Shown here piece by piece: positions 1 through 64,000 of a DNA stretch of 64,000 bases. The translations under genes and the position numbers were made by a program. The notes under the pieces are model-generated. The model did not search any database. It saw nothing but the letters and a program-made list of their open reading frames with translations, and was not told the DNA's origin. Source of the DNA: Verrucomicrobiota bacterium (GTDB lineage Bacteria > Verrucomicrobiota > Verrucomicrobiia > Limisphaerales > UBA9464); NCBI GenBank assembly GCA_947471985.1, contig CANIZL010000007.1, positions 1-64,000 of the forward strand, in the 5' to 3' direction. Numbering within the stretch: the first letter of the stretch is position 1; each line of letters begins with the position of its first letter.

Positions 1-107
1 AACTTCTCCTTCCCCAGGTCATCCAACAGCTTCTGCCCGCCCACAATCCGTGAAAGGCAGTGATACACGGCCGTCTCCCCGACTGGTTTGATCCGCTTCA
101 GTCTCAT
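1..107 (-). CDS. Partial Y1/IS200-like (REP-associated) transposase, N-terminus only, truncated by the window edge
   Basis: Reverse complement from ATG at 107 reads MRLKRIKPVGETAVYHCLSRIVGGQKLLDDLGKEK, resembling the N-terminus of Y1 transposases (TAVYHCxSR motif). Not in the ORF track because it runs off the window. Confidence 0.7.
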   Translation of the reverse strand, partial: MRLKRIKPVGETAVYHCLSRIVGGQKLLDDLGKEK

Positions 108-201
108 GTTGTTCTTCGTGGTGTTTGCGGACCCCACCCAACGGGGCGGGGTTCCACGGCCTACTACGAAGAATCCGGGCAAGTGTTACGGACTTTTTTA
201 C

Positions 202-311
202 AGGGAGCCTGGCTCGGTATTCGAGGGGCGGCCGGGATAGGGAGCCTGGTACGCTATCTGGCGCGCGCGGGAATAGGGAGCGTGGCACCGCTTCCATGGC
301 ACCGCTTCCAC
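202..311. repeat. Degenerate tandem repeat, about 36-37 bp period, 3 units (AGGGAGCCTGG core), REP-like
   Basis: AGGGAGC starts at 202, 239 and 275; the 2nd and 3rd units are preceded by CGGGAT / CGGGAAT. Lies just upstream of the Y1 transposase. Confidence 0.6.
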
Positions 312-640
312 GCGATAGTGAACCTGTCACCTTGACGGGAATCTCGTCGACTTCAGCCGGTGTCGATGAACAGCACAGCGGCACGATTGCATCTGTGATT
401 CCGATACGAGCGACGGGCCGAGCCAACATCGTCGCAGCCGCTGGGATGGCCACTCGGTCCGGGTGCACGAGACGGGGCACCCAGTCGAGATAATAACGAT
501 TGCGCGTCGGCGATGGAAGGCCCGCTCCGGCAATGCTTTCAGCTTCGATGCTCTTTCGATCAACGAAGCCCACTCACCTCAAACTCACTGGCCACAGCGG
601 CGGCAACCGAGGTCGTGGGCTTACCGGCAGCAGCCTCACC

Positions 641-2086
641 TCACGCTCCAGTAGGTTTGGTAGCAGCATGGTCAGCGAACCTTTGCCGCACGTAACTGAT
701 GTGCCCGCGCAACCCATAAAACTGGTCGGCAAAAGACGCCGGGACACTGATCCCCTTTACAGACGCCTCGATCTGATCCAACCGCCGCGATAATTCGCGA
801 TAGGATTCCGGGGTTACCGGGCCAAGCAATCCACGCTCCACCGTCTGCAACGCCCGATACCAGCGGAAAAGGATGAGCTTCACCCGCCAGCGCAGCACCG
901 CCGGAATGAGTTTCAGGCCGGGAATAAGGACGATGGCCATGGGCACGATCAGCGCAATGACCCCTTCCACAACTCCCGCGACCGAAAACGGCAGATTGCG
1001 ATACAACCAGCTTTTACCGGTTTTGAAATAGCGGACCGCCCCCGGACTAAGCTTGAACTCCCGATCCAAGGGGGCAGGAAACTCACCTTTCTGCTGTAGA
1101 ATCGAGGGGTTTTTATGAGTCTCACGCGCCGCCTCCAGCAAGAGGTCCGAGATCGCCGGATGCAGGTCCGAGCGCGCAATTAACTCGACGGTCGGCCCCA
1201 CCAGATGCAGATCGCGCGCGGGAATATCCTTGGCGAAATCAATTCCACCGCGCGGAATCTCCAATCGATTCAGGTAGGGAATCTTGCGGGTGTACGCGGT
1301 CGCCTGCACAAAGTCGAACACCCGAAACGCCGGATTCCGCAACGCCTGGCGCAAGGTCGCGGAGGCCACGGAATCGCTCATCAAAAAGGCCGCATCCACT
1401 TTGCCGGCAGCCAACTGGAGCACGCCTTCCTCCCCGTCCAGTTGCAGCAGGGTGGTGGCGCCTCCAGCCACAATGTTGTTGGTCGCCAATAACGCCTGGG
1501 CCAGCGAGAGCGTGCCGCTGCCAGGGGCGCCAATGGCCAGCCGTTGTCCGGCAAAATCCGACAACAACACCGCATTGTTCGAAGTACGACAAAACACCCA
1601 AAGTGGTTCATACATGATGCTGCCCAGGGAATTCAGGAGCCGCTGCTTTCCCTCCGCCTTGCCTGGCCCCACCAGCCCATCCTGGACGAATCCAACATCA
1701 ATTTTCGAATCCGGAGCACTCAGCCGGGATAGATTCTCCTCCGAGCCACGCGAAGCCACCAGCTTCACATGCACATGATCCTTGGCGAGGTTGTTGGAGT
1801 AGCTCAGCGCATGCCGCTCGAAGACACTGCCCGGGGGACCACTGCTGATGGTCAGGGATTTCGGCGGCGCCGATTGAATAAAAAGATAGGCGGCGGCCGC
1901 CAGCGTAAAGGCGATCAGCAGCACCGCCGCCGTGGCCGCACCACGGCCCAAGCCAAACGTTTCTGTAAAAATCCCCACCACCACCGAAAACCGGATTCGT
2001 TGCATCACCAAGTAACGCTGAACGGCCCGGCGCCGCAGAACAACCGAAATCGCCCTCGTGGGTTGAGGAAGTCCGGTTGATCGCAC
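641..2086 (-). CDS. TAXI-family TRAP transporter solute-binding-like protein with N- and C-terminal TM segments
   Basis: Motifs such as GSRGSEENLSRL, DVGFVQDGLVG, LAIGAPGSGTLSLAQALL; C-terminal hydrophobic segment and coiled coil (ELSRRLDQIEASV). Confidence 0.75.
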   Translation of the reverse strand: MRSTGLPQPTRAISVVLRRRAVQRYLVMQRIRFSVVVGIFTETFGLGRGAATAAVLLIAFTLAAAAYLFIQSAPPKSLTISSGPPGSVFERHALSYSNNLAKDHVHVKLVASRGSEENLSRLSAPDSKIDVGFVQDGLVGPGKAEGKQRLLNSLGSIMYEPLWVFCRTSNNAVLLSDFAGQRLAIGAPGSGTLSLAQALLATNNIVAGGATTLLQLDGEEGVLQLAAGKVDAAFLMSDSVASATLRQALRNPAFRVFDFVQATAYTRKIPYLNRLEIPRGGIDFAKDIPARDLHLVGPTVELIARSDLHPAISDLLLEAARETHKNPSILQQKGEFPAPLDREFKLSPGAVRYFKTGKSWLYRNLPFSVAGVVEGVIALIVPMAIVLIPGLKLIPAVLRWRVKLILFRWYRALQTVERGLLGPVTPESYRELSRRLDQIEASVKGISVPASFADQFYGLRGHISYVRQRFADHAATKPTGA

Positions 2087-2546
2087 AGAGCCCGGCTATC
2101 CGATCCCCCGCTCGGCCATCCGGCATCCGCACGAACGGCAAAAAACGGGAATCCTGCAGGGGTTAGCGGTGGCCGCCCAAACTGATGGGTACCTTGTCGG
2201 GAAGGTCAGCCCAGGCGCTGCAGGCGCTCCAGGCGGTCGCGGTGGTCAGCGGATTTCCCAATTCAATCAGACCAGGCCTGAAGGTCTCCGGAAAGCCTAC
2301 GGTGAATCGCGCCCCCCATCTGGGCCCTCCAGGAGCACGCCAAAGTGTCCGTCCATGCACCACGGTAGACGGCTGGAGAATTTCAAGGCCCTCACCTCGT
2401 TTCCCTGGCACCTCGCTCCCGTCGCTCGCCGTGAGGGCCCGGGGGCGCGCCGGCCTCCTCCTCTGAACGCCGGTGCGGCGAAAACAAGTCGCTGGCCGAG
2501 GTCAGCCCCCCTCGCTAGCCTGATCCGAAAGTTCCCGAAATTGCTC

Positions 2547-4430
2547 ATGAAGCCATACCAAGGTAGCGCGCATAAAACCGGCCCCCGCCCCGCCCCGATC
2601 CGCTCGTTCGCGTTATCCGTCGCCGCCCTCTGGCTGATACTTCCCAACACTCAGGCCGGCCCGACCGTCGGTCTCTGGGATACGGGCAGCCCATTCACCG
2701 ATCCGCCCGACCGCACGCACCAAGCCGATTGGAAACGAGTGCCCACCGAACTTTTTTCCCTGGAGACGGATCCCGCCAAGGCGGCGTCGGATCCCGGATA
2801 CTATGGCCGGGAATATTCCTTCCAAGGCGATGCCCTGGTCGAGAACACCCGCCTCTCCGCCCTCTTCTCGTCGGCGCAGGGACGCGTCGTCCTCTACGCG
2901 AAACCCGACGTCACGCCCGCGTCCGGCCCCTCGGCGGGCACAACCGGTTGGGGGCAAAAGATTGGCGAAATCATACCCCTTTCCCCCAACGCGCCAACCG
3001 CCCGGATCCGTCACCTCGACGTCCTGCGCAACGCCGGGGATGAAGTGGTTCTCTCGGTCACTTTCGCAGCGCCGCCGGCGGCCGATGTGACGACCATCTT
3101 CACCTTCGGTAAAAACGAAATCGTTGAGATTCACCCCACCGCAACGATGTCCGGGGTTCGGATGCAGGGTGCGATTGCCTACGGTGTGGTGCCGGGATTC
3201 ATCGGGGATGACCTGATCTTCGGGCCCACTGAATCACCCGCCACGACACTCGCGCTACCGGCCGAAAACATGTTTCTGGGTTTGCTGCCCGGGGAGGCCA
3301 GCACGTTCGTGCTGACCTGGCCCCCGGGCCGGCAACAGCTGCAATTGCAGCAATCGGCCCGCGGTTCCGGTCCGCGAACCCTCACGTCCGTGGATCTGAC
3401 GTTGGACGGACAGAGTGTGTATCTGGCCGCCTCGACCGCGCCCGGCCTCTGGCACCGCGAAGAACTCAAGCCTGCCTTCCTGGAGAAAGACGTCGCTCTG
3501 ACGTGGAAGAAACCCTTTCCCGCCCGTTGGAAAACGCAATTCGCCGAGGCCGGAGTGAAGACCACGTTCGCCTTCCACGATTCGCCCGGCCAGATTTGGC
3601 GCGGGGTGCCCGGCTCCTACAGCTACCCGGCCTGGTTCAATGGCGACCAGGCTTTCTACCATCTCAGCAAGAAGGTGCCGCCCAAGGGCGAATCCTTGAT
3701 CTACTTCCTCGAAGGACAAGACACCCCGCCGGGTTACCTCACTCCGGTGGACGTGCTGCAGGCAACGCTCGGCCGATCCGCTTCGGCTCCCATCCTCGAC
3801 GTCGCCGGACGCCGCCTGCGCACCCATCACCGCCGGGGCGGCGAAAGCGTTCACCGCGCGTGCACGTGCGGCTATACGGAAGCAATCCAGGTCATCTTCG
3901 AAGCGGGTCAGGAAACCACCCGGCGCGATTACATCAAGGAGGCCGTGGAAGACATGAACTACTTCGTCCAGCGCCACGTGGAACGCATCGACGAATATCA
4001 ACGGTTTGCCGCCGAAATAACGCGATTCCTCCAGTCGACGGGCACCTCGGCGCCGGAGCTCAAACCCTACCTCCAGGAACTGGAATCGATCGTCCGCCAA
4101 ATCCCGCAGGAATTTCAGGTGCAGCAGGAAAACATGAAATCGCGGGAACACGCGCAGGAACTCACCCGTCAGACGCTGGCGTTGACCGCTGCCGCGAGTC
4201 CGAACAATCTGGCCACTTACAAGGAATTGCTGAAGTCGTGGCGAGCGATGGGCGGCGCGCAGGATTATGTGGTCGCCCAGTGCCACATGATTGCCCGCAA
4301 GCTCTTCCAGGAAGCCGGCTACGGTGCCACCGAGGATCCGCGGCGCCTGACTGCGGCACGGGAGATCCGCAACCGCTGCCGACAAATTCTGAGGAATCCC
4401 GATGGTTATGAAATCTGGGCGGACTATTGA
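2547..4430 (+). CDS. Secreted protein of unknown function
   Basis: In-frame ATG at 2547 gives a signal peptide (MKPYQGSAHKTGPRPAPIRSFALSVAALWLILPNTQA); the upstream part of the ORF is low-complexity and unlikely to be coding. Confidence 0.7.
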   Translation: MKPYQGSAHKTGPRPAPIRSFALSVAALWLILPNTQAGPTVGLWDTGSPFTDPPDRTHQADWKRVPTELFSLETDPAKAASDPGYYGREYSFQGDALVENTRLSALFSSAQGRVVLYAKPDVTPASGPSAGTTGWGQKIGEIIPLSPNAPTARIRHLDVLRNAGDEVVLSVTFAAPPAADVTTIFTFGKNEIVEIHPTATMSGVRMQGAIAYGVVPGFIGDDLIFGPTESPATTLALPAENMFLGLLPGEASTFVLTWPPGRQQLQLQQSARGSGPRTLTSVDLTLDGQSVYLAASTAPGLWHREELKPAFLEKDVALTWKKPFPARWKTQFAEAGVKTTFAFHDSPGQIWRGVPGSYSYPAWFNGDQAFYHLSKKVPPKGESLIYFLEGQDTPPGYLTPVDVLQATLGRSASAPILDVAGRRLRTHHRRGGESVHRACTCGYTEAIQVIFEAGQETTRRDYIKEAVEDMNYFVQRHVERIDEYQRFAAEITRFLQSTGTSAPELKPYLQELESIVRQIPQEFQVQQENMKSREHAQELTRQTLALTAAASPNNLATYKELLKSWRAMGGAQDYVVAQCHMIARKLFQEAGYGATEDPRRLTAAREIRNRCRQILRNPDGYEIWADY

Positions 4431-4440
4431 ATCCCCACGC

Positions 4441-5337
4441 ATGAGGCTACCTGTTCTGCGCACCCTACTCACCGCCGTCACACTGGCCGCATTGACCGGT
4501 TGCGATCGCCCGGAAACCAAGCCTGCCGCACCAACATCCGTCCCCGGGATCACTCCCGCCCCGGTCACAAACGTCGTCCCAGGCGCAGCCGCAGCCCCCA
4601 AGGCCACCGCGATGGTTTCGATCACAGGGGGTAAATTTCTGATGGGCGACAAAGACGAAATCGACGCCCCGCTGCACGAGGTCGTGGTCGGTTCCTTCCT
4701 CATGGACCGCTATCTGGTGACCCAGGAGCAGTTTCAAAAAGTGACCGGCACGAATCCGTCGCGCTGGAAGGGCGACCAGAATCCGGTGGAGCAACTGCGC
4801 TGGTCCGACGCCCTCGGCTACTGCAATAAACGTTCCGAGCTCGAGGGATTGCAGGCCTGCTACGATCTCAAGACCCAGCAGTGCAATTTCGCTGCGAACG
4901 GTTATCGCCTGCCCACAGAGGCCGAATGGGAATACGCCTGCCGCGCCGGCACCACCACTGCCTACTTCTTCGGCGACAACCCGACCAAGGTCGGCACCTA
5001 CGCGTGGTTCGAAAAAAACTCCGACGGACATCCCCGGCCGGTCGGTCAGAAGCAACCCAATCCGTGGGGCCTCTACGACATGACCGGCAACGTCTGGCAA
5101 TGGTGCAACGACTTTTACCAGGTGGACTATTACGCCGGATCGCCCCGGGAAAACCCCCGGGGTCCCAAGGAAGGTCCGAATAAGGTGCTGCGCGGCGGCG
5201 CGTGGCGCTTCAGCGCGGACAACTGCCGTTCCGGCTATCGGTACAACGAAAGCCCCGGATATGCGGATGTTTGCTTTGGCTATGACATCTACGGATTCCG
5301 TTGCGTCCGCCAAGCGTCCGCCCCGGCGGCGCCTTGA
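4441..5337 (+). CDS. SUMF1/formylglycine-generating-enzyme-like domain lipoprotein
   Basis: Lipobox LAALTGC; GGKFLMGD, YRLPTEAEWEYACRAGT, GLYDMTGNVWQWCND, VLRGGAWRFSADNCRSGYR, GFRCVR. Confidence 0.88.
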   Translation: MRLPVLRTLLTAVTLAALTGCDRPETKPAAPTSVPGITPAPVTNVVPGAAAAPKATAMVSITGGKFLMGDKDEIDAPLHEVVVGSFLMDRYLVTQEQFQKVTGTNPSRWKGDQNPVEQLRWSDALGYCNKRSELEGLQACYDLKTQQCNFAANGYRLPTEAEWEYACRAGTTTAYFFGDNPTKVGTYAWFEKNSDGHPRPVGQKQPNPWGLYDMTGNVWQWCNDFYQVDYYAGSPRENPRGPKEGPNKVLRGGAWRFSADNCRSGYRYNESPGYADVCFGYDIYGFRCVRQASAPAAP

Positions 5338-5402
5338 TTTCCCGCGTTCGTCTCTTCGAGCCTCCCCTGCCGCATCTCCACTCCAGCGAGTCCAATTCTC
5401 CC

Positions 5403-6902
5403 GTGAAAAACCCCATCCGTGTCGGACCGCTCCTCGGTTATGAGACCTCCGATCTCTACACCGTCTGCATCCTCCTGGACGCCGGGGCACCTCCACCGGT
5501 GTTGCATGTCCCCAGTCTGGCCTTGCTCCAAGCCTTTAAGAAGATCGCCGATGTGGGTTCGCAAGAGTTCTGGCGTGCCGAGTTCCCGTTCCCGCCTCCG
5601 GACGCCGGCGTCACCGTGCGGTACGAAATCCAAGCGGACGGGGTCGCGTTGGCCGATCCCTACGATCGAGTGGGCTGGCAATTTTACGTTCCCGGAAAGA
5701 CCGAGGAGCCCCTATTGGCCTACGCGTCCTGCAATGGTTTCTCCAGCTTCAAACTGCTGCGCGACACCGACCAACCCTACCGCCTCTGGGAGAAGTTAAA
5801 GGAACAACACGAAGCCGCCCCCTTCGCCCTGCTGCTCATGGGTGGCGATCAGGTCTACGCCGACGAAATCTGGGAGTCCAAACGATGTCCCAGTCTGCGG
5901 GATTGGAGCGAGCTGAATTGGGATCAGCAGAACAAAGCCAAGGCGACGGTGAAGATGAAGCAGGAGATCGCCGCGTTCTATGACTGGCTGTACACGGACC
6001 GTTGGAGCGACGAAAATATGTCGCTGGTGCTGGCCAGCATTCCGTCGCTGATGATGTGGGACGACCACGACATTTTCGACGGCTGGGGCTCCTATCCGCA
6101 GGAGCGTCACGACAGTGAGGTTTTTCAGGAGGCCTTCCGCCAGGCCGCCCGCCTCTACGACCTTTTTCAACAGCGGGGTTCGACGACCAATCGACTAAAG
6201 GCCGACGCGAATCATCGCTCGTTCGGCCTGCGCTTCCGCAACTACACGATCCTCGCCCTCGACAACCGCTCGGAACGGACCATTGAGCGCATCATGTCCA
6301 ATGAGCACTGGCAGGATGTGAAAGACTGGCTGGCCCAACAATCGACACAGGGGAACGCCAATCTGCTGGTACTGACGGGCGTACCCGCGGTGTATCGCTC
6401 CTTTGCGGCTGTGGAGGCTGCGATGGATACGACACCGTGGCATGAGGAACTGGAGGACGATGTCCACGACCATTGGAGTTCCCGGACGCATCTGGCGGAG
6501 CGCATGCGGTTGGTGATGGTGCTCCTGAATTTTCTGGAACTTCCGAGCCAGGCCAAATGCAAGGCGATCCTGCTGTCCGGCGACGTCCACGTCGGCGCCC
6601 TGGGCCAGATCTGGAACGCCCACAAACGCATCGGACTGACCCAACTCATCTCCAGCGGCATCGTCCATCCGCCGCCGTCGGCCTTTGCCTGGGCGGGTAT
6701 CCAAATGATGACGTCCGACACTCCCGAGGGCCTCGGCGACGGCGAAGTCACCACGGAAATGCTGACGCCGTTCGGTTCTCCACGCTATCTGCGGACCCGC
6801 AATTATCTGACCTTGAAATCCGGGACCGACCAAAAGCTCTGGGTCAATTGGGTCTGCGAGAATGAGAAATTGAAGCCGACCTTTGCGATCGCCAGCTCGT
6901 GA
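5403..6902 (+). CDS. PhoD-like metallophosphatase (alkaline phosphatase D family)
   Basis: LLMGGDQVYADEIWE, MMWDDHDIFDGWGSYP, LLSGDVHVGALGQI; in-frame GTG start at 5403. Confidence 0.8.
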   Translation: MKNPIRVGPLLGYETSDLYTVCILLDAGAPPPVLHVPSLALLQAFKKIADVGSQEFWRAEFPFPPPDAGVTVRYEIQADGVALADPYDRVGWQFYVPGKTEEPLLAYASCNGFSSFKLLRDTDQPYRLWEKLKEQHEAAPFALLLMGGDQVYADEIWESKRCPSLRDWSELNWDQQNKAKATVKMKQEIAAFYDWLYTDRWSDENMSLVLASIPSLMMWDDHDIFDGWGSYPQERHDSEVFQEAFRQAARLYDLFQQRGSTTNRLKADANHRSFGLRFRNYTILALDNRSERTIERIMSNEHWQDVKDWLAQQSTQGNANLLVLTGVPAVYRSFAAVEAAMDTTPWHEELEDDVHDHWSSRTHLAERMRLVMVLLNFLELPSQAKCKAILLSGDVHVGALGQIWNAHKRIGLTQLISSGIVHPPPSAFAWAGIQMMTSDTPEGLGDGEVTTEMLTPFGSPRYLRTRNYLTLKSGTDQKLWVNWVCENEKLKPTFAIASS

Positions 6903-7861
6903 GCGCACCCGTCAGTGATCTCTTCGCCGGCACGCAAGTGGTGGCGCTGGTGGAAGTCCGGGGCCCCGGCGATTCGCTGGTGCACCCGCGCGGCGCCGTC
7001 GGAGTGGTGACCCGCACCCCGGCCACCGTTGGGGAAAAATTCCTGGTCCGCTTCCCCGACGGTTTTGAAATGGCCCTGGCCCGGGCCGAGCTGGATGTCC
7101 TGAAACATTTCAAGGATCGCCTGGGCGAAGGATCTGCCGGCGCGGGGTTCGACCTCGAACAGTGCATTGTTTACCGATGCGTGGTCGGGTCGCGCGCCTA
7201 TGGCTTGGACGATGAAGCATCCGATACAGACCGGCGCGGGATCTATCTGGCGCCGGCGGAGTTGAACTGGTCGCTCTTCGGCGCGCCGGAACAATTCGAG
7301 GATAACGCCGCGCAGGCCTGTTACTGGGAGCTGCAGAAATTCATCACCATGGCGCTCAAGGCGAACCCCAACATCCTGGAATGCCTTTATTCGCCGCTGG
7401 TGGAAAAATGCACCGTCCTCGGGAAGGAACTGCTGGCCCTCCGCACGGGATTTCTCTCCCAGATGATTTTCCAGACCTTCAACGGCTACGCGTTGTCCCA
7501 GTTCAAAAAGATTGAGCAGGATCGCCGCAATCACGGCGAGGTCCGTTGGAAGCACGCGATGCACCTCCTTAGACTGCTGCTCAGCGGTGCGGCAACGCTG
7601 CGGGAAGGTCATTTAACGGTGCGGGTCGAAGCCCACCGGGACCGCTTGCGGGCGATCAAACGCGGGGACCTGACCTGGCCCGAAGTGGACGCCTGGCGAC
7701 GGGATCTCCATCGGGACTTCGAACGCGCGCTCACGGAGACCCGACTCCCCGAACGGCCTGACTACCAAGCGGCGAATCAATTTCTGGTCCGGGCCCGCCG
7801 TCACGCAGCGACCCAGGAAACCGGCACAATCAGTCCCCTCGCCGGCCGAGCCGCTGGTTAG
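6899..7861 (+). CDS. Nucleotidyltransferase-superfamily protein (DNA polymerase beta-like)
   Basis: VVGSRAYGLDDEASDTDRRGIYLAP motif; 4-nt overlap with the upstream gene. Confidence 0.8.
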   Translation: MSAPVSDLFAGTQVVALVEVRGPGDSLVHPRGAVGVVTRTPATVGEKFLVRFPDGFEMALARAELDVLKHFKDRLGEGSAGAGFDLEQCIVYRCVVGSRAYGLDDEASDTDRRGIYLAPAELNWSLFGAPEQFEDNAAQACYWELQKFITMALKANPNILECLYSPLVEKCTVLGKELLALRTGFLSQMIFQTFNGYALSQFKKIEQDRRNHGEVRWKHAMHLLRLLLSGAATLREGHLTVRVEAHRDRLRAIKRGDLTWPEVDAWRRDLHRDFERALTETRLPERPDYQAANQFLVRARRHAATQETGTISPLAGRAAG

Positions 7862-7965
7862 ACCCACCGCGCCTCACGGCCCCGACCATCGCACGTTCTA
7901 CCGCGCTCCGGGTCCATTGAGCCGAATTTGCTTTTACCGACGCCGGTGGGAAAGTCGCCAGCAGC

Positions 7966-8355
7966 ATGCGTCTCACGGGTATCCACCACGTCTCCATTCT
8001 CGTCAGTGACGTCCCCCGGGCGATCGCCTTCTATCGCGATGGCCTCGGATTGCGACAGATACAGCGTCCGCCCACGTTTACGGCGCCCGAATTGCGCGAC
8101 GTCATCTGGTTTGAATTGGGCGACCAGCAGCTGCACCTGCTGCCCTCCGCCACGGCCGACGTACCGGCCCGCCGCCATTTTGCGCTGCACTTGGACGACG
8201 CGGCGGCGGCGCGAGTGGAGCTACAAAGCCGGGGCCTCGTCATCCGGGAAACGACGCCCATCCCGGGCGCCGACCGTTTCTTTGTCAACGACCCGGACGG
8301 GAACCGGGTTGAGCTGATCCAGTGGCAGGAAAACTATCCGATCTCGTACGTGTAG
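7966..8355 (+). CDS. VOC (glyoxalase/dioxygenase) family protein
   Basis: GIHHVSILVSDVPRAIAFYRDGLGLR ... FFVNDPDGNRVELIQW. Confidence 0.9.
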   Translation: MRLTGIHHVSILVSDVPRAIAFYRDGLGLRQIQRPPTFTAPELRDVIWFELGDQQLHLLPSATADVPARRHFALHLDDAAAARVELQSRGLVIRETTPIPGADRFFVNDPDGNRVELIQWQENYPISYV

Positions 8356-8472
8356 CCGCCACATCGGAATTCTCCGGGCGCAGCCCCTCGTCCGCCATCG
8401 CCATCGGAGCTCAAACGAGGACCCAGCTCCTTCGGGCATCTGCCCGCCCGCCAAATTATCGATCAATCCGGT

Positions 8473-8913
8473 TTGAACCCAAGAACCGCATCCATAGCTT
8501 TGCCGCTGTTGAATCCGTGGCGACAGCTGCTGGCCTTGGTCTTGGCGCTTGCGTGGATGCCGATGATGCATTCCTGCGAAATCGCGCATTGCCTGGGCAT
8601 TGACTTGCCGGATCAGGGCGAAGCCGGTCACGCCGACGTTCACGCTGAACAACTGCCACCGGACGGGTGCGACCATTGCCACTTCTGCGAGACGCTGCTT
8701 TCGGGCGGCGTGGCCTCAAGAGTTGTGCAGGTGAAAGTGCCCGGTTTCGTGGCGCTCCTCCCCCTTTGGCAGCCCGTCCTGGCGACGTTGTTTATTGAGC
8801 AAACCCAAAGGGTCACCGCGGTGATCCGCAGCGACCAGCACTCACCACCACAACGGTGGCGATTCACTGAGCGTACGGCCCTGCCGCCGCGCGCTCCCTC
8901 CCACGTCGCCTAA
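8473..8913 (+). CDS. Small Cys/His-rich secreted or membrane protein upstream of an RND efflux operon
   Basis: Hydrophobic N-terminus; SCEIAHCLGI...HADVHAEQLPPDGCDHCHFCETLL; co-oriented with the TolC/RND genes. Confidence 0.65.
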   Translation: MNPRTASIALPLLNPWRQLLALVLALAWMPMMHSCEIAHCLGIDLPDQGEAGHADVHAEQLPPDGCDHCHFCETLLSGGVASRVVQVKVPGFVALLPLWQPVLATLFIEQTQRVTAVIRSDQHSPPQRWRFTERTALPPRAPSHVA

Positions 8914-8998
8914 GTCTGCCTCGCGCAGGCTCCCCCCGTTGGCCCGGGCGCTTTGTCGTGCCCGGATTCCCCCGTCCCGCCGTCCCCATGTCCTCATC

Positions 8999-10312
8999 AT
9001 GTCCATTTCCATACCCAGTCCGCTGTCCGCCCGGCTCTTGACCGCGATTATTTCCTGCGTCACGGCCACCCTCCCTTTGAGTGGCGCCGCCCCCGCCCCC
9101 CCTCTCCCGGTGTCTGCCTTGGTGGAGGCGGCCTTGATCCAGCATCCCGAACTTCAATTCTACGCCGCTGAGATTGCCGCCGCCAAAGCGGGTCACCGCA
9201 GCGCCGGAAAACTCGCCCCCCCGGAATTGACCAGCACCGTCGGCCAGAACCGCGTGCGCAATGCCGCCGGCAACCTGGCGGGCGAAGGTGTCGCTTGGTC
9301 CGTCGGGCTGCAGCAGCAGTTCGAATGGCCCGGACGCATCGGGCTGCGCAAGGCGATCGCCAATGGGAATGTCACCCTCGCCGAACTCGGATTGGCCCGA
9401 TTTAAGTCGGCCCTCATGGGTCGGGTGCGCACCCTCGCTTACGCCCTGGGCGCCGCCCAGGAACAAGCCGAAGCCAGCCGCGACGTCGCCGAACGGCTTC
9501 GCGACCTTCGCGAAATTCTCGTGCAACGCGATCCAGCCGGACTCACGCCGCTGCTGGAAACTCGCATCATCGAAGCCACCGAACTCATTGCGCAACGCAC
9601 GGCCTCGGACGCGGAGTTGGCCGTTGCCCATGCGCTCATCGAACTGAACCAGCTTCGCGGCCTCGCCCCGGACGCCCCCCTCACGGTGGCGACCGCGCCG
9701 CCGATCTTTCGGGGAGCACCGACTTTGGATTCCCTCCTGGCTGCGGCCCGCACCAACAACTTCGACCTGCGACTCCGCGCCGCCGAGCTCGAGCAGCAGG
9801 GCTTCCGCGTCGAACTGGCCCGCAACGAGCGCTATCCCTCCTTCACCGTCGGCCCCACGTTCACCGAGGAAAACGCGGGCGACCGCCAGCGCATCGTCGG
9901 CTTGGCCATCAGCGTCCCCTTGCCGCTCTGGAACAACCAGGCGGCCAGCGTGGACTTGGCGAAGGCGCGCCAGACACAGGCCGACGCGTCACTCCGCGCC
10001 GCCCAACGCGACCTCGACCGGCAGATCGCGACGGCGGCCCGCACCTACGAAAACAAGGTTCAAACGCTGTCCCACTGGCGTGGCGATGCCATCGCCCACT
10101 TCCACGACGCGGCGGAAACCGCCGATCGAAACTACCGCCTGGGTGCCGTACCCGTGGCCACCTATGTCGAGTTACAGCGACAATACGTGGATGCCGTAAG
10201 TGCGCTGCTCGCCATCCGCCGCGAAGCCCTCGAAGCCGCCGCCCATTTGGAAACCCTTTCCGGCCTGCCCCAACCGCTCATCGGTTGGGAGCCGATTCCC
10301 CGCCAGCCATGA
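8999..10312 (+). CDS. TolC-family outer-membrane efflux protein (CusC/CzcC-like)
   Basis: Signal peptide from ATG 8999; VSALVEAALIQHPELQ...; repeated coiled-coil OEP pattern; followed by RND genes. Confidence 0.85.
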   Translation: MSISIPSPLSARLLTAIISCVTATLPLSGAAPAPPLPVSALVEAALIQHPELQFYAAEIAAAKAGHRSAGKLAPPELTSTVGQNRVRNAAGNLAGEGVAWSVGLQQQFEWPGRIGLRKAIANGNVTLAELGLARFKSALMGRVRTLAYALGAAQEQAEASRDVAERLRDLREILVQRDPAGLTPLLETRIIEATELIAQRTASDAELAVAHALIELNQLRGLAPDAPLTVATAPPIFRGAPTLDSLLAAARTNNFDLRLRAAELEQQGFRVELARNERYPSFTVGPTFTEENAGDRQRIVGLAISVPLPLWNNQAASVDLAKARQTQADASLRAAQRDLDRQIATAARTYENKVQTLSHWRGDAIAHFHDAAETADRNYRLGAVPVATYVELQRQYVDAVSALLAIRREALEAAAHLETLSGLPQPLIGWEPIPRQP

Positions 10313-11064
10313 ATCTCCCTGGTATCGGCACCGGCGGTCTGGCGTTGCTCGCGGTCATTGCGATGGTTGGTTGCCACGCCAAACCGAAATCGGGCACGGC
10401 CCACGCGCCCGGAGAACCGGAAGACGAAGCGCCCAGCGGCGCGTCTTTTAAGAGCGGCAGGGGTGTCTCGGTAAAACCCGAGACCCAGCGCCTGATGGGA
10501 CTGAAAACCGCGGAGATCAGCGAGAAGACACTGAAGCGGAACGTGGAGTTCACCGCCCAGGTGTATCCGGCGGCCGGCCGCAACGGGCCTGTAACCTGGC
10601 TGGCGGCCGGAATACTACCCGACTCCCGGTTGACCGGCGCTCGCATCGGCCAGGATGTCGCCCTTCGCGCGGATGCGGGCACAACGTTCAGCGGGCGGCT
10701 GTTGAAACTCAGTCCCGCGCCGGACCGCAACCCCGACGAAACGGAGATCCTGGTGAGTTTCACCGGGCCGTCGCCCGAGACCCAGCCACCCCTGTTTCTG
10801 CAAGCATCACTTACCTTGCCCGAAAAAGGACCGTCGCTGACGGTGCCCCGGAGCGCCGTACTGCGGACAGCGCAAGGGTCATTCGTGTTTGCCGTGAACG
10901 GTGACGCCTACCACCGCACGGCCGTGACCCTCGGAGCGGAGGCAGACGGATTGGTGGAAATCATCGACGGGCTTTTGGAGGGCGATTCCGTCGTCACCCA
11001 GCCGGTGGAATCCCTTTACCTCATTGAACTCCGCGCCGTGACCGGTGGCGGACACAGCCACTAA
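10309..11064 (+). CDS. Short RND efflux periplasmic adaptor lipoprotein
   Basis: Lipobox AMVGCHA; MGLKTAEISEKTL..., DVALRADAGTTFSGRLLKLSPAPD..., LTVPRSAVLRTAQGSFVFAV; C-terminal GGGHSH. Confidence 0.8.
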   Translation: MNLPGIGTGGLALLAVIAMVGCHAKPKSGTAHAPGEPEDEAPSGASFKSGRGVSVKPETQRLMGLKTAEISEKTLKRNVEFTAQVYPAAGRNGPVTWLAAGILPDSRLTGARIGQDVALRADAGTTFSGRLLKLSPAPDRNPDETEILVSFTGPSPETQPPLFLQASLTLPEKGPSLTVPRSAVLRTAQGSFVFAVNGDAYHRTAVTLGAEADGLVEIIDGLLEGDSVVTQPVESLYLIELRAVTGGGHSH

Positions 11065-11224
11065 TCAACATGACCCTTGCACCGACCCGGTCCGGGACCA
11101 TCGCGGCCCCACCCGTGCCACCGCGCGGATCGAAGGGGAGCGCGGCCATGGACCGCGCGATGACCAAACCGAACGCGGGGCCGATCAAACACGCCGCGCC
11201 GTCCCCGATGGCCCCCAAAATCCC

Positions 11225-14200
11225 ATGCTAAACCGCCTCCTCGAATTTTCCATCCGGCAGCCCGTATTTGTGCTGCTGGCCACGCTGCTCCTGTTTGCCG
11301 TGGGCATCGGGGCAGCACTCCGCCTGCCACTCGATGCCGTCCCGGACATCACCAACCCGCAGGTTCAAATCAACACCGCCGTCGCCGTGCTGGCGCCGGA
11401 GGAAATTGAGAAGCAGGTCACCTTTCCCCTGGAAAATGAAATGAGCGGCATCCCCGGGATGATCGAGTTCCGTTCCTTGTCCAAGGCGGGGCTGTCCCAG
11501 GTCACGATGATTTTCAAGGAGGGCACCGACCTTTTCCGCGCCCGCCAGCTGGTCAGTGAACGCCTGCAGCAGGTGAAGGAGGAACTGCCCCCCGGCCTCA
11601 CCCCCAAGCTCGCGCCGATCAGCACCGGCCTGGGTGAAATCTTTTACTACGCGGTGGACTATCGCGCCGACGCCACCAATAAACCCGCCTCCCGTCGCGA
11701 CCAGTTGATGCAACTCAAGCTGCTCCAGGATTACACGATCAAGCCGATGTTGCGCCAGACACCCGGCATCGCCGAGGTGAATACCAGCGGTGGCTACGAC
11801 AAGGTCTATGTCATCCAACCCGACCCTGCGCGACTCATGAGCGTCGGCCTGACCCTGGCCGAACTCGCCGATAAAGTTGCCGAGAACACTCACAACGCCG
11901 GTGGCGGTCTCGTGGAGATTGGAGGCGAGCAAATCAACATCCGGGCGAACACACGCGTCGCCACCCTGGAACAGCTTGAGAAGATCCCGCTCAAGATCGG
12001 CGCGGGCGTGAAGCCGTTGCTCGTCGGTGACGTGGCGGACATTCGCATCGGCACCAGCTATCGGACCGGCGCCAGCACGGACATGGGCGAGGAGGCGCTA
12101 ATCGGTGCGGCCATCATGATGGCCGGCGAAAACTCACGACTCGTCTCCCGCGCCGTGGGCGCAAAACTGCGCGAAATACAGGGAAAGCTCCCGGCGGGCG
12201 TGGAAATTCACACGCTCTACGACCGTAGCGAACTGGTCAACAAGACCATCCGCACCGTGGAGAAAAACCTCACCGAAGGCGCCCTGCTCGTGGTCGTCAT
12301 CTTGTTCCTGCTGCTGGGCAACATCCGCGGCGCCTTCATCGTCGCGCTCGCCATCCCGCTCGCGATGCTGTTCGCCATCACGGGCATGGTGCAATTCCAC
12401 ATCCCCGGCAACCTGATGAGCCTCGGCGCGATTGACTTCGGTCTCATCATTGATGGCGCGGTGGTGATGGTGGAAAACATCCTCCGCCATCTGGGCGAGA
12501 AGCAGCACCGGCTCGGACGCGTACTCACCAAGGCCGAACGGGCTCATGAAGTGCTGGTCTCGGCCAAGGAAGTCGCCCAGCCGATGTTCTTTGGCGTTCT
12601 CATCATCACGATGGTCTACGTGCCGCTCCTCAGCTTGCAGGGCATTGAAGGAAAAATGTTCAAGCCGATGGCGCTGGTGGTGATGTTGGCGCTCGGTGGG
12701 GCACTGGTACTCGCACTCACGCTCATCCCCATGCTGTGCTCCTGGCTGCTCGGGGGCAAAATCCAGGAGCACGACAATTGGCTCCTGCAATCCGCCAAGG
12801 GCGTTTACCGGCCGATCCTCAACTTCAGCCTGCGGTTTCGCTGGGTCGTCGTTCTTCCCATGGTCGTGGTGTTCGCCCTCTCCCTGTGGGTCTTCTCCCG
12901 ACTGGGTGCGGAATTCGTTCCGCAGCTCGACGAAGGCGACGGCATCCTCCAACTGATCAAGGTCCAGAGCACCGGCCTGCAGGCCAGCCTTGAGCTGCAG
13001 AAACGCTCCGAGCGCGTGCTCCTCGCCGAGTTCCCGGAGATCAAACGCATCTTCTCGCGCATGGGCGCGGCGGAAATCGCCACCGATCCGATGGACCCGG
13101 GCGACGCCGATACGTACGTCATGCTGAAGCCCGGCGAAGACTGGCGGAAGATCGACGGGAGACCCATCACCAAGGAACATCTCATGGAGCTCATGCAGCA
13201 AACTCTGGCCCTGAAAGTTCCCGGTCAGGCGGCGCTCATCAACCAACCCATCGCCATGCGCTTCGATGAAATCATGGCGGGCGCACGGGCGGAACTCGTC
13301 TGTAAAATCTACGGCGACGACTATGACACCCTGGAGAAGCTCGCCGACCAGGCCCGGGAAATCATTGAGAAGACTCCGGGTGCCGGGGACGTGGAACTCG
13401 ACAAGGTGGGGCGCACGCCGCAATTGGAGATCTCTCCCGACCGCGAAGCACTCCAGCGGTACAACCTGCATGCGGACGACCTGAACCGCACCGTTGAGGC
13501 GGCACTGGCCGGCGCGCCCGTGGGTTTCATGCAGGAGGGCAACCGGCGATTCCCCATCATCGTGCGGCTGTCCGAGGATCGTCGCGCGGATATCCCATCG
13601 CTGTCCCGCCTGCCCGTCGGCACCGACGGCGGCGGCGTGCTCATGCTGGGGCGCGTCGCCCGCATAACCCATCGCGAGCAGGTCGGTTCCATTACCCGCG
13701 AGAACGCACAGCGCCGCGTGGCCATCCTGGTCAACGTGCGCGGGCGCGACACCGGTGGTTTCGTCGCCGACGCGCAAGCCCGTATTCACCAACAGGTCCG
13801 GTTCCCCGACGGCTACTACTTTGAATTCGGCGGCCAATTCAAGAACCTCCTCGAAGCCAAGCAACGCCTCGCCATCGTCGTCCCGATGGCCCTGGCGCTC
13901 ATCTTCGTCATCATCTTCGCCGCGCTCGGCAGCGTGCGGCAGGTGCTGCTGGTCTACACCGGCATTCCGCTCGCCATCACCGGCGGCGTGTTCGCCATCT
14001 GGCTGCGGGGAATGCCTTTTACCATCAGCGCCGGCGTCGGATTCATCGCCCTGAGTGGTGTCGCCGTGCTCAACGGATTGATTCTGCTGAGCTATTTCAA
14101 CCAACTCCGCGAACAGGGTCGAAGCATCGGCGAGGCCGTACGCGAAGGCGCGCTAACCCGCCTGCGCCCCGTCCTGATGACCGCACTGGTGGCCTCCCTG

Positions 14201-14374
14201 GGTTTCGTGCCGATGGCGCTGGCGACCGGCGCGGGCGCGGAGGTTCAGCGGCCGCTGGCCACCGTCGTCATCGGCGGCATCCTCAGTTCCACGTTCCTCA
14301 CCCTCATCCTGCTTCCCACGCTCTACGAGTGGTTGGAACGGCGACAAAACCCCGCTGACCTTCCGGCACTTTGA
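11225..14374 (+). CDS. CusA/CzcA-family heavy-metal efflux RND permease
   Basis: MLNRLLEFSIRQPVFVLLATLLLFAVGIGAALRLPLDAVPDITNPQVQINT; GDVADIRIG; IDFGLIIDGAVVMVEN; full-length RND. Confidence 0.95.
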   Translation: MLNRLLEFSIRQPVFVLLATLLLFAVGIGAALRLPLDAVPDITNPQVQINTAVAVLAPEEIEKQVTFPLENEMSGIPGMIEFRSLSKAGLSQVTMIFKEGTDLFRARQLVSERLQQVKEELPPGLTPKLAPISTGLGEIFYYAVDYRADATNKPASRRDQLMQLKLLQDYTIKPMLRQTPGIAEVNTSGGYDKVYVIQPDPARLMSVGLTLAELADKVAENTHNAGGGLVEIGGEQINIRANTRVATLEQLEKIPLKIGAGVKPLLVGDVADIRIGTSYRTGASTDMGEEALIGAAIMMAGENSRLVSRAVGAKLREIQGKLPAGVEIHTLYDRSELVNKTIRTVEKNLTEGALLVVVILFLLLGNIRGAFIVALAIPLAMLFAITGMVQFHIPGNLMSLGAIDFGLIIDGAVVMVENILRHLGEKQHRLGRVLTKAERAHEVLVSAKEVAQPMFFGVLIITMVYVPLLSLQGIEGKMFKPMALVVMLALGGALVLALTLIPMLCSWLLGGKIQEHDNWLLQSAKGVYRPILNFSLRFRWVVVLPMVVVFALSLWVFSRLGAEFVPQLDEGDGILQLIKVQSTGLQASLELQKRSERVLLAEFPEIKRIFSRMGAAEIATDPMDPGDADTYVMLKPGEDWRKIDGRPITKEHLMELMQQTLALKVPGQAALINQPIAMRFDEIMAGARAELVCKIYGDDYDTLEKLADQAREIIEKTPGAGDVELDKVGRTPQLEISPDREALQRYNLHADDLNRTVEAALAGAPVGFMQEGNRRFPIIVRLSEDRRADIPSLSRLPVGTDGGGVLMLGRVARITHREQVGSITRENAQRRVAILVNVRGRDTGGFVADAQARIHQQVRFPDGYYFEFGGQFKNLLEAKQRLAIVVPMALALIFVIIFAALGSVRQVLLVYTGIPLAITGGVFAIWLRGMPFTISAGVGFIALSGVAVLNGLILLSYFNQLREQGRSIGEAVREGALTRLRPVLMTALVASLGFVPMALATGAGAEVQRPLATVVIGGILSSTFLTLILLPTLYEWLERRQNPADLPAL

Positions 14375-14387
14375 ACCGCAACAGACC

Positions 14388-14858
14388 ATGAAGACACTCC
14401 TTTGCCTCCTCACCGCCGCCGCCGCGCTAGGCGTCGCGCCCACCTTCACCGCCACGGTTGCCGCCGCCGATGCGCCGCACGAGCACCGCCACAAAGGCCA
14501 GGGTGGACCGAACGGTGGACGCCTCCTCGAAACGGAACCCCACGCCGAGTTCCTCATTGAGAAGGACCGCAGCGTGACGGTGCGCTTCTTCACCGACGAC
14601 CTGAAGCCGGTCGCCGCAGCCGGACAGACTGTGACGGTCCTCGCCGACCCAAAGGCGGGAAAAACCCGGGTGGAATTTGAGAAGTCCGGCGAGGTGCTGA
14701 AGAGCAAGACCAGGCTGCCCGAAGGCGATGGCTATAACCTCGTCGTGCAGGTCCGCAGCAAGCCCGACGCCAAACCGCAGAACTTCCGCTTCAAGCTCGA
14801 CCTCGCCACCTGCGGCGAGTGCAAACGCGGGGAGTATGCCTGCATTTGCGCCCACTGA
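14388..14858 (+). CDS. Periplasmic His/Cys-rich putative metal-binding protein
   Basis: Signal peptide, then DAPHEHRHKGQGG; C-terminus CGECKRGEYACICAH; directly after the RND gene. Confidence 0.65.
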   Translation: MKTLLCLLTAAAALGVAPTFTATVAAADAPHEHRHKGQGGPNGGRLLETEPHAEFLIEKDRSVTVRFFTDDLKPVAAAGQTVTVLADPKAGKTRVEFEKSGEVLKSKTRLPEGDGYNLVVQVRSKPDAKPQNFRFKLDLATCGECKRGEYACICAH

Positions 14859-15338
14859 ACGGCCGAGCGGATCCCCCCTTCCCGCAGCCAAGCCGGTCAA
14901 TGAACGGTCCCTCCGGTCCGCGCTGGCGAATGTTTGATTCCATCGCCAAGAACACACCCCCATCGGCTTCCCAAGGAGGGCATCCATCGTGGTCAGCGCG
15001 ATTCCAAATTGATGCGCAGACACCGATCGATTCCGCCCCGGGCTTGCCTGACGACCAAGGGGGAGGAGGCCGGCATCTCCCGATCGCCCCTACTTCTTGC
15101 CGGCAGGCATTGAGAAAGGGGCAACCCGACCCACCGGTAGCCCGAATTAGTCCCCCGTGCCCCCTTGTCGCTCTTTTAGCAACTCGACCAAAAAGCAACA
15201 CTCAATCCTCTCAAAACAGCCGCCGCCGGGATAAAAAAGTGGAACCATTTCGAGCCTAAATCACTACCTCCGAAGGAATTCACCGTCCCTCCTCAATTCC
15301 GGCGGCCATCCGGCAAACAATGTGCTTCCCCGAGGTGT

Positions 15339-17852
15339 TTGCGGCAACTCCTCCAAAAAATGCTTCATCGCCAGCCACCCGCTTGGGTGCTCGGTGTGCT
15401 GGTCGCCGGAGCGTGCCTATCGCTCGGCCTGGCCTTCTGGGTCCGGCGCTGGGAACGGCAGCTGATGCTGCAGCAATGCGCCGAACTCACCCATGGTCAG
15501 ATCGAACGCCTCCAGATTTCAATTCTGCGCTCCATCGAAACGCTGCAATCCGTTGCCGCCCTCGCTCGTACACGTGGCCGGATCCAACACGCGGAGTTCC
15601 GGGACTTCGTGCACGCCGCGCTGTCGCGACAGCCGGAATTGCAGGCGCTTTCGTGGAACCCCGTCGTCACCGCCGCCCACCGCACGGAGTTCGAAGCTGC
15701 GGTGGCCGCCGATGGTTTGCCCGGATTTCAACTTCGCGAATTAACGGTGCAGGGCCTTCTGGTCCCGGCCGCCGCCCGTCCGGAATACGTGCCGGTCACC
15801 ATCATCGAACCGCTCGCCCCCAACGCGGCCGCTTTGGGATTTGATTTAAATTCAGACCTGCGTCGACGGGGCTCGCTGGAACAGGCCCGTGACCTGGGCC
15901 AACCGGTGGCCACCGCCCCCGTGCGGCTCGCGCAGGCCGATCGCGATGAAGCGGGTTTTCTGGTTCTGCTGCCCGTCTTCAGTGGCGAGTCGCCGATTCC
16001 GGCAACTCTGGAGGAACGCCGGGCCCGATTGGGCGGCTTCGCCGTCGCCGTGTTCCGCGTGCCGTCGCTGGTCACCGACGCCTTCCGTGAGTTAAAATCG
16101 CGGGGCATCGAGGCGCGCTTGCATGATCTCGCTGACGACGGTGAGTTGATCTTTGAATCGGGCCCCGCCCAAGACGGCACCGTGGCGTGGTTGGAAGTGG
16201 CCAGCCGAAAATGGGCCGTGGTATTCGCGCCCACCGCGGAATTCGCTGCCGCCCAAACGCACGGGCAGTCCTGGGTGGTGTTGTTCGGCGGCCTGGCCGT
16301 CACGATGCTCGCCACCGGCTATCTCGACAGCAGCCGTCGCCGCACCGTGGAGGCCGCCGCCGCGAACACCACGCTCCAGCAGGAGGTCCGCATCCGCCAG
16401 CAGGCCGAGCAAACCGCCGATCGGGCCAATCAAGCCAAGTCGGATTTCCTCGCCAGCATGAGTCACGAAATCCGCACACCTCTCAACGCCATCCTGGGAT
16501 ACGCCCAACTGCTGCGCCGCGATCGGCAACTCTCCCCCGAACACCGCGACGCCATCGCCGGCATCCACGCCAGCGGCCAACACCTCCTCGGGCTCGTCAA
16601 TGAAGTGCTGGATCTCGCCAAGATCGAAGCCGGCCGCATGGATCTCCAACCGGTGACCTTCGACGTAGGGGCCTTGGGGCGCAGTCTCTCGGCCACCTTC
16701 AAACCCTTGTGCGCGGCCAAGGGGATCCGTTTTCGCCTGACCTTTGATGCCGCGGCGGCGCATTGGGTGCGGGGTGACGAGGGCAAATTGCGCCAGGTCT
16801 TGATCAACCTGCTGGGGAATGCGGTGAAATTCACCCACGCCGGTGAAGTCTTCCTGCGCTTCGGTCCATCCGCCGGCGAACGCTGGGATTTCGAGGTCAT
16901 CGATACCGGTCTCGGCATTCCCGCGGAGGAACACGCGGATATCTTCAAGCCGTTTCATCAGGGCGGCGGAGCGCAACATCAGGGCGGCACGGGACTCGGA
17001 TTGGCCATCGCCCGACGACAGGTCGAACTGCTCGGCGGCACGCTGGAACTGCAATCCGAGCGGGGCATTGGTTCGCGCTTCTATTTCACACTACCGCTAC
17101 CCACCGTCAGCAGCGCCAACGGCGGCGCCACCACCCAACCGTATCGGCTCGCGCCCGGCGCGCGCGTCGGCGCCCTCGTGATCGATGATCGGGCGGAGAA
17201 TCGCCAGGTACTCGGCGGTCTCCTCGCCGCGCTCGGCTGTGAGGTTTGGCGGGCGGCATCCGGCGCCGACGCGGTGACGCTCGCCCGACAACACCGGCCC
17301 GGGATCGTCTTTCTCGACTGGTTGTTGCCCGGCCAAAGCGCGGCGGAAATCGCCCGGGACCTCCTCGCCCAACTGCCGGAAACCCCGCCCCGGCTGATCA
17401 TGCACACCGCGTCGCCACTCCAGCAACACCGCGACGATGCCCGCGCCGCGGGTTGCACGAGTTTCCTCGAAAAACCGTTCACCACCCAACAACTCTGCGA
17501 ATGCCTCAGCCACAATCTGGGGGTCTCGTTCGAACACACGGAGGCCATCGCGGAGCCGGAATTGTTGCACCGATCGGAACCCACCCCGGTGCAAGTGCCG
17601 GAATCCCTGTGTGCGCGTTTGGTGGTCGCCGCGGAATTGCACAGCACCACCGCGTTGAAAGCCGCGCTGCTGGAACTATCCACCCTCGGCCCCGAGGCCC
17701 ACGCGCTCGCCGATCACCTGCGCCAACAAATGCGCAGCTTCGATCTGGACGGCGTCCAGCACTCCTTGGCGCGCTACGTCACGCCCGGCGCCGATCCCCT
17801 TCCCTCCTCTCCTACCCATGAAGCCTGTCGCTCCCCCGAACCCATCGCGTGA
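15339..17852 (+). CDS. CHASE-domain hybrid sensor histidine kinase (CHASE-TM-HisKA-HATPase-REC)
   Basis: CHASE-like periplasmic region ([30 protein letters not shown]); [33 protein letters not shown] with [12 protein letters not shown]. Confidence 0.9.
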
Positions 17853-19344
17853 AAAGATCCTGCTGGTCGATGATGTGGCGGCGAATCTGTCCGTACTCAG
17901 CGCCGCTCTCGAACCGGAGGGCTATGAAATCCTCGTCGCCTCGGGCGGCGCACTCGCCCTGAAAGTCGCGGCCCGGGCCCGGCCGGACCTCATTCTCTTG
18001 GATGTCTTGATGCCGGAGATCGACGGCCTGGAAACCTGCCGCCGCCTCAAGCAGGACCCGGCGACACGCGATATTCCAGTGATCTTCATCACCGCCCGCA
18101 ATGAAATGGAAAGTGTCGTGGAGGGATTTCGGGCCGGCGGCGTGGACTACATTCTCAAGCCCTTCCAAACCGAGGAGGTGCTCAGTCGCCTCGCCACCCA
18201 CCTCGGACTCAGCCGCCTGACCCACGAATTACAGGAGAAGAACCGCGCCCTCGAGGCGCGCACGGAGGAGTTGCTGGCGGAAGTCCAGCGCCGGCGGCAG
18301 GCCGAGAACGCGCTGGAACAAGCCGATGCCCACTTGACCGTCCTCTCCGACCTGGCCGCCCAGCACTGGAATGTCACCGGACTCATTGGAGGCAGTGCGT
18401 CGATGCAAAAGCTGGTGGCCGACATCCGACGCCTTCATGCCTTTGCCAACACCAGCGTGCTCATCACGGGTGAGAGTGGCACGGGCAAGGAACTGATCGC
18501 CCGGGCCATCCACTTCGGCAGCCCGCGCGCCCGCGCGCCCTTCGTGCCCGTCAACTGCGTGGCCATCCCCGCGGAACTCGCGGAATCCATGCTGTTCGGC
18601 CACGTCAAAGGGGCCTTCACTGGCGCCACAACGGATCGCAAGGGCTACTTCGAATTCGCCCACGGTGGCACGTTGTTCCTCGACGAGATCGGCGACATGC
18701 CCGCCTCGCTGCAGGTAAAGCTTCTGCGGGTGCTGGAGGACGGCATGGTCACGCCCGTGGGATCTTCGCAGCCCCGGAAGGTCGACACCCGCATCCTCGC
18801 CGCGACCAACGCCGATCTCGACGCCCGCATCGCTCAGGGAGCTTTTCGTCAGGACCTCTATTTCCGGTTGGCCCGCTATCAGATCACGTCGACGCCCTTG
18901 CGGGAACGGGGCGAGGACGTGCCGCTGCTGGCGGCTCATTTCCTCAATCTCTTCGCGACGGAGATGGGCTTGAAGGCGCCGCGCTTGACCACCGAAGCGC
19001 TGGCCCTGCTCCAGACGTACGACTTCCCCGGCAACGTACGGGAACTGCGCAACATCATCGAACGCGCCCTCATCGAGAGCGGTGGCACCAACATCCTCCC
19101 GGCGCATTTGCCGCCGTTAAAACGCTTCGCCGTAACTGCCACCGTCGATACCGGCAGTCGTCGCCCGGCCAAAGCGCCTCCGATGGAATCCCTGCCGCTC
19201 AATCTGGCGGAGGCCGAGGATGTCCTCATCCAACGCGCCCTGCAGGAGACCGGCGGCAATATTGCCGACGCCGCGCGTCTGCTCGGAGTCCATCGCACCC
19301 GGATCTATCGCAAACTCGCACAGGAAGAACCCGCGCCCCGGTGA
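17818..19344 (+). CDS. NtrC-type response regulator (REC-AAA+ sigma-54 activator-Fis HTH)
   Basis: [10 protein letters not shown]; Walker [22 protein letters not shown] loop ([16 protein letters not shown]); Fis-type [24 protein letters not shown]. Overlaps the kinase 3' end by 35 bp. Confidence 0.95.
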
Positions 19345-19351
19345 GACCGAC

Positions 19352-19385
19352 TGTTTCAAGTGTTTCACCCGCGACATCTGAAACA
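19352..19385 (+). promoter_or_regulatory. Putative upstream activating sequence: TGTTTCA-N2-TGTTTCA-N11-TGAAACA
   Basis: TGTTTCA at 19352 and 19361; inverted TGAAACA at 19379; another TGAAACA at 19453. About 100 bp upstream of the -24/-12 element. Confidence 0.65.
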
Positions 19386-19440
19386 AACCGCCCAAAAAGT
19401 ATTCGCCACAAAATCAGTGAAAACACCAGCAAAAGCGCAC

Positions 19441-19459
19441 TTCAGGCACCCCTGAAACA
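19441..19459 (+). promoter_or_regulatory. Promoter-proximal palindrome TTCAGG-CACC-CCTGAA(ACA)
   Basis: Perfect 6-bp inverted repeat with 4-bp spacer immediately upstream of the -24 element. Confidence 0.5.
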
Positions 19460-19461
19460 CA

Positions 19462-19477
19462 TGGCACGAGGATCGCT
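19462..19477 (+). promoter_or_regulatory. Sigma-54 (-24/-12) promoter TGGCACGAGGATCGCT
   Basis: Consensus TGGCACG-N4-TTGCW with one mismatch (TCGC for TTGC) and correct 12-bp GG to GC spacing; downstream of a sigma-54 activator gene. Confidence 0.85.
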
Positions 19478-19528
19478 ATTGAGTGGGGCGTAGTTCATCA
19501 ACTTGCAACCTCCATCAATAGCCCGCTC

Positions 19529-20515
19529 ATGAAATACCTTCCGTCAGTCTTCTCCCTTCCGCGGCTGAACTCCGGCCGGTCATCCCACTGCCTCCTCGGT
19601 GCCGTCGCCACGGCGGCCGCCCTATCCACTCTCACGCCGGCTCTACAGGCGGAGGAAACCGCCGTCCAGCGGTTCCACGCGGTGAACAATCTGGAGTTCT
19701 CCGACAAATACCTCACGCCCCGCGGCATGCTGGTCCACAACGACGGCCTCACCTTTCAGTGGCTCGCGCTCGGACTCTTCAACCTCTACCACGGCGACTC
19801 CTTCATCAACGACATCACCCTGGTGGGCGGTGTCTGGAATGATTTCAGCTCCAGTCCGGTTTCGGTGCACCCGCCGTTCAACAGCAGTCCCAAGACCAGC
19901 TGGGTGGAGATCGATCCGATCGCCGGCATCTCGGTGGGCTTCGCGAAGAACTTCAAGCTCGATGTCACCTATACGGCCTTCAACATGCAGATCCTCGACA
20001 TCGGTACGTCGCAGCATCTGGAAACGAAACTGAGCTTTGATGATTCGCCCTACCTGAAGGCGTTCGCGCTGCATCCCTACCTGCTCTTCTGGAAGGAACT
20101 CGACGGCAAGGCCACGGCGGCTCAGGTGCCGTATTTCGTGGATCCTCTGGGCAAGAACCCGGGTGCGCCGCCGGACTCCAGCTACTATTTCGAACTCGGC
20201 ATCGCGCCGGGCTACACGTTCAAGGATCTTGGCGTAAAGGTCGAAGTCCCCATTCGAGCCCTGCTGCCGAACAAGGATTTCTACGGCGAGTATTATGACA
20301 AGGCGTCCACGGTTGGACTCTACGAAGTCGGCGCCAAGGTGACCGTGCCCCTCAAATTCGTGCCACCGGGGTACGGCTTCTGGAATTTCCATCTCGGTGT
20401 CCGCTACATGAGCTTTGAAGACAAGAACCTCCAAGGCATGCAGCAGTTCAATGCGCCCGGCAAGGCCGTGAAGGATGCCGTGCAATACTACTGCGGATTC
20501 AACGCGTTCTTCTGA
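19529..20515 (+). CDS. Outer-membrane channel/transporter-like beta-barrel protein
   Basis: Signal peptide; alternating beta pattern (YFELGIAPGYTFKDLGVKVEVPIRALLP, FWNFHLGVRYMSF), C-terminal aromatic; first gene after the sigma-54 promoter. Confidence 0.65.
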   Translation: MKYLPSVFSLPRLNSGRSSHCLLGAVATAAALSTLTPALQAEETAVQRFHAVNNLEFSDKYLTPRGMLVHNDGLTFQWLALGLFNLYHGDSFINDITLVGGVWNDFSSSPVSVHPPFNSSPKTSWVEIDPIAGISVGFAKNFKLDVTYTAFNMQILDIGTSQHLETKLSFDDSPYLKAFALHPYLLFWKELDGKATAAQVPYFVDPLGKNPGAPPDSSYYFELGIAPGYTFKDLGVKVEVPIRALLPNKDFYGEYYDKASTVGLYEVGAKVTVPLKFVPPGYGFWNFHLGVRYMSFEDKNLQGMQQFNAPGKAVKDAVQYYCGFNAFF

Positions 20516-20562
20516 GCGACCACCCCCGCACCAAAATCGCTGTTCCCAACTTCCCTTCATTC

Positions 20563-21681
20563 ATGAAATTTTTCTCCCGGACATTTCCCCTGATCGCCAC
20601 ACTGGCCACCGCCACGCTGTGCTCCGGTCCCACCCGCGCCGCCGACAAAGTCGTCGCCGGCTTCATCTACGTCGGTCCCAAGGACGACTACGGTTACAAC
20701 CAGGCGCATTCCGAAGGCTGCCGCGGCGTGCAAAAGCTCTCGTGGGTCAAAGGCGTGGAAGAGGCCAGCGTGCCGGAAACCACCGCCGTACAGGAGACCA
20801 TGCGCAACATGATCAATCTCGACGGCGCATCGGTGCTCTTTCCCACCTCGTTCGGCTACTTTGATCCGCACATTCTGAAGGTCGCCAAGCAGTATCCCAA
20901 GGTGCAGTTCGTGCACTGCGGCGGCCTCTACACCGAGGGCAAGCATCCGGCCAATGTCGGCAGCTACTTCGGCTATATCGACGAGGCGGTCTACGTTGCC
21001 GGCATCGTCGCCGGACACGCCACGAAATCCGGCAAACTCGGGTTCATCGCGGCCAAGCCCATTCCGCAGGTGCTGCGCAACATCAACGCCTTCGCGCTCG
21101 GAGCGCAGAGCGTGAACCCCAAGGCCACCGTGCAGGTGATCTTCACGGGTGAATGGTCCATGCCCGTCAAGGAGGCCGAGGCGGCCACGTCCCTCATCAA
21201 CCAGGGCGTGGATGCCCTCACGTGCCACGTCGACAGCCCGAAGGTGATCCTCGAAACCGCGGAACGCCGGGGCATTTTTGTCACCGGCTATCATGCGAAC
21301 GGCGCGAAACTCGCGCCAAAGGGTTATCTCACCGGCGCCGAGTGGAACTGGTCGAAGGTCTACACGGATTACGCCGAAGCGGTGAAGGCGGGCAAGTCCC
21401 TCGCGGCCGGAACCATACCTCACCTCGTCCGCGGCGGCATCAAGGAAGGCTTTGTGAAGGTCTCCGATTACGGCCCGGCGGTGACCGACGCCGCCAAGGC
21501 CGACGCCGAGGCCGCCAAGGCCAAATTCCTCGCGGGCACGATGGTGATCTTCAAGGGACCGCTCAAGGACAACACCGGGAAAGAGATCCTCCCCGAGGGC
21601 AAGGACCTCGCCCAGCAGGCGTTGGAACTGGAATCGATGGGCTGGCTGGTGGCCGGCGTGATCGGCAGCACCAAGAACTGA
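20563..21681 (+). CDS. BMP-family (Med/PnrA-like) ABC transporter substrate-binding protein
   Basis: KVVAGFIYVGPKDDYGYNQAHSEG..., ANVGSYFGYIDEAVYVAGIVAGHATKSGKLGFIA; signal peptide. Confidence 0.92.
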   Translation: MKFFSRTFPLIATLATATLCSGPTRAADKVVAGFIYVGPKDDYGYNQAHSEGCRGVQKLSWVKGVEEASVPETTAVQETMRNMINLDGASVLFPTSFGYFDPHILKVAKQYPKVQFVHCGGLYTEGKHPANVGSYFGYIDEAVYVAGIVAGHATKSGKLGFIAAKPIPQVLRNINAFALGAQSVNPKATVQVIFTGEWSMPVKEAEAATSLINQGVDALTCHVDSPKVILETAERRGIFVTGYHANGAKLAPKGYLTGAEWNWSKVYTDYAEAVKAGKSLAAGTIPHLVRGGIKEGFVKVSDYGPAVTDAAKADAEAAKAKFLAGTMVIFKGPLKDNTGKEILPEGKDLAQQALELESMGWLVAGVIGSTKN

Positions 21682-21700
21682 GGCTGAACCACACCGCTTT

Positions 21701-22804
21701 ATGAGCGCCGTCGCCACCGCCCACGATCCGGCCGCCACTCGCGGGGCGCCGCGTACCGCGGTGCGGTGGCGGCCGGCGCTCGAAGCCGTCGTCCTGCCCG
21801 TCGGCGCCGTCCTCGTCGCCCTCATTCTGTTCGGCGCCTTCTGCCTGACCCAGGGGCGAAACCCGCTGGCCGTTTTCGCCGCCATCTATCAAGCCGCCTT
21901 CGGCTCGGGATATTCCTTTCAGAACACCTTGGTGCGCGCCGCGCCTTTAATGCTCACGGCGCTCTGCACCGCCCTGCCCGCCCGGCTTGGATTGGTCATC
22001 ATTGGCAATGAGGGCGCCCTGGTGGCCGGCGGCGTGGCGGCCACTGCCGCCGGGTTGCTCGTGTCGACCACCTCGCCCCTCGTCGTAATCAGCTGCATGC
22101 TTCTCGCCGGAATGATCGGCGGCGGCCTTTGGATCACGCTCGTCGGTTTCCTCTTTTACTTCCGCAGCGTCAACGAGACCATCAGCAGTCTGCTGCTCAA
22201 TTACATCGCCATCGCCGTGTTAAACCATTTGGTGAACGGCCCGATGCGCGATCCCAGCAGCCTCAACAAACCTTCCAGCTTTCCCATTCCCGAGGACAAA
22301 ATGCTACCCCTCCTCGGCAGCACCAACGTGCACTTCGGATTGATCTTCGGGATCATTGTGTGCCTGCTGGCCTGGGGGCTCATGGAGCACACCACCTTCG
22401 GTTTCAAAGTGCGCATGATCGGCGGCAACATCCGCGCCGCGCGCCTGGCCGGATTGCCCGTGACCCGGCTCGGTCTCATCACCTGCTTCCTCGCCGGCGC
22501 CGCGGCCGGTATCGCCGGCATGGTGGAAGTCGCCGCCGTTCAGGGCCGCGCCAACGAATCGCTCGCCGCCGGTTATGGCTACGCCGGGATCCTGGTGGCC
22601 TTCGTCGCCCGACATCGCGGACTGCCCATCATTCTCGTCGCCACCCTGCTCGGCGGCATCCTCGCCAGCGGTGGCATCCTGCAACGGCAGTTTCAATTGC
22701 CCGACGCCACCATCCTCGTTTTTCAGGGCCTCGTCTTCCTCGTGATTCTGCTCAGCGAGTCCCTCTACGGAAAGTTCAAATTCTTTAAGGAAACCGGCGC
22801 ATGA
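21701..22804 (+). CDS. ABC transporter permease (nucleoside/BMP-type importer)
   Basis: GLVIIGNEGALVAGG; AVQGRANESLAAGYGYAGILVAFVARHRGL; follows the BMP gene. Confidence 0.92.
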   Translation: MSAVATAHDPAATRGAPRTAVRWRPALEAVVLPVGAVLVALILFGAFCLTQGRNPLAVFAAIYQAAFGSGYSFQNTLVRAAPLMLTALCTALPARLGLVIIGNEGALVAGGVAATAAGLLVSTTSPLVVISCMLLAGMIGGGLWITLVGFLFYFRSVNETISSLLLNYIAIAVLNHLVNGPMRDPSSLNKPSSFPIPEDKMLPLLGSTNVHFGLIFGIIVCLLAWGLMEHTTFGFKVRMIGGNIRAARLAGLPVTRLGLITCFLAGAAAGIAGMVEVAAVQGRANESLAAGYGYAGILVAFVARHRGLPIILVATLLGGILASGGILQRQFQLPDATILVFQGLVFLVILLSESLYGKFKFFKETGA

Positions 22805-23727
22805 TCACTGAATCCATCGGCGGTTGGGGCGTGGTGATCGGCATACTCGCGGGCGCCGTGCGCGGCGGGACTCCGTTCCTGCTGGTCAGCTTGGGCGAGT
22901 GCCTCACGGAAAAGAGCGGCAAGATCAACCTGGGCCTGGAAGGCGTGCTGTTGATCGGCGCCATGAGCGCCTACGCCGTCTCATATCAAACCGGCAGTCC
23001 GTGGGTCGGGGTGGCCGCGGCGGGGATCGCCGGCGCAATTCTCGGGGCGATTCATGCTTTTCTGGTTTCGCGGCCCAAGGTCAATGACATCGCTGCCGGG
23101 ATTGCGATGCTGATCTTCGGGAGCGGCTGCGCGTTCTTCCTGGGCAAGCCCTATATTCAGCCCAGTGCTCCGCAATTGCCCGCGATCGCGCTCGGCGGTT
23201 GGTCGTCCATCCCCCAGGTCGAAGCCGCCCTGAAGATCAGTCCGCTCTTTTTCTTCGGCGTGGCCGCCGCCTTTCTGCTCCAAGCCTTTTTCCGCTCCAC
23301 CCGCTGGGGTATGCAGGTCCGCGCCGTGGGCGATTCGCCCGCCGCCGCCCAGGCCCTGGGCATCTCCGTCCCCCGCACGCGCTTTGCCGCCATCGTCACC
23401 GGCAGCGCCCTCGGCGGCATGGGCGGTGCGCATCTGTCCCTGTTCTATCCCGGCGCCTGGACCGAGGCCATTTCCAGCGGACAAGGTTTAATGGCCGTGG
23501 CATTGGTGATTTTCGCCCGCTGGAACCCGGTGAAATGTCTCTGGGCCTCGCTGCTGTTTGGCGGTGCCCAGGCGGTCGGGCCGTCGCTCCAGGCCGTGGG
23601 CATCAGCACCGGCTACTACCTGTGGAATGCCTCGCCCTACATTCTCACGCTGGGTGTGATGATCCTCACTTGTTCCCCCAAACGCACACTGATCGGTGCC
23701 CCCGGCGCTCTCGGCTCCTCCTCTTAA
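22801..23727 (+). CDS. ABC transporter permease (nucleoside/BMP-type importer, second subunit)
   Basis: GGTPFLLVSLGECLTEKSGKINLGLEGVLLIGAM; RAVGDSPAAAQALGISV; 4-nt overlap with the preceding permease. Confidence 0.92.
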   Translation: MITESIGGWGVVIGILAGAVRGGTPFLLVSLGECLTEKSGKINLGLEGVLLIGAMSAYAVSYQTGSPWVGVAAAGIAGAILGAIHAFLVSRPKVNDIAAGIAMLIFGSGCAFFLGKPYIQPSAPQLPAIALGGWSSIPQVEAALKISPLFFFGVAAAFLLQAFFRSTRWGMQVRAVGDSPAAAQALGISVPRTRFAAIVTGSALGGMGGAHLSLFYPGAWTEAISSGQGLMAVALVIFARWNPVKCLWASLLFGGAQAVGPSLQAVGISTGYYLWNASPYILTLGVMILTCSPKRTLIGAPGALGSSS

Positions 23728-23751
23728 ATTCACGCATAAACCTCCGAACCC

Positions 23752-24435
23752 ATGTCCCGACACGTCGATGCCGCTCCCTATCCCTGGCCCTACAACGGTG
23801 ATCTCCGTCCCGCCAACACGGCGATTGTGGTCATCGATATGCAGACCGATTTCTGCGGTCCGGGCGGTTATGTCGACACCATGGGCTACGATCTTGCCCT
23901 CACCCGCGCGCCCATCGGTCCGATTCAACGCGTCCTGAAGGCGGCCCGTGCGCAGGGCTTCCACGTGCTCCACACGCGCGAAGGACATCGACCGGATCTC
24001 GCTGATCTGCCCGCCAACAAGCGCTGGCGCAGTCGGCGCATCGGCGCGGGCATCGGCGACAGCGGTCCCTGCGGACGGATCCTCATCCGCGGCGAGGCCG
24101 GGTGGGAGATCATTCCCGAGCTGGCCCCCTGGCCCGGGGAATCGGTCATCGATAAACCCGGCAAGGGCTCGTTCTACGCCACGGATCTGGATCTGCTGTT
24201 GCGGCAAAAGGGGATTCAGAACCTCGTCCTGACCGGCATCACCACGGATGTCTGCGTGCACACCACGATGCGCGAAGCCAATGACCGCGGTTACGAATGC
24301 CTCCTGCTTTCCGACGCCACCGGCGCCACCGACCACGGCAATCACCTCGCCGCCCTGAAGATGATTCAGATGCAGGGCGGTGTGTTTGGCGCTGTGGCCG
24401 ATTCCGACGCCTTCATCCGCGCCCTGCAAGGTTAA
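23752..24435 (+). CDS. Cysteine hydrolase, isochorismatase-like family; biuret-hydrolase (BiuH)-like
   Basis: [43 protein letters not shown]; catalytic D/K/C candidates in [32 protein letters not shown]. Closely resembles biuret hydrolases as recalled. Confidence 0.85.
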
Positions 24436-24439
24436 TCCC

Positions 24440-25981
24440 ATGCTCATCCCGCCACCCGCCGAACGTCCGCTGCAGCCGCTCCCACTGGAGCTGGTAAAGC
24501 TCACCAAACGATTCGGCGCCTTCGTGGCCAACGATCAGATTTCGCTCAAGGTCCCGCCCGGCACCTTCCACGCCCTGCTCGGCGAAAACGGCGCCGGCAA
24601 AAGCACCCTGGTGAAATGCATCATGGGCTATCACCAGGCGGACGAGGGGGATCTGGTCATCGACGGTCATTCGCGTGAGATCCGCAGTCCCTACGACGCC
24701 TACCAATTCGGCATCGGCATGGTGTACCAGCATTTCACGCTCGTGCCCGCGATGACCGTGGCGGAAAACCTCGTACTGAGCCGTCCCAACACCCCCGGCA
24801 TCATCCGCTGGAAGGAGGAGCGGGAACACCTGCGTGAGTTCATGAAGACCGCACCGTTCCAGGTGGATCTCGATACCCCCGCCGGACAGCTCGCCGCCGG
24901 ACAAAAGCAGAAGGTGGAAATCCTGAAGCAGCTTTATCTCAACAGCCGCTTCCTCATCCTCGACGAACCCACCTCGGTGCTGACACCCGCGGAAGCAGAC
25001 GAAGTTCTGGGGTTGATCCGCGACAAGGTGAAGGCCGGGCACCTGAGTGTGCTGCTCATCACGCACAAGTTCCGCGAGGTCTTCGCGTTTTGTGACGAGA
25101 TCACTGTGCTGCGTCGAGGCAAATTCGCCGGGGCCGGCAAGGTGGCGGATCTGCGCGCCGACGACATGGCCGCCATGATGATGGGTGGCCAACGCGAGGC
25201 CCGGGTCGTCCGCAAACTCCCACGCGAACGCGGGCCCGCAGCGCTCGAACTCAAGGGCCTGTGCGCCAATCAGGACAACGGTCTGCCCGCGGTGAACCAG
25301 GTGAATCTCACGATTCATGAAGGCGAGGTCGTCGGCATCGCCGGTGTGTCCGGCAACGGCCAACGCGAATTGGTGGAAGTCCTCGCCGGCCAGCGTCCCG
25401 CCACCGGGGGCACCGTGCAGGTCCATGGCCAGGCGTATTCGGCGACCCGCGCCGAAGCCTTTCAGCACAAGGTCTTCCTGCTGCCCGAGGAGCCGCTGCG
25501 CAACGCCTGCGTTCCCGGGATGACCGTCGCCGAAAACATCGCCTTCCGCAGTTTTGATCGACCGCCCATCGGCCGGGCTGGTTGCTTTGTAAGTCGTCCC
25601 GCGATCCGCAAATTCGCCCAGGAATTGATCACCCGCTTTTCGGTGAAGACCCGTTCCACCGAGACGCCCATCGGGGATCTGTCCGGCGGCAACGTGCAGC
25701 GCGCGGTGCTGGCGCGGGAACTCGGGCCCGGAACGGCGCAGGTTCTGATCACCGCCAATCCCTGTTTCGGTCTCGACTTCGCCGCCGTGGAATCCATCCA
25801 CAGTCAGATCACCGAGGCCCGCAATCGCGGCGTGGCCGTGCTCCTTGTCAGCGAAGATCTCGATGAACTGCTCGCCCTGGCCGACCGCCTGCTGGTGATT
25901 TCCCACGGAGAGTTGGTTTACGAAACCACGCCGGCGCAGGCCGAAATCAACACCATCGGTCACCACATGGCCGGCCACTGA
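24440..25981 (+). CDS. ABC transporter ATP-binding protein with two NBDs (BMP/nucleoside-type importer)
   Basis: GENGAGKSTLVKC, LAAGQKQKVEI, LILDEPTSVLTP; second NBD GVSGNGQRELVEV, LSGGNVQRAVLAREL. Confidence 0.95.
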   Translation: MLIPPPAERPLQPLPLELVKLTKRFGAFVANDQISLKVPPGTFHALLGENGAGKSTLVKCIMGYHQADEGDLVIDGHSREIRSPYDAYQFGIGMVYQHFTLVPAMTVAENLVLSRPNTPGIIRWKEEREHLREFMKTAPFQVDLDTPAGQLAAGQKQKVEILKQLYLNSRFLILDEPTSVLTPAEADEVLGLIRDKVKAGHLSVLLITHKFREVFAFCDEITVLRRGKFAGAGKVADLRADDMAAMMMGGQREARVVRKLPRERGPAALELKGLCANQDNGLPAVNQVNLTIHEGEVVGIAGVSGNGQRELVEVLAGQRPATGGTVQVHGQAYSATRAEAFQHKVFLLPEEPLRNACVPGMTVAENIAFRSFDRPPIGRAGCFVSRPAIRKFAQELITRFSVKTRSTETPIGDLSGGNVQRAVLARELGPGTAQVLITANPCFGLDFAAVESIHSQITEARNRGVAVLLVSEDLDELLALADRLLVISHGELVYETTPAQAEINTIGHHMAGH

Positions 25982-26001
25982 AGCCTTCATTCGCCTCACC
26001 C

Positions 26002-26679
26002 ATGCCGAACTCCACTCTGATCACCGTCGCCGCGGAGCCTTATGCCTTCGAGTTCACGCCGGCCACTTGCGCGCTGTTGATCATCGATATGCAGCGCGAT
26101 TTTCTCGAGCCCGGCGGCTTCGGAGAAATGCTCGGCAACGATGTCGCGAAATTGCGCCGGACCATCGCGCCGAACCAGCAACTGCTCGCCGCGTGGCGGG
26201 CGAAGGGCTGGAAGGTCCTTCATACCCGTGAAGGACACCGACCCGATCTTTCCGATTTGCCACCCGCCAAGAAGGTGCGGGGCCGCAGCCCGATGACCAT
26301 CGGTGATCGCGGACCCATGGGGCGGATCCTCATCCGCGGTGAAGCCGGCCACGATATCATTCCGGAACTGTATCCGCTGCCCACCGAACCGGTGATCGAC
26401 AAACCGGGCAAGGGCGCGTTCTTCGCCACCGACCTGCACGCCATCCTGCAAAACTGCGGCATCCAACAATTGATCGTCACCGGGGTGACCACGGAAGTCT
26501 GCGTGAACACCACGGTTCGCGAAGCCAACGACCGGGGATACGACTGCCTCGTCCCGGCGGATTGCGTGGGCTCCTATTTTCCTGAATTCCAGGACCTGGG
26601 CCTCCGCATGATCCGCGCCCAGGGCGGCATCTTCGGGTGGGTTTCCCACTCGGACAATCTCCTCGCCGCGCTTCACTGA
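26002..26679 (+). CDS. Second cysteine hydrolase, isochorismatase-like family; possibly triuret/ureide hydrolase
   Basis: [59 protein letters not shown]; paralogue of the 23752-24435 product. Confidence 0.85.
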   Translation: MPNSTLITVAAEPYAFEFTPATCALLIIDMQRDFLEPGGFGEMLGNDVAKLRRTIAPNQQLLAAWRAKGWKVLHTREGHRPDLSDLPPAKKVRGRSPMTIGDRGPMGRILIRGEAGHDIIPELYPLPTEPVIDKPGKGAFFATDLHAILQNCGIQQLIVTGVTTEVCVNTTVREANDRGYDCLVPADCVGSYFPEFQDLGLRMIRAQGGIFGWVSHSDNLLAALH

Positions 26680-26727
26680 TCCCCTGCTTTCCCGGTCACC
26701 AACGCAGAACCAGCCCCGCCCATTCCT

Positions 26728-28329
26728 ATGAGTGAATCCAGCAAACCCAGAATCTGGGTACCCGGAGATTGGAACGCCTTCTTCGGTTTCGGCACGAACA
26801 TCCTCGTCAACCTGCTCACGCTCACCGGCCTGTTGCGGTTTGTGCTGAAGATGCCGGATGAGCTGGTCTTCGGGCGCATTCTGCCGGCGACCGGATTGAT
26901 GCTGTGCCTGTCCACCCTCTACTACGCCTGGCTGGCCTATCGCCTCGCGCAGCAGACCGGCCGCACCGACGTCTGCGCACTGCCCTCGGGAACCAGCGTG
27001 CCGCACATGTTCGTGGTGACCTTCATCATCATGCTGCCCATCACCCTGAAAACCGGGGATCCAGTGAAGGGGTGGGAGGCGGGACTCACGTGGGTGTTCC
27101 TGCAAAGCTTTGTCCTGATGATCGGCGGGTTCATCGCCCCAGTGATCCGCAAGATCACTCCGCGCGCCGCCCTGTTGGGCACGCTGGCGGGCGTGTCGAT
27201 CACCTTCATCTCCATGCGTCCGGCGCTGGAGATGTTCCTGACGCCGTTGATCGGATTGCCGTGCTTCGCGATCATCCTGCTCAGCTGGTTTGGCGGGGTG
27301 AAATACCGGGGCATTCCCGCCGGACTGGTAGCGATCGCCACCGGCACGGTGATCGCGTGGGGCTCCACAGCCCTGGGCGGCCACCACGGCGGCATGAGCC
27401 TGCAAGGCCTCACGGATTCGGTGACGAATTTCGGCTTCCACGTGCCCCTGCCCGCGTTCCAACACGTTTTCGCCGGCTTCGAATTCCTCGGCATCCTGCT
27501 CGTCACCGCGATTCCCTTCGGCATCTATGATCTCGTCGAAGCCATCGACAACGTCGAAAGCGCCGCCGTGGCGGGGGACAGTTTCCCGACGACCCGCGTG
27601 CTCACCGCGGATGGGGTCGTGAGTCTGATCGGTTGCCTCATGGGCAATCCCTTCATCAACGCCGTCTACATTGGTCATCCCGGTTGGAAGGCGATGGGCG
27701 GCCGCATCGGCTATTCGGCCGCCACGGGCATCGCGGTGATTCTCCTCTGCTGGTTTGGCACCATCTCGGTCATGCTGGCGCTGATCCCGGCGGTCGCGAT
27801 CCTGCCGATCCTGCTCTACATCGCGATGTTGATTGGCTCGCAGGCCTTTCAGGAGACCCCCCGAAGCCACGCGCCGGCGATTGTTCTCTCGCTCGTCCCG
27901 CATCTCGCCCATTGGGCAGTCACGCTGATCACCGGCGCGCTCGCTGCCGCCGGCACCATCACGGCGGCCCTGCCCCCGGACCAATTGGAGGCCTTGGTGG
28001 GACGGATGAAGAATGAAGGTGTGCTTTTCCACGGGCTGCAAGTCCTGGGCGGCGGCTCCATTCTGGGCGGATTAATCCTCGGCGCGATCGCGGCGTTTAT
28101 CATTGATCGAAATTTCTCGAAAGCCGCCGGCTTCGCGCTGGCGGGTGCGATCCTGACCTTCTTTGGCTTTATGCACGGCGAACGCATCGGCTTCGCCCAG
28201 ACGCCCATGGTTGCGCTGAGTTACCTGGTGGTGTCCGGGCTCCTGCTGGGTTGCGCCAAATTCGCCGCGGTGACGGCCCGGCCGGCCGAGGAGCCCGCCG
28301 AACCGCACGCGGCTGGCGCCCTGGCGTAA
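26728..28329 (+). CDS. NCS2-family permease (AzgA-like purine/xanthine permease)
   Basis: WVPGDWNAFFGFGTNILVNLLTLTGLLRFVL; CALPSGTSVPHMF; DLVEAIDNVESAAVAGDSFPTTRVLTADG; polytopic. Confidence 0.88.
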   Translation: MSESSKPRIWVPGDWNAFFGFGTNILVNLLTLTGLLRFVLKMPDELVFGRILPATGLMLCLSTLYYAWLAYRLAQQTGRTDVCALPSGTSVPHMFVVTFIIMLPITLKTGDPVKGWEAGLTWVFLQSFVLMIGGFIAPVIRKITPRAALLGTLAGVSITFISMRPALEMFLTPLIGLPCFAIILLSWFGGVKYRGIPAGLVAIATGTVIAWGSTALGGHHGGMSLQGLTDSVTNFGFHVPLPAFQHVFAGFEFLGILLVTAIPFGIYDLVEAIDNVESAAVAGDSFPTTRVLTADGVVSLIGCLMGNPFINAVYIGHPGWKAMGGRIGYSAATGIAVILLCWFGTISVMLALIPAVAILPILLYIAMLIGSQAFQETPRSHAPAIVLSLVPHLAHWAVTLITGALAAAGTITAALPPDQLEALVGRMKNEGVLFHGLQVLGGGSILGGLILGAIAAFIIDRNFSKAAGFALAGAILTFFGFMHGERIGFAQTPMVALSYLVVSGLLLGCAKFAAVTARPAEEPAEPHAAGALA

Positions 28330-28384
28330 CCATGTCGCCCCTGCGCCCTTTCACAATTCGCCACTCCGCGCTTAAGAACACTTC

Positions 28385-28768
28385 ATGCCAATTGATTCCG
28401 AGCGGGTCCTCAAGCTCAACGATCTTTTTCAAGTAACCGGCTGGCAGCACAAGCTGCCGTGGCAGCCCTTCCAGAGCGGCGTGGATATCTACCGGCTCTA
28501 CGGCGACGGCATCTCGGGGCCCACGGCCGCCTTGCTGCGTTTCCGCGCGGGCGGACGGGTTCCGTTGCATGAGCACACGGGATTCGAGCATATCTTTGTG
28601 CTGGCCGGATCCCAGGTGGACGAAAACAGCCGCGCGGAAGCCGGTTCCCTGATCATCAATCCGCCCGGCACCAGCCACAGCATCCTCAGTGAAAACGGAT
28701 GCATCGCGCTCGCGATTTACGAAAAACCGATAAAATTCCTGAGTCCGTCCAACGCCAATCCCCCATGA
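28385..28768 (+). CDS. Cupin-domain protein
   Basis: AGGRVPLHEHTGFEHIFVLAGSQVDE...IINPPGTSHSILSENGC. Confidence 0.88.
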   Translation: MPIDSERVLKLNDLFQVTGWQHKLPWQPFQSGVDIYRLYGDGISGPTAALLRFRAGGRVPLHEHTGFEHIFVLAGSQVDENSRAEAGSLIINPPGTSHSILSENGCIALAIYEKPIKFLSPSNANPP

Positions 28769-29166
28769 GCCCGACCTCCGCCCCCGTTCTGCTCGCCGTC
28801 AACGGCACGTTGATGCGCGGCCTCGAACTCAATCCCAATCTGCTGGCCGTCCACGCCACCTTCGAACGCGAGACGGAAACGGAAACGGCGTATCGTTTGT
28901 GGTCGATCAACGATCGGCATCCGGCGATGGTGCGAGTGCGGGAGGGCGGCCGGGCCGTTCCGGTGGAGGTTTGGTCCGTACCGCCCGCGGGACTCGCCTA
29001 CATTCTCCAGCAGGAGCCGCCGGGATTGAGCATCGGCAAAGTCACCTTGGCCGACGGGAGCGTGGTACTGGGTGTGCTCGGTGAACCCATCCTCTGCGAA
29101 GACCAGCGCGAGATTACGTCCTTCGGGGGCTGGCGCGCCTACTGCGCCCACGGCAAGGGGCGCTGA
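28765..29166 (+). CDS. Stand-alone allophanate hydrolase C-terminal-domain-like protein
   Basis: LLAVNGTLMRGLELNPNL...YRLWSINDRHPAMVRV...VPVEVWSVPPAGLAYIL...IGKVTLADGSVVLGVLGE...ITSFGGWRAYCA; ATGA overlap with the cupin gene; no amidase domain. Confidence 0.8.
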   Translation: MSPTSAPVLLAVNGTLMRGLELNPNLLAVHATFERETETETAYRLWSINDRHPAMVRVREGGRAVPVEVWSVPPAGLAYILQQEPPGLSIGKVTLADGSVVLGVLGEPILCEDQREITSFGGWRAYCAHGKGR

Positions 29167-29238
29167 CGCGTCGGTGCCAGCGGTCGGCCAGGAGCAGCGC
29201 CCAACCTGCGAATCGGAACCGGTGTTCACCTCAACGCC

Positions 29239-31983
29239 TCACGGCGCCGCTTCCACCAGCTCGACGAATTCCACCGAGCCCGGTGCCAGTTCCAGATTGA
29301 GTTCCGTCGGACGATCCACGATCCGTCCCGAACGCCACTCGCGGGCCGAACGGCACGGCACCTTGAATTGCACCCGCACCCGCGCCACCGCCGCGGCGTC
29401 CACCACGGCCGGTTGTGTGGGTTGCTTCGCGACGCCGCGGTTGTTGATCAACTCCACCACCCAGCCCCGGGGAAGTCGATTCACCTGGTATTGCACGGCA
29501 TCGCCCGTCACCGCCACGGGAGTCACCTCCTGAGTCAACTGAGCCAACCGCTCGTTGCCGATGGCCGTGGGGCGGCCCGTGGCCGGATTCGTCCACGGCT
29601 CCAGCACTTCCACGATGCCCTGGCGGCTAAGTCGGGCGAAGTCCGCGCCCAACGCATCCCGGTGCCGCGGCGCCAGCAGCACCCGACTGCCCCGACGCAG
29701 CGCCTTCTCCAATTCCGCGAGAAATCCGGGATCAAACCCAATATCGCCCGCGAGCAAAATCACGGGATAACTGGAAAGAACCTCCGGCGGTGCGCTCGTT
29801 AGGAGCACATCAAAAATCTCCCCGTATGGAGTCGGCCGCAGATAACTGATTTCCGGATTCGTGGGATCCGGCTTCGCGTGAATATGATCGCTCCCGGGGA
29901 AGATCTGTTGCTCCAACAAGTCCCGCACCTCCCGATCACCTGCCGTGGGCGTTAGAATCCCCCACGGCTTGCCCATGTAACCGTTGTAACCGGCATACCG
30001 ATCCAGAACCACCGCGACCGGCGTATACGGAATTCCGCGCTCACGAGTGTGAGTGAGTTGAAAAACCTCGGAAGCTTTTCGCCCGTGAGCAGTGAGTGCC
30101 CACGGGGCCTCCGGCTTTTCAAAGAAGATCGCAATGCTGTTCTCCGGCGTGACCATGGCCGCACCGGCGAACCAGCCGTGGAGCCACATCCGTTCGTAAA
30201 AACTCAACGAATGCCCCGCATCCAGCCCGCGTGCGCCCCCGCCTTCCGAGCGCAGCGGACCGCTCGTCGTGCAGGCGCCGGAAAACCACGGGCTCACCTG
30301 GACCGACCACGGCTTCTGCCACGACCGCGAGGAGCCGCGGGCAAACGCCAGCTTCGATTGCGTGAACGCAATGTTCTCGCCGACTTCCAAACCGATGCAC
30401 TTCGCTCCCCATTCCCCCACGTACGCCTCGTAATGGGAGTGGCCGGTCACGCTGATCACGCGCCCCAGCAGATCGCGATTGCGGCTCTGGAAATAATTCT
30501 TGAGCACGTCATAGCACTCCCGCCGACTCGTCGGAAGGCGATCATACCCGGCCATCCCCGCCGGTTTCATCAAGTGCTTGAACGCCTCGAATTCCTTGCC
30601 GTAGACATCATGCCACCACGGCTCATGCGGTGCGAGATTGTGAAAGTAGTAACCCCATTCCCCGATCTGATAGGCCGTGAAGATGCCCGCGCGATCCATG
30701 GCGGCGAGCGCCACTTCCTGTTCACGCCCCATGACCGAGCGCCCGCCTTTGATCTGCATTTCACCGCCCGAATAGAACACGACGGGCCAGCCTACTTGCG
30801 CGAGGTAATCGAAGATCGGCTTCGTCGAGGCCCCGGGACCGGGGCCGGGATCGAACCCATTTCCCAGGCGTTGCGCGCGCATCACGTCCACCAACTGATG
30901 CACCTTGTCCGGCTCCGCGGGGGCCCCATAAAGGCTGAAGACAAAATCGCGCTGACCGGGCAGCAGGCGGACCTGCTGGGCGTTCTCGGACAAGGTCGTG
31001 AACGCCGGCAACGGACGATGGCTCGCACCGGCGACAGTCCCCCAAGCATCGCGTGCCGGAATGATGTCCAAGCTCGCCAGCCAATTCAGGGAATCGTGCT
31101 GCCAGGCATCCCACATGGGGCCCTGATAGCCGTTCAAACCGTGACCACCGGCCGGCAACTGCAGGTACTGCGCCGCCACGTGGCGCGCCCGCAGGGCCTC
31201 GTAGAACAAACGACTGTTGTCCGCCGACACCGCCGTGTCATCCAAGGCATGCGTCAGAAAGGCCGGGGGCGTGAGGCCGGTGACCTGTCGTTCGTTGGAA
31301 AAACGCAACACGGTATGCTTCCCGGGATTGGCGCCGAGCAGATTGACCTTGGAACCCTGATGCGTTTTCTCCCCCATGGTGATGACGGGATAGACCAGGA
31401 GGGCGAAATCCGGTCGGGACGACACCCGCTCGATCGCATCATTCGCAGCGGCGTTGCCGGCGTCGAAATGCGTGGCCGCCGTGGCGGCCAAATGTCCGCC
31501 CGCGGAAAAACCGGCGATGCCGATCTTGCGGGGATCCAGCCCCCACGTCGCCGCCTCGGCCCGCACGGTGCGAATCGCCCGTTGCGCATCCTGCAGCGGG
31601 ATCTCGGAATTCCCGTTCGGCAAGCGGTACTCCAGCACGATGCCGGCCACACCGTGCTGATTCAACCACTGGGCAATACCCGAGCCTTCCGCGCCGGTCA
31701 CCAAGCCGCCATAGCCGCCGCCGGGACAAATCACCACCGCCGCCCCGTTGGGTTGGGGCGAGGGATGCAAGGTGATGAAGGCGTTGGTCGCGACCGGTTG
31801 TCCGGTGCCCGCGGGCGCCACTCCCGGCCACAGAGCCGTTCGTTCCAAGGGACGGATTCGCTCCGCGCCCTGGACCGCGGCGAAGACCGCCAGCGTTCCC
31901 CAGCCCAACTGAAACCATCGTCCGCCGCGCCCGGGTTGGAGCGCCGTACGATCCGCGGTGGCTGTCCTGAAATTCCCATTCAT
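29239..31983 (-). CDS. Bidomain secreted protein: N-terminal alpha/beta-hydrolase (esterase/lipase-like) plus large uncharacterised C-terminal region
   Basis: N-terminus VVICPGGGYGGL, IGIAGFSAGGHLAA, THALDDTAVSADN; about 570-residue C-terminus with NSIAIFFEKPEAPW..., YTPVAVVLDRYAGYNGYMGKPWGI..., STW-type beta-rich end. Confidence 0.75.
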   Translation of the reverse strand: MNGNFRTATADRTALQPGRGGRWFQLGWGTLAVFAAVQGAERIRPLERTALWPGVAPAGTGQPVATNAFITLHPSPQPNGAAVVICPGGGYGGLVTGAEGSGIAQWLNQHGVAGIVLEYRLPNGNSEIPLQDAQRAIRTVRAEAATWGLDPRKIGIAGFSAGGHLAATAATHFDAGNAAANDAIERVSSRPDFALLVYPVITMGEKTHQGSKVNLLGANPGKHTVLRFSNERQVTGLTPPAFLTHALDDTAVSADNSRLFYEALRARHVAAQYLQLPAGGHGLNGYQGPMWDAWQHDSLNWLASLDIIPARDAWGTVAGASHRPLPAFTTLSENAQQVRLLPGQRDFVFSLYGAPAEPDKVHQLVDVMRAQRLGNGFDPGPGPGASTKPIFDYLAQVGWPVVFYSGGEMQIKGGRSVMGREQEVALAAMDRAGIFTAYQIGEWGYYFHNLAPHEPWWHDVYGKEFEAFKHLMKPAGMAGYDRLPTSRRECYDVLKNYFQSRNRDLLGRVISVTGHSHYEAYVGEWGAKCIGLEVGENIAFTQSKLAFARGSSRSWQKPWSVQVSPWFSGACTTSGPLRSEGGGARGLDAGHSLSFYERMWLHGWFAGAAMVTPENSIAIFFEKPEAPWALTAHGRKASEVFQLTHTRERGIPYTPVAVVLDRYAGYNGYMGKPWGILTPTAGDREVRDLLEQQIFPGSDHIHAKPDPTNPEISYLRPTPYGEIFDVLLTSAPPEVLSSYPVILLAGDIGFDPGFLAELEKALRRGSRVLLAPRHRDALGADFARLSRQGIVEVLEPWTNPATGRPTAIGNERLAQLTQEVTPVAVTGDAVQYQVNRLPRGWVVELINNRGVAKQPTQPAVVDAAAVARVRVQFKVPCRSAREWRSGRIVDRPTELNLELAPGSVEFVELVEAAP

Positions 31984-32162
31984 AGGCCTGCACATTCACC
32001 GACATCGCTGTTCTGCATTGGGGGGATGCCACTGACGCTGGTCCGTTGAAGGGCACCCGTCCAGTAATGGGGGCACGGGAGTTGCATGGCGGCATCCACC
32101 GGGAGAAAAGGCGGACTCTCAACGCCCGCTCACCATCGATCCCGACGATCTCGAACCCGCGG

Positions 32163-33788
32163 TCACCGGTCGACGTCGCCCCACACTTTCCCCAGCAATT
32201 CAAACATTCCGGGATCCACCTGGCGCAATTCCGCGCGGGTGAACGGAAAGAAATCGTTCCGACTGAAATACGCCTCCGTACATTCGGCGAAATATTCCTG
32301 GGCATTGGTCAGCGCATACGCCCGTTCCTGCGTGTTGGGGCGGCCGTTGCCCAGCCAACGTTCCACGCGGTCGTAGTGGTGCCCCGCCAGCGCCCGTTCA
32401 TAGGCGGCCTGAATCTCCGGATGATCGAAACCCAGCACCCGGTCATGATAACCGTGGGCCAGTTCGTGCAGCGCGAAGTTCGGCATCCGATTCATCTCCC
32501 GCGCGAAATCCCGCACATCGGTAAACTCCACACCTTTCACCATGGCGGGATCGCGGCGATTCGCCCGCAGCCAGTCCGCGCCCGGATGGTATTCCGCGCG
32601 CGGCGCCACCCCGGGATACTCCGGGGAAAACCATAGCGGCACCTGCCGCAGATGCGCGAGGGCGGCCGCCGGCACTCGACGGACGATCTCCGCCAGTTGC
32701 TGCTGCAATAGGTTCAGCGCGGTTTCCGTCGCTTCCGGAGCATCCTGCAAAAGCTCGGGGCGGAGGTGGACGGTCCAGCCCTCCAGCATCCGGGTCGTCG
32801 CGGGGGATGGAGCCTTCCCGGTCAGCAATTGCACCATCCCCTTCCCCAAGGCTTCGCCCACCCGCAGATAGGTCTCGGCGTTGCCAAATTCGTGGTGTCC
32901 GTGGGTGGGATTCGGGGAGTCCTCCGCCGCCCGGACGAAGTCATGCGTCGGGACGAAGAGCACGTTGCCGGCGAAATCCGGGCGAATCGCCGCGGCCGCC
33001 TGCGCCTGACGCAGGGCTGTCCACTCGGGCGGAGCCGTGACCCAGGGACCGGTCAGTTCGCCAATCACCACCGGCAACTGGGGCACGCGGAGATCCCGCC
33101 GCAGGTCCCGAATCAGATTCACCAAATTGGTCTCATAGGCCGGCACCGCCCGCTGCGGATCCACGCCGTCGTTCCAACCGTGATACCAAACCAATCCCGC
33201 CAACTCCCAGCCCCGACCGTCGTACCCGGGAAAATCCTCGGCCACCTTGGCCAGCGCGGTCCGCACGTCCGCCAGCATCCGGGTATAATAAGGCCCCACC
33301 ACGCCTCCGGAACTCGGCGGCCGGAAATCCACGTTCAGACTCTTCCCACCCCAGGCGGTCTTGACCAAAAGCACCTGATTGGTGAGGTGATTCCCCAGGA
33401 TCTGCCCGAACGCCAGTTCCGGGCCAAAATGGTGGGCATCGCCATAAACCGAAAACCCCACGCCCAATGGACCGTGCAGGAGCGGCGCGTCTTCCCGTTG
33501 ATAACGCACCCACACATCGTCCCGTACCGCCCAGCCTCCCGCTGCGTCTTGGTACGGACGAACCAAGGGCGCCTTGGTCGGATCGCGCAGCAGCCACGCC
33601 AGCGTCCCCCGGCCTTCGTTGTAATCGCGGCCCGCCAGATCCACCACGGCCTGCCCTTCCATATTCGATTGGCCCGCGAGGACGAAAACTTTGACGGGCC
33701 CCGGCGCGGCGGGATTTGCCGTGTGAACCACCCGGGCTGCCAGCGAACTGGCGACGATTAGAAAACCAGTGAGGAATCGCATACGCAA
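32163..33788 (-). CDS. SGNH/sialate O-acetylesterase-like domain fused to a C-terminal zinc-metallopeptidase-like domain
   Basis: VFVLAGQSNMEGQAVVDL, LVKTAWGGKSL, LVWYHGWNDG; C-terminal HELAHGYHD (HExxH) and NAQEYFAECTEAYF. Confidence 0.82.
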   Translation of the reverse strand: MRMRFLTGFLIVASSLAARVVHTANPAAPGPVKVFVLAGQSNMEGQAVVDLAGRDYNEGRGTLAWLLRDPTKAPLVRPYQDAAGGWAVRDDVWVRYQREDAPLLHGPLGVGFSVYGDAHHFGPELAFGQILGNHLTNQVLLVKTAWGGKSLNVDFRPPSSGGVVGPYYTRMLADVRTALAKVAEDFPGYDGRGWELAGLVWYHGWNDGVDPQRAVPAYETNLVNLIRDLRRDLRVPQLPVVIGELTGPWVTAPPEWTALRQAQAAAAIRPDFAGNVLFVPTHDFVRAAEDSPNPTHGHHEFGNAETYLRVGEALGKGMVQLLTGKAPSPATTRMLEGWTVHLRPELLQDAPEATETALNLLQQQLAEIVRRVPAAALAHLRQVPLWFSPEYPGVAPRAEYHPGADWLRANRRDPAMVKGVEFTDVRDFAREMNRMPNFALHELAHGYHDRVLGFDHPEIQAAYERALAGHHYDRVERWLGNGRPNTQERAYALTNAQEYFAECTEAYFSRNDFFPFTRAELRQVDPGMFELLGKVWGDVDR

Positions 33789-34066
33789 AACAGCTTCGGC
33801 GGCCGGCGTCCGATCATTTCGGTTTCACCGATGACCGGCCGCTGGAGGGAACCACCTGAGCCCAGCCTGCGTCAGGGCCTTCACGGAGTCACGGGCATTC
33901 ACGATCTGGCCGCTTTTTGCCGCACGGCACCGGCCGAGTGTCGATTTCGGGCCGGATTCCGTTCGGCTTCCTCCGAAGCCCCGTCCGGAAGGCCACCACG
34001 GTCCCGCTGCGTTTCATCCATTTTTCGGTATTGCCCGAACGCGCCGGGGCTTCGATAAGAAGCGGA

Positions 34067-34561
34067 ATGACAATTTGTCCCTGCGGTTCAGGTACTCCCT
34101 TGGAAGCATGCTGCGGTCCGATCATCGCCGGCGCGGCGGCCCCGACGGCCGAAGCCCTCATGCGGTCGCGCTATTCGGCGTACGTCCGCCACGCCTTCGA
34201 ACATCTCGGCAACTCGCTATCCACGGAGCAGCGGAAGGATTTCTCCCCGGAAGACGCGAAGCAGTGGGCGGAAAAGTCCGAATGGCTGGGCTTGCAGATT
34301 GTGCGGACGGAAAAGGGCGGCGCGAACGACACCGTCGGCTTGGTGGAATTCACCGCCAAGTTCAAGATCGAGGACCAAGTCAAAGAGTACCACGAAACGG
34401 CTTTGTTCAGCCGCGAGAACGGTCGGTGGGTCTACGCCGGCCAGGTTCCCGCTTCGGGCACCACCTATCGCCGCGAATCTCCGAAGGTGGGTCGCAATGA
34501 CCCCTGCCCTTGCGGCAGCGGGAAGAAGTTCAAGAAGTGCTGCGGGGCCGGTGGCGCCTAA
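34067..34561 (+). CDS. YchJ-family protein with two SEC-C motifs
   Basis: N-terminal [27 protein letters not shown]-terminal [18 protein letters not shown]. Confidence 0.9.
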
Positions 34562-34582
34562 CGTCATCGATGGCTAACGGTC

Positions 34583-34606
34583 GCTGCCGGGATCGTACCC
34601 GGCAGC
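34583..34606 (+). terminator. Hairpin GCTGCCGGG-ATCGTA-CCCGGCAGC downstream of the YchJ-family gene
   Basis: 9-bp perfect stem, 6-nt loop, 22 bp after the stop codon; no strong U-tract. Confidence 0.5.
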
Positions 34607-34678
34607 ACCCGGAATGGGCGATGGGTAAAGCGAAAGCCGGTTGCTCAAAAATCCCCGGCCTACCCCGCGCCGGGAAAC

Positions 34679-35065
34679 TCAAGGCGCCTGAAACAGGGCG
34701 CAGACGGCGCCGGCTGGATCCTGAATGACGCAGGCGGTCCCCTCCCCGACTTCCATGATCTCGCTGCGGACTTTGCCGCCGAGCTTGCGCACCTGTTTGA
34801 GAGACGCCGCCAGATCATCGACAGCGATATAGACCAACCACTGGGCCGGCAACTTGGCATTGGCGCCCTTGCGATGGCAGATCCCACCAGCGGCGCCCTT
34901 CTTGCCCTCGATCACCATCCCGTAGTCTTCGTAGCCGCCCATATCGACCGGCGTCCGCTTCCAGCCGACCACGGACGCGTAGAACTGGCTGACGGCGTCG
35001 GCGTCTTTGACGGTCAGGTCGTGCCAAAGAATGGTGCCGGCCGCGGCTTTTTTGCGTTTTGCCAT
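34679..35065 (-). CDS. VOC-family protein
   Basis: MAKRKKAAAGTILWHDLTVKDADAVSQFYASVVGWKRTPVDMG...AVCALFQAP; ATG at 35065 preferred over the long ORF start. Confidence 0.85.
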   Translation of the reverse strand: MAKRKKAAAGTILWHDLTVKDADAVSQFYASVVGWKRTPVDMGGYEDYGMVIEGKKGAAGGICHRKGANAKLPAQWLVYIAVDDLAASLKQVRKLGGKVRSEIMEVGEGTACVIQDPAGAVCALFQAP

Positions 35066-35343
35066 AATTAAGGCCGGCACCCTCGCCGCCCCGCCGCCCA
35101 TCGGCAAGCGTCGGAAATCGGGCGACCCGTTGGGAAAACAGGCGAGCCACCCCGAACCGTCTCCCGCCCTCGGATAGGGAACCTGCCACCGTATCGAGCT
35201 CCCCACCGCCGAACTACGAACTACGAACCGACCACACTCAGGGAGCACGACCGACCGGAATCCAAGTCGCCCAGGAGCGGACCAGCTCATTCGGCAGCCC
35301 GGAGCTACCCCCCGGAGCCTTCACCAAACGGATTCGCTAATAA

Positions 35344-35375
35344 GGAGCCTGGCACCCAATACCGAGCCTGGTACA
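35344..35375. repeat. Second copy of the GAGCCTGG(CACC/TAC) REP-like motif
   Basis: GGAGCCTGGCACC at 35344 and GAGCCTGGTAC at 35364; the latter 11-mer is identical to 242-252. Confidence 0.45.
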
Positions 35376-35596
35376 TAGTGGCCCAAGTGAATGATGGATC
35401 CAGAGTCGCCATCGAAGATGTCCCCTGAATGGGAAGCCCAACCAAAGGCGCATGTCGAGATCGCATCCTTACCAGCCAGACGGCCAGTCGACCTCCACCG
35501 CTCCATTCTCAGGTGCGCCATCGCTTGGGACGGAATGGCGGCGTCCGTCACGAGAAGTCAAACCGTCTGGACTCCCGCGCATCAGCCCCGGTTCGT

Positions 35597-36211
35597 TCAT
35601 CGGTTCGTTCGGTCCGGTGCCGGGGTCGTCGGCCCAGGAACGGGCGGTGGAAACAACTGCCGAAGTCTTCCCAGCAGTTCGGCCGAGCGCGGCGTGGTGG
35701 TGCCAAACCCCCACCAACCGTGTTCTCCCCGCACGTTCATCGAGAAATTACTGCATCGAAAACAAACGCTGGTCTCGAGCAATAGGGTCGAACCGTGGTA
35801 AAAGCGAATTCCGTACCCGGGCGTGTGGCAGAGAGACTCGTATTCGAGACCAAACGTCTGTGATCGCCACAATTTGGCCAACGCTGCGGCCGCTGCGCCC
35901 TCCAGCATCGTGCGGTCACGAATTAGAGAAAAGCCCTTGGACGGCCGTACCGGAAATCCAGTCACCGCTTGTTGGTCGATCACGCCGTCCAACTGACAGA
36001 TCTCAATCCGATCACAGGGTGGCAAGTCGACGGTGGCAGCGCGGGCACCCCAGGAAATGTACGCAAAGACCAGGGAACCCCACTGCCACGAAACGGTTAC
36101 TCCCACGACAATCAGCACGATGGTAATGACCGATAAGACCTTTGTTGGACGATTCGTGGGAAGACGGCGACGCCCAGTTGCCTCTTTCGGGGCGGTGGCG
36201 ATGGGGTTCAT
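35597..36211 (-). CDS. Hypothetical single-TM protein
   Basis: 204-aa ORF with TM segment VLSVITIVLIVVGVTVSW; no family recognised. Confidence 0.5.
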   Translation of the reverse strand: MNPIATAPKEATGRRRLPTNRPTKVLSVITIVLIVVGVTVSWQWGSLVFAYISWGARAATVDLPPCDRIEICQLDGVIDQQAVTGFPVRPSKGFSLIRDRTMLEGAAAAALAKLWRSQTFGLEYESLCHTPGYGIRFYHGSTLLLETSVCFRCSNFSMNVRGEHGWWGFGTTTPRSAELLGRLRQLFPPPVPGPTTPAPDRTNR

Positions 36212-36560
36212 ATGGAATCAGTGAACCGCAATGGCGATCGACGCTGAATTTGACTGTGCTGGCCGGAATCTTGCACGAAGAAATGAGTGTTGAACGCAGT
36301 CGTAAAAGCGAAATCAAGTAAAGCCACGCCTAGGTACGCATCGGCGATGGAGATCCGGGAAGCTCATGCCGCGGTCCGATTTTAACTTCTGGCACCCTTC
36401 GAAGACACTGGGGCGCGGCAAGACAACGCCGGAACAACCTCCATCCGCGAAGGGATCACCCTGCTGGGGCTGACCCGCCCCAGCGTCGCGATCCTGGATT
36501 AGGCAGCTATTCCCGCGGGCCGATCCAACGATCAGGCTTTTTCCTAAATCGGAGTCAGGG

Positions 36561-38402
36561 TCAATTCGCACCCGGCTTCAGCGCGCCACCGAAATCGGCA
36601 TCAGCCAGATTCAGGTGGTACACCATTCCTTCGTAGCCCACCACGTAGATTTCTCCGCGGGCGTCCGTGCCAAAGGAGGCGATGCCCTGCGGGGCCGTGC
36701 CGATCTGGCGGACTTCCTGCAAAACCCGATCCCGCTGCTGCAACCCAAAAATCCGGCGGGAGGTATAGTCGCCACAAAGATACACACCGTAGAAGGAGGA
36801 TCGCGGATCGCCGCGGTAAACCACTCCACCGGTCACGGAGTTGCCATACTTGCGTCGATAGGCGAACACCGGGGAAACATACTTCTCCCCTTCCTTCCGA
36901 TAGCGGTTGGAAAACGGTTCAAATCCTTCGAAAACATTCCACCCCAGATTCTCACCCCGGCGGACCACGGAAACTTCCTCGACGCGGTCCTGACCGACAT
37001 CCCCCACCCACAGGTCCCCGGTCAGGGAATCAAAACTGAAGCGCCAGGGTTCACGGAATCCATACGCCCAGATTTCCGGCCGCACCCCGGCCCGCTGGCG
37101 AAAGGGGTTGTCCACCGGTATGGCGTAGGCGAGGCCGTTCTCCTGATGATCCACGTCAATCCGAAGGATCTTCGCCAGGTGCGTGGTCAAATCCTGTCCG
37201 TGCCCCTCCGGGTCCTGCTGCGGCCCGGTGTCGCCCATGGCAATGTAAAGAAATCCGTCCGGACCAAAACCGAGGCACCCGCCGCTGTGATCCTGCGTGG
37301 TGCTGACGACTTTCCAAATTCGGCGCGAAGGCTGGCCCGAGTCCGCCCGAAAATCCGTCGTCACCTGCCGTTCGACGACGGTGGTGGCGATCCGGCCTTC
37401 TTCGAACACCTGGTGTTTCAAATAATATTTCCGGTTCTCCGGAAATTTCGGATGAAACGCCAAACCCAGGAGTCCATTGGGGCCGCGTTCATTGAAGATT
37501 TGGGTGGTGATATCGGCAAACAGCGTTTTCTCCGCATCCGCGAGTGGCGCACCCGCACCCGCACCAGTATTCCGTTCCAAGCGCCAGATCTTCCCGGTTT
37601 GATGCACGGCCAGAAACGCGTTGCTGGCGCCAGGCACCTGACCAAACCACACCAGGCCCGACTGGAGTTCCCCCGGCCGTCGCGCGGCGGCGGGTGGATA
37701 CCGGAGATCTTCGGCCAGCATTGGCTGCAGTGCCACCGGGCGGGCTAACTCGGGAATCGAAAGCCGCATTCCGGTGGTGTTGCTCAGGGCGCTGTCGGGC
37801 TGCTTCAGCGTGGCCAGATATTCGATGATATCCGTAAAATCCGCCCGCGACATCGTCGCTTGCAGTCCGTCGGGCATCATTGAGAGCGTGCTGCCGCGCT
37901 GCTCCTGAATGTCGCGCAACGGAATGCGCACATGGCGGCCATCGGCGCCGACCAATTCCAGGGCTTCAGCCGTCGAACCTTTGACGATCCCCTGAATCAC
38001 CTCACCGGACTTTGTCTCGACCACCGTCAATCCATAGCCCACGGCAATCTCCGCGGACGGCTCCAGCACGGCGCGGATCAATTCCCGACGGGGAAACTTG
38101 TCCCCGACCGACTGGAGATCCGGTCCCGCAAGACTGCTGGTGCCGTCGACCGAATGACATTTCGCGCAAGCGCCGCGTTGTTCGCTCTGGAAGAACTCCC
38201 GTCCCCGCCCCGCGTTACCGTCGCGGCCCAGGGCGTAGTCGCGGTACTCCCGCAGGGCCCGCCCCACATCCACCGGCGGCAGCCCGCCCGCTGGCTCCGC
38301 CGTCCGACCGAAGGACATGGGCAAGGCCAGGCAAACCACCTGCAAGAGCGCTTTCAACGACATCATTTGGGCAAGCTCCGAAGGAAACGCCGTTCGAGCC
38401 AA
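36561..38402 (-). CDS. PVC-type cytochrome c domain fused to a glucose/sorbosone dehydrogenase-like beta-propeller
   Basis: GACAKCHSVDGTSSLAGPDLQSVGDKFPRRELIRAVLEPS; then GLLGLAFHPKFPENRKYYL, FLYIAMGDTGPQQDPEGHGQ, EIWAYGFREPWRFSFD. Actual start may be 38366. Confidence 0.88.
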   Translation of the reverse strand: MARTAFPSELAQMMSLKALLQVVCLALPMSFGRTAEPAGGLPPVDVGRALREYRDYALGRDGNAGRGREFFQSEQRGACAKCHSVDGTSSLAGPDLQSVGDKFPRRELIRAVLEPSAEIAVGYGLTVVETKSGEVIQGIVKGSTAEALELVGADGRHVRIPLRDIQEQRGSTLSMMPDGLQATMSRADFTDIIEYLATLKQPDSALSNTTGMRLSIPELARPVALQPMLAEDLRYPPAAARRPGELQSGLVWFGQVPGASNAFLAVHQTGKIWRLERNTGAGAGAPLADAEKTLFADITTQIFNERGPNGLLGLAFHPKFPENRKYYLKHQVFEEGRIATTVVERQVTTDFRADSGQPSRRIWKVVSTTQDHSGGCLGFGPDGFLYIAMGDTGPQQDPEGHGQDLTTHLAKILRIDVDHQENGLAYAIPVDNPFRQRAGVRPEIWAYGFREPWRFSFDSLTGDLWVGDVGQDRVEEVSVVRRGENLGWNVFEGFEPFSNRYRKEGEKYVSPVFAYRRKYGNSVTGGVVYRGDPRSSFYGVYLCGDYTSRRIFGLQQRDRVLQEVRQIGTAPQGIASFGTDARGEIYVVGYEGMVYHLNLADADFGGALKPGAN

Positions 38403-38475
38403 AATGTTTTGTTCTCCATAAGGCCCAAAACCGTCCCCCTAGCCCTCGGTTTCCTTCAGGCCGCCCGCCGGTCGG

Positions 38476-39087
38476 ATGAATTGTCCTGTTTCCTCCCGCG
38501 CGACCGTCGCCCAAATTGAACCCGTGCCCACGGAACACGCTGCCTCGTCCTTGCCTGCGCCGCACCGGATTGAACTGAATCTCCGGGACGCGGGCCAGTT
38601 GTTCAACACGATGGATGCGTCGCCGTTCCACGAGAAGGACCTCGACCACGACGCCGAGGAATTCATCGAGAGCTGGGCTTTTGAATTTCCCGCGCCGGAT
38701 CCCGTGGTGTTGGTGGTGCACCTGGACGTTTTCCCCGCCACGGGATCGCCGGAGGCTTTGGTGGCGCAGGCGGTGCACAATCACTTCGCCTACCGGGCTC
38801 GTCTGAACCGGCTGGAATTTCGCCGACTTATGGCGGAAGGGCGTCAATGCCTCCTGATCGGTCTCGTCTTCCTCACCCTGTGTCTTGCAGCCAGCGAGTG
38901 GGTGGTGGGCTCCCGTTGGGGCACCCTGTCCGGCATGCTGCGCGAAGGCTTCACCATCGCCGGATGGGTCGCCATGTGGCGTCCGCTGGAAATCTATCTC
39001 TATAGCTGGTGGCCCTTGCGGCATCGCGGCCGGGTCTTCGAGAAACTCAGCACCATGCCGATCGAGATCCGGCGCAACACCCCCTGA
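38476..39087 (+). CDS. Conserved hypothetical membrane protein
   Basis: IELNLRDAGQLFNTMDASPFHEKDLD...; two hydrophobic segments; start uncertain. Confidence 0.65.
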   Translation: MNCPVSSRATVAQIEPVPTEHAASSLPAPHRIELNLRDAGQLFNTMDASPFHEKDLDHDAEEFIESWAFEFPAPDPVVLVVHLDVFPATGSPEALVAQAVHNHFAYRARLNRLEFRRLMAEGRQCLLIGLVFLTLCLAASEWVVGSRWGTLSGMLREGFTIAGWVAMWRPLEIYLYSWWPLRHRGRVFEKLSTMPIEIRRNTP

Positions 39088-39095
39088 AAAATGAA

Positions 39096-39140
39096 CGGCA
39101 CCGGCTGCGCAGGAGGAACAAAATGCGCCAGCCGGTGCCG
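39096..39140. terminator. Strong hairpin between convergent genes (CGGCACCGGCTGCGC ... GCGCCAGCCGGTGCCG)
   Basis: 15-bp stem with one bulged nucleotide and 14-nt loop; located between the stop codons of 38476-39087(+) and 39161-40024(-). Confidence 0.6.
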
Positions 39141-39160
39141 TCGGTCGCGACGACCCAGAA

Positions 39161-40024
39161 TTAGAACCGGTACGAGATGTCCGCGATGATACGGCTGTCG
39201 AAGAGACCCTTCGGATGCCCCACCGCCACCTCGCCGGACAGACCGAACTGACAGCTCTTGGTGATTTCCGTGCGGAAACCGCCGCCCAGAGCGACCTGCG
39301 TCTGGCCGCTGGCGTTGCCCGAGCCGAAGTTGATCAGGTCAAAGCCCTCGGAATCCAGCGCCGGGCCTTTGCCCTCGCTCAGCACGGTAAACGCGTTCGC
39401 GGAAACGAAGGGCTTGAACCAGCGGCAGGCGTTGTAGCCCAGTTGCACACTGTAGTGAGCCAGACTGGTCTTCTTGTCGAAGTCATTGGGAATCGTCACG
39501 CCGACATTGGCCTGAAGTTCGATCTTGTCCCACGCCTTCGCCGTGGACACGAAGATGTCCCAAACGCCGCTGCCGGAGCCCTGGAATACCCGCTGGTTGC
39601 CGGTGGGCAGTTCGAGTTTGATGCCGGGCGTGAGCATGAAGTGGTTCTCCACATCCCGGATGAGCGCGTACTTGATACCCGCCGCCAGATCGGCCCAGCC
39701 ATCCTGGTGGGGAATGGTCTTGGGATTGAACTCAATGAAACCATCCTTGGTCGCGATGATCGCCAACCGCTCGGTCACCGCGTACCGCAGCTGCACCGCA
39801 TAGACCCGTGCGTCACCGCCGCCGGTAATGAAGCTCTTGGGAATGAAATGCTGAATGAACAGCGGCCGGATCTCCGTGGCGACGTTGGCGTCTTCAAAGT
39901 ACAGGGGATTGGAGACCGGGCTGATGAAGTTCAATTCATCCGCCTGGGCGCACGAGACGAGACCGGCCGCACCGGCCACCGCCACCGCGAGACTGATGAG
40001 TTTCTGAGAGGAGCTGATTTTCAT
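39161..40024 (-). CDS. Outer-membrane beta-barrel-like protein
   Basis: Signal peptide; FMLTPGIKLELPTGNQRVFQGSGSGVWD, VALGGGFRTEITKSCQFGLSGEVAVG, terminal IIADISYRF. Confidence 0.65.
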   Translation of the reverse strand: MKISSSQKLISLAVAVAGAAGLVSCAQADELNFISPVSNPLYFEDANVATEIRPLFIQHFIPKSFITGGGDARVYAVQLRYAVTERLAIIATKDGFIEFNPKTIPHQDGWADLAAGIKYALIRDVENHFMLTPGIKLELPTGNQRVFQGSGSGVWDIFVSTAKAWDKIELQANVGVTIPNDFDKKTSLAHYSVQLGYNACRWFKPFVSANAFTVLSEGKGPALDSEGFDLINFGSGNASGQTQVALGGGFRTEITKSCQFGLSGEVAVGHPKGLFDSRIIADISYRF

Positions 40025-40258
40025 TTTAATATTATTACTTACGTCTGTGTTGCCCGTCGCCGGTTGCCCTAGCAGCCTGCACCCCGAGCGTTTCGTTCAT
40101 CGGTGGTAGTACCGCAGCTCATCGGGGGGCCGGCTTCTCGTTTTTTGCCAAAATCTCTCCCTTTGGCGCGGCCGGCGGGCTGCGAGTGTTCACGTTACGT
40201 TTTTCGACACCGCAAAAGATGTCTCGAATCCCGCAAGAACTGCTTCGTCAATCTGCGC

Positions 40259-41698
40259 ATGCCCGCCCACTTTAAGTCCGTGAAAGCAACCTTTACCGAC
40301 GCAACCGCGTGCCGGCGTGGCGCTCAATGGGGCTTGCTGGGGGCTTCGCTGCTGGGCCAAGCGTGGGCGGCCGCCCCCGTCTCCCCCGCCGTCACACCCG
40401 CTGCGGGACTCTTTCAGTGGCAGCCGTTCCTGGCGCCCTTTCATTCGGTCGTCCTGCATTTTCCCATCGGATTCGTCACGCTGGCGTTTCTGCTGGAACT
40501 TTATTACTGGGTCCGTCCCAGTCGCGAAGTGGCACGGGTGGTGTCGCTGGTGCTCGGCCTGTCCGTTGGCGCCGCCGCGCTGGCCGCGGCCCTGGGGTTG
40601 ATGCGGGCCGGGAGTGCGGATTACGATATCCACACCCTGACGGTCCATCAGTGGACCGGTTTGACCGTCGTCGGCCTGGTGACCCTCAGTTTCGGCCTGC
40701 ACGCCCTCGCCCAACGCGGGGCGCGGCGAATTGCCCCGACCCTGGCGTATCGCTGCACCCTGAGCCTGGGCGTCGGCCTGATGACCGTCGCCGGACACTT
40801 CGGGGGCAACCTGACCCACGGGTCGAAGTATCTGGTGAAAAATGCGCCGGCGTTTGTGAAATCGTTCATGGACGACGAATCCACGGCACCGGCCAAGGCC
40901 AACGCCCTGGGGGATCCGCAGGACCAGTTCTATGCGGAAAAAATTCAGCCCGTCTTCGCCGCCAAATGCCTGGAATGCCATGGACCGGAGAAGCAAAAAG
41001 GCGGCTTCCGCCTCGACGTAAAGGCCTTCGCCTTGAAGGGCGGCAAGAGCGGCGAACGCGCCATCATCCCGGGAGATCCGCTCCACAGTCACCTGGTGCA
41101 GGTCATCACAGCACTCCCCACCGACGACGTCATCATGCCGCCGGAAGGCAAGGCGATCCTGTCCCCGCAGGAGATCCTGGACATCATTCACTGGATCGCG
41201 AACGGCGCGCATTTTCTGGAACCGCTGAACACGCCGATCCCGCCCGCCTATCCGAGCACCAATGGGCCCGGGACCGTCCGGGAGGGCGCGCAACTTCCGG
41301 CGACGATGACGACGACGGCGCCCGTTGTGGCGGCCACCGAAGCTCCGCGAATCGTCGAACCGGCCAACCGCGCCCGGTCGGAGTTACCTGGAACGCTGAC
41401 CTTTGCCCACGACATCCAGCCCATTTTCGCCGCGCACTGCGTTTTTTGCCACGGACCCGAAAAACAGAAGCGGGGACTGCGGCTGGACTCCCGCGAGGCG
41501 GTGCTGCGCGGTGACCGCGACGGCGAAGCGGTGCTGATTCCCGGGCACGCACCGGAGAGCCTGCTCTACGTGCGCGTCGCCCTTCCCGAACAATTCGACC
41601 CGCTGGAAGAACACATGCCGCCCCTCCACAAAAAGGTGCCGATGTCGACCCGGGAGATCGCCGCGGTGGCCGACTGGATCAATGCGGGCGCACCGTGA
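40259..41698 (+). CDS. DUF2231-like membrane domain fused to two planctomycete-type cytochrome c domains
   Basis: FHSVVLHFPIGFVTLAFLLELYYW; CLECHGPEKQKGGFRLDVKAFALKGG and CVFCHGPEKQKRGLRLDSREAVLRG. Confidence 0.85.
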   Translation: MPAHFKSVKATFTDATACRRGAQWGLLGASLLGQAWAAAPVSPAVTPAAGLFQWQPFLAPFHSVVLHFPIGFVTLAFLLELYYWVRPSREVARVVSLVLGLSVGAAALAAALGLMRAGSADYDIHTLTVHQWTGLTVVGLVTLSFGLHALAQRGARRIAPTLAYRCTLSLGVGLMTVAGHFGGNLTHGSKYLVKNAPAFVKSFMDDESTAPAKANALGDPQDQFYAEKIQPVFAAKCLECHGPEKQKGGFRLDVKAFALKGGKSGERAIIPGDPLHSHLVQVITALPTDDVIMPPEGKAILSPQEILDIIHWIANGAHFLEPLNTPIPPAYPSTNGPGTVREGAQLPATMTTTAPVVAATEAPRIVEPANRARSELPGTLTFAHDIQPIFAAHCVFCHGPEKQKRGLRLDSREAVLRGDRDGEAVLIPGHAPESLLYVRVALPEQFDPLEEHMPPLHKKVPMSTREIAAVADWINAGAP

Positions 41699-41785
41699 GT
41701 CGCCTCCGGGCCTCCGGTTCCCACGACGGCGAAGGCGCCGCAAATTGGTGTTTCTCCGGTTGCCACGCCAGCGTCATACCGGATT

Positions 41786-42574
41786 GTGTCGGCCGTGATT
41801 GCCAAGTTGTTTAGCGCCGGCCTGTTGCTGGCGGGATTGCTCGCCGGCTGTGCCAGCCACCCGACGGCGTCGCTCCGTTCCGTCGGGATCTCCCAGCCCG
41901 GCACACAGACCCGCCAAGCATTCACGGCGCAGCCGGCCCCGGGCCTGCCGGTCGGCTATCTGCTTTATTTGCCCAAGAATTACGCCAGCGAACCCACCGC
42001 CCAATTCCCCCTGATCCTGTTTTTGCACGGCTCGGGCGAACGCGGGACCAACCTCCAGAAGGTCGCCGTGCACGGACCGCCCAAGCTCGCTGGGGCCGGA
42101 CGGGACTTCCCCTGCATCGTGGTTTCACCGCAATGCCCGGACGGTAAGGTCTGGAATGATGTGCCCCTGCTCGACTTGATCGATCACTTGAAAAAATCGC
42201 TGCGGGTGGATCCCGCCCGCATCCACGTGACGGGATTGAGCATGGGTGGATACGCCACCTGGTCGCTGATTTCGCAGCGCCCGGACATCTTTGCCTCGGC
42301 CGCCCCCGTTTGCGGCGGGGGCGAAACCCTCCGCTTCATCGTGGCCAGCCCTGCCCAACGCGAAGCGATGAAGACGCTTCCGGTGCGGGTCTATCATGGC
42401 GCCAAGGATAACGTGGTCGCCCTGGGCGAAAGCGAACGGATGATCGAACAGTTCAAGCGCGCGGGCGGAAAAGATATTCAGCTCACGGTCTACCCCGAGG
42501 CGGGACATGATTCCTGGTCGGCCACGTACAGCAATCCCGACTTCTTCTCCTGGATGTTGCAGCAACACCGCTGA
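41786..42574 (+). CDS. Alpha/beta-hydrolase (prolyl-oligopeptidase/phospholipase-like) lipoprotein
   Basis: Lipobox LLAGCAS; PLILFLHGSGERGTNLQ; IHVTGLSMGGYATW; VYPEAGHDSW. Confidence 0.85.
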   Translation: MSAVIAKLFSAGLLLAGLLAGCASHPTASLRSVGISQPGTQTRQAFTAQPAPGLPVGYLLYLPKNYASEPTAQFPLILFLHGSGERGTNLQKVAVHGPPKLAGAGRDFPCIVVSPQCPDGKVWNDVPLLDLIDHLKKSLRVDPARIHVTGLSMGGYATWSLISQRPDIFASAAPVCGGGETLRFIVASPAQREAMKTLPVRVYHGAKDNVVALGESERMIEQFKRAGGKDIQLTVYPEAGHDSWSATYSNPDFFSWMLQQHR

Positions 42575-42625
42575 TCCAACCCGCCTTTCCACCGCCTCCC
42601 GTCCTCTCCGACCGCGCCCCACTTC

Positions 42626-43672
42626 ATGCGCTTCACGTATCCCTGGTTGATGCTCGCCACTCCAATCCTGACCGGATTGCTGGGGCTGCTCCTGTGGTGG
42701 GCTGAGCGGCGGCGGATCCGTTTGCGGACGCAGTTCACCGGGAGCGGTCCCCGGCCCTGGGCGGATCCCGGCTTCGTCCGCGGTCGCAAACTCTGGGAAG
42801 CCGGGCTCACACTCGCCGCCTTCGCGCTACTGCTGGTGACCTTGAGCGGCCCCCGACTCTACCGTCCCGCCGAGAAATCCGAGATGCAGGGTTTGCCCTA
42901 CCTGATTGCGCTGGATGCCAGTCGCTCCATGCAGGTGACCGATATCCGGCCCAACCGATGGACGGTCATGACCAACGCCGTCGATACGTTCCTGCAAAAG
43001 CAGGCCGGGGATCGCATCGGCTTGATCAGTTTTGCCGGTCGCGCCTACCTCAACGCGCCCCTGACCTTCGACACGTTGGCCTTGCGCACCACCCTGCGAT
43101 ACCTGAGCCCGGAGGCGTTCATGGACGAACAGGGCAGTGATTTTGCGGACGTCGTGGACCGCGCCGGACGTTATTTTGAGAGCAACAACATTTCGACCCG
43201 CGTCTTGATCATCATCTCCGACGGAGAGCAATTCGAGGGTGAACTGATGCCGCGCGTTTATCAGTGGGCGCGCAAAGGCTTGAAGGTGGTGACGGTGGGC
43301 GTGGGCACCACCACCGGCGGCCGCGTACCCCTGCCGCTCTCAATCGGCGGCGGCGAGGCGCGGAACTCGTCGGGGCAGATCGTGATCAGCCGCCTGAGCG
43401 AGATCAATCTCAAGCGCATCGCCAATGCGAGCAAAGGCCAGTACTACCGCATGGAAGCCGGGAACGGCGTCCTCAGCCGCATCCGCACCGAATTCCTGCA
43501 ACCGATGGCCGAACAGGTGGCGCGCGAAAACATGCAGAATTATAGCCCATGGTATCCCCTGCCCCTGACGTTGGCCCTGCTGGCCTTATTGGGTCGATTG
43601 CTGCTGGCGGCGGATCGAAATCGCGGGCAGGCTCGATCGTCCGTGGGAAACTCTGTGAAAGCGACGGCTTGA
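42626..43672 (+). CDS. VWA-domain membrane protein (BatA-like)
   Basis: IALDASRSMQVTD (MIDAS-like), GDRIGLISFAGRAYLNAPLTFD, LIIISDGEQFEG; flanking TM segments. Confidence 0.85.
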   Translation: MRFTYPWLMLATPILTGLLGLLLWWAERRRIRLRTQFTGSGPRPWADPGFVRGRKLWEAGLTLAAFALLLVTLSGPRLYRPAEKSEMQGLPYLIALDASRSMQVTDIRPNRWTVMTNAVDTFLQKQAGDRIGLISFAGRAYLNAPLTFDTLALRTTLRYLSPEAFMDEQGSDFADVVDRAGRYFESNNISTRVLIIISDGEQFEGELMPRVYQWARKGLKVVTVGVGTTTGGRVPLPLSIGGGEARNSSGQIVISRLSEINLKRIANASKGQYYRMEAGNGVLSRIRTEFLQPMAEQVARENMQNYSPWYPLPLTLALLALLGRLLLAADRNRGQARSSVGNSVKATA

Positions 43673-43677
43673 AGCCC

Positions 43678-45327
43678 ATGAAACCCATTTTACCTCCCGC
43701 CCGGTTTTTGATCGCCCTGGCGCTGACGGCCCCGGCCACTCTGGGTGCCGCCGTGGTGGAGTACAACTACACGCCAGCCCCCGCGACGTCGGCCGTCGTG
43801 GTTCCACCGTCGGCACCCGCCCGCCCTGAAGCCACCATCCCGCTGAATCTGCCCGATCTCCAGCGCGCCGTGGCCGACCGCCCCGCCGCCGCCGCCGCCA
43901 CTTTGGATGCCGTCGTGGAGAAGAATCCCGACAACCCCCATTGGCTGTACAATCACGGCGTCGCCGCGTATGCCGCCGGTCGGTACGACGACGCCCTTGT
44001 TTCGCTGGATCGGGTCGAAAACCTGGGAGACAAGCGTCTGGCGCGACGCGCCAAATTCCAAAAGGGCAACACCGAGTACCGGGCCGGCCTCGCCGCCCGG
44101 CAGGCCAATCTCGACGAAACCATCTATCGATGGAAGCAGGCACTGGAGAATTATCAGGGCGTCCTTGAGGAACAGCCCGGCGACGAACGGGCGCAGTCCA
44201 ACTTCCAGGTGGTCCAGTCGCAATTGCTGGCCCTGCTGCTGGAGCAGGCACGCAAAAACGAAGAGGAAGCCCGCAAGGCCACCGAAAACCCGCCCCGCCG
44301 TCTCGAAAGCCTGCGCAATGCCCACGAAAAGTATTCCGAGGCCACCAAGATCGCCCCGAAGAACGAGGAGGCCAAAAAGGGCGAGGAATCCAACCGGAAA
44401 GATCTCGCTCAGGAACTCGCCAAACAGGGCTGGGAGAAAGTAACCGCCCCCATCCAGCGGCGGATCAATCCGCGGGAGCCCTCGCTGCCGGACTTGGATA
44501 CGCGCAACCTGGCGGAGGGCATGCGCATGATGGAAGACGCCGCCGAACTGACTCCCAAAGACGCCGAGATCCAAGACAAGCTGGAACAATCCCGGGATCG
44601 ATTCGCTGATGCCCAGACGGAAAAGGCCAAGGGCTACATGCGTTTGGAGCAGGCGGTGGGCCTGGTGCGCGAGAAGCTTGCGATCCTGCGCATGGCGCGT
44701 GAAATCGTCGAAAAGGCTTTGGAGCAACGGCCCAAACACGAAGTGGCCCAGCAGACCCTGGAGGAGATCAACCGACGACTGGCGCAGATCCACGAAGACG
44801 AGGCCGATCAATTAAATGCCCAGGCCACCATGGCTCCAGACCTGGAAAACCAGACCATGCAGCTCAGCGAAGCCATGGATCATCTGCAACAGGCGCAGGA
44901 ACTCGCACCGCAGAAGAAAACCCTTCCTCCCAAGTTGAAGGATACGGCTGATAAACTCGCCACCGCACTCGAACAACTCGGGGACAAGCTGATGAAGAGT
45001 CCCTCGGACAAGGAAGCCTTGGAACAACAGATCGGTCGACTCGAAGGCGCCCAGCAGGCGCTGGATCAGCTCATGGGGATGAAGCCGAGTCCGGCAACGC
45101 AGGGCAAGAGCGAGAAGGTCGGCAAGGACTTGGAAGGTCTCCGCGGGCAGATGGGCGAGAAGGGGCCCAACGGAGAAAAGCCCGGTGGCGACGGACCGCC
45201 GAAACCCACGCCCGGCCAGGGGCAAATGGCGGAAATGGGCTTCCCCATGGATGCCCGTCCGCGAATCAATCAACCCGGCCAGAACGGACCGCGGGAAAGT
45301 CCGGAAAAGAACTCCCGGAAGTACTGA
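43678..45327 (+). CDS. TPR-like protein of the VWA (Bat-type) cluster
   Basis: NPHWLYNHGVAAYAAGRYDDALVSLDRV; helical repeats; signal peptide; Pro/Gly/Gln-rich C-terminus. Confidence 0.7.
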   Translation: MKPILPPARFLIALALTAPATLGAAVVEYNYTPAPATSAVVVPPSAPARPEATIPLNLPDLQRAVADRPAAAAATLDAVVEKNPDNPHWLYNHGVAAYAAGRYDDALVSLDRVENLGDKRLARRAKFQKGNTEYRAGLAARQANLDETIYRWKQALENYQGVLEEQPGDERAQSNFQVVQSQLLALLLEQARKNEEEARKATENPPRRLESLRNAHEKYSEATKIAPKNEEAKKGEESNRKDLAQELAKQGWEKVTAPIQRRINPREPSLPDLDTRNLAEGMRMMEDAAELTPKDAEIQDKLEQSRDRFADAQTEKAKGYMRLEQAVGLVREKLAILRMAREIVEKALEQRPKHEVAQQTLEEINRRLAQIHEDEADQLNAQATMAPDLENQTMQLSEAMDHLQQAQELAPQKKTLPPKLKDTADKLATALEQLGDKLMKSPSDKEALEQQIGRLEGAQQALDQLMGMKPSPATQGKSEKVGKDLEGLRGQMGEKGPNGEKPGGDGPPKPTPGQGQMAEMGFPMDARPRINQPGQNGPRESPEKNSRKY

Positions 45328-45414
45328 AGTTTCCCCGTGCGACGTCGCCCAACGAATTGTCCGTCGGACGTGCCATCCGTACCGCCGCTGATCTGCCGCC
45401 GCCCCAATCATTGG

Positions 45415-47343
45415 ATGCAGCCTCGCTGGTGGTCCTCCCTGATTGCTGCCATCGCCACGATGACCGGGCTCGCGGCCGCACCGGCTTCGAATCCGCCCTC
45501 GGCCCCGGGCAAGGCCCCAAGCAAGGTGGCGGCCACATCCGCCGCATCGACCAATCGGCTGGCCGAGCCGACGGCCCTGCTCAGTCTGCGGCCGTTGGAT
45601 CTCCTGTCCGCCTTTCCGCAGGTTCCGCGATTCGAACCCATCGCCTTTCCCGCCGCCTCGCCGGCCGGCCGCATCCAGCAATTGGCGCTGACGGAGGGCC
45701 GCTTATGGATTTCGATGCGTCCCCGCGGCGAAACCAATCTGGCCCCCAACGAAGGTCGGTTGTGGACGTTTTCCCCGGAACTGAATCAGATCGAAGCCGT
45801 GACCGGGGCCCTGTCGCGCGATGCCGTGCACGACCTCCGCGCGCGGACCGATGGTCTATGGGTGACGGTTGAAGGCGGCGTGGTGGTGATGGATCCGCAG
45901 ACCTTCGTCTTTGATCCCTTCAGCGCGCCGCAAGGAATCACCGCCCGCCAACTGGTGGGCTTCGCCGCCGCCGGCAAACGCCTCTTCACTCTTGGCGAAG
46001 CCGGCGCGCTTTTCGAACTGAAACCCGACGGGCGCAGCTGGCGACGCATCGATCCACCGGCGCCGGCGATCAATCCCCGCGAACCCATCCACTGGCAGCG
46101 CACGGCGGGATCCGCCGATTGGCTCCTGGCCCTCGGCAGCGCCGGTGGCGAGATGAGCTTTCGACAGGTGGATGCGCCCCAGTGGGGCCAACTCCGCGAG
46201 GAAGCGCTGACGATCATTCCGCGCGCCGAACCTCCGGTCTGGACGGCGGTGGCGGGCGATCAAGGCGGCGGATTCTGGCTGGGCAGCGATGCCGGTCTGC
46301 ATTTGTTGGTCGCCGAGACGGGCTCGATGGAACACCGTGTGGCGCCCGCCCGGATTACCATCCCCGGCGGTTGGGGCCGCACATTCGGTCCTCATTTCGG
46401 TCCGTCCGTGGTCTTGCAGGCAGAAATCCTCAGCCGCCAGACGGACGATGTCCGTCGACGCATGCGGGATCGCGTCCGGCTCGGACGGGTGGCCAAGGAA
46501 CTGCGTATTCCGCTCGATCCGATCACTCCGACGAGCCGGATCCCCGGCCCGGTGCGGGCGCTGGCCGTGGACGGCGCCTTCTTGTGGGTGGCCACCGCGG
46601 ACCCCTTGTCTCCGGAGCGCACTCGCGTCCTGCTGCTGCACGCCGCCAGTCGCAAATGGCTGGGCTGGTTTCTGGTCAGTCGCCCCGTGACCGCCCTCGC
46701 CGCCGACGTCTCCCATCTGTATCTGGGGCTCGATGTGGAAAACGTGCCCAACGGCGCCCCATTGCTGCGTTTGCCCAAGGCCGCGTACGTGACCGTGCCG
46801 GAAATCCGGCGCGTGGCCGACCGGGTCACCGCGGAGGAGCTGGGCCCGAAGCTGGCCGCACTCCCCGTCAAGGAACGCGCCGTGCACGCCTTTTTTGCCG
46901 GCGACCCGCGAACGGTGGTCGATCTGCTGGCCAACGCCCCGCACCCGGATGCCGAAAGTCTGTTCCTGCTCGCCTTCGCCCATGACCCGTTGGCACTGGA
47001 TCAGCCCAATCGCTACGAAGCTTACCTCGACGCCTTGGAAACCGGCTTTCCCGAAAGTCCCCTGGCCCAAGCCGTCAGCGGCCTCCGCCCGCCGCGGGTC
47101 ATGGCCACGCGGCTGGCGCCCACGGAAGTGTCGCCCAACCTCCCCGAAACCGCCCCCGCCCCGCCCCCCGCCGCGGATACGGCCGCCGGAATTCTGGCCC
47201 GCCGCGACCTCAATAAGGATGGGAAACTGAATCTGATCGAATTCCGCCTGTGGCGTGGGCCCAAAGCGGAAATAAAGGCCTACGACCGCGATGGCGATGG
47301 ACTGCTGAACCTCCAGGAAATCGAGGCTGTACTTCACCCCTAG
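45415..47343 (+). CDS. Secreted protein with propeller-like region and C-terminal EF-hand/dockerin-like calcium loops
   Basis: C-terminal DLNKDGKLNLIEF and DRDGDGLLNLQEI; repetitive LWTFSPELNQIEA-type strands. Confidence 0.65.
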   Translation: MQPRWWSSLIAAIATMTGLAAAPASNPPSAPGKAPSKVAATSAASTNRLAEPTALLSLRPLDLLSAFPQVPRFEPIAFPAASPAGRIQQLALTEGRLWISMRPRGETNLAPNEGRLWTFSPELNQIEAVTGALSRDAVHDLRARTDGLWVTVEGGVVVMDPQTFVFDPFSAPQGITARQLVGFAAAGKRLFTLGEAGALFELKPDGRSWRRIDPPAPAINPREPIHWQRTAGSADWLLALGSAGGEMSFRQVDAPQWGQLREEALTIIPRAEPPVWTAVAGDQGGGFWLGSDAGLHLLVAETGSMEHRVAPARITIPGGWGRTFGPHFGPSVVLQAEILSRQTDDVRRRMRDRVRLGRVAKELRIPLDPITPTSRIPGPVRALAVDGAFLWVATADPLSPERTRVLLLHAASRKWLGWFLVSRPVTALAADVSHLYLGLDVENVPNGAPLLRLPKAAYVTVPEIRRVADRVTAEELGPKLAALPVKERAVHAFFAGDPRTVVDLLANAPHPDAESLFLLAFAHDPLALDQPNRYEAYLDALETGFPESPLAQAVSGLRPPRVMATRLAPTEVSPNLPETAPAPPPAADTAAGILARRDLNKDGKLNLIEFRLWRGPKAEIKAYDRDGDGLLNLQEIEAVLHP

Positions 47344-47402
47344 CACCCAACGCGCCACGGCATCCCGCGGCTTCCTTTACCAACTCTTCCACTTCCACCC
47401 GC

Positions 47403-48296
47403 ATGTCGTCGCGTCGCCCGCCCACTCCCGCCACCGTGGCCCGGCGGCTGCTGACGGAATTGCCCGGTCCCCCGCAACTGGGACTGGAATTGGGCAGCGG
47501 CTTTGCGGCCGTCGCTGAGGCAATTGAACCGGAGCGCATTTGGAATTTCGCCGACCTGCCCGGGTTCCCACCGACGGGCGTCAGCGGACATGATGGACGC
47601 CTGGTGGTCGGCCGGTGGCACGGAGTGCGTGTGGCCGTCTTGTCGGGGCGGGCGCACTACTACGAGGGGTTTGATCTATCCGTGGTCACTTTCCCGATCC
47701 GCGTCCTCGCGGCCCTAGGGGTCTCCACAGTTCTGTTCACCAATGCAGCGGGCGGCATCCGCCGGGGCTTTCGACCCGGCGATTTCATGGCCTTCGCCGA
47801 TCACCTGAATTTCATTGGCACCAATCCCCTTCGGGGTCCGGAGTGGCCGGGCCGGAAGCGGTTTGTGGATCTCACCGCCGCGTACGACGCCGACCTGCGC
47901 CGACTCTTGGTCGCCGCCGCCCGACACCAGAAGATCCGACTGCATCAAGGCGTGTATCTGGCCGTCAGTGGTCCCAGCTACGAAACCCCGGCCGAAATCC
48001 GGGCCTTCCGTCTCTGGGGCGCGGATGCGGTCGGCATGAGCACGGCCCCGGGAACGATCGTCGCGCGGCAATGCGGATTGCGCGTCGCCGCGGTCAGTTG
48101 CGTGACCAATGTCGCGGCCGGCCTGGCACCCAACGCCCAAGGCATCGATCACGAAACCGACGTGATCGCTCCCGCCCAGGCGCGGGCCGCTGCGGCCACG
48201 GGGTTGATTGGGGAATTTATCCGGCGCTGGGCGGCACCGACGGCCCCGGCGCCGGCGGGGGCGGTCGCCACATCAGCCAAAGATTCGCGGCGATGA
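47403..48296 (+). CDS. punA: Purine nucleoside phosphorylase
   Basis: LGLELGSGFAAVAEAI, VLSGRAHYYEG, TNAAGGIRRGFRPGDFMAFADHLNF, YLAVSGPSYETPAEIRAFRLWGADAVGMSTAPGTIVARQCGLRVAAVSCVTNVAAG. Confidence 0.9.
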   Translation: MSSRRPPTPATVARRLLTELPGPPQLGLELGSGFAAVAEAIEPERIWNFADLPGFPPTGVSGHDGRLVVGRWHGVRVAVLSGRAHYYEGFDLSVVTFPIRVLAALGVSTVLFTNAAGGIRRGFRPGDFMAFADHLNFIGTNPLRGPEWPGRKRFVDLTAAYDADLRRLLVAAARHQKIRLHQGVYLAVSGPSYETPAEIRAFRLWGADAVGMSTAPGTIVARQCGLRVAAVSCVTNVAAGLAPNAQGIDHETDVIAPAQARAAAATGLIGEFIRRWAAPTAPAPAGAVATSAKDSRR

Positions 48297-49212
48297 TCAA
48301 TCCGCCGCCGGTGAGGCGATTCCATGGCAGGGTTTCGTTCGGGTACTCCAAGGCCGCCATCCCGGAAATAACACCCGGCACCCACAAGGCGACGAGGGTG
48401 GTAAAGACCGGTTCGGTGCAGTAAAGCAAACCCGCCTGGGTGGCCGACACCTTGGGCTGCCAGTGGTTGGACGCCGGAAAGGTCGCCAGCGTGCAGGGAA
48501 TGGCCAGCACCGCCAGCAGGCCAAGGGCCGCCGGCGATTGGTAGGCCTGCAGCAAGGGCGCCCAGCCCGGCCCCGGAGAACTGGCCCAGGCCATTGGCCA
48601 CGTCACCAACAGCATCACCGTAAACATCACGGCCGTGGTCCGCAGACTGTTGTTCGCCGCGAATTCCGGTCGCTCCAGCCACAGGATCTGCGCGGCAAAC
48701 AAGACTGAGCCGGCCAACGTCTCCCACTCCCCCCGACCGAAGTAAATGCCGGCATCGGCACCGGACTGCCACCCCAGCAGGGCGGCACCGATCACCGTCA
48801 GGACACACGCGCCCACCACCGATACCGCCGGCATCCGTCGATGGGTGAGCCCCACCCAGAGCGGGATGAGCACGACATAACCCTGGGTAAGAAATGCCGA
48901 AGTAGAGGCCAGGGTGTAGGCCATGCCATCCATTTGCAGCACCAAGGCGATCCCCCCGAAGAGACCGATTCCCCCGCCCTGCAGGATTTCCCGGCGGGTG
49001 AGCCGAAACCAATCGCGTCCCACCCAAAGTCCCAGCGCGGCGGCGGCGATGGTAAAGCGGATGGCGGTGCAGAGGCTCGCAAAAAAGACGCTGCTGCCCC
49101 CGGGCACCGCCCGCAGTCCGAGCTGGGCCAGCGCCTTCATGATCGGAAAACTGAAAGCCCAAAGGCTACAGGCACCGATCAGAACGAGGGAAGCACGAGC
49201 GGCAGGCGACAC
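48217..49212 (-). CDS. EamA/DMT-family transporter
   Basis: Ten hydrophobic segments; [60 protein letters not shown]. Confidence 0.88.
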
Positions 49213-49340
49213 TCGTCCACCGTGGCAGATCGGCCCTCCCCTCGCAGCTGGAAACCCGGGGATTCACGCGACGTCACCAACAACTGTTTGACAGATTGCT
49301 GTTCGTGAGGCACCAAACAGTAGTCAAACGCGAAAAATCT

Positions 49341-51394
<2,054 letters not shown>

Positions 51395-51402
51395 AGCGCG
51401 CC

Positions 51403-51424
51403 GGGCGGACCTTTCGGTCCGCCC
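51403..51424. terminator. Hairpin GGGCGGACC-TTTC-GGTCCGCCC between convergent tgt and prc-like genes
   Basis: Perfect 9-bp stem with tetraloop; no T-tract. Confidence 0.5.
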
Positions 51425-51467
51425 CTCCGGCAGCCACCAACAGCGGCCCTGCCGGCGGGCCAACGGC

Positions 51468-53939
51468 TCAGGGCCGGAGGGCGGTGTCCTTCTTGCGGTT
51501 GGCGAGCAGTTCCAAGTAGTCCAACAGGATCCGCTCGGCCTCCCGCAACGTGATGTCCGGCATGGCTCCCGGGCCACGAACCACCGGGGCGGCCTCTTCG
51601 TCGTCTTCGTTGTCCGCCGTGATGGTCTCATCCGCCGCGGGTTCGTCCGTGCTCTTCACGGACGCCACCACATTGGTGAATTGCACCGGCGCCGGGAGGC
51701 CCTCGCGATCCGCCAATTTCACGGTCAAATCCCAAGTCTTCGGCTCTACCGCCGGATGAACTTTCAGCTCTTTCTTGCGGCCCTTCTGGCGATTTTGGTC
51801 GTCCGTCCGCTCCTTCTGGCGCTCAGCCAGATTCAAGGAGATGGTCTTTTCCGCCTGCTGCTTCTGGAACCGGGCCACATCTTCCCGCACCCAATCCCAG
51901 TACTTGCCCGCACCGATCCGCGTTCCGGACTTTTCCTTCAGGGCCGGCAAATACGAGGCCACGCGGTCCACCCGATCAAAGCGGGCGCTGGGAATGGTAT
52001 CCCACGGCAACGCATTCGTGAGCGAAGCCTCACCCGTTTCCAAGTGGCTGTTGATGCCCGGTAGAACGATGTCCGGAATCACCCCTTTGAGCTGCGTGCT
52101 GGAACCGCTGGGCCGATAGAATTTCCGAATCGTCACCTTCACCGCACCGGCGCTGGAATCCTCCGCCGCCAGAAAACCGCCCAATTCCTGAACGGTCTGC
52201 ACCGTCCCCTTGCCGTGCGTGGAGCTATCGCCCACCAGCAAGGCCCGGCCGTAGTCCTGCAAGGCCCCGGCCACGATCTCCGATGCACTCGCGCTGAATC
52301 GGCTGGTCAGGACCACCAGGGGACCGTCGTACTGGATCGTATCGTCCGTGTCCGAATCCTGCTTCACCGCCCCGTTGTAGTTCTTCACTTGGACCACCGG
52401 TCCTTCCTTGATGAACAGGCCGGTCAAGCGGACGGATTCCTCCAGCGATCCGCCGCCGTTGCGACGCAAATCCAAGACGATCCCTTGAGCGCCTTCCGCG
52501 AGCAATTTCTTCAACAACTTGGAGACGTCACCCGTGGTCGATTTGGGAGTCGTCGCCCGACCGCTCGCCCCCACCGGGAAAGTGGTGTAAAAGGAGGGCA
52601 AATCGATGACGCCCAAGCGCACAAGTTTGCCTTCCGGAGTCGTCAACTCCACCAATTGCGCCTTCGCTTCCGAGTCCTCCAGCTTCACTTCGTCGCGCAC
52701 CAAAACGACCTGCTTTCGCACGGAAGGATCCGTGTTGGCGGGCCAGACGGTGAGGTGAACCTTGGAGCCCTTGGGACCGCGGATCATGTCGACCACCTTG
52801 CTCAGCTTCTCATCGACGACATTCACCGGGGGTTCCCCGTCCTGCGCCACGGCCACGATGCGATCATTGGTCTTGATCAACCCGCTCTTCTGCACCGGAC
52901 TGTTGGTCACGATGTTGAAGATGGTGGTATAGCCATCGCGGTCCTGCAGCGTCGCCCCGATGCCGAACAGGGCGAGGTTCATCTGGATGGCGAAGTTATC
53001 GAGCTCCTTCTTGCCGAAATAATCCGAGTGCGGATCAAAGGCATGACCGACGGCATCCAGGAACATCTGGAGCACTTCATCGGAGTCGTACTGTTTAAGA
53101 TACCGCAGGGTGCGGTTGTAGCGACGGGTGAGATTCGTGCGGATCTCTTCGGTCCGTTCGCGCTGAAGCCGGGCTTCGATTGCCGCCACCGCCTTCGCAG
53201 ATTCCCCTTCCGCGGTCGCCATCTTGGCCAGATCACGGGCCTTTTCCAGGCTCATCTTGTTGGTCAGCAACGTGGGGAGATCGGCCAGGCGATTGGAACG
53301 GAAGGCCTCCGCCACGACGCGCAGCGTGGGCTTGATGTCGGGATCCGCCAAGCGCTCGTTGAGATACTCGGAACGAAGCCGTTCCCGCCACAGGATCCGG
53401 GCTTCGGCCAGGTCCTTCGGACGCGGCGATTCCTTGCGCAACAGCGTCACGCGCTCCGGGCCGTTGAACTCGAAGGCATCCGACTTCAGCAGCTCATTGA
53501 CGTAGGCGTAGTTCTGATCGTAGCGGGCCAGCCAGCGATTGAAGATGTCGTACACGGGGCGCACATCCCGCTGCCCCAGCACCTTGTCATCAATGGCATT
53601 CCGAAAAGGCAGAAATTCCTGATAATCCGAATCCAGAAAATACACCCGCTGCGGGTCCATGGAGTCCAGATACCGGTCAAACGACTTTTCGCTCAGCCCG
53701 TCCTTGAAGCGTTCGCGGGCGAAGTGGTAGTTTTCGAAGGCCTTGATCGCAATCTGGGCGATCCGGCCGGACTTGTCCGTCGGCTGGATCGTCAACGTGC
53801 TGGTGTACTTTGCAATATCGTACCCCGGCGTGTTGGTGTTGCTGTTGGCGTTGGATTGGGCGCAAAAACAGCCGTTCGTCCCGGTCAAAAACAGGGTGGC
53901 CGCGACGAGCGCACGGAAAATCATGGCGGAACTATGCAT
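51468..53939 (-). CDS. prc: Carboxy-terminal processing protease (S41, Prc/Tsp-like) with PDZ domain
   Basis: GIVLDLRRNGGGSLEESVRLTGLFI; SRFSASASEIVAGALQDYGRALLVGDSSTHGKGTVQ; FDPHSDYFGKKELDNF; PDZ region. Confidence 0.92.
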   Translation of the reverse strand: MHSSAMIFRALVAATLFLTGTNGCFCAQSNANSNTNTPGYDIAKYTSTLTIQPTDKSGRIAQIAIKAFENYHFARERFKDGLSEKSFDRYLDSMDPQRVYFLDSDYQEFLPFRNAIDDKVLGQRDVRPVYDIFNRWLARYDQNYAYVNELLKSDAFEFNGPERVTLLRKESPRPKDLAEARILWRERLRSEYLNERLADPDIKPTLRVVAEAFRSNRLADLPTLLTNKMSLEKARDLAKMATAEGESAKAVAAIEARLQRERTEEIRTNLTRRYNRTLRYLKQYDSDEVLQMFLDAVGHAFDPHSDYFGKKELDNFAIQMNLALFGIGATLQDRDGYTTIFNIVTNSPVQKSGLIKTNDRIVAVAQDGEPPVNVVDEKLSKVVDMIRGPKGSKVHLTVWPANTDPSVRKQVVLVRDEVKLEDSEAKAQLVELTTPEGKLVRLGVIDLPSFYTTFPVGASGRATTPKSTTGDVSKLLKKLLAEGAQGIVLDLRRNGGGSLEESVRLTGLFIKEGPVVQVKNYNGAVKQDSDTDDTIQYDGPLVVLTSRFSASASEIVAGALQDYGRALLVGDSSTHGKGTVQTVQELGGFLAAEDSSAGAVKVTIRKFYRPSGSSTQLKGVIPDIVLPGINSHLETGEASLTNALPWDTIPSARFDRVDRVASYLPALKEKSGTRIGAGKYWDWVREDVARFQKQQAEKTISLNLAERQKERTDDQNRQKGRKKELKVHPAVEPKTWDLTVKLADREGLPAPVQFTNVVASVKSTDEPAADETITADNEDDEEAAPVVRGPGAMPDITLREAERILLDYLELLANRKKDTALRP

Positions 53940-54036
53940 TCATTTTCGGGAGCTGCCAAACTCCGATTGGAGTCGACGCGCCACCTGCGGAGTAGGACCC
54001 AATCCCGGTCAAAACGTTGCGAATTAGTTTGAGAGC

Positions 54037-54630
54037 TTGCGCCCGGGGGGCCTCGACGGCTTTGGTCCCGGAGTGGCCACCGAATTGCCCATCATCGATC
54101 GCGTCAGTGACGAATACTTCATGGGCGAAGCCCTGCGCCAGGCCGCCCGCGCCTACGCCCATGACGAAGTGCCCGTGGGGTGCGTCATTGTCCGCCAAAA
54201 TCGCATCATCGCCCGGGCCGCCAACCAGGTGGAACTGCTGAAGGACGCCACCGCCCACGCCGAGATGCTGGCCATTTCCCAGGCGCAGGTCGCCGCCGGG
54301 GACTGGCGGCTCACCGATTGCACACTGTACGTCACAAAGGAGCCCTGCCCCATGTGCGCCGGGGCGATCGTCCATGTCCGGTGCGCACGCGTGGTTTTCG
54401 GCGCCCCGGACCTCAAGGGCGGGGCCGCGGGCGGAGCGATGAACGTCCTCCAGTTCCCCACCCTGAATCATCGGGCGGAAATCACTGCCGGCGTGCGCGA
54501 GGATGAATGCCGGCACCTGCTGAAATCGTTCTTCCAGGAGCGCCGACTGGCCGCTGCGACCGGCACCGCTGCGTCCGACCTCATTGACGCCACTCGCTCT
54601 GGCGAAAAACCCGGGCCCGAAAGCGAATAG
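54037..54630 (+). CDS. tadA: tRNA-specific adenosine deaminase (TadA-like)
   Basis: HAEMLAISQAQ, LYVTKEPCPMCAGAIVHVRCARVVFGAPDLKGGAAGG. Confidence 0.88.
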   Translation: MRPGGLDGFGPGVATELPIIDRVSDEYFMGEALRQAARAYAHDEVPVGCVIVRQNRIIARAANQVELLKDATAHAEMLAISQAQVAAGDWRLTDCTLYVTKEPCPMCAGAIVHVRCARVVFGAPDLKGGAAGGAMNVLQFPTLNHRAEITAGVREDECRHLLKSFFQERRLAAATGTAASDLIDATRSGEKPGPESE

Positions 54631-54634
54631 GACT

Positions 54635-55153
54635 TTACCGCACCGGCACGGGTTGCGGTGCGGGCGACGTCTGCAGACAACTCCATTCGTTCCGTCCGTC
54701 CGGATGAATGTGGCAATGCGCCGCAAAGAAGCCGCCGCGGTGTCGCCAGAAGAGGGGCCAGATCTGCTCCCGATCCGTCGCCGGTAGCGCCAGTCCAGAC
54801 AGATCGTCCCGCCGCCAGAACCCAAAACGTCCCTCCCGGTGCGGTGGGGGTGTCTGATTCAACCGCGGCCGGACCTCCAACAGAAACATCAGCCAATGCG
54901 CCTGACCGGCGTAGCCATGTTCGCTCACCAAGCCCGTCAGCTGAAACTCGCCCGCCGGCACCCGCCAGCCCAGCTCCTCCTCCAACTCCCGGGCGGCACA
55001 GGCGTGGGGCGATTCACCGGTCTCGGTCTTCAGCTTGCCCCCGGGCGGGCTCCACAGACCCCGATTCGGTTCCTGCGCCCGTTCCAGCAGCAACACCTCG
55101 TCGCGGTCATTAAAGACATAGAGCAACGTCGCAATCTTGTACGGCAAAGGCAT
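54635..55153 (-). CDS. NUDIX hydrolase
   Basis: GGKLKTETGESPHACAARELEEELGW matches the Nudix box GX5EX7REUXEEXGU. Confidence 0.92.
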   Translation of the reverse strand: MPLPYKIATLLYVFNDRDEVLLLERAQEPNRGLWSPPGGKLKTETGESPHACAARELEEELGWRVPAGEFQLTGLVSEHGYAGQAHWLMFLLEVRPRLNQTPPPHREGRFGFWRRDDLSGLALPATDREQIWPLFWRHRGGFFAAHCHIHPDGRNEWSCLQTSPAPQPVPVR

Positions 55154-55208
55154 CGTGGGTGGGAACTTGGTTTTGCCACCCCGCCGCGTCACCAAAAGTT
55201 CAGCGCGC

Positions 55209-57935
55209 TCAAGGAACCCGCTGGCGAAAAAACCGCCGCACTCCCGCCGGATTCACGATCAACCCGTCGGGAACGGGAAAGGCATCCGCCGCCACGGGCG
55301 TCCATTGGACCAAATCTTCCGAACTCTCGTAGAACGACTCCGTCCCCGTGGAAGCCGGCACCAACAGCACCCGCCGATCCGCCGTCACCTCGTACCGCAG
55401 CAATCCCATATTTTGTCCCGTGGGCCCGGTGCTTTGGGTCGCGAGGGATACCTGAAAATCCCGGGTGGCCCCATTTCCGTCGCTATCGATGGCCGAAACC
55501 GTGACAACCACCACCCCGGCGTCGCTCGTTTTGCGGGACACGGTTACTACGAGGCTGGGCACCCCATCCGCCGTCCGGGTTCCGGCGACGACGTCCAGGA
55601 GATCCGGGCGATCCAGACGCACCTGGATCTGCACCAACCGAGCCGGTGTGCGATTATCCCCAAAGTAGATGCTCGCCTCCACGGCAGAATTGGTGCCCAT
55701 GGCGAGATTCGCCAGGGGCAGGATTACCGGCGGCTCGACCAACGCCAGGTCCGGGCTGAGGTACACCGTCTCTTCCGGCGCGAAGCCACTGCCGGCCAGC
55801 GAGGCATCCACCGCCTGCACCGACCAATAGACTCGATCCACTCCCGCCAGACGTTCTTTCGGGGGCGTGAGGATCAGGCTGGTATTGAATCCGGCATTCC
55901 CGGGTTGCCAGGCCAAACGCCGACCGGTATCGGGATCGGCCATCACCGACATAATATCGCCCCGCCCCGGGGCCGTGCCGATGCGAACTTCATACGTTAA
56001 TGCCCCTGTCTGATTGCCGTCCCGAGACGCTTGCCAATCCAACCAGAGTTGCTCGCCGTCAAAAGTTCCCCGTAAACGGGTCGGCGCACGCGGCAACGTA
56101 TTAACCCCCGCCGCCCGGTTCGTGAAGGCCAGGGTGGTGCCGACCGTGCGGGACATCAGTGCATCCAGAGATCCGTCGCCATTCAGATCCGCCACACTGA
56201 GCCACCCCTGCCCCACGGGGTCCGGCAGTCCGTACGATCCCTCCCCGAAGACTCCCCCGCCGCGATTTTTCAGAAAACTGGTTTGGATACGTAGCTTGGC
56301 ATTGCCCCCCGGCTGCCCCTGCACCGTTTGATCGTGACACAGAAGATCAGCCCAGCCGTCTCCATCAAAATCCCCGGCGACCACCGCCGCTCGCACGGCG
56401 GTATTTGCGTTCGAATTATCAGGGCCAATGCTGCGCTGCTGGATCAATTCAAACTGGCCGTCGCCCCGGTTCAAATACACCCCCAGCATGGGACGGCTCA
56501 GAATCGTATAGGTTAACCAAACATCGAGTCGTCCGTCCCCGTCAAAATCCGCGCTGCCCGCCTGGCCGCCCACGGCATTGGCGACGGCGGGCGCATCTCC
56601 GATGCGAAACGGCATGCTCCACGGCTCAAAACCGCCCCGACCGGTGTTGCGCAAAACCTGAGCGCCCCCTGCGCGATCACTCAGCACGGCACCGCTCCGC
56701 CAGGCCAAAAGATCCGGCCACCCGTCACCGTCAAAATCTCCCGCACTGATCTGCGCCAGCACGCTGCTCACTCGGATCTCGTGGCGTCGAAATTCCCGTC
56801 CCTCCCCCCGGTTCTCATAAAACCGGAGCAAACCGATATTGGTGTCAACAATCATCAAATCCGGATCGCCATCCCGGTCAAAATCGGCCACGGCAAACGA
56901 AGTTGTTAAAGTCAGATTGGTGATACTGGACTGCAATCGGAATCGATTCGACGTGGCGGTGCAGTCGTTAATCCACACCTGTACTACCCGTCTGGCCAGA
57001 CCCACCAGCACCAGATCCGGTCGCCCGTCCCCGTTGAAATCGGCCACCGCCGCCTGGGCGTCGCGGTCCACGGCAGCTACCGTGTCGGTGCCATTATCAT
57101 AGTATGTGGGCTCCGACATTCCCAAGCGGGGAGTCCACGTCATAAAACGGGAAGTCCCGCCGAAATCTGCGGTCACCGAAGGTCCCGACCCGACGGATGA
57201 TAAGGAACCGGAGCCGCCGGCGAACAGCGCTGGTCGCTGGGTAAAAACAAAGGACTGCACCGACGTCGGCGCTCCCGCATTTGTGGAAGGGGACACCGCC
57301 ACCTGCAACGTGGTGGATCCCACCCGACCCACTGTCGCCCGAAGGCTCAGATAATTGGTCACCCCCACCTCCACGCGCATGCCGGCCGGATCCACCAGAC
57401 CCGGGTTCGAAGAAGAAAACCTATAGCTATAGGCCGGGGTACCGACCTGATCGGGATCACGGATCGGCAGGGCTATGAGTGGGATTACTTCACCCAAGGT
57501 AGCCGACAAATCCGCGATCGGCCCCAAAATGGGGGGATCATTGACCGCCAGCACCGTGAACGCCATCCGGCTCGTCGCGAGCCCCCGAGTCCCATCCGAC
57601 AAGGTCAGACTGAGAGTTGAGGTCCCGGAGCTATTCTCGACGGGCACGAGTCGGAGCGTCCAATTGGTGCCGCCACCCTCCACGGAAATGCCATTGGCCG
57701 TCAGCACCTGAGCATTGCCAGTGGCGACCTCCAGATTGAAACCCGCGACATTGGTTTCCGTCGTATAGATCGCGATGGGCACCGGCCCTACCGGCATATC
57801 CTCCTGGGTGATCAACGGGAAAAGCTTCGCAAATGTCGTGGTGGCACCCCGGACCACCGGTCCCAGTCCGACGAATAAAAGCAGACTACACCAAAGCGGT
57901 GCACGGCGAACGAGCTGAGCAAATTTCAGGTTCAT
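55209..57935 (-). CDS. Secreted VCBS/FG-GAP-repeat protein
   Basis: Repeated ADFDRDGDPDLMIVD, GDFDGDGWPDLLAW, ADFDGDGRLDVWLT, ADLNGDGSLDALM; signal peptide. Confidence 0.9.
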   Translation of the reverse strand: MNLKFAQLVRRAPLWCSLLLFVGLGPVVRGATTTFAKLFPLITQEDMPVGPVPIAIYTTETNVAGFNLEVATGNAQVLTANGISVEGGGTNWTLRLVPVENSSGTSTLSLTLSDGTRGLATSRMAFTVLAVNDPPILGPIADLSATLGEVIPLIALPIRDPDQVGTPAYSYRFSSSNPGLVDPAGMRVEVGVTNYLSLRATVGRVGSTTLQVAVSPSTNAGAPTSVQSFVFTQRPALFAGGSGSLSSVGSGPSVTADFGGTSRFMTWTPRLGMSEPTYYDNGTDTVAAVDRDAQAAVADFNGDGRPDLVLVGLARRVVQVWINDCTATSNRFRLQSSITNLTLTTSFAVADFDRDGDPDLMIVDTNIGLLRFYENRGEGREFRRHEIRVSSVLAQISAGDFDGDGWPDLLAWRSGAVLSDRAGGAQVLRNTGRGGFEPWSMPFRIGDAPAVANAVGGQAGSADFDGDGRLDVWLTYTILSRPMLGVYLNRGDGQFELIQQRSIGPDNSNANTAVRAAVVAGDFDGDGWADLLCHDQTVQGQPGGNAKLRIQTSFLKNRGGGVFGEGSYGLPDPVGQGWLSVADLNGDGSLDALMSRTVGTTLAFTNRAAGVNTLPRAPTRLRGTFDGEQLWLDWQASRDGNQTGALTYEVRIGTAPGRGDIMSVMADPDTGRRLAWQPGNAGFNTSLILTPPKERLAGVDRVYWSVQAVDASLAGSGFAPEETVYLSPDLALVEPPVILPLANLAMGTNSAVEASIYFGDNRTPARLVQIQVRLDRPDLLDVVAGTRTADGVPSLVVTVSRKTSDAGVVVVTVSAIDSDGNGATRDFQVSLATQSTGPTGQNMGLLRYEVTADRRVLLVPASTGTESFYESSEDLVQWTPVAADAFPVPDGLIVNPAGVRRFFRQRVP

Positions 57936-58268
57936 AGCAGGGTTCGTGGTTCGAGAGGATCTCGTCTTGCAGGGAATTCTGTATGAGTGTTACCACACAG
58001 GTAAACACTGTCAAGGCTTCCCAAAGATGCCCCACCCAACACGGACCCCGCAGGCCACTCAGAAGGCGGTGGGAGTACTCAGTGGACGTCGAAAAAATGC
58101 GGGGCGATATTGCGACGCTTGCCGTCAGGCCAAGGAACCTCTCCGAAGAAGCCGGCGGGTTAAACACTCAGCGCCCGTCGGCAACTGTGCTCCAAGCGAT
58201 CCCGCGCCAGACCGCGGCCCAAGGGGAAACACCGTCCAATCGTCCCTAAACCATCCGCCTCCCGGTCC

Positions 58269-58556
58269 TCAGTGCCCTGCCCGCAGGGTTGCCTGACCGT
58301 GCAGCAGTTTGACGCAACAGGTCAGCCGATACTTCTCCGGATCCTTGTTCCACTGATCCAAAACGTCGAGTTCCTCATCGGTGGCGGGACTCAGATTCTC
58401 CATGCCGGAGACGACTTCCGCCGCACACGTACCGCACGAGCAGTTGAAGCAGCCGGCCTCCATTTCCACGCCCGCCTGTTCGCCCGCCTCCACCAACAGT
58501 TCCCCGTCCGCGACCTCGGCAGTAGCGTTGGAAGGAAGAATGGTAATTCGTGCCAT
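58269..58556 (-). CDS. 2Fe-2S ferredoxin
   Basis: GCFNCSCGTCAAEVV ... YRLTCCV; start at 58556. Confidence 0.9.
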   Translation of the reverse strand: MARITILPSNATAEVADGELLVEAGEQAGVEMEAGCFNCSCGTCAAEVVSGMENLSPATDEELDVLDQWNKDPEKYRLTCCVKLLHGQATLRAGH

Positions 58557-58803
58557 GCCTGAAGAGGTAACGGGGCGGCGGAGGTTTTCAAGACAACCCA
58601 CGCCCCTCCCCGCCGTCGCCCACGCGATTCACCCCGATCTACCGGGCGCCTCGGCGGTCATTTTGAGGCGGAACCAACCACGCTGACCTGCCCAGCGCCG
58701 CAATTCCAAGGGAATCCGCCATCCTCCTCCCGTGCCCACCCCTCCAACGAAGCCTTAGTTTTTTCTCGCGGAGGGTCCGCCTGAGCGACTTAATTTAGCC
58801 CCC

Positions 58804-60909
58804 GTGCACCACTTGAATTTCCTCCGCGCCCGCACCGCTTTGGGCCGAGCCATCGCTCTGGCCGCCTTCGCGGCATCGCTGCCGACCCAAGTCCTACAGG
58901 CCGCCGACCACGCCCACGGTCTTGCCGCCGCTCAAGCAGCCGTAAAGGCCATGACCACTCCCTCGGGCGTCGCCGCCAGCCTGTTCGCGGCGGAACCCAT
59001 GGTCGTCAATCCCGCCGACATGGACGTGGATCAACGGGGACGTGTCTGGGTCACCGAAGGGGCCAATTATCGCTCCACGTTTCAGAAATGGGGCGTCCTC
59101 CGGCCGGAAGGCGACCGGATTCAGATTCTGGAGGACACCGATGGCGATGGTATCGCGGATCGGGCGAAAACATTTTATCAGGATCTCAGCATCAACACGG
59201 CCCTCGGCATCTGCGTGCTGGGCAACCGGGTGATCGTCTCGAGCGCTCCCGGTGTGTTTATTTTGACCGACACCGACGGCGATGACGTGGCCGACCAGCG
59301 CGAGCTGCTGTTCTCCTGCGATCCCAAACAGGCGGATCATGACCACGCGATGCACGCGTTCGTCTTCGGTCCGGATGGCAAACTCTATTTCAATTACGGC
59401 AATGCCGGCGGCTACCTCCGGCAACCGCCCGCGAGCCTGAAGAAGTTGCCCCTGCATGGGAAACTCGATCTGGCGGAATTGGCCCGCGGGGAATTCGTCA
59501 AGGACATCGACGGCCGCGAGGTCACCGCCCAAGGCAAGCCGTATCGCCAGGGCATGGCGTTCCGCTGCAATCTCGACGGATCCCAGCTGGAGGTAATCGG
59601 GCACAATTTCCGGAACAACTACGAAGTAGCCGTGGATTCGTACGGCACCGTCTGGCAGCCCGACAATGATGACGACGGCAATCAGGGCGTGCGCATCAAT
59701 TACGTCATGGAAGGCGGCAACTATGGCTACACGGACGAACTCACCGGAGCCGGCTGGGGCCAGAAGCGCACCGGCTGGGAAAAGGAAATCCCCCGGCGCC
59801 ACTGGCACCTGAACGATCCCGGCGTGGTGCCCAATCTGCTGCTGACCGGTGCGGGCTCGCCGACCGGCATGGCCTTCTATGAAGGGGACCTCCTGCCCGC
59901 CGCCTTCCGTGGGCAACCGATCCACTGTGATGCCGGTCCGCGAGTGGTGCGCGCCTATCCCGCCACGGCGAAGGGCGCCGGTTACGAGGCCACCATCGAA
60001 AACCTGCTGACCACCCAGGACTCCTGGTTCCGACCCAGCGACGTCGCCGTGGGTCCGGACGGTTCGCTGTACGTGGCCGACTGGAACGACGCCGGTGTGG
60101 GCGGGCACTACATGGCGGATCAAAGCGTGGAAACCATGACCGGCCGGGTGATCCGGCTGGCACCTCCCGGCCAGCGGCCCGTCGTTCCAGCCTTGGATCT
60201 GAAGACCCCCGCGGGTGCTGTGGCGGCCCTGAAGTCCCCCAATCGCGCCACCTATTATCTGGCCTGGACCGCGGTGCAAAAATTCGGTCCGGCGGCGGCC
60301 CCGGCGTTGGGAAAACTGTGGCACTCCAAGACAGCCCCCGCCCACCACCGGGCGCGAGCGTTGCAAGCGCTCACCCGTCTGGCGGGCAAATCCGAGACGG
60401 GCATCGCCGAGGGCCTGCTGGATGCGAATCCCAATCTCCGAATCACGGCGTACCGCATCGCCCGCGATTTGAATCACCACGTCCTGGCCCACGCCCAGAA
60501 GCTGGCGCTCGACCCCAACCCGGCCGTGCGTCGGGAAGTGGCGGTTTCGCTGCGGCGACTGAATGCTCCCGAGATTCCCCAGCTGTGGTCCCAATTGGCG
60601 CGCCAGTATGACGGTTCGGATCGCTGGTACCTGGAGGCTCTGGGCATCGGCGCGGGCGCCCAATGGGACGCCTGCCTCGGTGCCTATCTCGGCGCGATCA
60701 AGAACGATCTCTCCGCCCCTGGCGCGGCCGACATCGTCTGGCGCAGCCGATCCAAAGCCACCCCGGCCCTGCTGGTCAAACTGGTCACGGCCCCGGGACT
60801 CAGCACAGACCAGAAGGATCACTACATGCGGGCGTTCGATTTCCTGAGCGGGAAGGAAAAAGAGGCGGCTTTGGAAGAACTGGCGTTGGCGCAGTTGAAT
60901 GCCAAGTGA
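58804..60909 (+). CDS. PVC-type membrane-bound dehydrogenase-like propeller protein with HEAT-like repeats
   Basis: AEPMVVNPADMDVDQRGRVWVTEGANYRS, ILEDTDGDGIADRAKTFYQDL, VGPDGSLYVADWNDAGVGGHY; C-terminal HEAT-like repeats. Confidence 0.85.
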   Translation: MHHLNFLRARTALGRAIALAAFAASLPTQVLQAADHAHGLAAAQAAVKAMTTPSGVAASLFAAEPMVVNPADMDVDQRGRVWVTEGANYRSTFQKWGVLRPEGDRIQILEDTDGDGIADRAKTFYQDLSINTALGICVLGNRVIVSSAPGVFILTDTDGDDVADQRELLFSCDPKQADHDHAMHAFVFGPDGKLYFNYGNAGGYLRQPPASLKKLPLHGKLDLAELARGEFVKDIDGREVTAQGKPYRQGMAFRCNLDGSQLEVIGHNFRNNYEVAVDSYGTVWQPDNDDDGNQGVRINYVMEGGNYGYTDELTGAGWGQKRTGWEKEIPRRHWHLNDPGVVPNLLLTGAGSPTGMAFYEGDLLPAAFRGQPIHCDAGPRVVRAYPATAKGAGYEATIENLLTTQDSWFRPSDVAVGPDGSLYVADWNDAGVGGHYMADQSVETMTGRVIRLAPPGQRPVVPALDLKTPAGAVAALKSPNRATYYLAWTAVQKFGPAAAPALGKLWHSKTAPAHHRARALQALTRLAGKSETGIAEGLLDANPNLRITAYRIARDLNHHVLAHAQKLALDPNPAVRREVAVSLRRLNAPEIPQLWSQLARQYDGSDRWYLEALGIGAGAQWDACLGAYLGAIKNDLSAPGAADIVWRSRSKATPALLVKLVTAPGLSTDQKDHYMRAFDFLSGKEKEAALEELALAQLNAK

Positions 60910-61235
60910 AGTTGCTCTTCATCTGCTCGCGCAACCTGATTCGCAGCCTGACGGCGGAAGCGTGTTTTCGGGGTGACCCGGTGCACACGGTGCGCAGCGC
61001 CGGCACGGAACCCAGCGCCCGCCGCCGCGTGACGCCCGGCGATCTCGGCTGGGCCGACGCCATCCTGGTGATGGAGAAAAAGCACGCCGCCTACTTAAAA
61101 AGCCGCTTCCCCGAGGACATCGAGGGGAAGCGGCTGATCGTTCTGCAGATCCCCGACGACTATGAATTCGGGGACCCCGACCTCGTGGCCCAGTTGCGGG
61201 GCCGCGTGGAGGAGGAATTTCAGGGCCGCAGATAA
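60906..61235 (+). CDS. Low-molecular-weight protein tyrosine phosphatase-like protein
   Basis: GTG at 60906 overlapping the previous stop: VKLLFICSRNLIRSLTAEACFRG...VRSAGTEPSARRRVTPGDLGWADAILVMEKKH...IPDDYEFGDPDL. Confidence 0.82.
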   Translation: MKLLFICSRNLIRSLTAEACFRGDPVHTVRSAGTEPSARRRVTPGDLGWADAILVMEKKHAAYLKSRFPEDIEGKRLIVLQIPDDYEFGDPDLVAQLRGRVEEEFQGRR

Positions 61236-63376
61236 TACTTCTGGGTGTATTCCTGAACCATTCGCCAGGTGCTGTATTGCGCCGCCAGCGTGACCCAGGC
61301 GTGCCGGATCCGTTGAATCCACTCCCGCGGAATGCCATCGGCATCGCGCTGGAAGAAGAGCGGAATGACCTGCTCGGTGAGGGCGCGATAAAGGTTCTCG
61401 CTGTCCACCCGGTCCTGCTCGTTGACGTCGTCGGGGTGGCTGTCCGGACCGATGCCAAATCCGTTTTTGCCGTCGAAGCCCTCGCGCCACCAGCCATCGA
61501 GAATGCTGAGGTTCAAACATCCGTGCGTCGTGGTCTTCATGCCGCTGGTACCCGAGGCCTCCAACGGGCGGCGCGGATTGTTCAGCCAGATATCACAGCC
61601 CGCCACCATCTGACGCGCCACGTGAATGTCGTAGTTTTCCAGGAAAATCAGGTGTCCCTTCAGCTCGCTGAATTTGGACAGATGAATGACCTTTTGAATG
61701 AAGGCCTTGCCCATGTCATCCCGCGGATGCGCCTTGCCGGCAAAAACGAATTGGATCGGGCGCTTGGTGTCGCGAATCAGGCGCACCACCTCTTCGAATC
61801 GATCAAAAATCAACGGGGCGCGCTTGTACGTGGCGAACCGGCGGGCAAAACCAATCGTCAACGCATCGGGATTTAAGAAGGAATCAAACGTGATGAAATC
61901 CCCCTGACTGAACGTGCGGCCCTGCAGGAGCAGGCGACGACGGGCAAATTCGATCAACTCGCGACGCAGCTTGTACCGGAGCGACCAGACCTCGGCGTCG
62001 GAAATCACCGACGGATCCGCCAGTTTCTTCCAGAATTCCGGGGTGTTCGCGTCGGTGACAAAATCGTGATCCATCCGGTTGGGGAACTGCTCCTGGAATT
62101 TCCGTCGCCAAACCCGCCGCATCGTGCCCTTCATCCAACCGACGAGGTGAACACCATTCGTAATATGCCCAATGGGCACCTCCGAGGCATCCGTCGTGTG
62201 GTACAACTCGCGCCACATATCGCGGCTGACCTGTCCGTGCAGTTCGCTGACCCCGTTGGCCGCCCGCGAGAAGCGCAAACCGAGCACGGTCATGCAGAAG
62301 GGTTCCGACAGATCACCCGTACGAACCCGTCCCAGGTTCATGACGTCCTCGTGCCCAAGCTTGAGCCCCTCCGCGAACTTGCCGGCCGCATAGCGCATCA
62401 GATCGCTGCTGAACCGATCGTGCCCCGCCTCCACCGGCGTGTGGGTGGTAAAGAGACACTCCTGCTTGGTGCGGAGACCCGCCTCCGCAAACGGCATGCC
62501 GGCCGCCATTTTTTCGCGGATCAACTCCAGGGTTAGAAAGGCCGCATGGCCCTCGTTCATGTGGAAGTTGCCGGGGCGATAGCCCAGCGCCCGCAGCAGG
62601 CGGACGCCGCCCACGCCAAGGACGATCTCCTGCAGGATACGCGTCGTCGAGTCGCCTCCATAAACGCGCAGGGTGAGATCCCGATGATGCGGTTCATTTT
62701 CGGGGCGATTGGTATCGAGCAGGTAAACCGGCACCCGGCCGACATTCACGCGCCAGGCATGGAAATAAACCACCGCCCCCTGCAGACGTACCGAACCCAC
62801 CAACGGCACGCCGGCCCCGGTCAGGACCGGTTCCAGCGGGAGGTTTTGGGGATGGAGCTGGGTGTAATACTCCGTCTGCCAGTTCTCGTGATTGAAGCCC
62901 TGCTGGAAGTAGCCCTCCTGGTAAAACAGGGAGATGCCGACAAACGGCAGGCCCAGATCCGAAGCGGACTTGGCATGGTCGCCGGCCAACGCTCCGAGAC
63001 CACCCGCAGCGATCGGCAAAGTCTCGTGAAAGGCAAATTCGGCGCTGAAGTAGGCGACCGGCTGGCCGACCAGCGCCGGGGCATTGGCGGCAGCCCAAGT
63101 GGTCTTGGTCTGGAGATACTGATCAAAATCAGCCAGCACCTTCCGCACCCGCCCGGCGAAACCCGGCTCCTGCAGGCGCACTCGCAGTTCATACGGCGAA
63201 AGCTCCCGCAGTACGGCCACCGCATTGTGATACAGATTCTGCCACCCCCGCGGCGACAGTTCCTGAAACAACTCCTGGGCATCCTGATCCCAGCTCCACC
63301 AAAGGTTCCGAGCCAGGCGGTCTAACCCGGCCGTCAGCTCACTCAATTCAGCCTGTGTCAGCGGTGTGGTTGCCAT
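61220..63376 (-). CDS. glgP: Alpha-glucan phosphorylase (GT35, short type)
   Basis: ARNLWWSWDQDAQELF, VAYFSAEFAFHETLPIAAGGLGALAGDHAKSASDLGLPFVGISL, FVFAGKAHPRDDMGKAFI, GTSGMKTTTHGCLNLSILDGWW. Confidence 0.95.
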   Translation of the reverse strand: MATTPLTQAELSELTAGLDRLARNLWWSWDQDAQELFQELSPRGWQNLYHNAVAVLRELSPYELRVRLQEPGFAGRVRKVLADFDQYLQTKTTWAAANAPALVGQPVAYFSAEFAFHETLPIAAGGLGALAGDHAKSASDLGLPFVGISLFYQEGYFQQGFNHENWQTEYYTQLHPQNLPLEPVLTGAGVPLVGSVRLQGAVVYFHAWRVNVGRVPVYLLDTNRPENEPHHRDLTLRVYGGDSTTRILQEIVLGVGGVRLLRALGYRPGNFHMNEGHAAFLTLELIREKMAAGMPFAEAGLRTKQECLFTTHTPVEAGHDRFSSDLMRYAAGKFAEGLKLGHEDVMNLGRVRTGDLSEPFCMTVLGLRFSRAANGVSELHGQVSRDMWRELYHTTDASEVPIGHITNGVHLVGWMKGTMRRVWRRKFQEQFPNRMDHDFVTDANTPEFWKKLADPSVISDAEVWSLRYKLRRELIEFARRRLLLQGRTFSQGDFITFDSFLNPDALTIGFARRFATYKRAPLIFDRFEEVVRLIRDTKRPIQFVFAGKAHPRDDMGKAFIQKVIHLSKFSELKGHLIFLENYDIHVARQMVAGCDIWLNNPRRPLEASGTSGMKTTTHGCLNLSILDGWWREGFDGKNGFGIGPDSHPDDVNEQDRVDSENLYRALTEQVIPLFFQRDADGIPREWIQRIRHAWVTLAAQYSTWRMVQEYTQKYYLRP

Positions 63377-63651
63377 TTTTGAAAAGTGCTATCGATACCG
63401 CAGGAACAATGCGTCCCCGCCAAGGCGGAAACTACTACCCGCCAATCCGGTCGGGGCAAACAGAATTCCTCCTGCCACCCACAAATCCCATTCATTCCCC
63501 CCAATCTCCCAACGGGTCACCGGGCACCTTACTTCATTCGTCGGAACCGCCGGCTGTCATTTGAGCCGCCGCCCAAAGCCCGCCATGCTGCCGCCATGTG
63601 GCCTGACGGTAACCGCTTCCACCCGCTATCCCGGAAAGGGATCACCCCCCC

Positions 63652-64000
63652 GTGAACCTGCCGAACCAGTTGACCACCTCGCGGTTCGTCCTCACCGCGG
63701 TCTTCCTCTGGGCCGTCTTCTGGCGCGGCCCGATCAATGACACCCTGGCGCTGGCCTTTTTCTGCCTCGCGAGCCTCACGGATCTCCTCGACGGAAAGAT
63801 TGCCCGCGAACGCGGTCTGATCACCAGCTTCGGCACCCTGATGGATCCCCTTGCCGACAAGATCCTTACCTGTTCCGCCTTCATCGCCCTGGTGGAACGG
63901 CATGTCATCAGTCCGCCTCCCGGGGTGTTTACCCTCGGCGCCTACACCGCCCGCCCACAGGTCGCGGCCTGGATGGTGGTGATCATCGTGGCTCGGGAGC
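63652..64000 (+). CDS. pgsA: CDP-diacylglycerol--glycerol-3-phosphate 3-phosphatidyltransferase, partial at window edge
   Basis: VNLPNQLTTSRFVLTAVFLWAVF...SLTDLLDGKIARERGLITSFGTLMDPLADKILTCSAF (CDP-alcohol phosphotransferase motif). Absent from the ORF track because it runs off the window. Confidence 0.88.
   Translation, partial: MNLPNQLTTSRFVLTAVFLWAVFWRGPINDTLALAFFCLASLTDLLDGKIARERGLITSFGTLMDPLADKILTCSAFIALVERHVISPPPGVFTLGAYTARPQVAAWMVVIIVARE

Follow-up and report, generated by a model that had tools for sequence, protein, structure and literature searches.

A predicted sigma-54 control region for triuret and biuret utilisation in Verrucomicrobiota

Introduction

What is controlled from the gap between a two-component regulator gene and the string of genes that follows it, and which protein works the switch? 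The question arises at positions 19352-19477 of the window, by which we mean the whole 64,000-nucleotide stretch of Verrucomicrobiota DNA analysed here. An earlier sequence-only reading had marked a near-consensus sigma-54 promoter in this gap, preceded by TGTTTCA/TGAAACA repeats that it took for the binding site of the regulator encoded at 17818-19344. We propose that 19352-19477 very probably controls an operon for triuret/biuret utilisation, and that the adjoining regulator works this region through a sigma-54 promoter. According to PMC7948467, triuret and biuret reach soils with urea fertiliser, and triuret has been proposed to arise from the oxidative breakdown of uric acid.

A two-component system adjoins the element

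Two genes upstream of the region encode the candidate signalling pair:

15339-17852, + strand: hybrid sensor histidine kinase with CHASE, HisKA, HATPase and receiver domains (Pfam; start codon uncertain)
17818-19344, + strand: NtrC-type response regulator with receiver, sigma-54 AAA+ and Fis-type HTH domains (Pfam and motifs)

The regulator has the domains of a bEBP. Its receiver (PF00072, E 7e-28) carries a phosphorylatable Asp at D62, its AAA+ domain (PF00158, E 1e-66) retains the Walker A/B and loop motifs (GESGTGKE at 218, GAFTGA at 265 and LFLDEI at 286), and a Fis-type HTH (PF02954, E 3e-12) is also present. The kinase orthologue adjoins the regulator in most relatives. Among the NCBIfam matches listed, no named EBP family gives the regulator a score that reaches its cut-off. 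An identification as NifA was rejected (TIGR01817, 310.9 bits against a cut-off of 528.85), the only resemblance to a NifA site being the spacing of the inner half-sites described below. A sigma-54 promoter requires an AAA+ activator; the gene for sigma-54 itself, rpoN, was found in the window's genome (PF04552, E 5e-60) and in all 19 genomes checked. Three genomes of more distant relatives (G286, G289 and G298) have two rpoN-like genes each.

A putative composite enhancer precedes a predicted sigma-54 promoter

The intergenic region contains the following predicted elements:

19352-19385, + strand: 34-bp composite enhancer (predicted UAS), four half-sites with a 9-bp period, defined by conservation
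19352-19358, + strand: half-site 1, TGTTTCA, from sequence and kept in relatives
19361-19367, + strand: half-site 2, TGTTTCA, from sequence and kept in relatives
19370-19376, - strand: half-site 3, CGCGACA on the + strand and TGTCGCG on the - strand, from sequence and kept in relatives
19379-19385, - strand: half-site 4, TGAAACA on the + strand, from sequence and kept in relatives
19462-19477, + strand: predicted sigma-54 promoter TGGCACGAGGATCGCT, with the -24 GG at 19463-19464 and the -12 GC at 19475-19476

The words on which the sequence-only reading relied, TGTTTCA at 19352 and 19361 and TGAAACA at 19379 and 19453, all lie where it placed them, as does TGGCACGAGGATCGCT with its single mismatch and its GG/GC spacing. 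The unit that it drew from them, TGTTTCA-N11-TGAAACA, is also present, but comparison with relatives identifies the true unit as the 34 bp at 19352-19385: a set of four half-sites, one of which (19370-19376) had been overlooked, rather than a dyad with stray repeats. Likewise, the palindrome TTCAGGCACCCCTGAA (TTCAGG-CACC-CCTGAA, 19441-19456) exists in the window, but we reject both it and the TGAAACA at 19453 as functional sites, as relatives do not share them. Most relatives in the order do have in common a block of about CCnGYAAACA some 40 bp upstream of the promoter (within 19386-19461 in the window).

Read along the forward strand, the 34-mer has the layout TGTTTCA-N2-TGTTTCA-N2-CGCGACA-N2-TGAAACA, a nested inverted repeat with two half-sites per strand and a strict 9-bp period. 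When the half-sites are pooled, the consensus is TGTYKCR, in which TGT and C are nearly invariant. DNA has a helical repeat of about 10.5 bp, from which the 9-bp period differs. The inner pair, half-sites 2 and 3, gives TGT-N10-ACA and fits a putative NifA-like dimer; additional dimers of an oligomer could occupy the outer two.

TGGCACGAGGATCGCT departs from TGGCACG-N4-TTGCW at one position, agreeing at 11 of the 12 consensus positions. It lies 76 bp downstream of the 34-mer and about 50 bp ahead of the start of a porin-like gene, and transcription would be expected to begin near 19488. Across the 21 tabulated sites from the window and its relatives, the distance from the start of the element to the promoter TGG is 109-114 bp in 18, 98-99 bp, or one helical turn shorter, in two, and 105 bp, off by about half a turn, in one (G289). 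Apart from this one off-phase site, the inverted repeat thus keeps a helical-phase-constrained distance from its promoter, as expected of a UAS. GG-N10-GC is present in all 21, as the scan itself required; the window's promoter has near-consensus flanks, and promoters are kept at orthologous positions. The activator features of the regulator, the rpoN genes and this near-constant spacing together support the sigma-54 mechanism that had been suggested for the region.

An IHF site between enhancer and promoter was considered and rejected, since matches in the window's family are no better than in shuffled spacers. The exact IHF consensus occurs between element and promoter only in G286 and G289 (L090 and L091; Verrucomicrobiaceae-like), and three other sites match it at 8/9 positions, which leaves IHF as a lead there.

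The operon encodes predicted triuret and biuret hydrolases

Downstream of the promoter, the following genes lie on one strand:

19529-20515, + strand: outer-membrane beta-barrel (porin-like), first gene of the operon, from predicted structure
20563-21681, + strand: BMP/PnrA-like ABC substrate-binding protein (PF02608)
21701-22804, + strand: ABC permease 1 (PF02653)
22801-23727, + strand: ABC permease 2 (PF02653)
23752-24435, + strand: BiuH, biuret amidohydrolase by family (NF050097; PDB 6azo)
24440-25981, + strand: ABC ATPase (PF00005), its start inferred within the ORF 24380-25981
26002-26679, + strand: TrtA, triuret hydrolase by family (PDB 6xix; selectivity residues)
26728-28329, + strand: permease, family-less by sequence, conserved with trtA, with a low-confidence model
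28385-28768, + strand: ChrR-like cupin protein (PF12973), between the permease and C-domain genes
28699-29166, + strand: stand-alone allophanate-hydrolase C-terminal domain protein (PF21986, E 2e-40), start uncertain

We expect the gene string from the porin onward to form one transcript. Most relatives show the gene order kinase-regulator-[element]-porin-trtA-permease-biuH-C-domain.

Two enzymes suggest what the operon is for. BiuH scores 422.8 bits against NF050097, above the cut-off of 370, and matches PDB 6azo at E 5e-121. The best PDB match of TrtA is 6xix, a structure from the TrtA study PMC7948467, and the window protein's residues F40, N46, E165, Q207 and I210 correspond at a constant offset of 5 to F35, N41, E160, Q202 and I205 of that study. 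TrtA-type residues thus accompany a TrtA structure as best match. At the same five selectivity positions, the BiuH homologue has the BiuH-type Y, Y, D, Q and V. No full-length allophanate hydrolase (AtzF) scored above the curated cut-off in the window's genome.

Transport is assigned less directly. The porin-like protein matched no Pfam family; its AlphaFold model (pLDDT 78) aligns with outer-membrane porins in Foldseek at E 5e-7. The permease at 26728-28329 has no Pfam, NCBIfam or significant PDB sequence match, yet it is conserved with trtA at 64-90% identity in relatives and possibly represents an uncharacterised family of triuret/biuret transporters. Because its model is of low confidence (pLDDT 53), the fold gives only a weak UraA/SLC26-type hint. 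Among the syntenic loci, a BMP-type ABC importer is found in the window, G068 and G065 only (L052 and L056 for the latter two), the others having just the family-less permease. A similar cupin frame, read from DNA, appears near biuH in G289 (L091).

Element and regulator occur together across genomes

We queried 97 genomes of the window's order with the regulator protein. Thirteen, the window's own included, have an orthologue with about 64% identity or more, and in all of them the element lies at an almost constant distance ahead of a GG-N10-GC promoter. The 34-mer stands before the porin gene with at most three mismatches in 12 of these; the thirteenth (G031) has a degenerate copy of 26 bits, found only by a sequence model trained on it. 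The scores that this model gives to the sites hold by construction, because it was built from the same sites; the telling result is the gap that separates them from all other sequence, where the model reaches at most 20.6 bits, with exactly one strong site in each genome. Among the 84 order genomes without a close regulator there was a single pattern match (G095), which we reject as a real site since it sits inside an ORF. Regulator homologues of about 48-56% identity occur in G076, G053, G085 and G080, and as one paralogue in G027. The operon is missing in each case, and the C-terminal region of most of these homologues is clearly different. Wherever the element occurs, the regulator keeps the recognition helix (V/I)(H/N)R(T/S)RIYR.

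The presence of the element therefore tracks that of the regulator, as expected of a UAS, and does so even where the two are unlinked, which supports the suggestion that the site is the target of the 17818-19344 regulator, still as a prediction. The further suggestion of a regulon motif holds in part: the motif is genuine, but in the window's order there is one element per genome, a single-site switch. A wider regulon in the window's genome is rejected, as it contains just one strong site.

Across the phylum, trtA is present in 10 of 394 genomes. Seven more distant genomes have a diverged element together with the regulator (58-62% identity), the two not being adjacent in five of them, and in six of the nine other trtA-bearing phylum genomes a regulator of 60-62% identity accompanies a diverged element before a GG-N10-GC promoter. 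Diverged elements keep the plan of TGTnnCr half-sites with an inner spacing of N10 or N11. In G286, G289, G298 and G318 the regulator gene is not upstream of the element, which still fronts porin-trtA; in G318, trtA and biuH are on separate contigs, each behind an element and promoter of its own. The cultured Brevifollis gellanilyticus (NBRC 108608), which NCBI now lists as Prosthecobacter gellanilyticus (Verrucomicrobiia), has the element TGTTGCGCGTGTCGCAATGCGAAACAGGACGCACA upstream of the porin gene and the promoter TGGCACCTGCCGTGCA 113 bp after the start of the element; its regulator gene is downstream, not beside the element. The remaining trtA genomes, G185, G374 and G395, have no element and no regulator of comparable similarity: the best match reaches 45-48%, or none is found at E <= 1e-90. 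A further 78 trtA loci from other records also gave no convincing element.

The class-level sites were for the most part first recognised by eye in intergenic DNA. In a control scan, most of them led, or tied for the lead, within their 14-20-kb locus, but the shuffled maximum was exceeded only by L087, L090, L091, L092, L119 and, with a margin of one point, L089; L096 equalled it, and the two G162 sites were weak. In three loci with no element and no close regulator (L093, L094 and L095), trtA lies directly behind an apparent amidase-like frame read from DNA.

Alternative explanations

The neighbouring two-component regulator almost certainly works the predicted switch. The alternative that best survives is that the 34-bp element is bound by a different, unlinked regulator, such as a global nitrogen or purine regulator, with the neighbouring system controlling something else, and we consider it unlikely. 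The binding of the neighbour is predicted from co-occurrence, with which another co-inherited DNA-binding protein would be compatible. Other modes of control do exist, as PMC12625717 annotates a GntR-family regulator gene on biuH-bearing contigs of ammonia oxidisers. Against such a binder, order genomes without the regulator are also without the element, cases in which the two lie in trans keep the pairing, and the conserved cluster encodes no other DNA-binding protein. A global regulator is a poor fit because the element occurs once per genome. The promoter is moreover of a type that needs an AAA+ activator, and the 17818-19344 regulator is its conserved neighbour.

Far less probably, the inverted repeat would belong to the end of the kinase-regulator pair, as a transcription terminator or another end-of-gene feature. 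Its symmetry and its start only 8 bp past the regulator stop codon in the window would suit that role, but no T run follows, and in other relatives the element lies up to about 170 bp after the stop. The distance that is kept runs from element to promoter, not from element to regulator stop. In G286, G289, G298, G318 and Brevifollis, the element fronts the porin gene (and in G318 also biuH) with no regulator gene ending there.

The idea that short words cluster here by chance, in an intergenic gap richer in AT, would fit the promoter matches (2 in the window, where shuffling gives an expectation of 0.81; not significant alone) and the TGTTTCA count (8 in the window against 5.15 expected, unremarkable alone), but it is refuted to the point of being scarcely credible because the dyad is conserved: the exact TGTTTCA-N11-TGAAACA lies at the orthologous position, between regulator orthologue and porin gene, in 10 of the 12 other order genomes. 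A genome-wide scan finds TGTTTCA-N9..13-TGAAACA once in 6.38 Mb, at the 19352 site; four of the eight TGTTTCA copies of the window fall inside 108 bp, and no further four-half-site match above 22/28 exists elsewhere in it.

Discussion

Following established EBP biology, we propose that control by the adjoining regulator would proceed as follows. The membrane-bound hybrid histidine kinase, with its extracytoplasmic CHASE sensor domain, would signal to the 17818-19344 regulator by phosphotransfer. The phosphorylated regulator would bind the 34-bp site of four TGTYKCR half-sites, and its AAA+ domain would remodel and open the closed complex of sigma-54 RNA polymerase at the -24/-12 promoter 76 bp downstream. 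The genes transcribed as a result would serve to pass triuret and biuret through the outer membrane, import them and hydrolyse them. Because the kinase has a CHASE domain, the inducer is likely an extracellular small molecule; triuret or biuret would be the obvious candidate, or else a nitrogen-status signal.

In kind, the switch belongs with the known EBP/UAS/sigma-54 modules (NtrC, NifA, ZraR and NorR), with which it shares a receiver-AAA+(GAFTGA)-Fis HTH regulator and a UAS in the form of an inverted repeat that lies some 80-120 bp ahead of a GG-N10-GC promoter. It differs from them in that four half-sites with a 9-bp period form one 34-bp nested palindrome, a packed enhancer that is somewhat unusual. 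The TGT-N10-ACA spacing of the inner pair is that cited for NifA sites (PMC6296734). CbrB of Pseudomonas is likewise a two-component EBP with a multi-subsite enhancer and a similar TGTT word (TGTTAC / GTAACA subsites; PMC6296734), but its sites consist of three non-palindromic subsites 20-25 bp apart and serve a global carbon regulon, whereas the element described here is a palindrome of four closely packed half-sites in front of one operon. Control of a single operon is common elsewhere: it holds for 65% of the EBPs of Clostridiales, where UAS are mostly found 100-250 bp upstream (PMC6615313).

The trtA-biuH clusters of Herbaspirillum, Rhizobium and ammonia oxidisers share TrtA and BiuH with the window, and those of ammonia oxidisers also a BMP-type nucleoside ABC transporter; the available parts of the two reports (PMC7948467 and PMC12625717) describe no sigma-54 promoter or two-component regulator for them. 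What sets the window apart from these clusters is a C-domain protein that stands alone, together with a cupin, an outer-membrane barrel and a permease of unassigned family; no full-length AtzF hit in its genome reaches the cut-off. Our literature search found nothing linking biuret with sigma-54 and two-component systems, nor, in the open-access literature searched, any regulator assigned to triuret/biuret catabolism, of which this is apparently the first. More tentatively, and with somewhat less than even confidence, we suggest that the CHASE kinase and regulator may be the first known system dedicated to sensing extracellular triuret or biuret, and that the four half-sites of the compact enhancer may seat at least two dimers and so nucleate the AAA+ ring at one operon.

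By their predicted function, the operon genes would give certain Verrucomicrobiota access to triuret and biuret as sources of nitrogen. With its conserved regulator, motif and promoter, the switch can be tested directly, and Prosthecobacter (Brevifollis) gellanilyticus NBRC 108608 is a cultured carrier of it. In addition, the regulator-site pairs provide an evolutionary series for how an NtrC-type protein may read a packed four-half-site enhancer.
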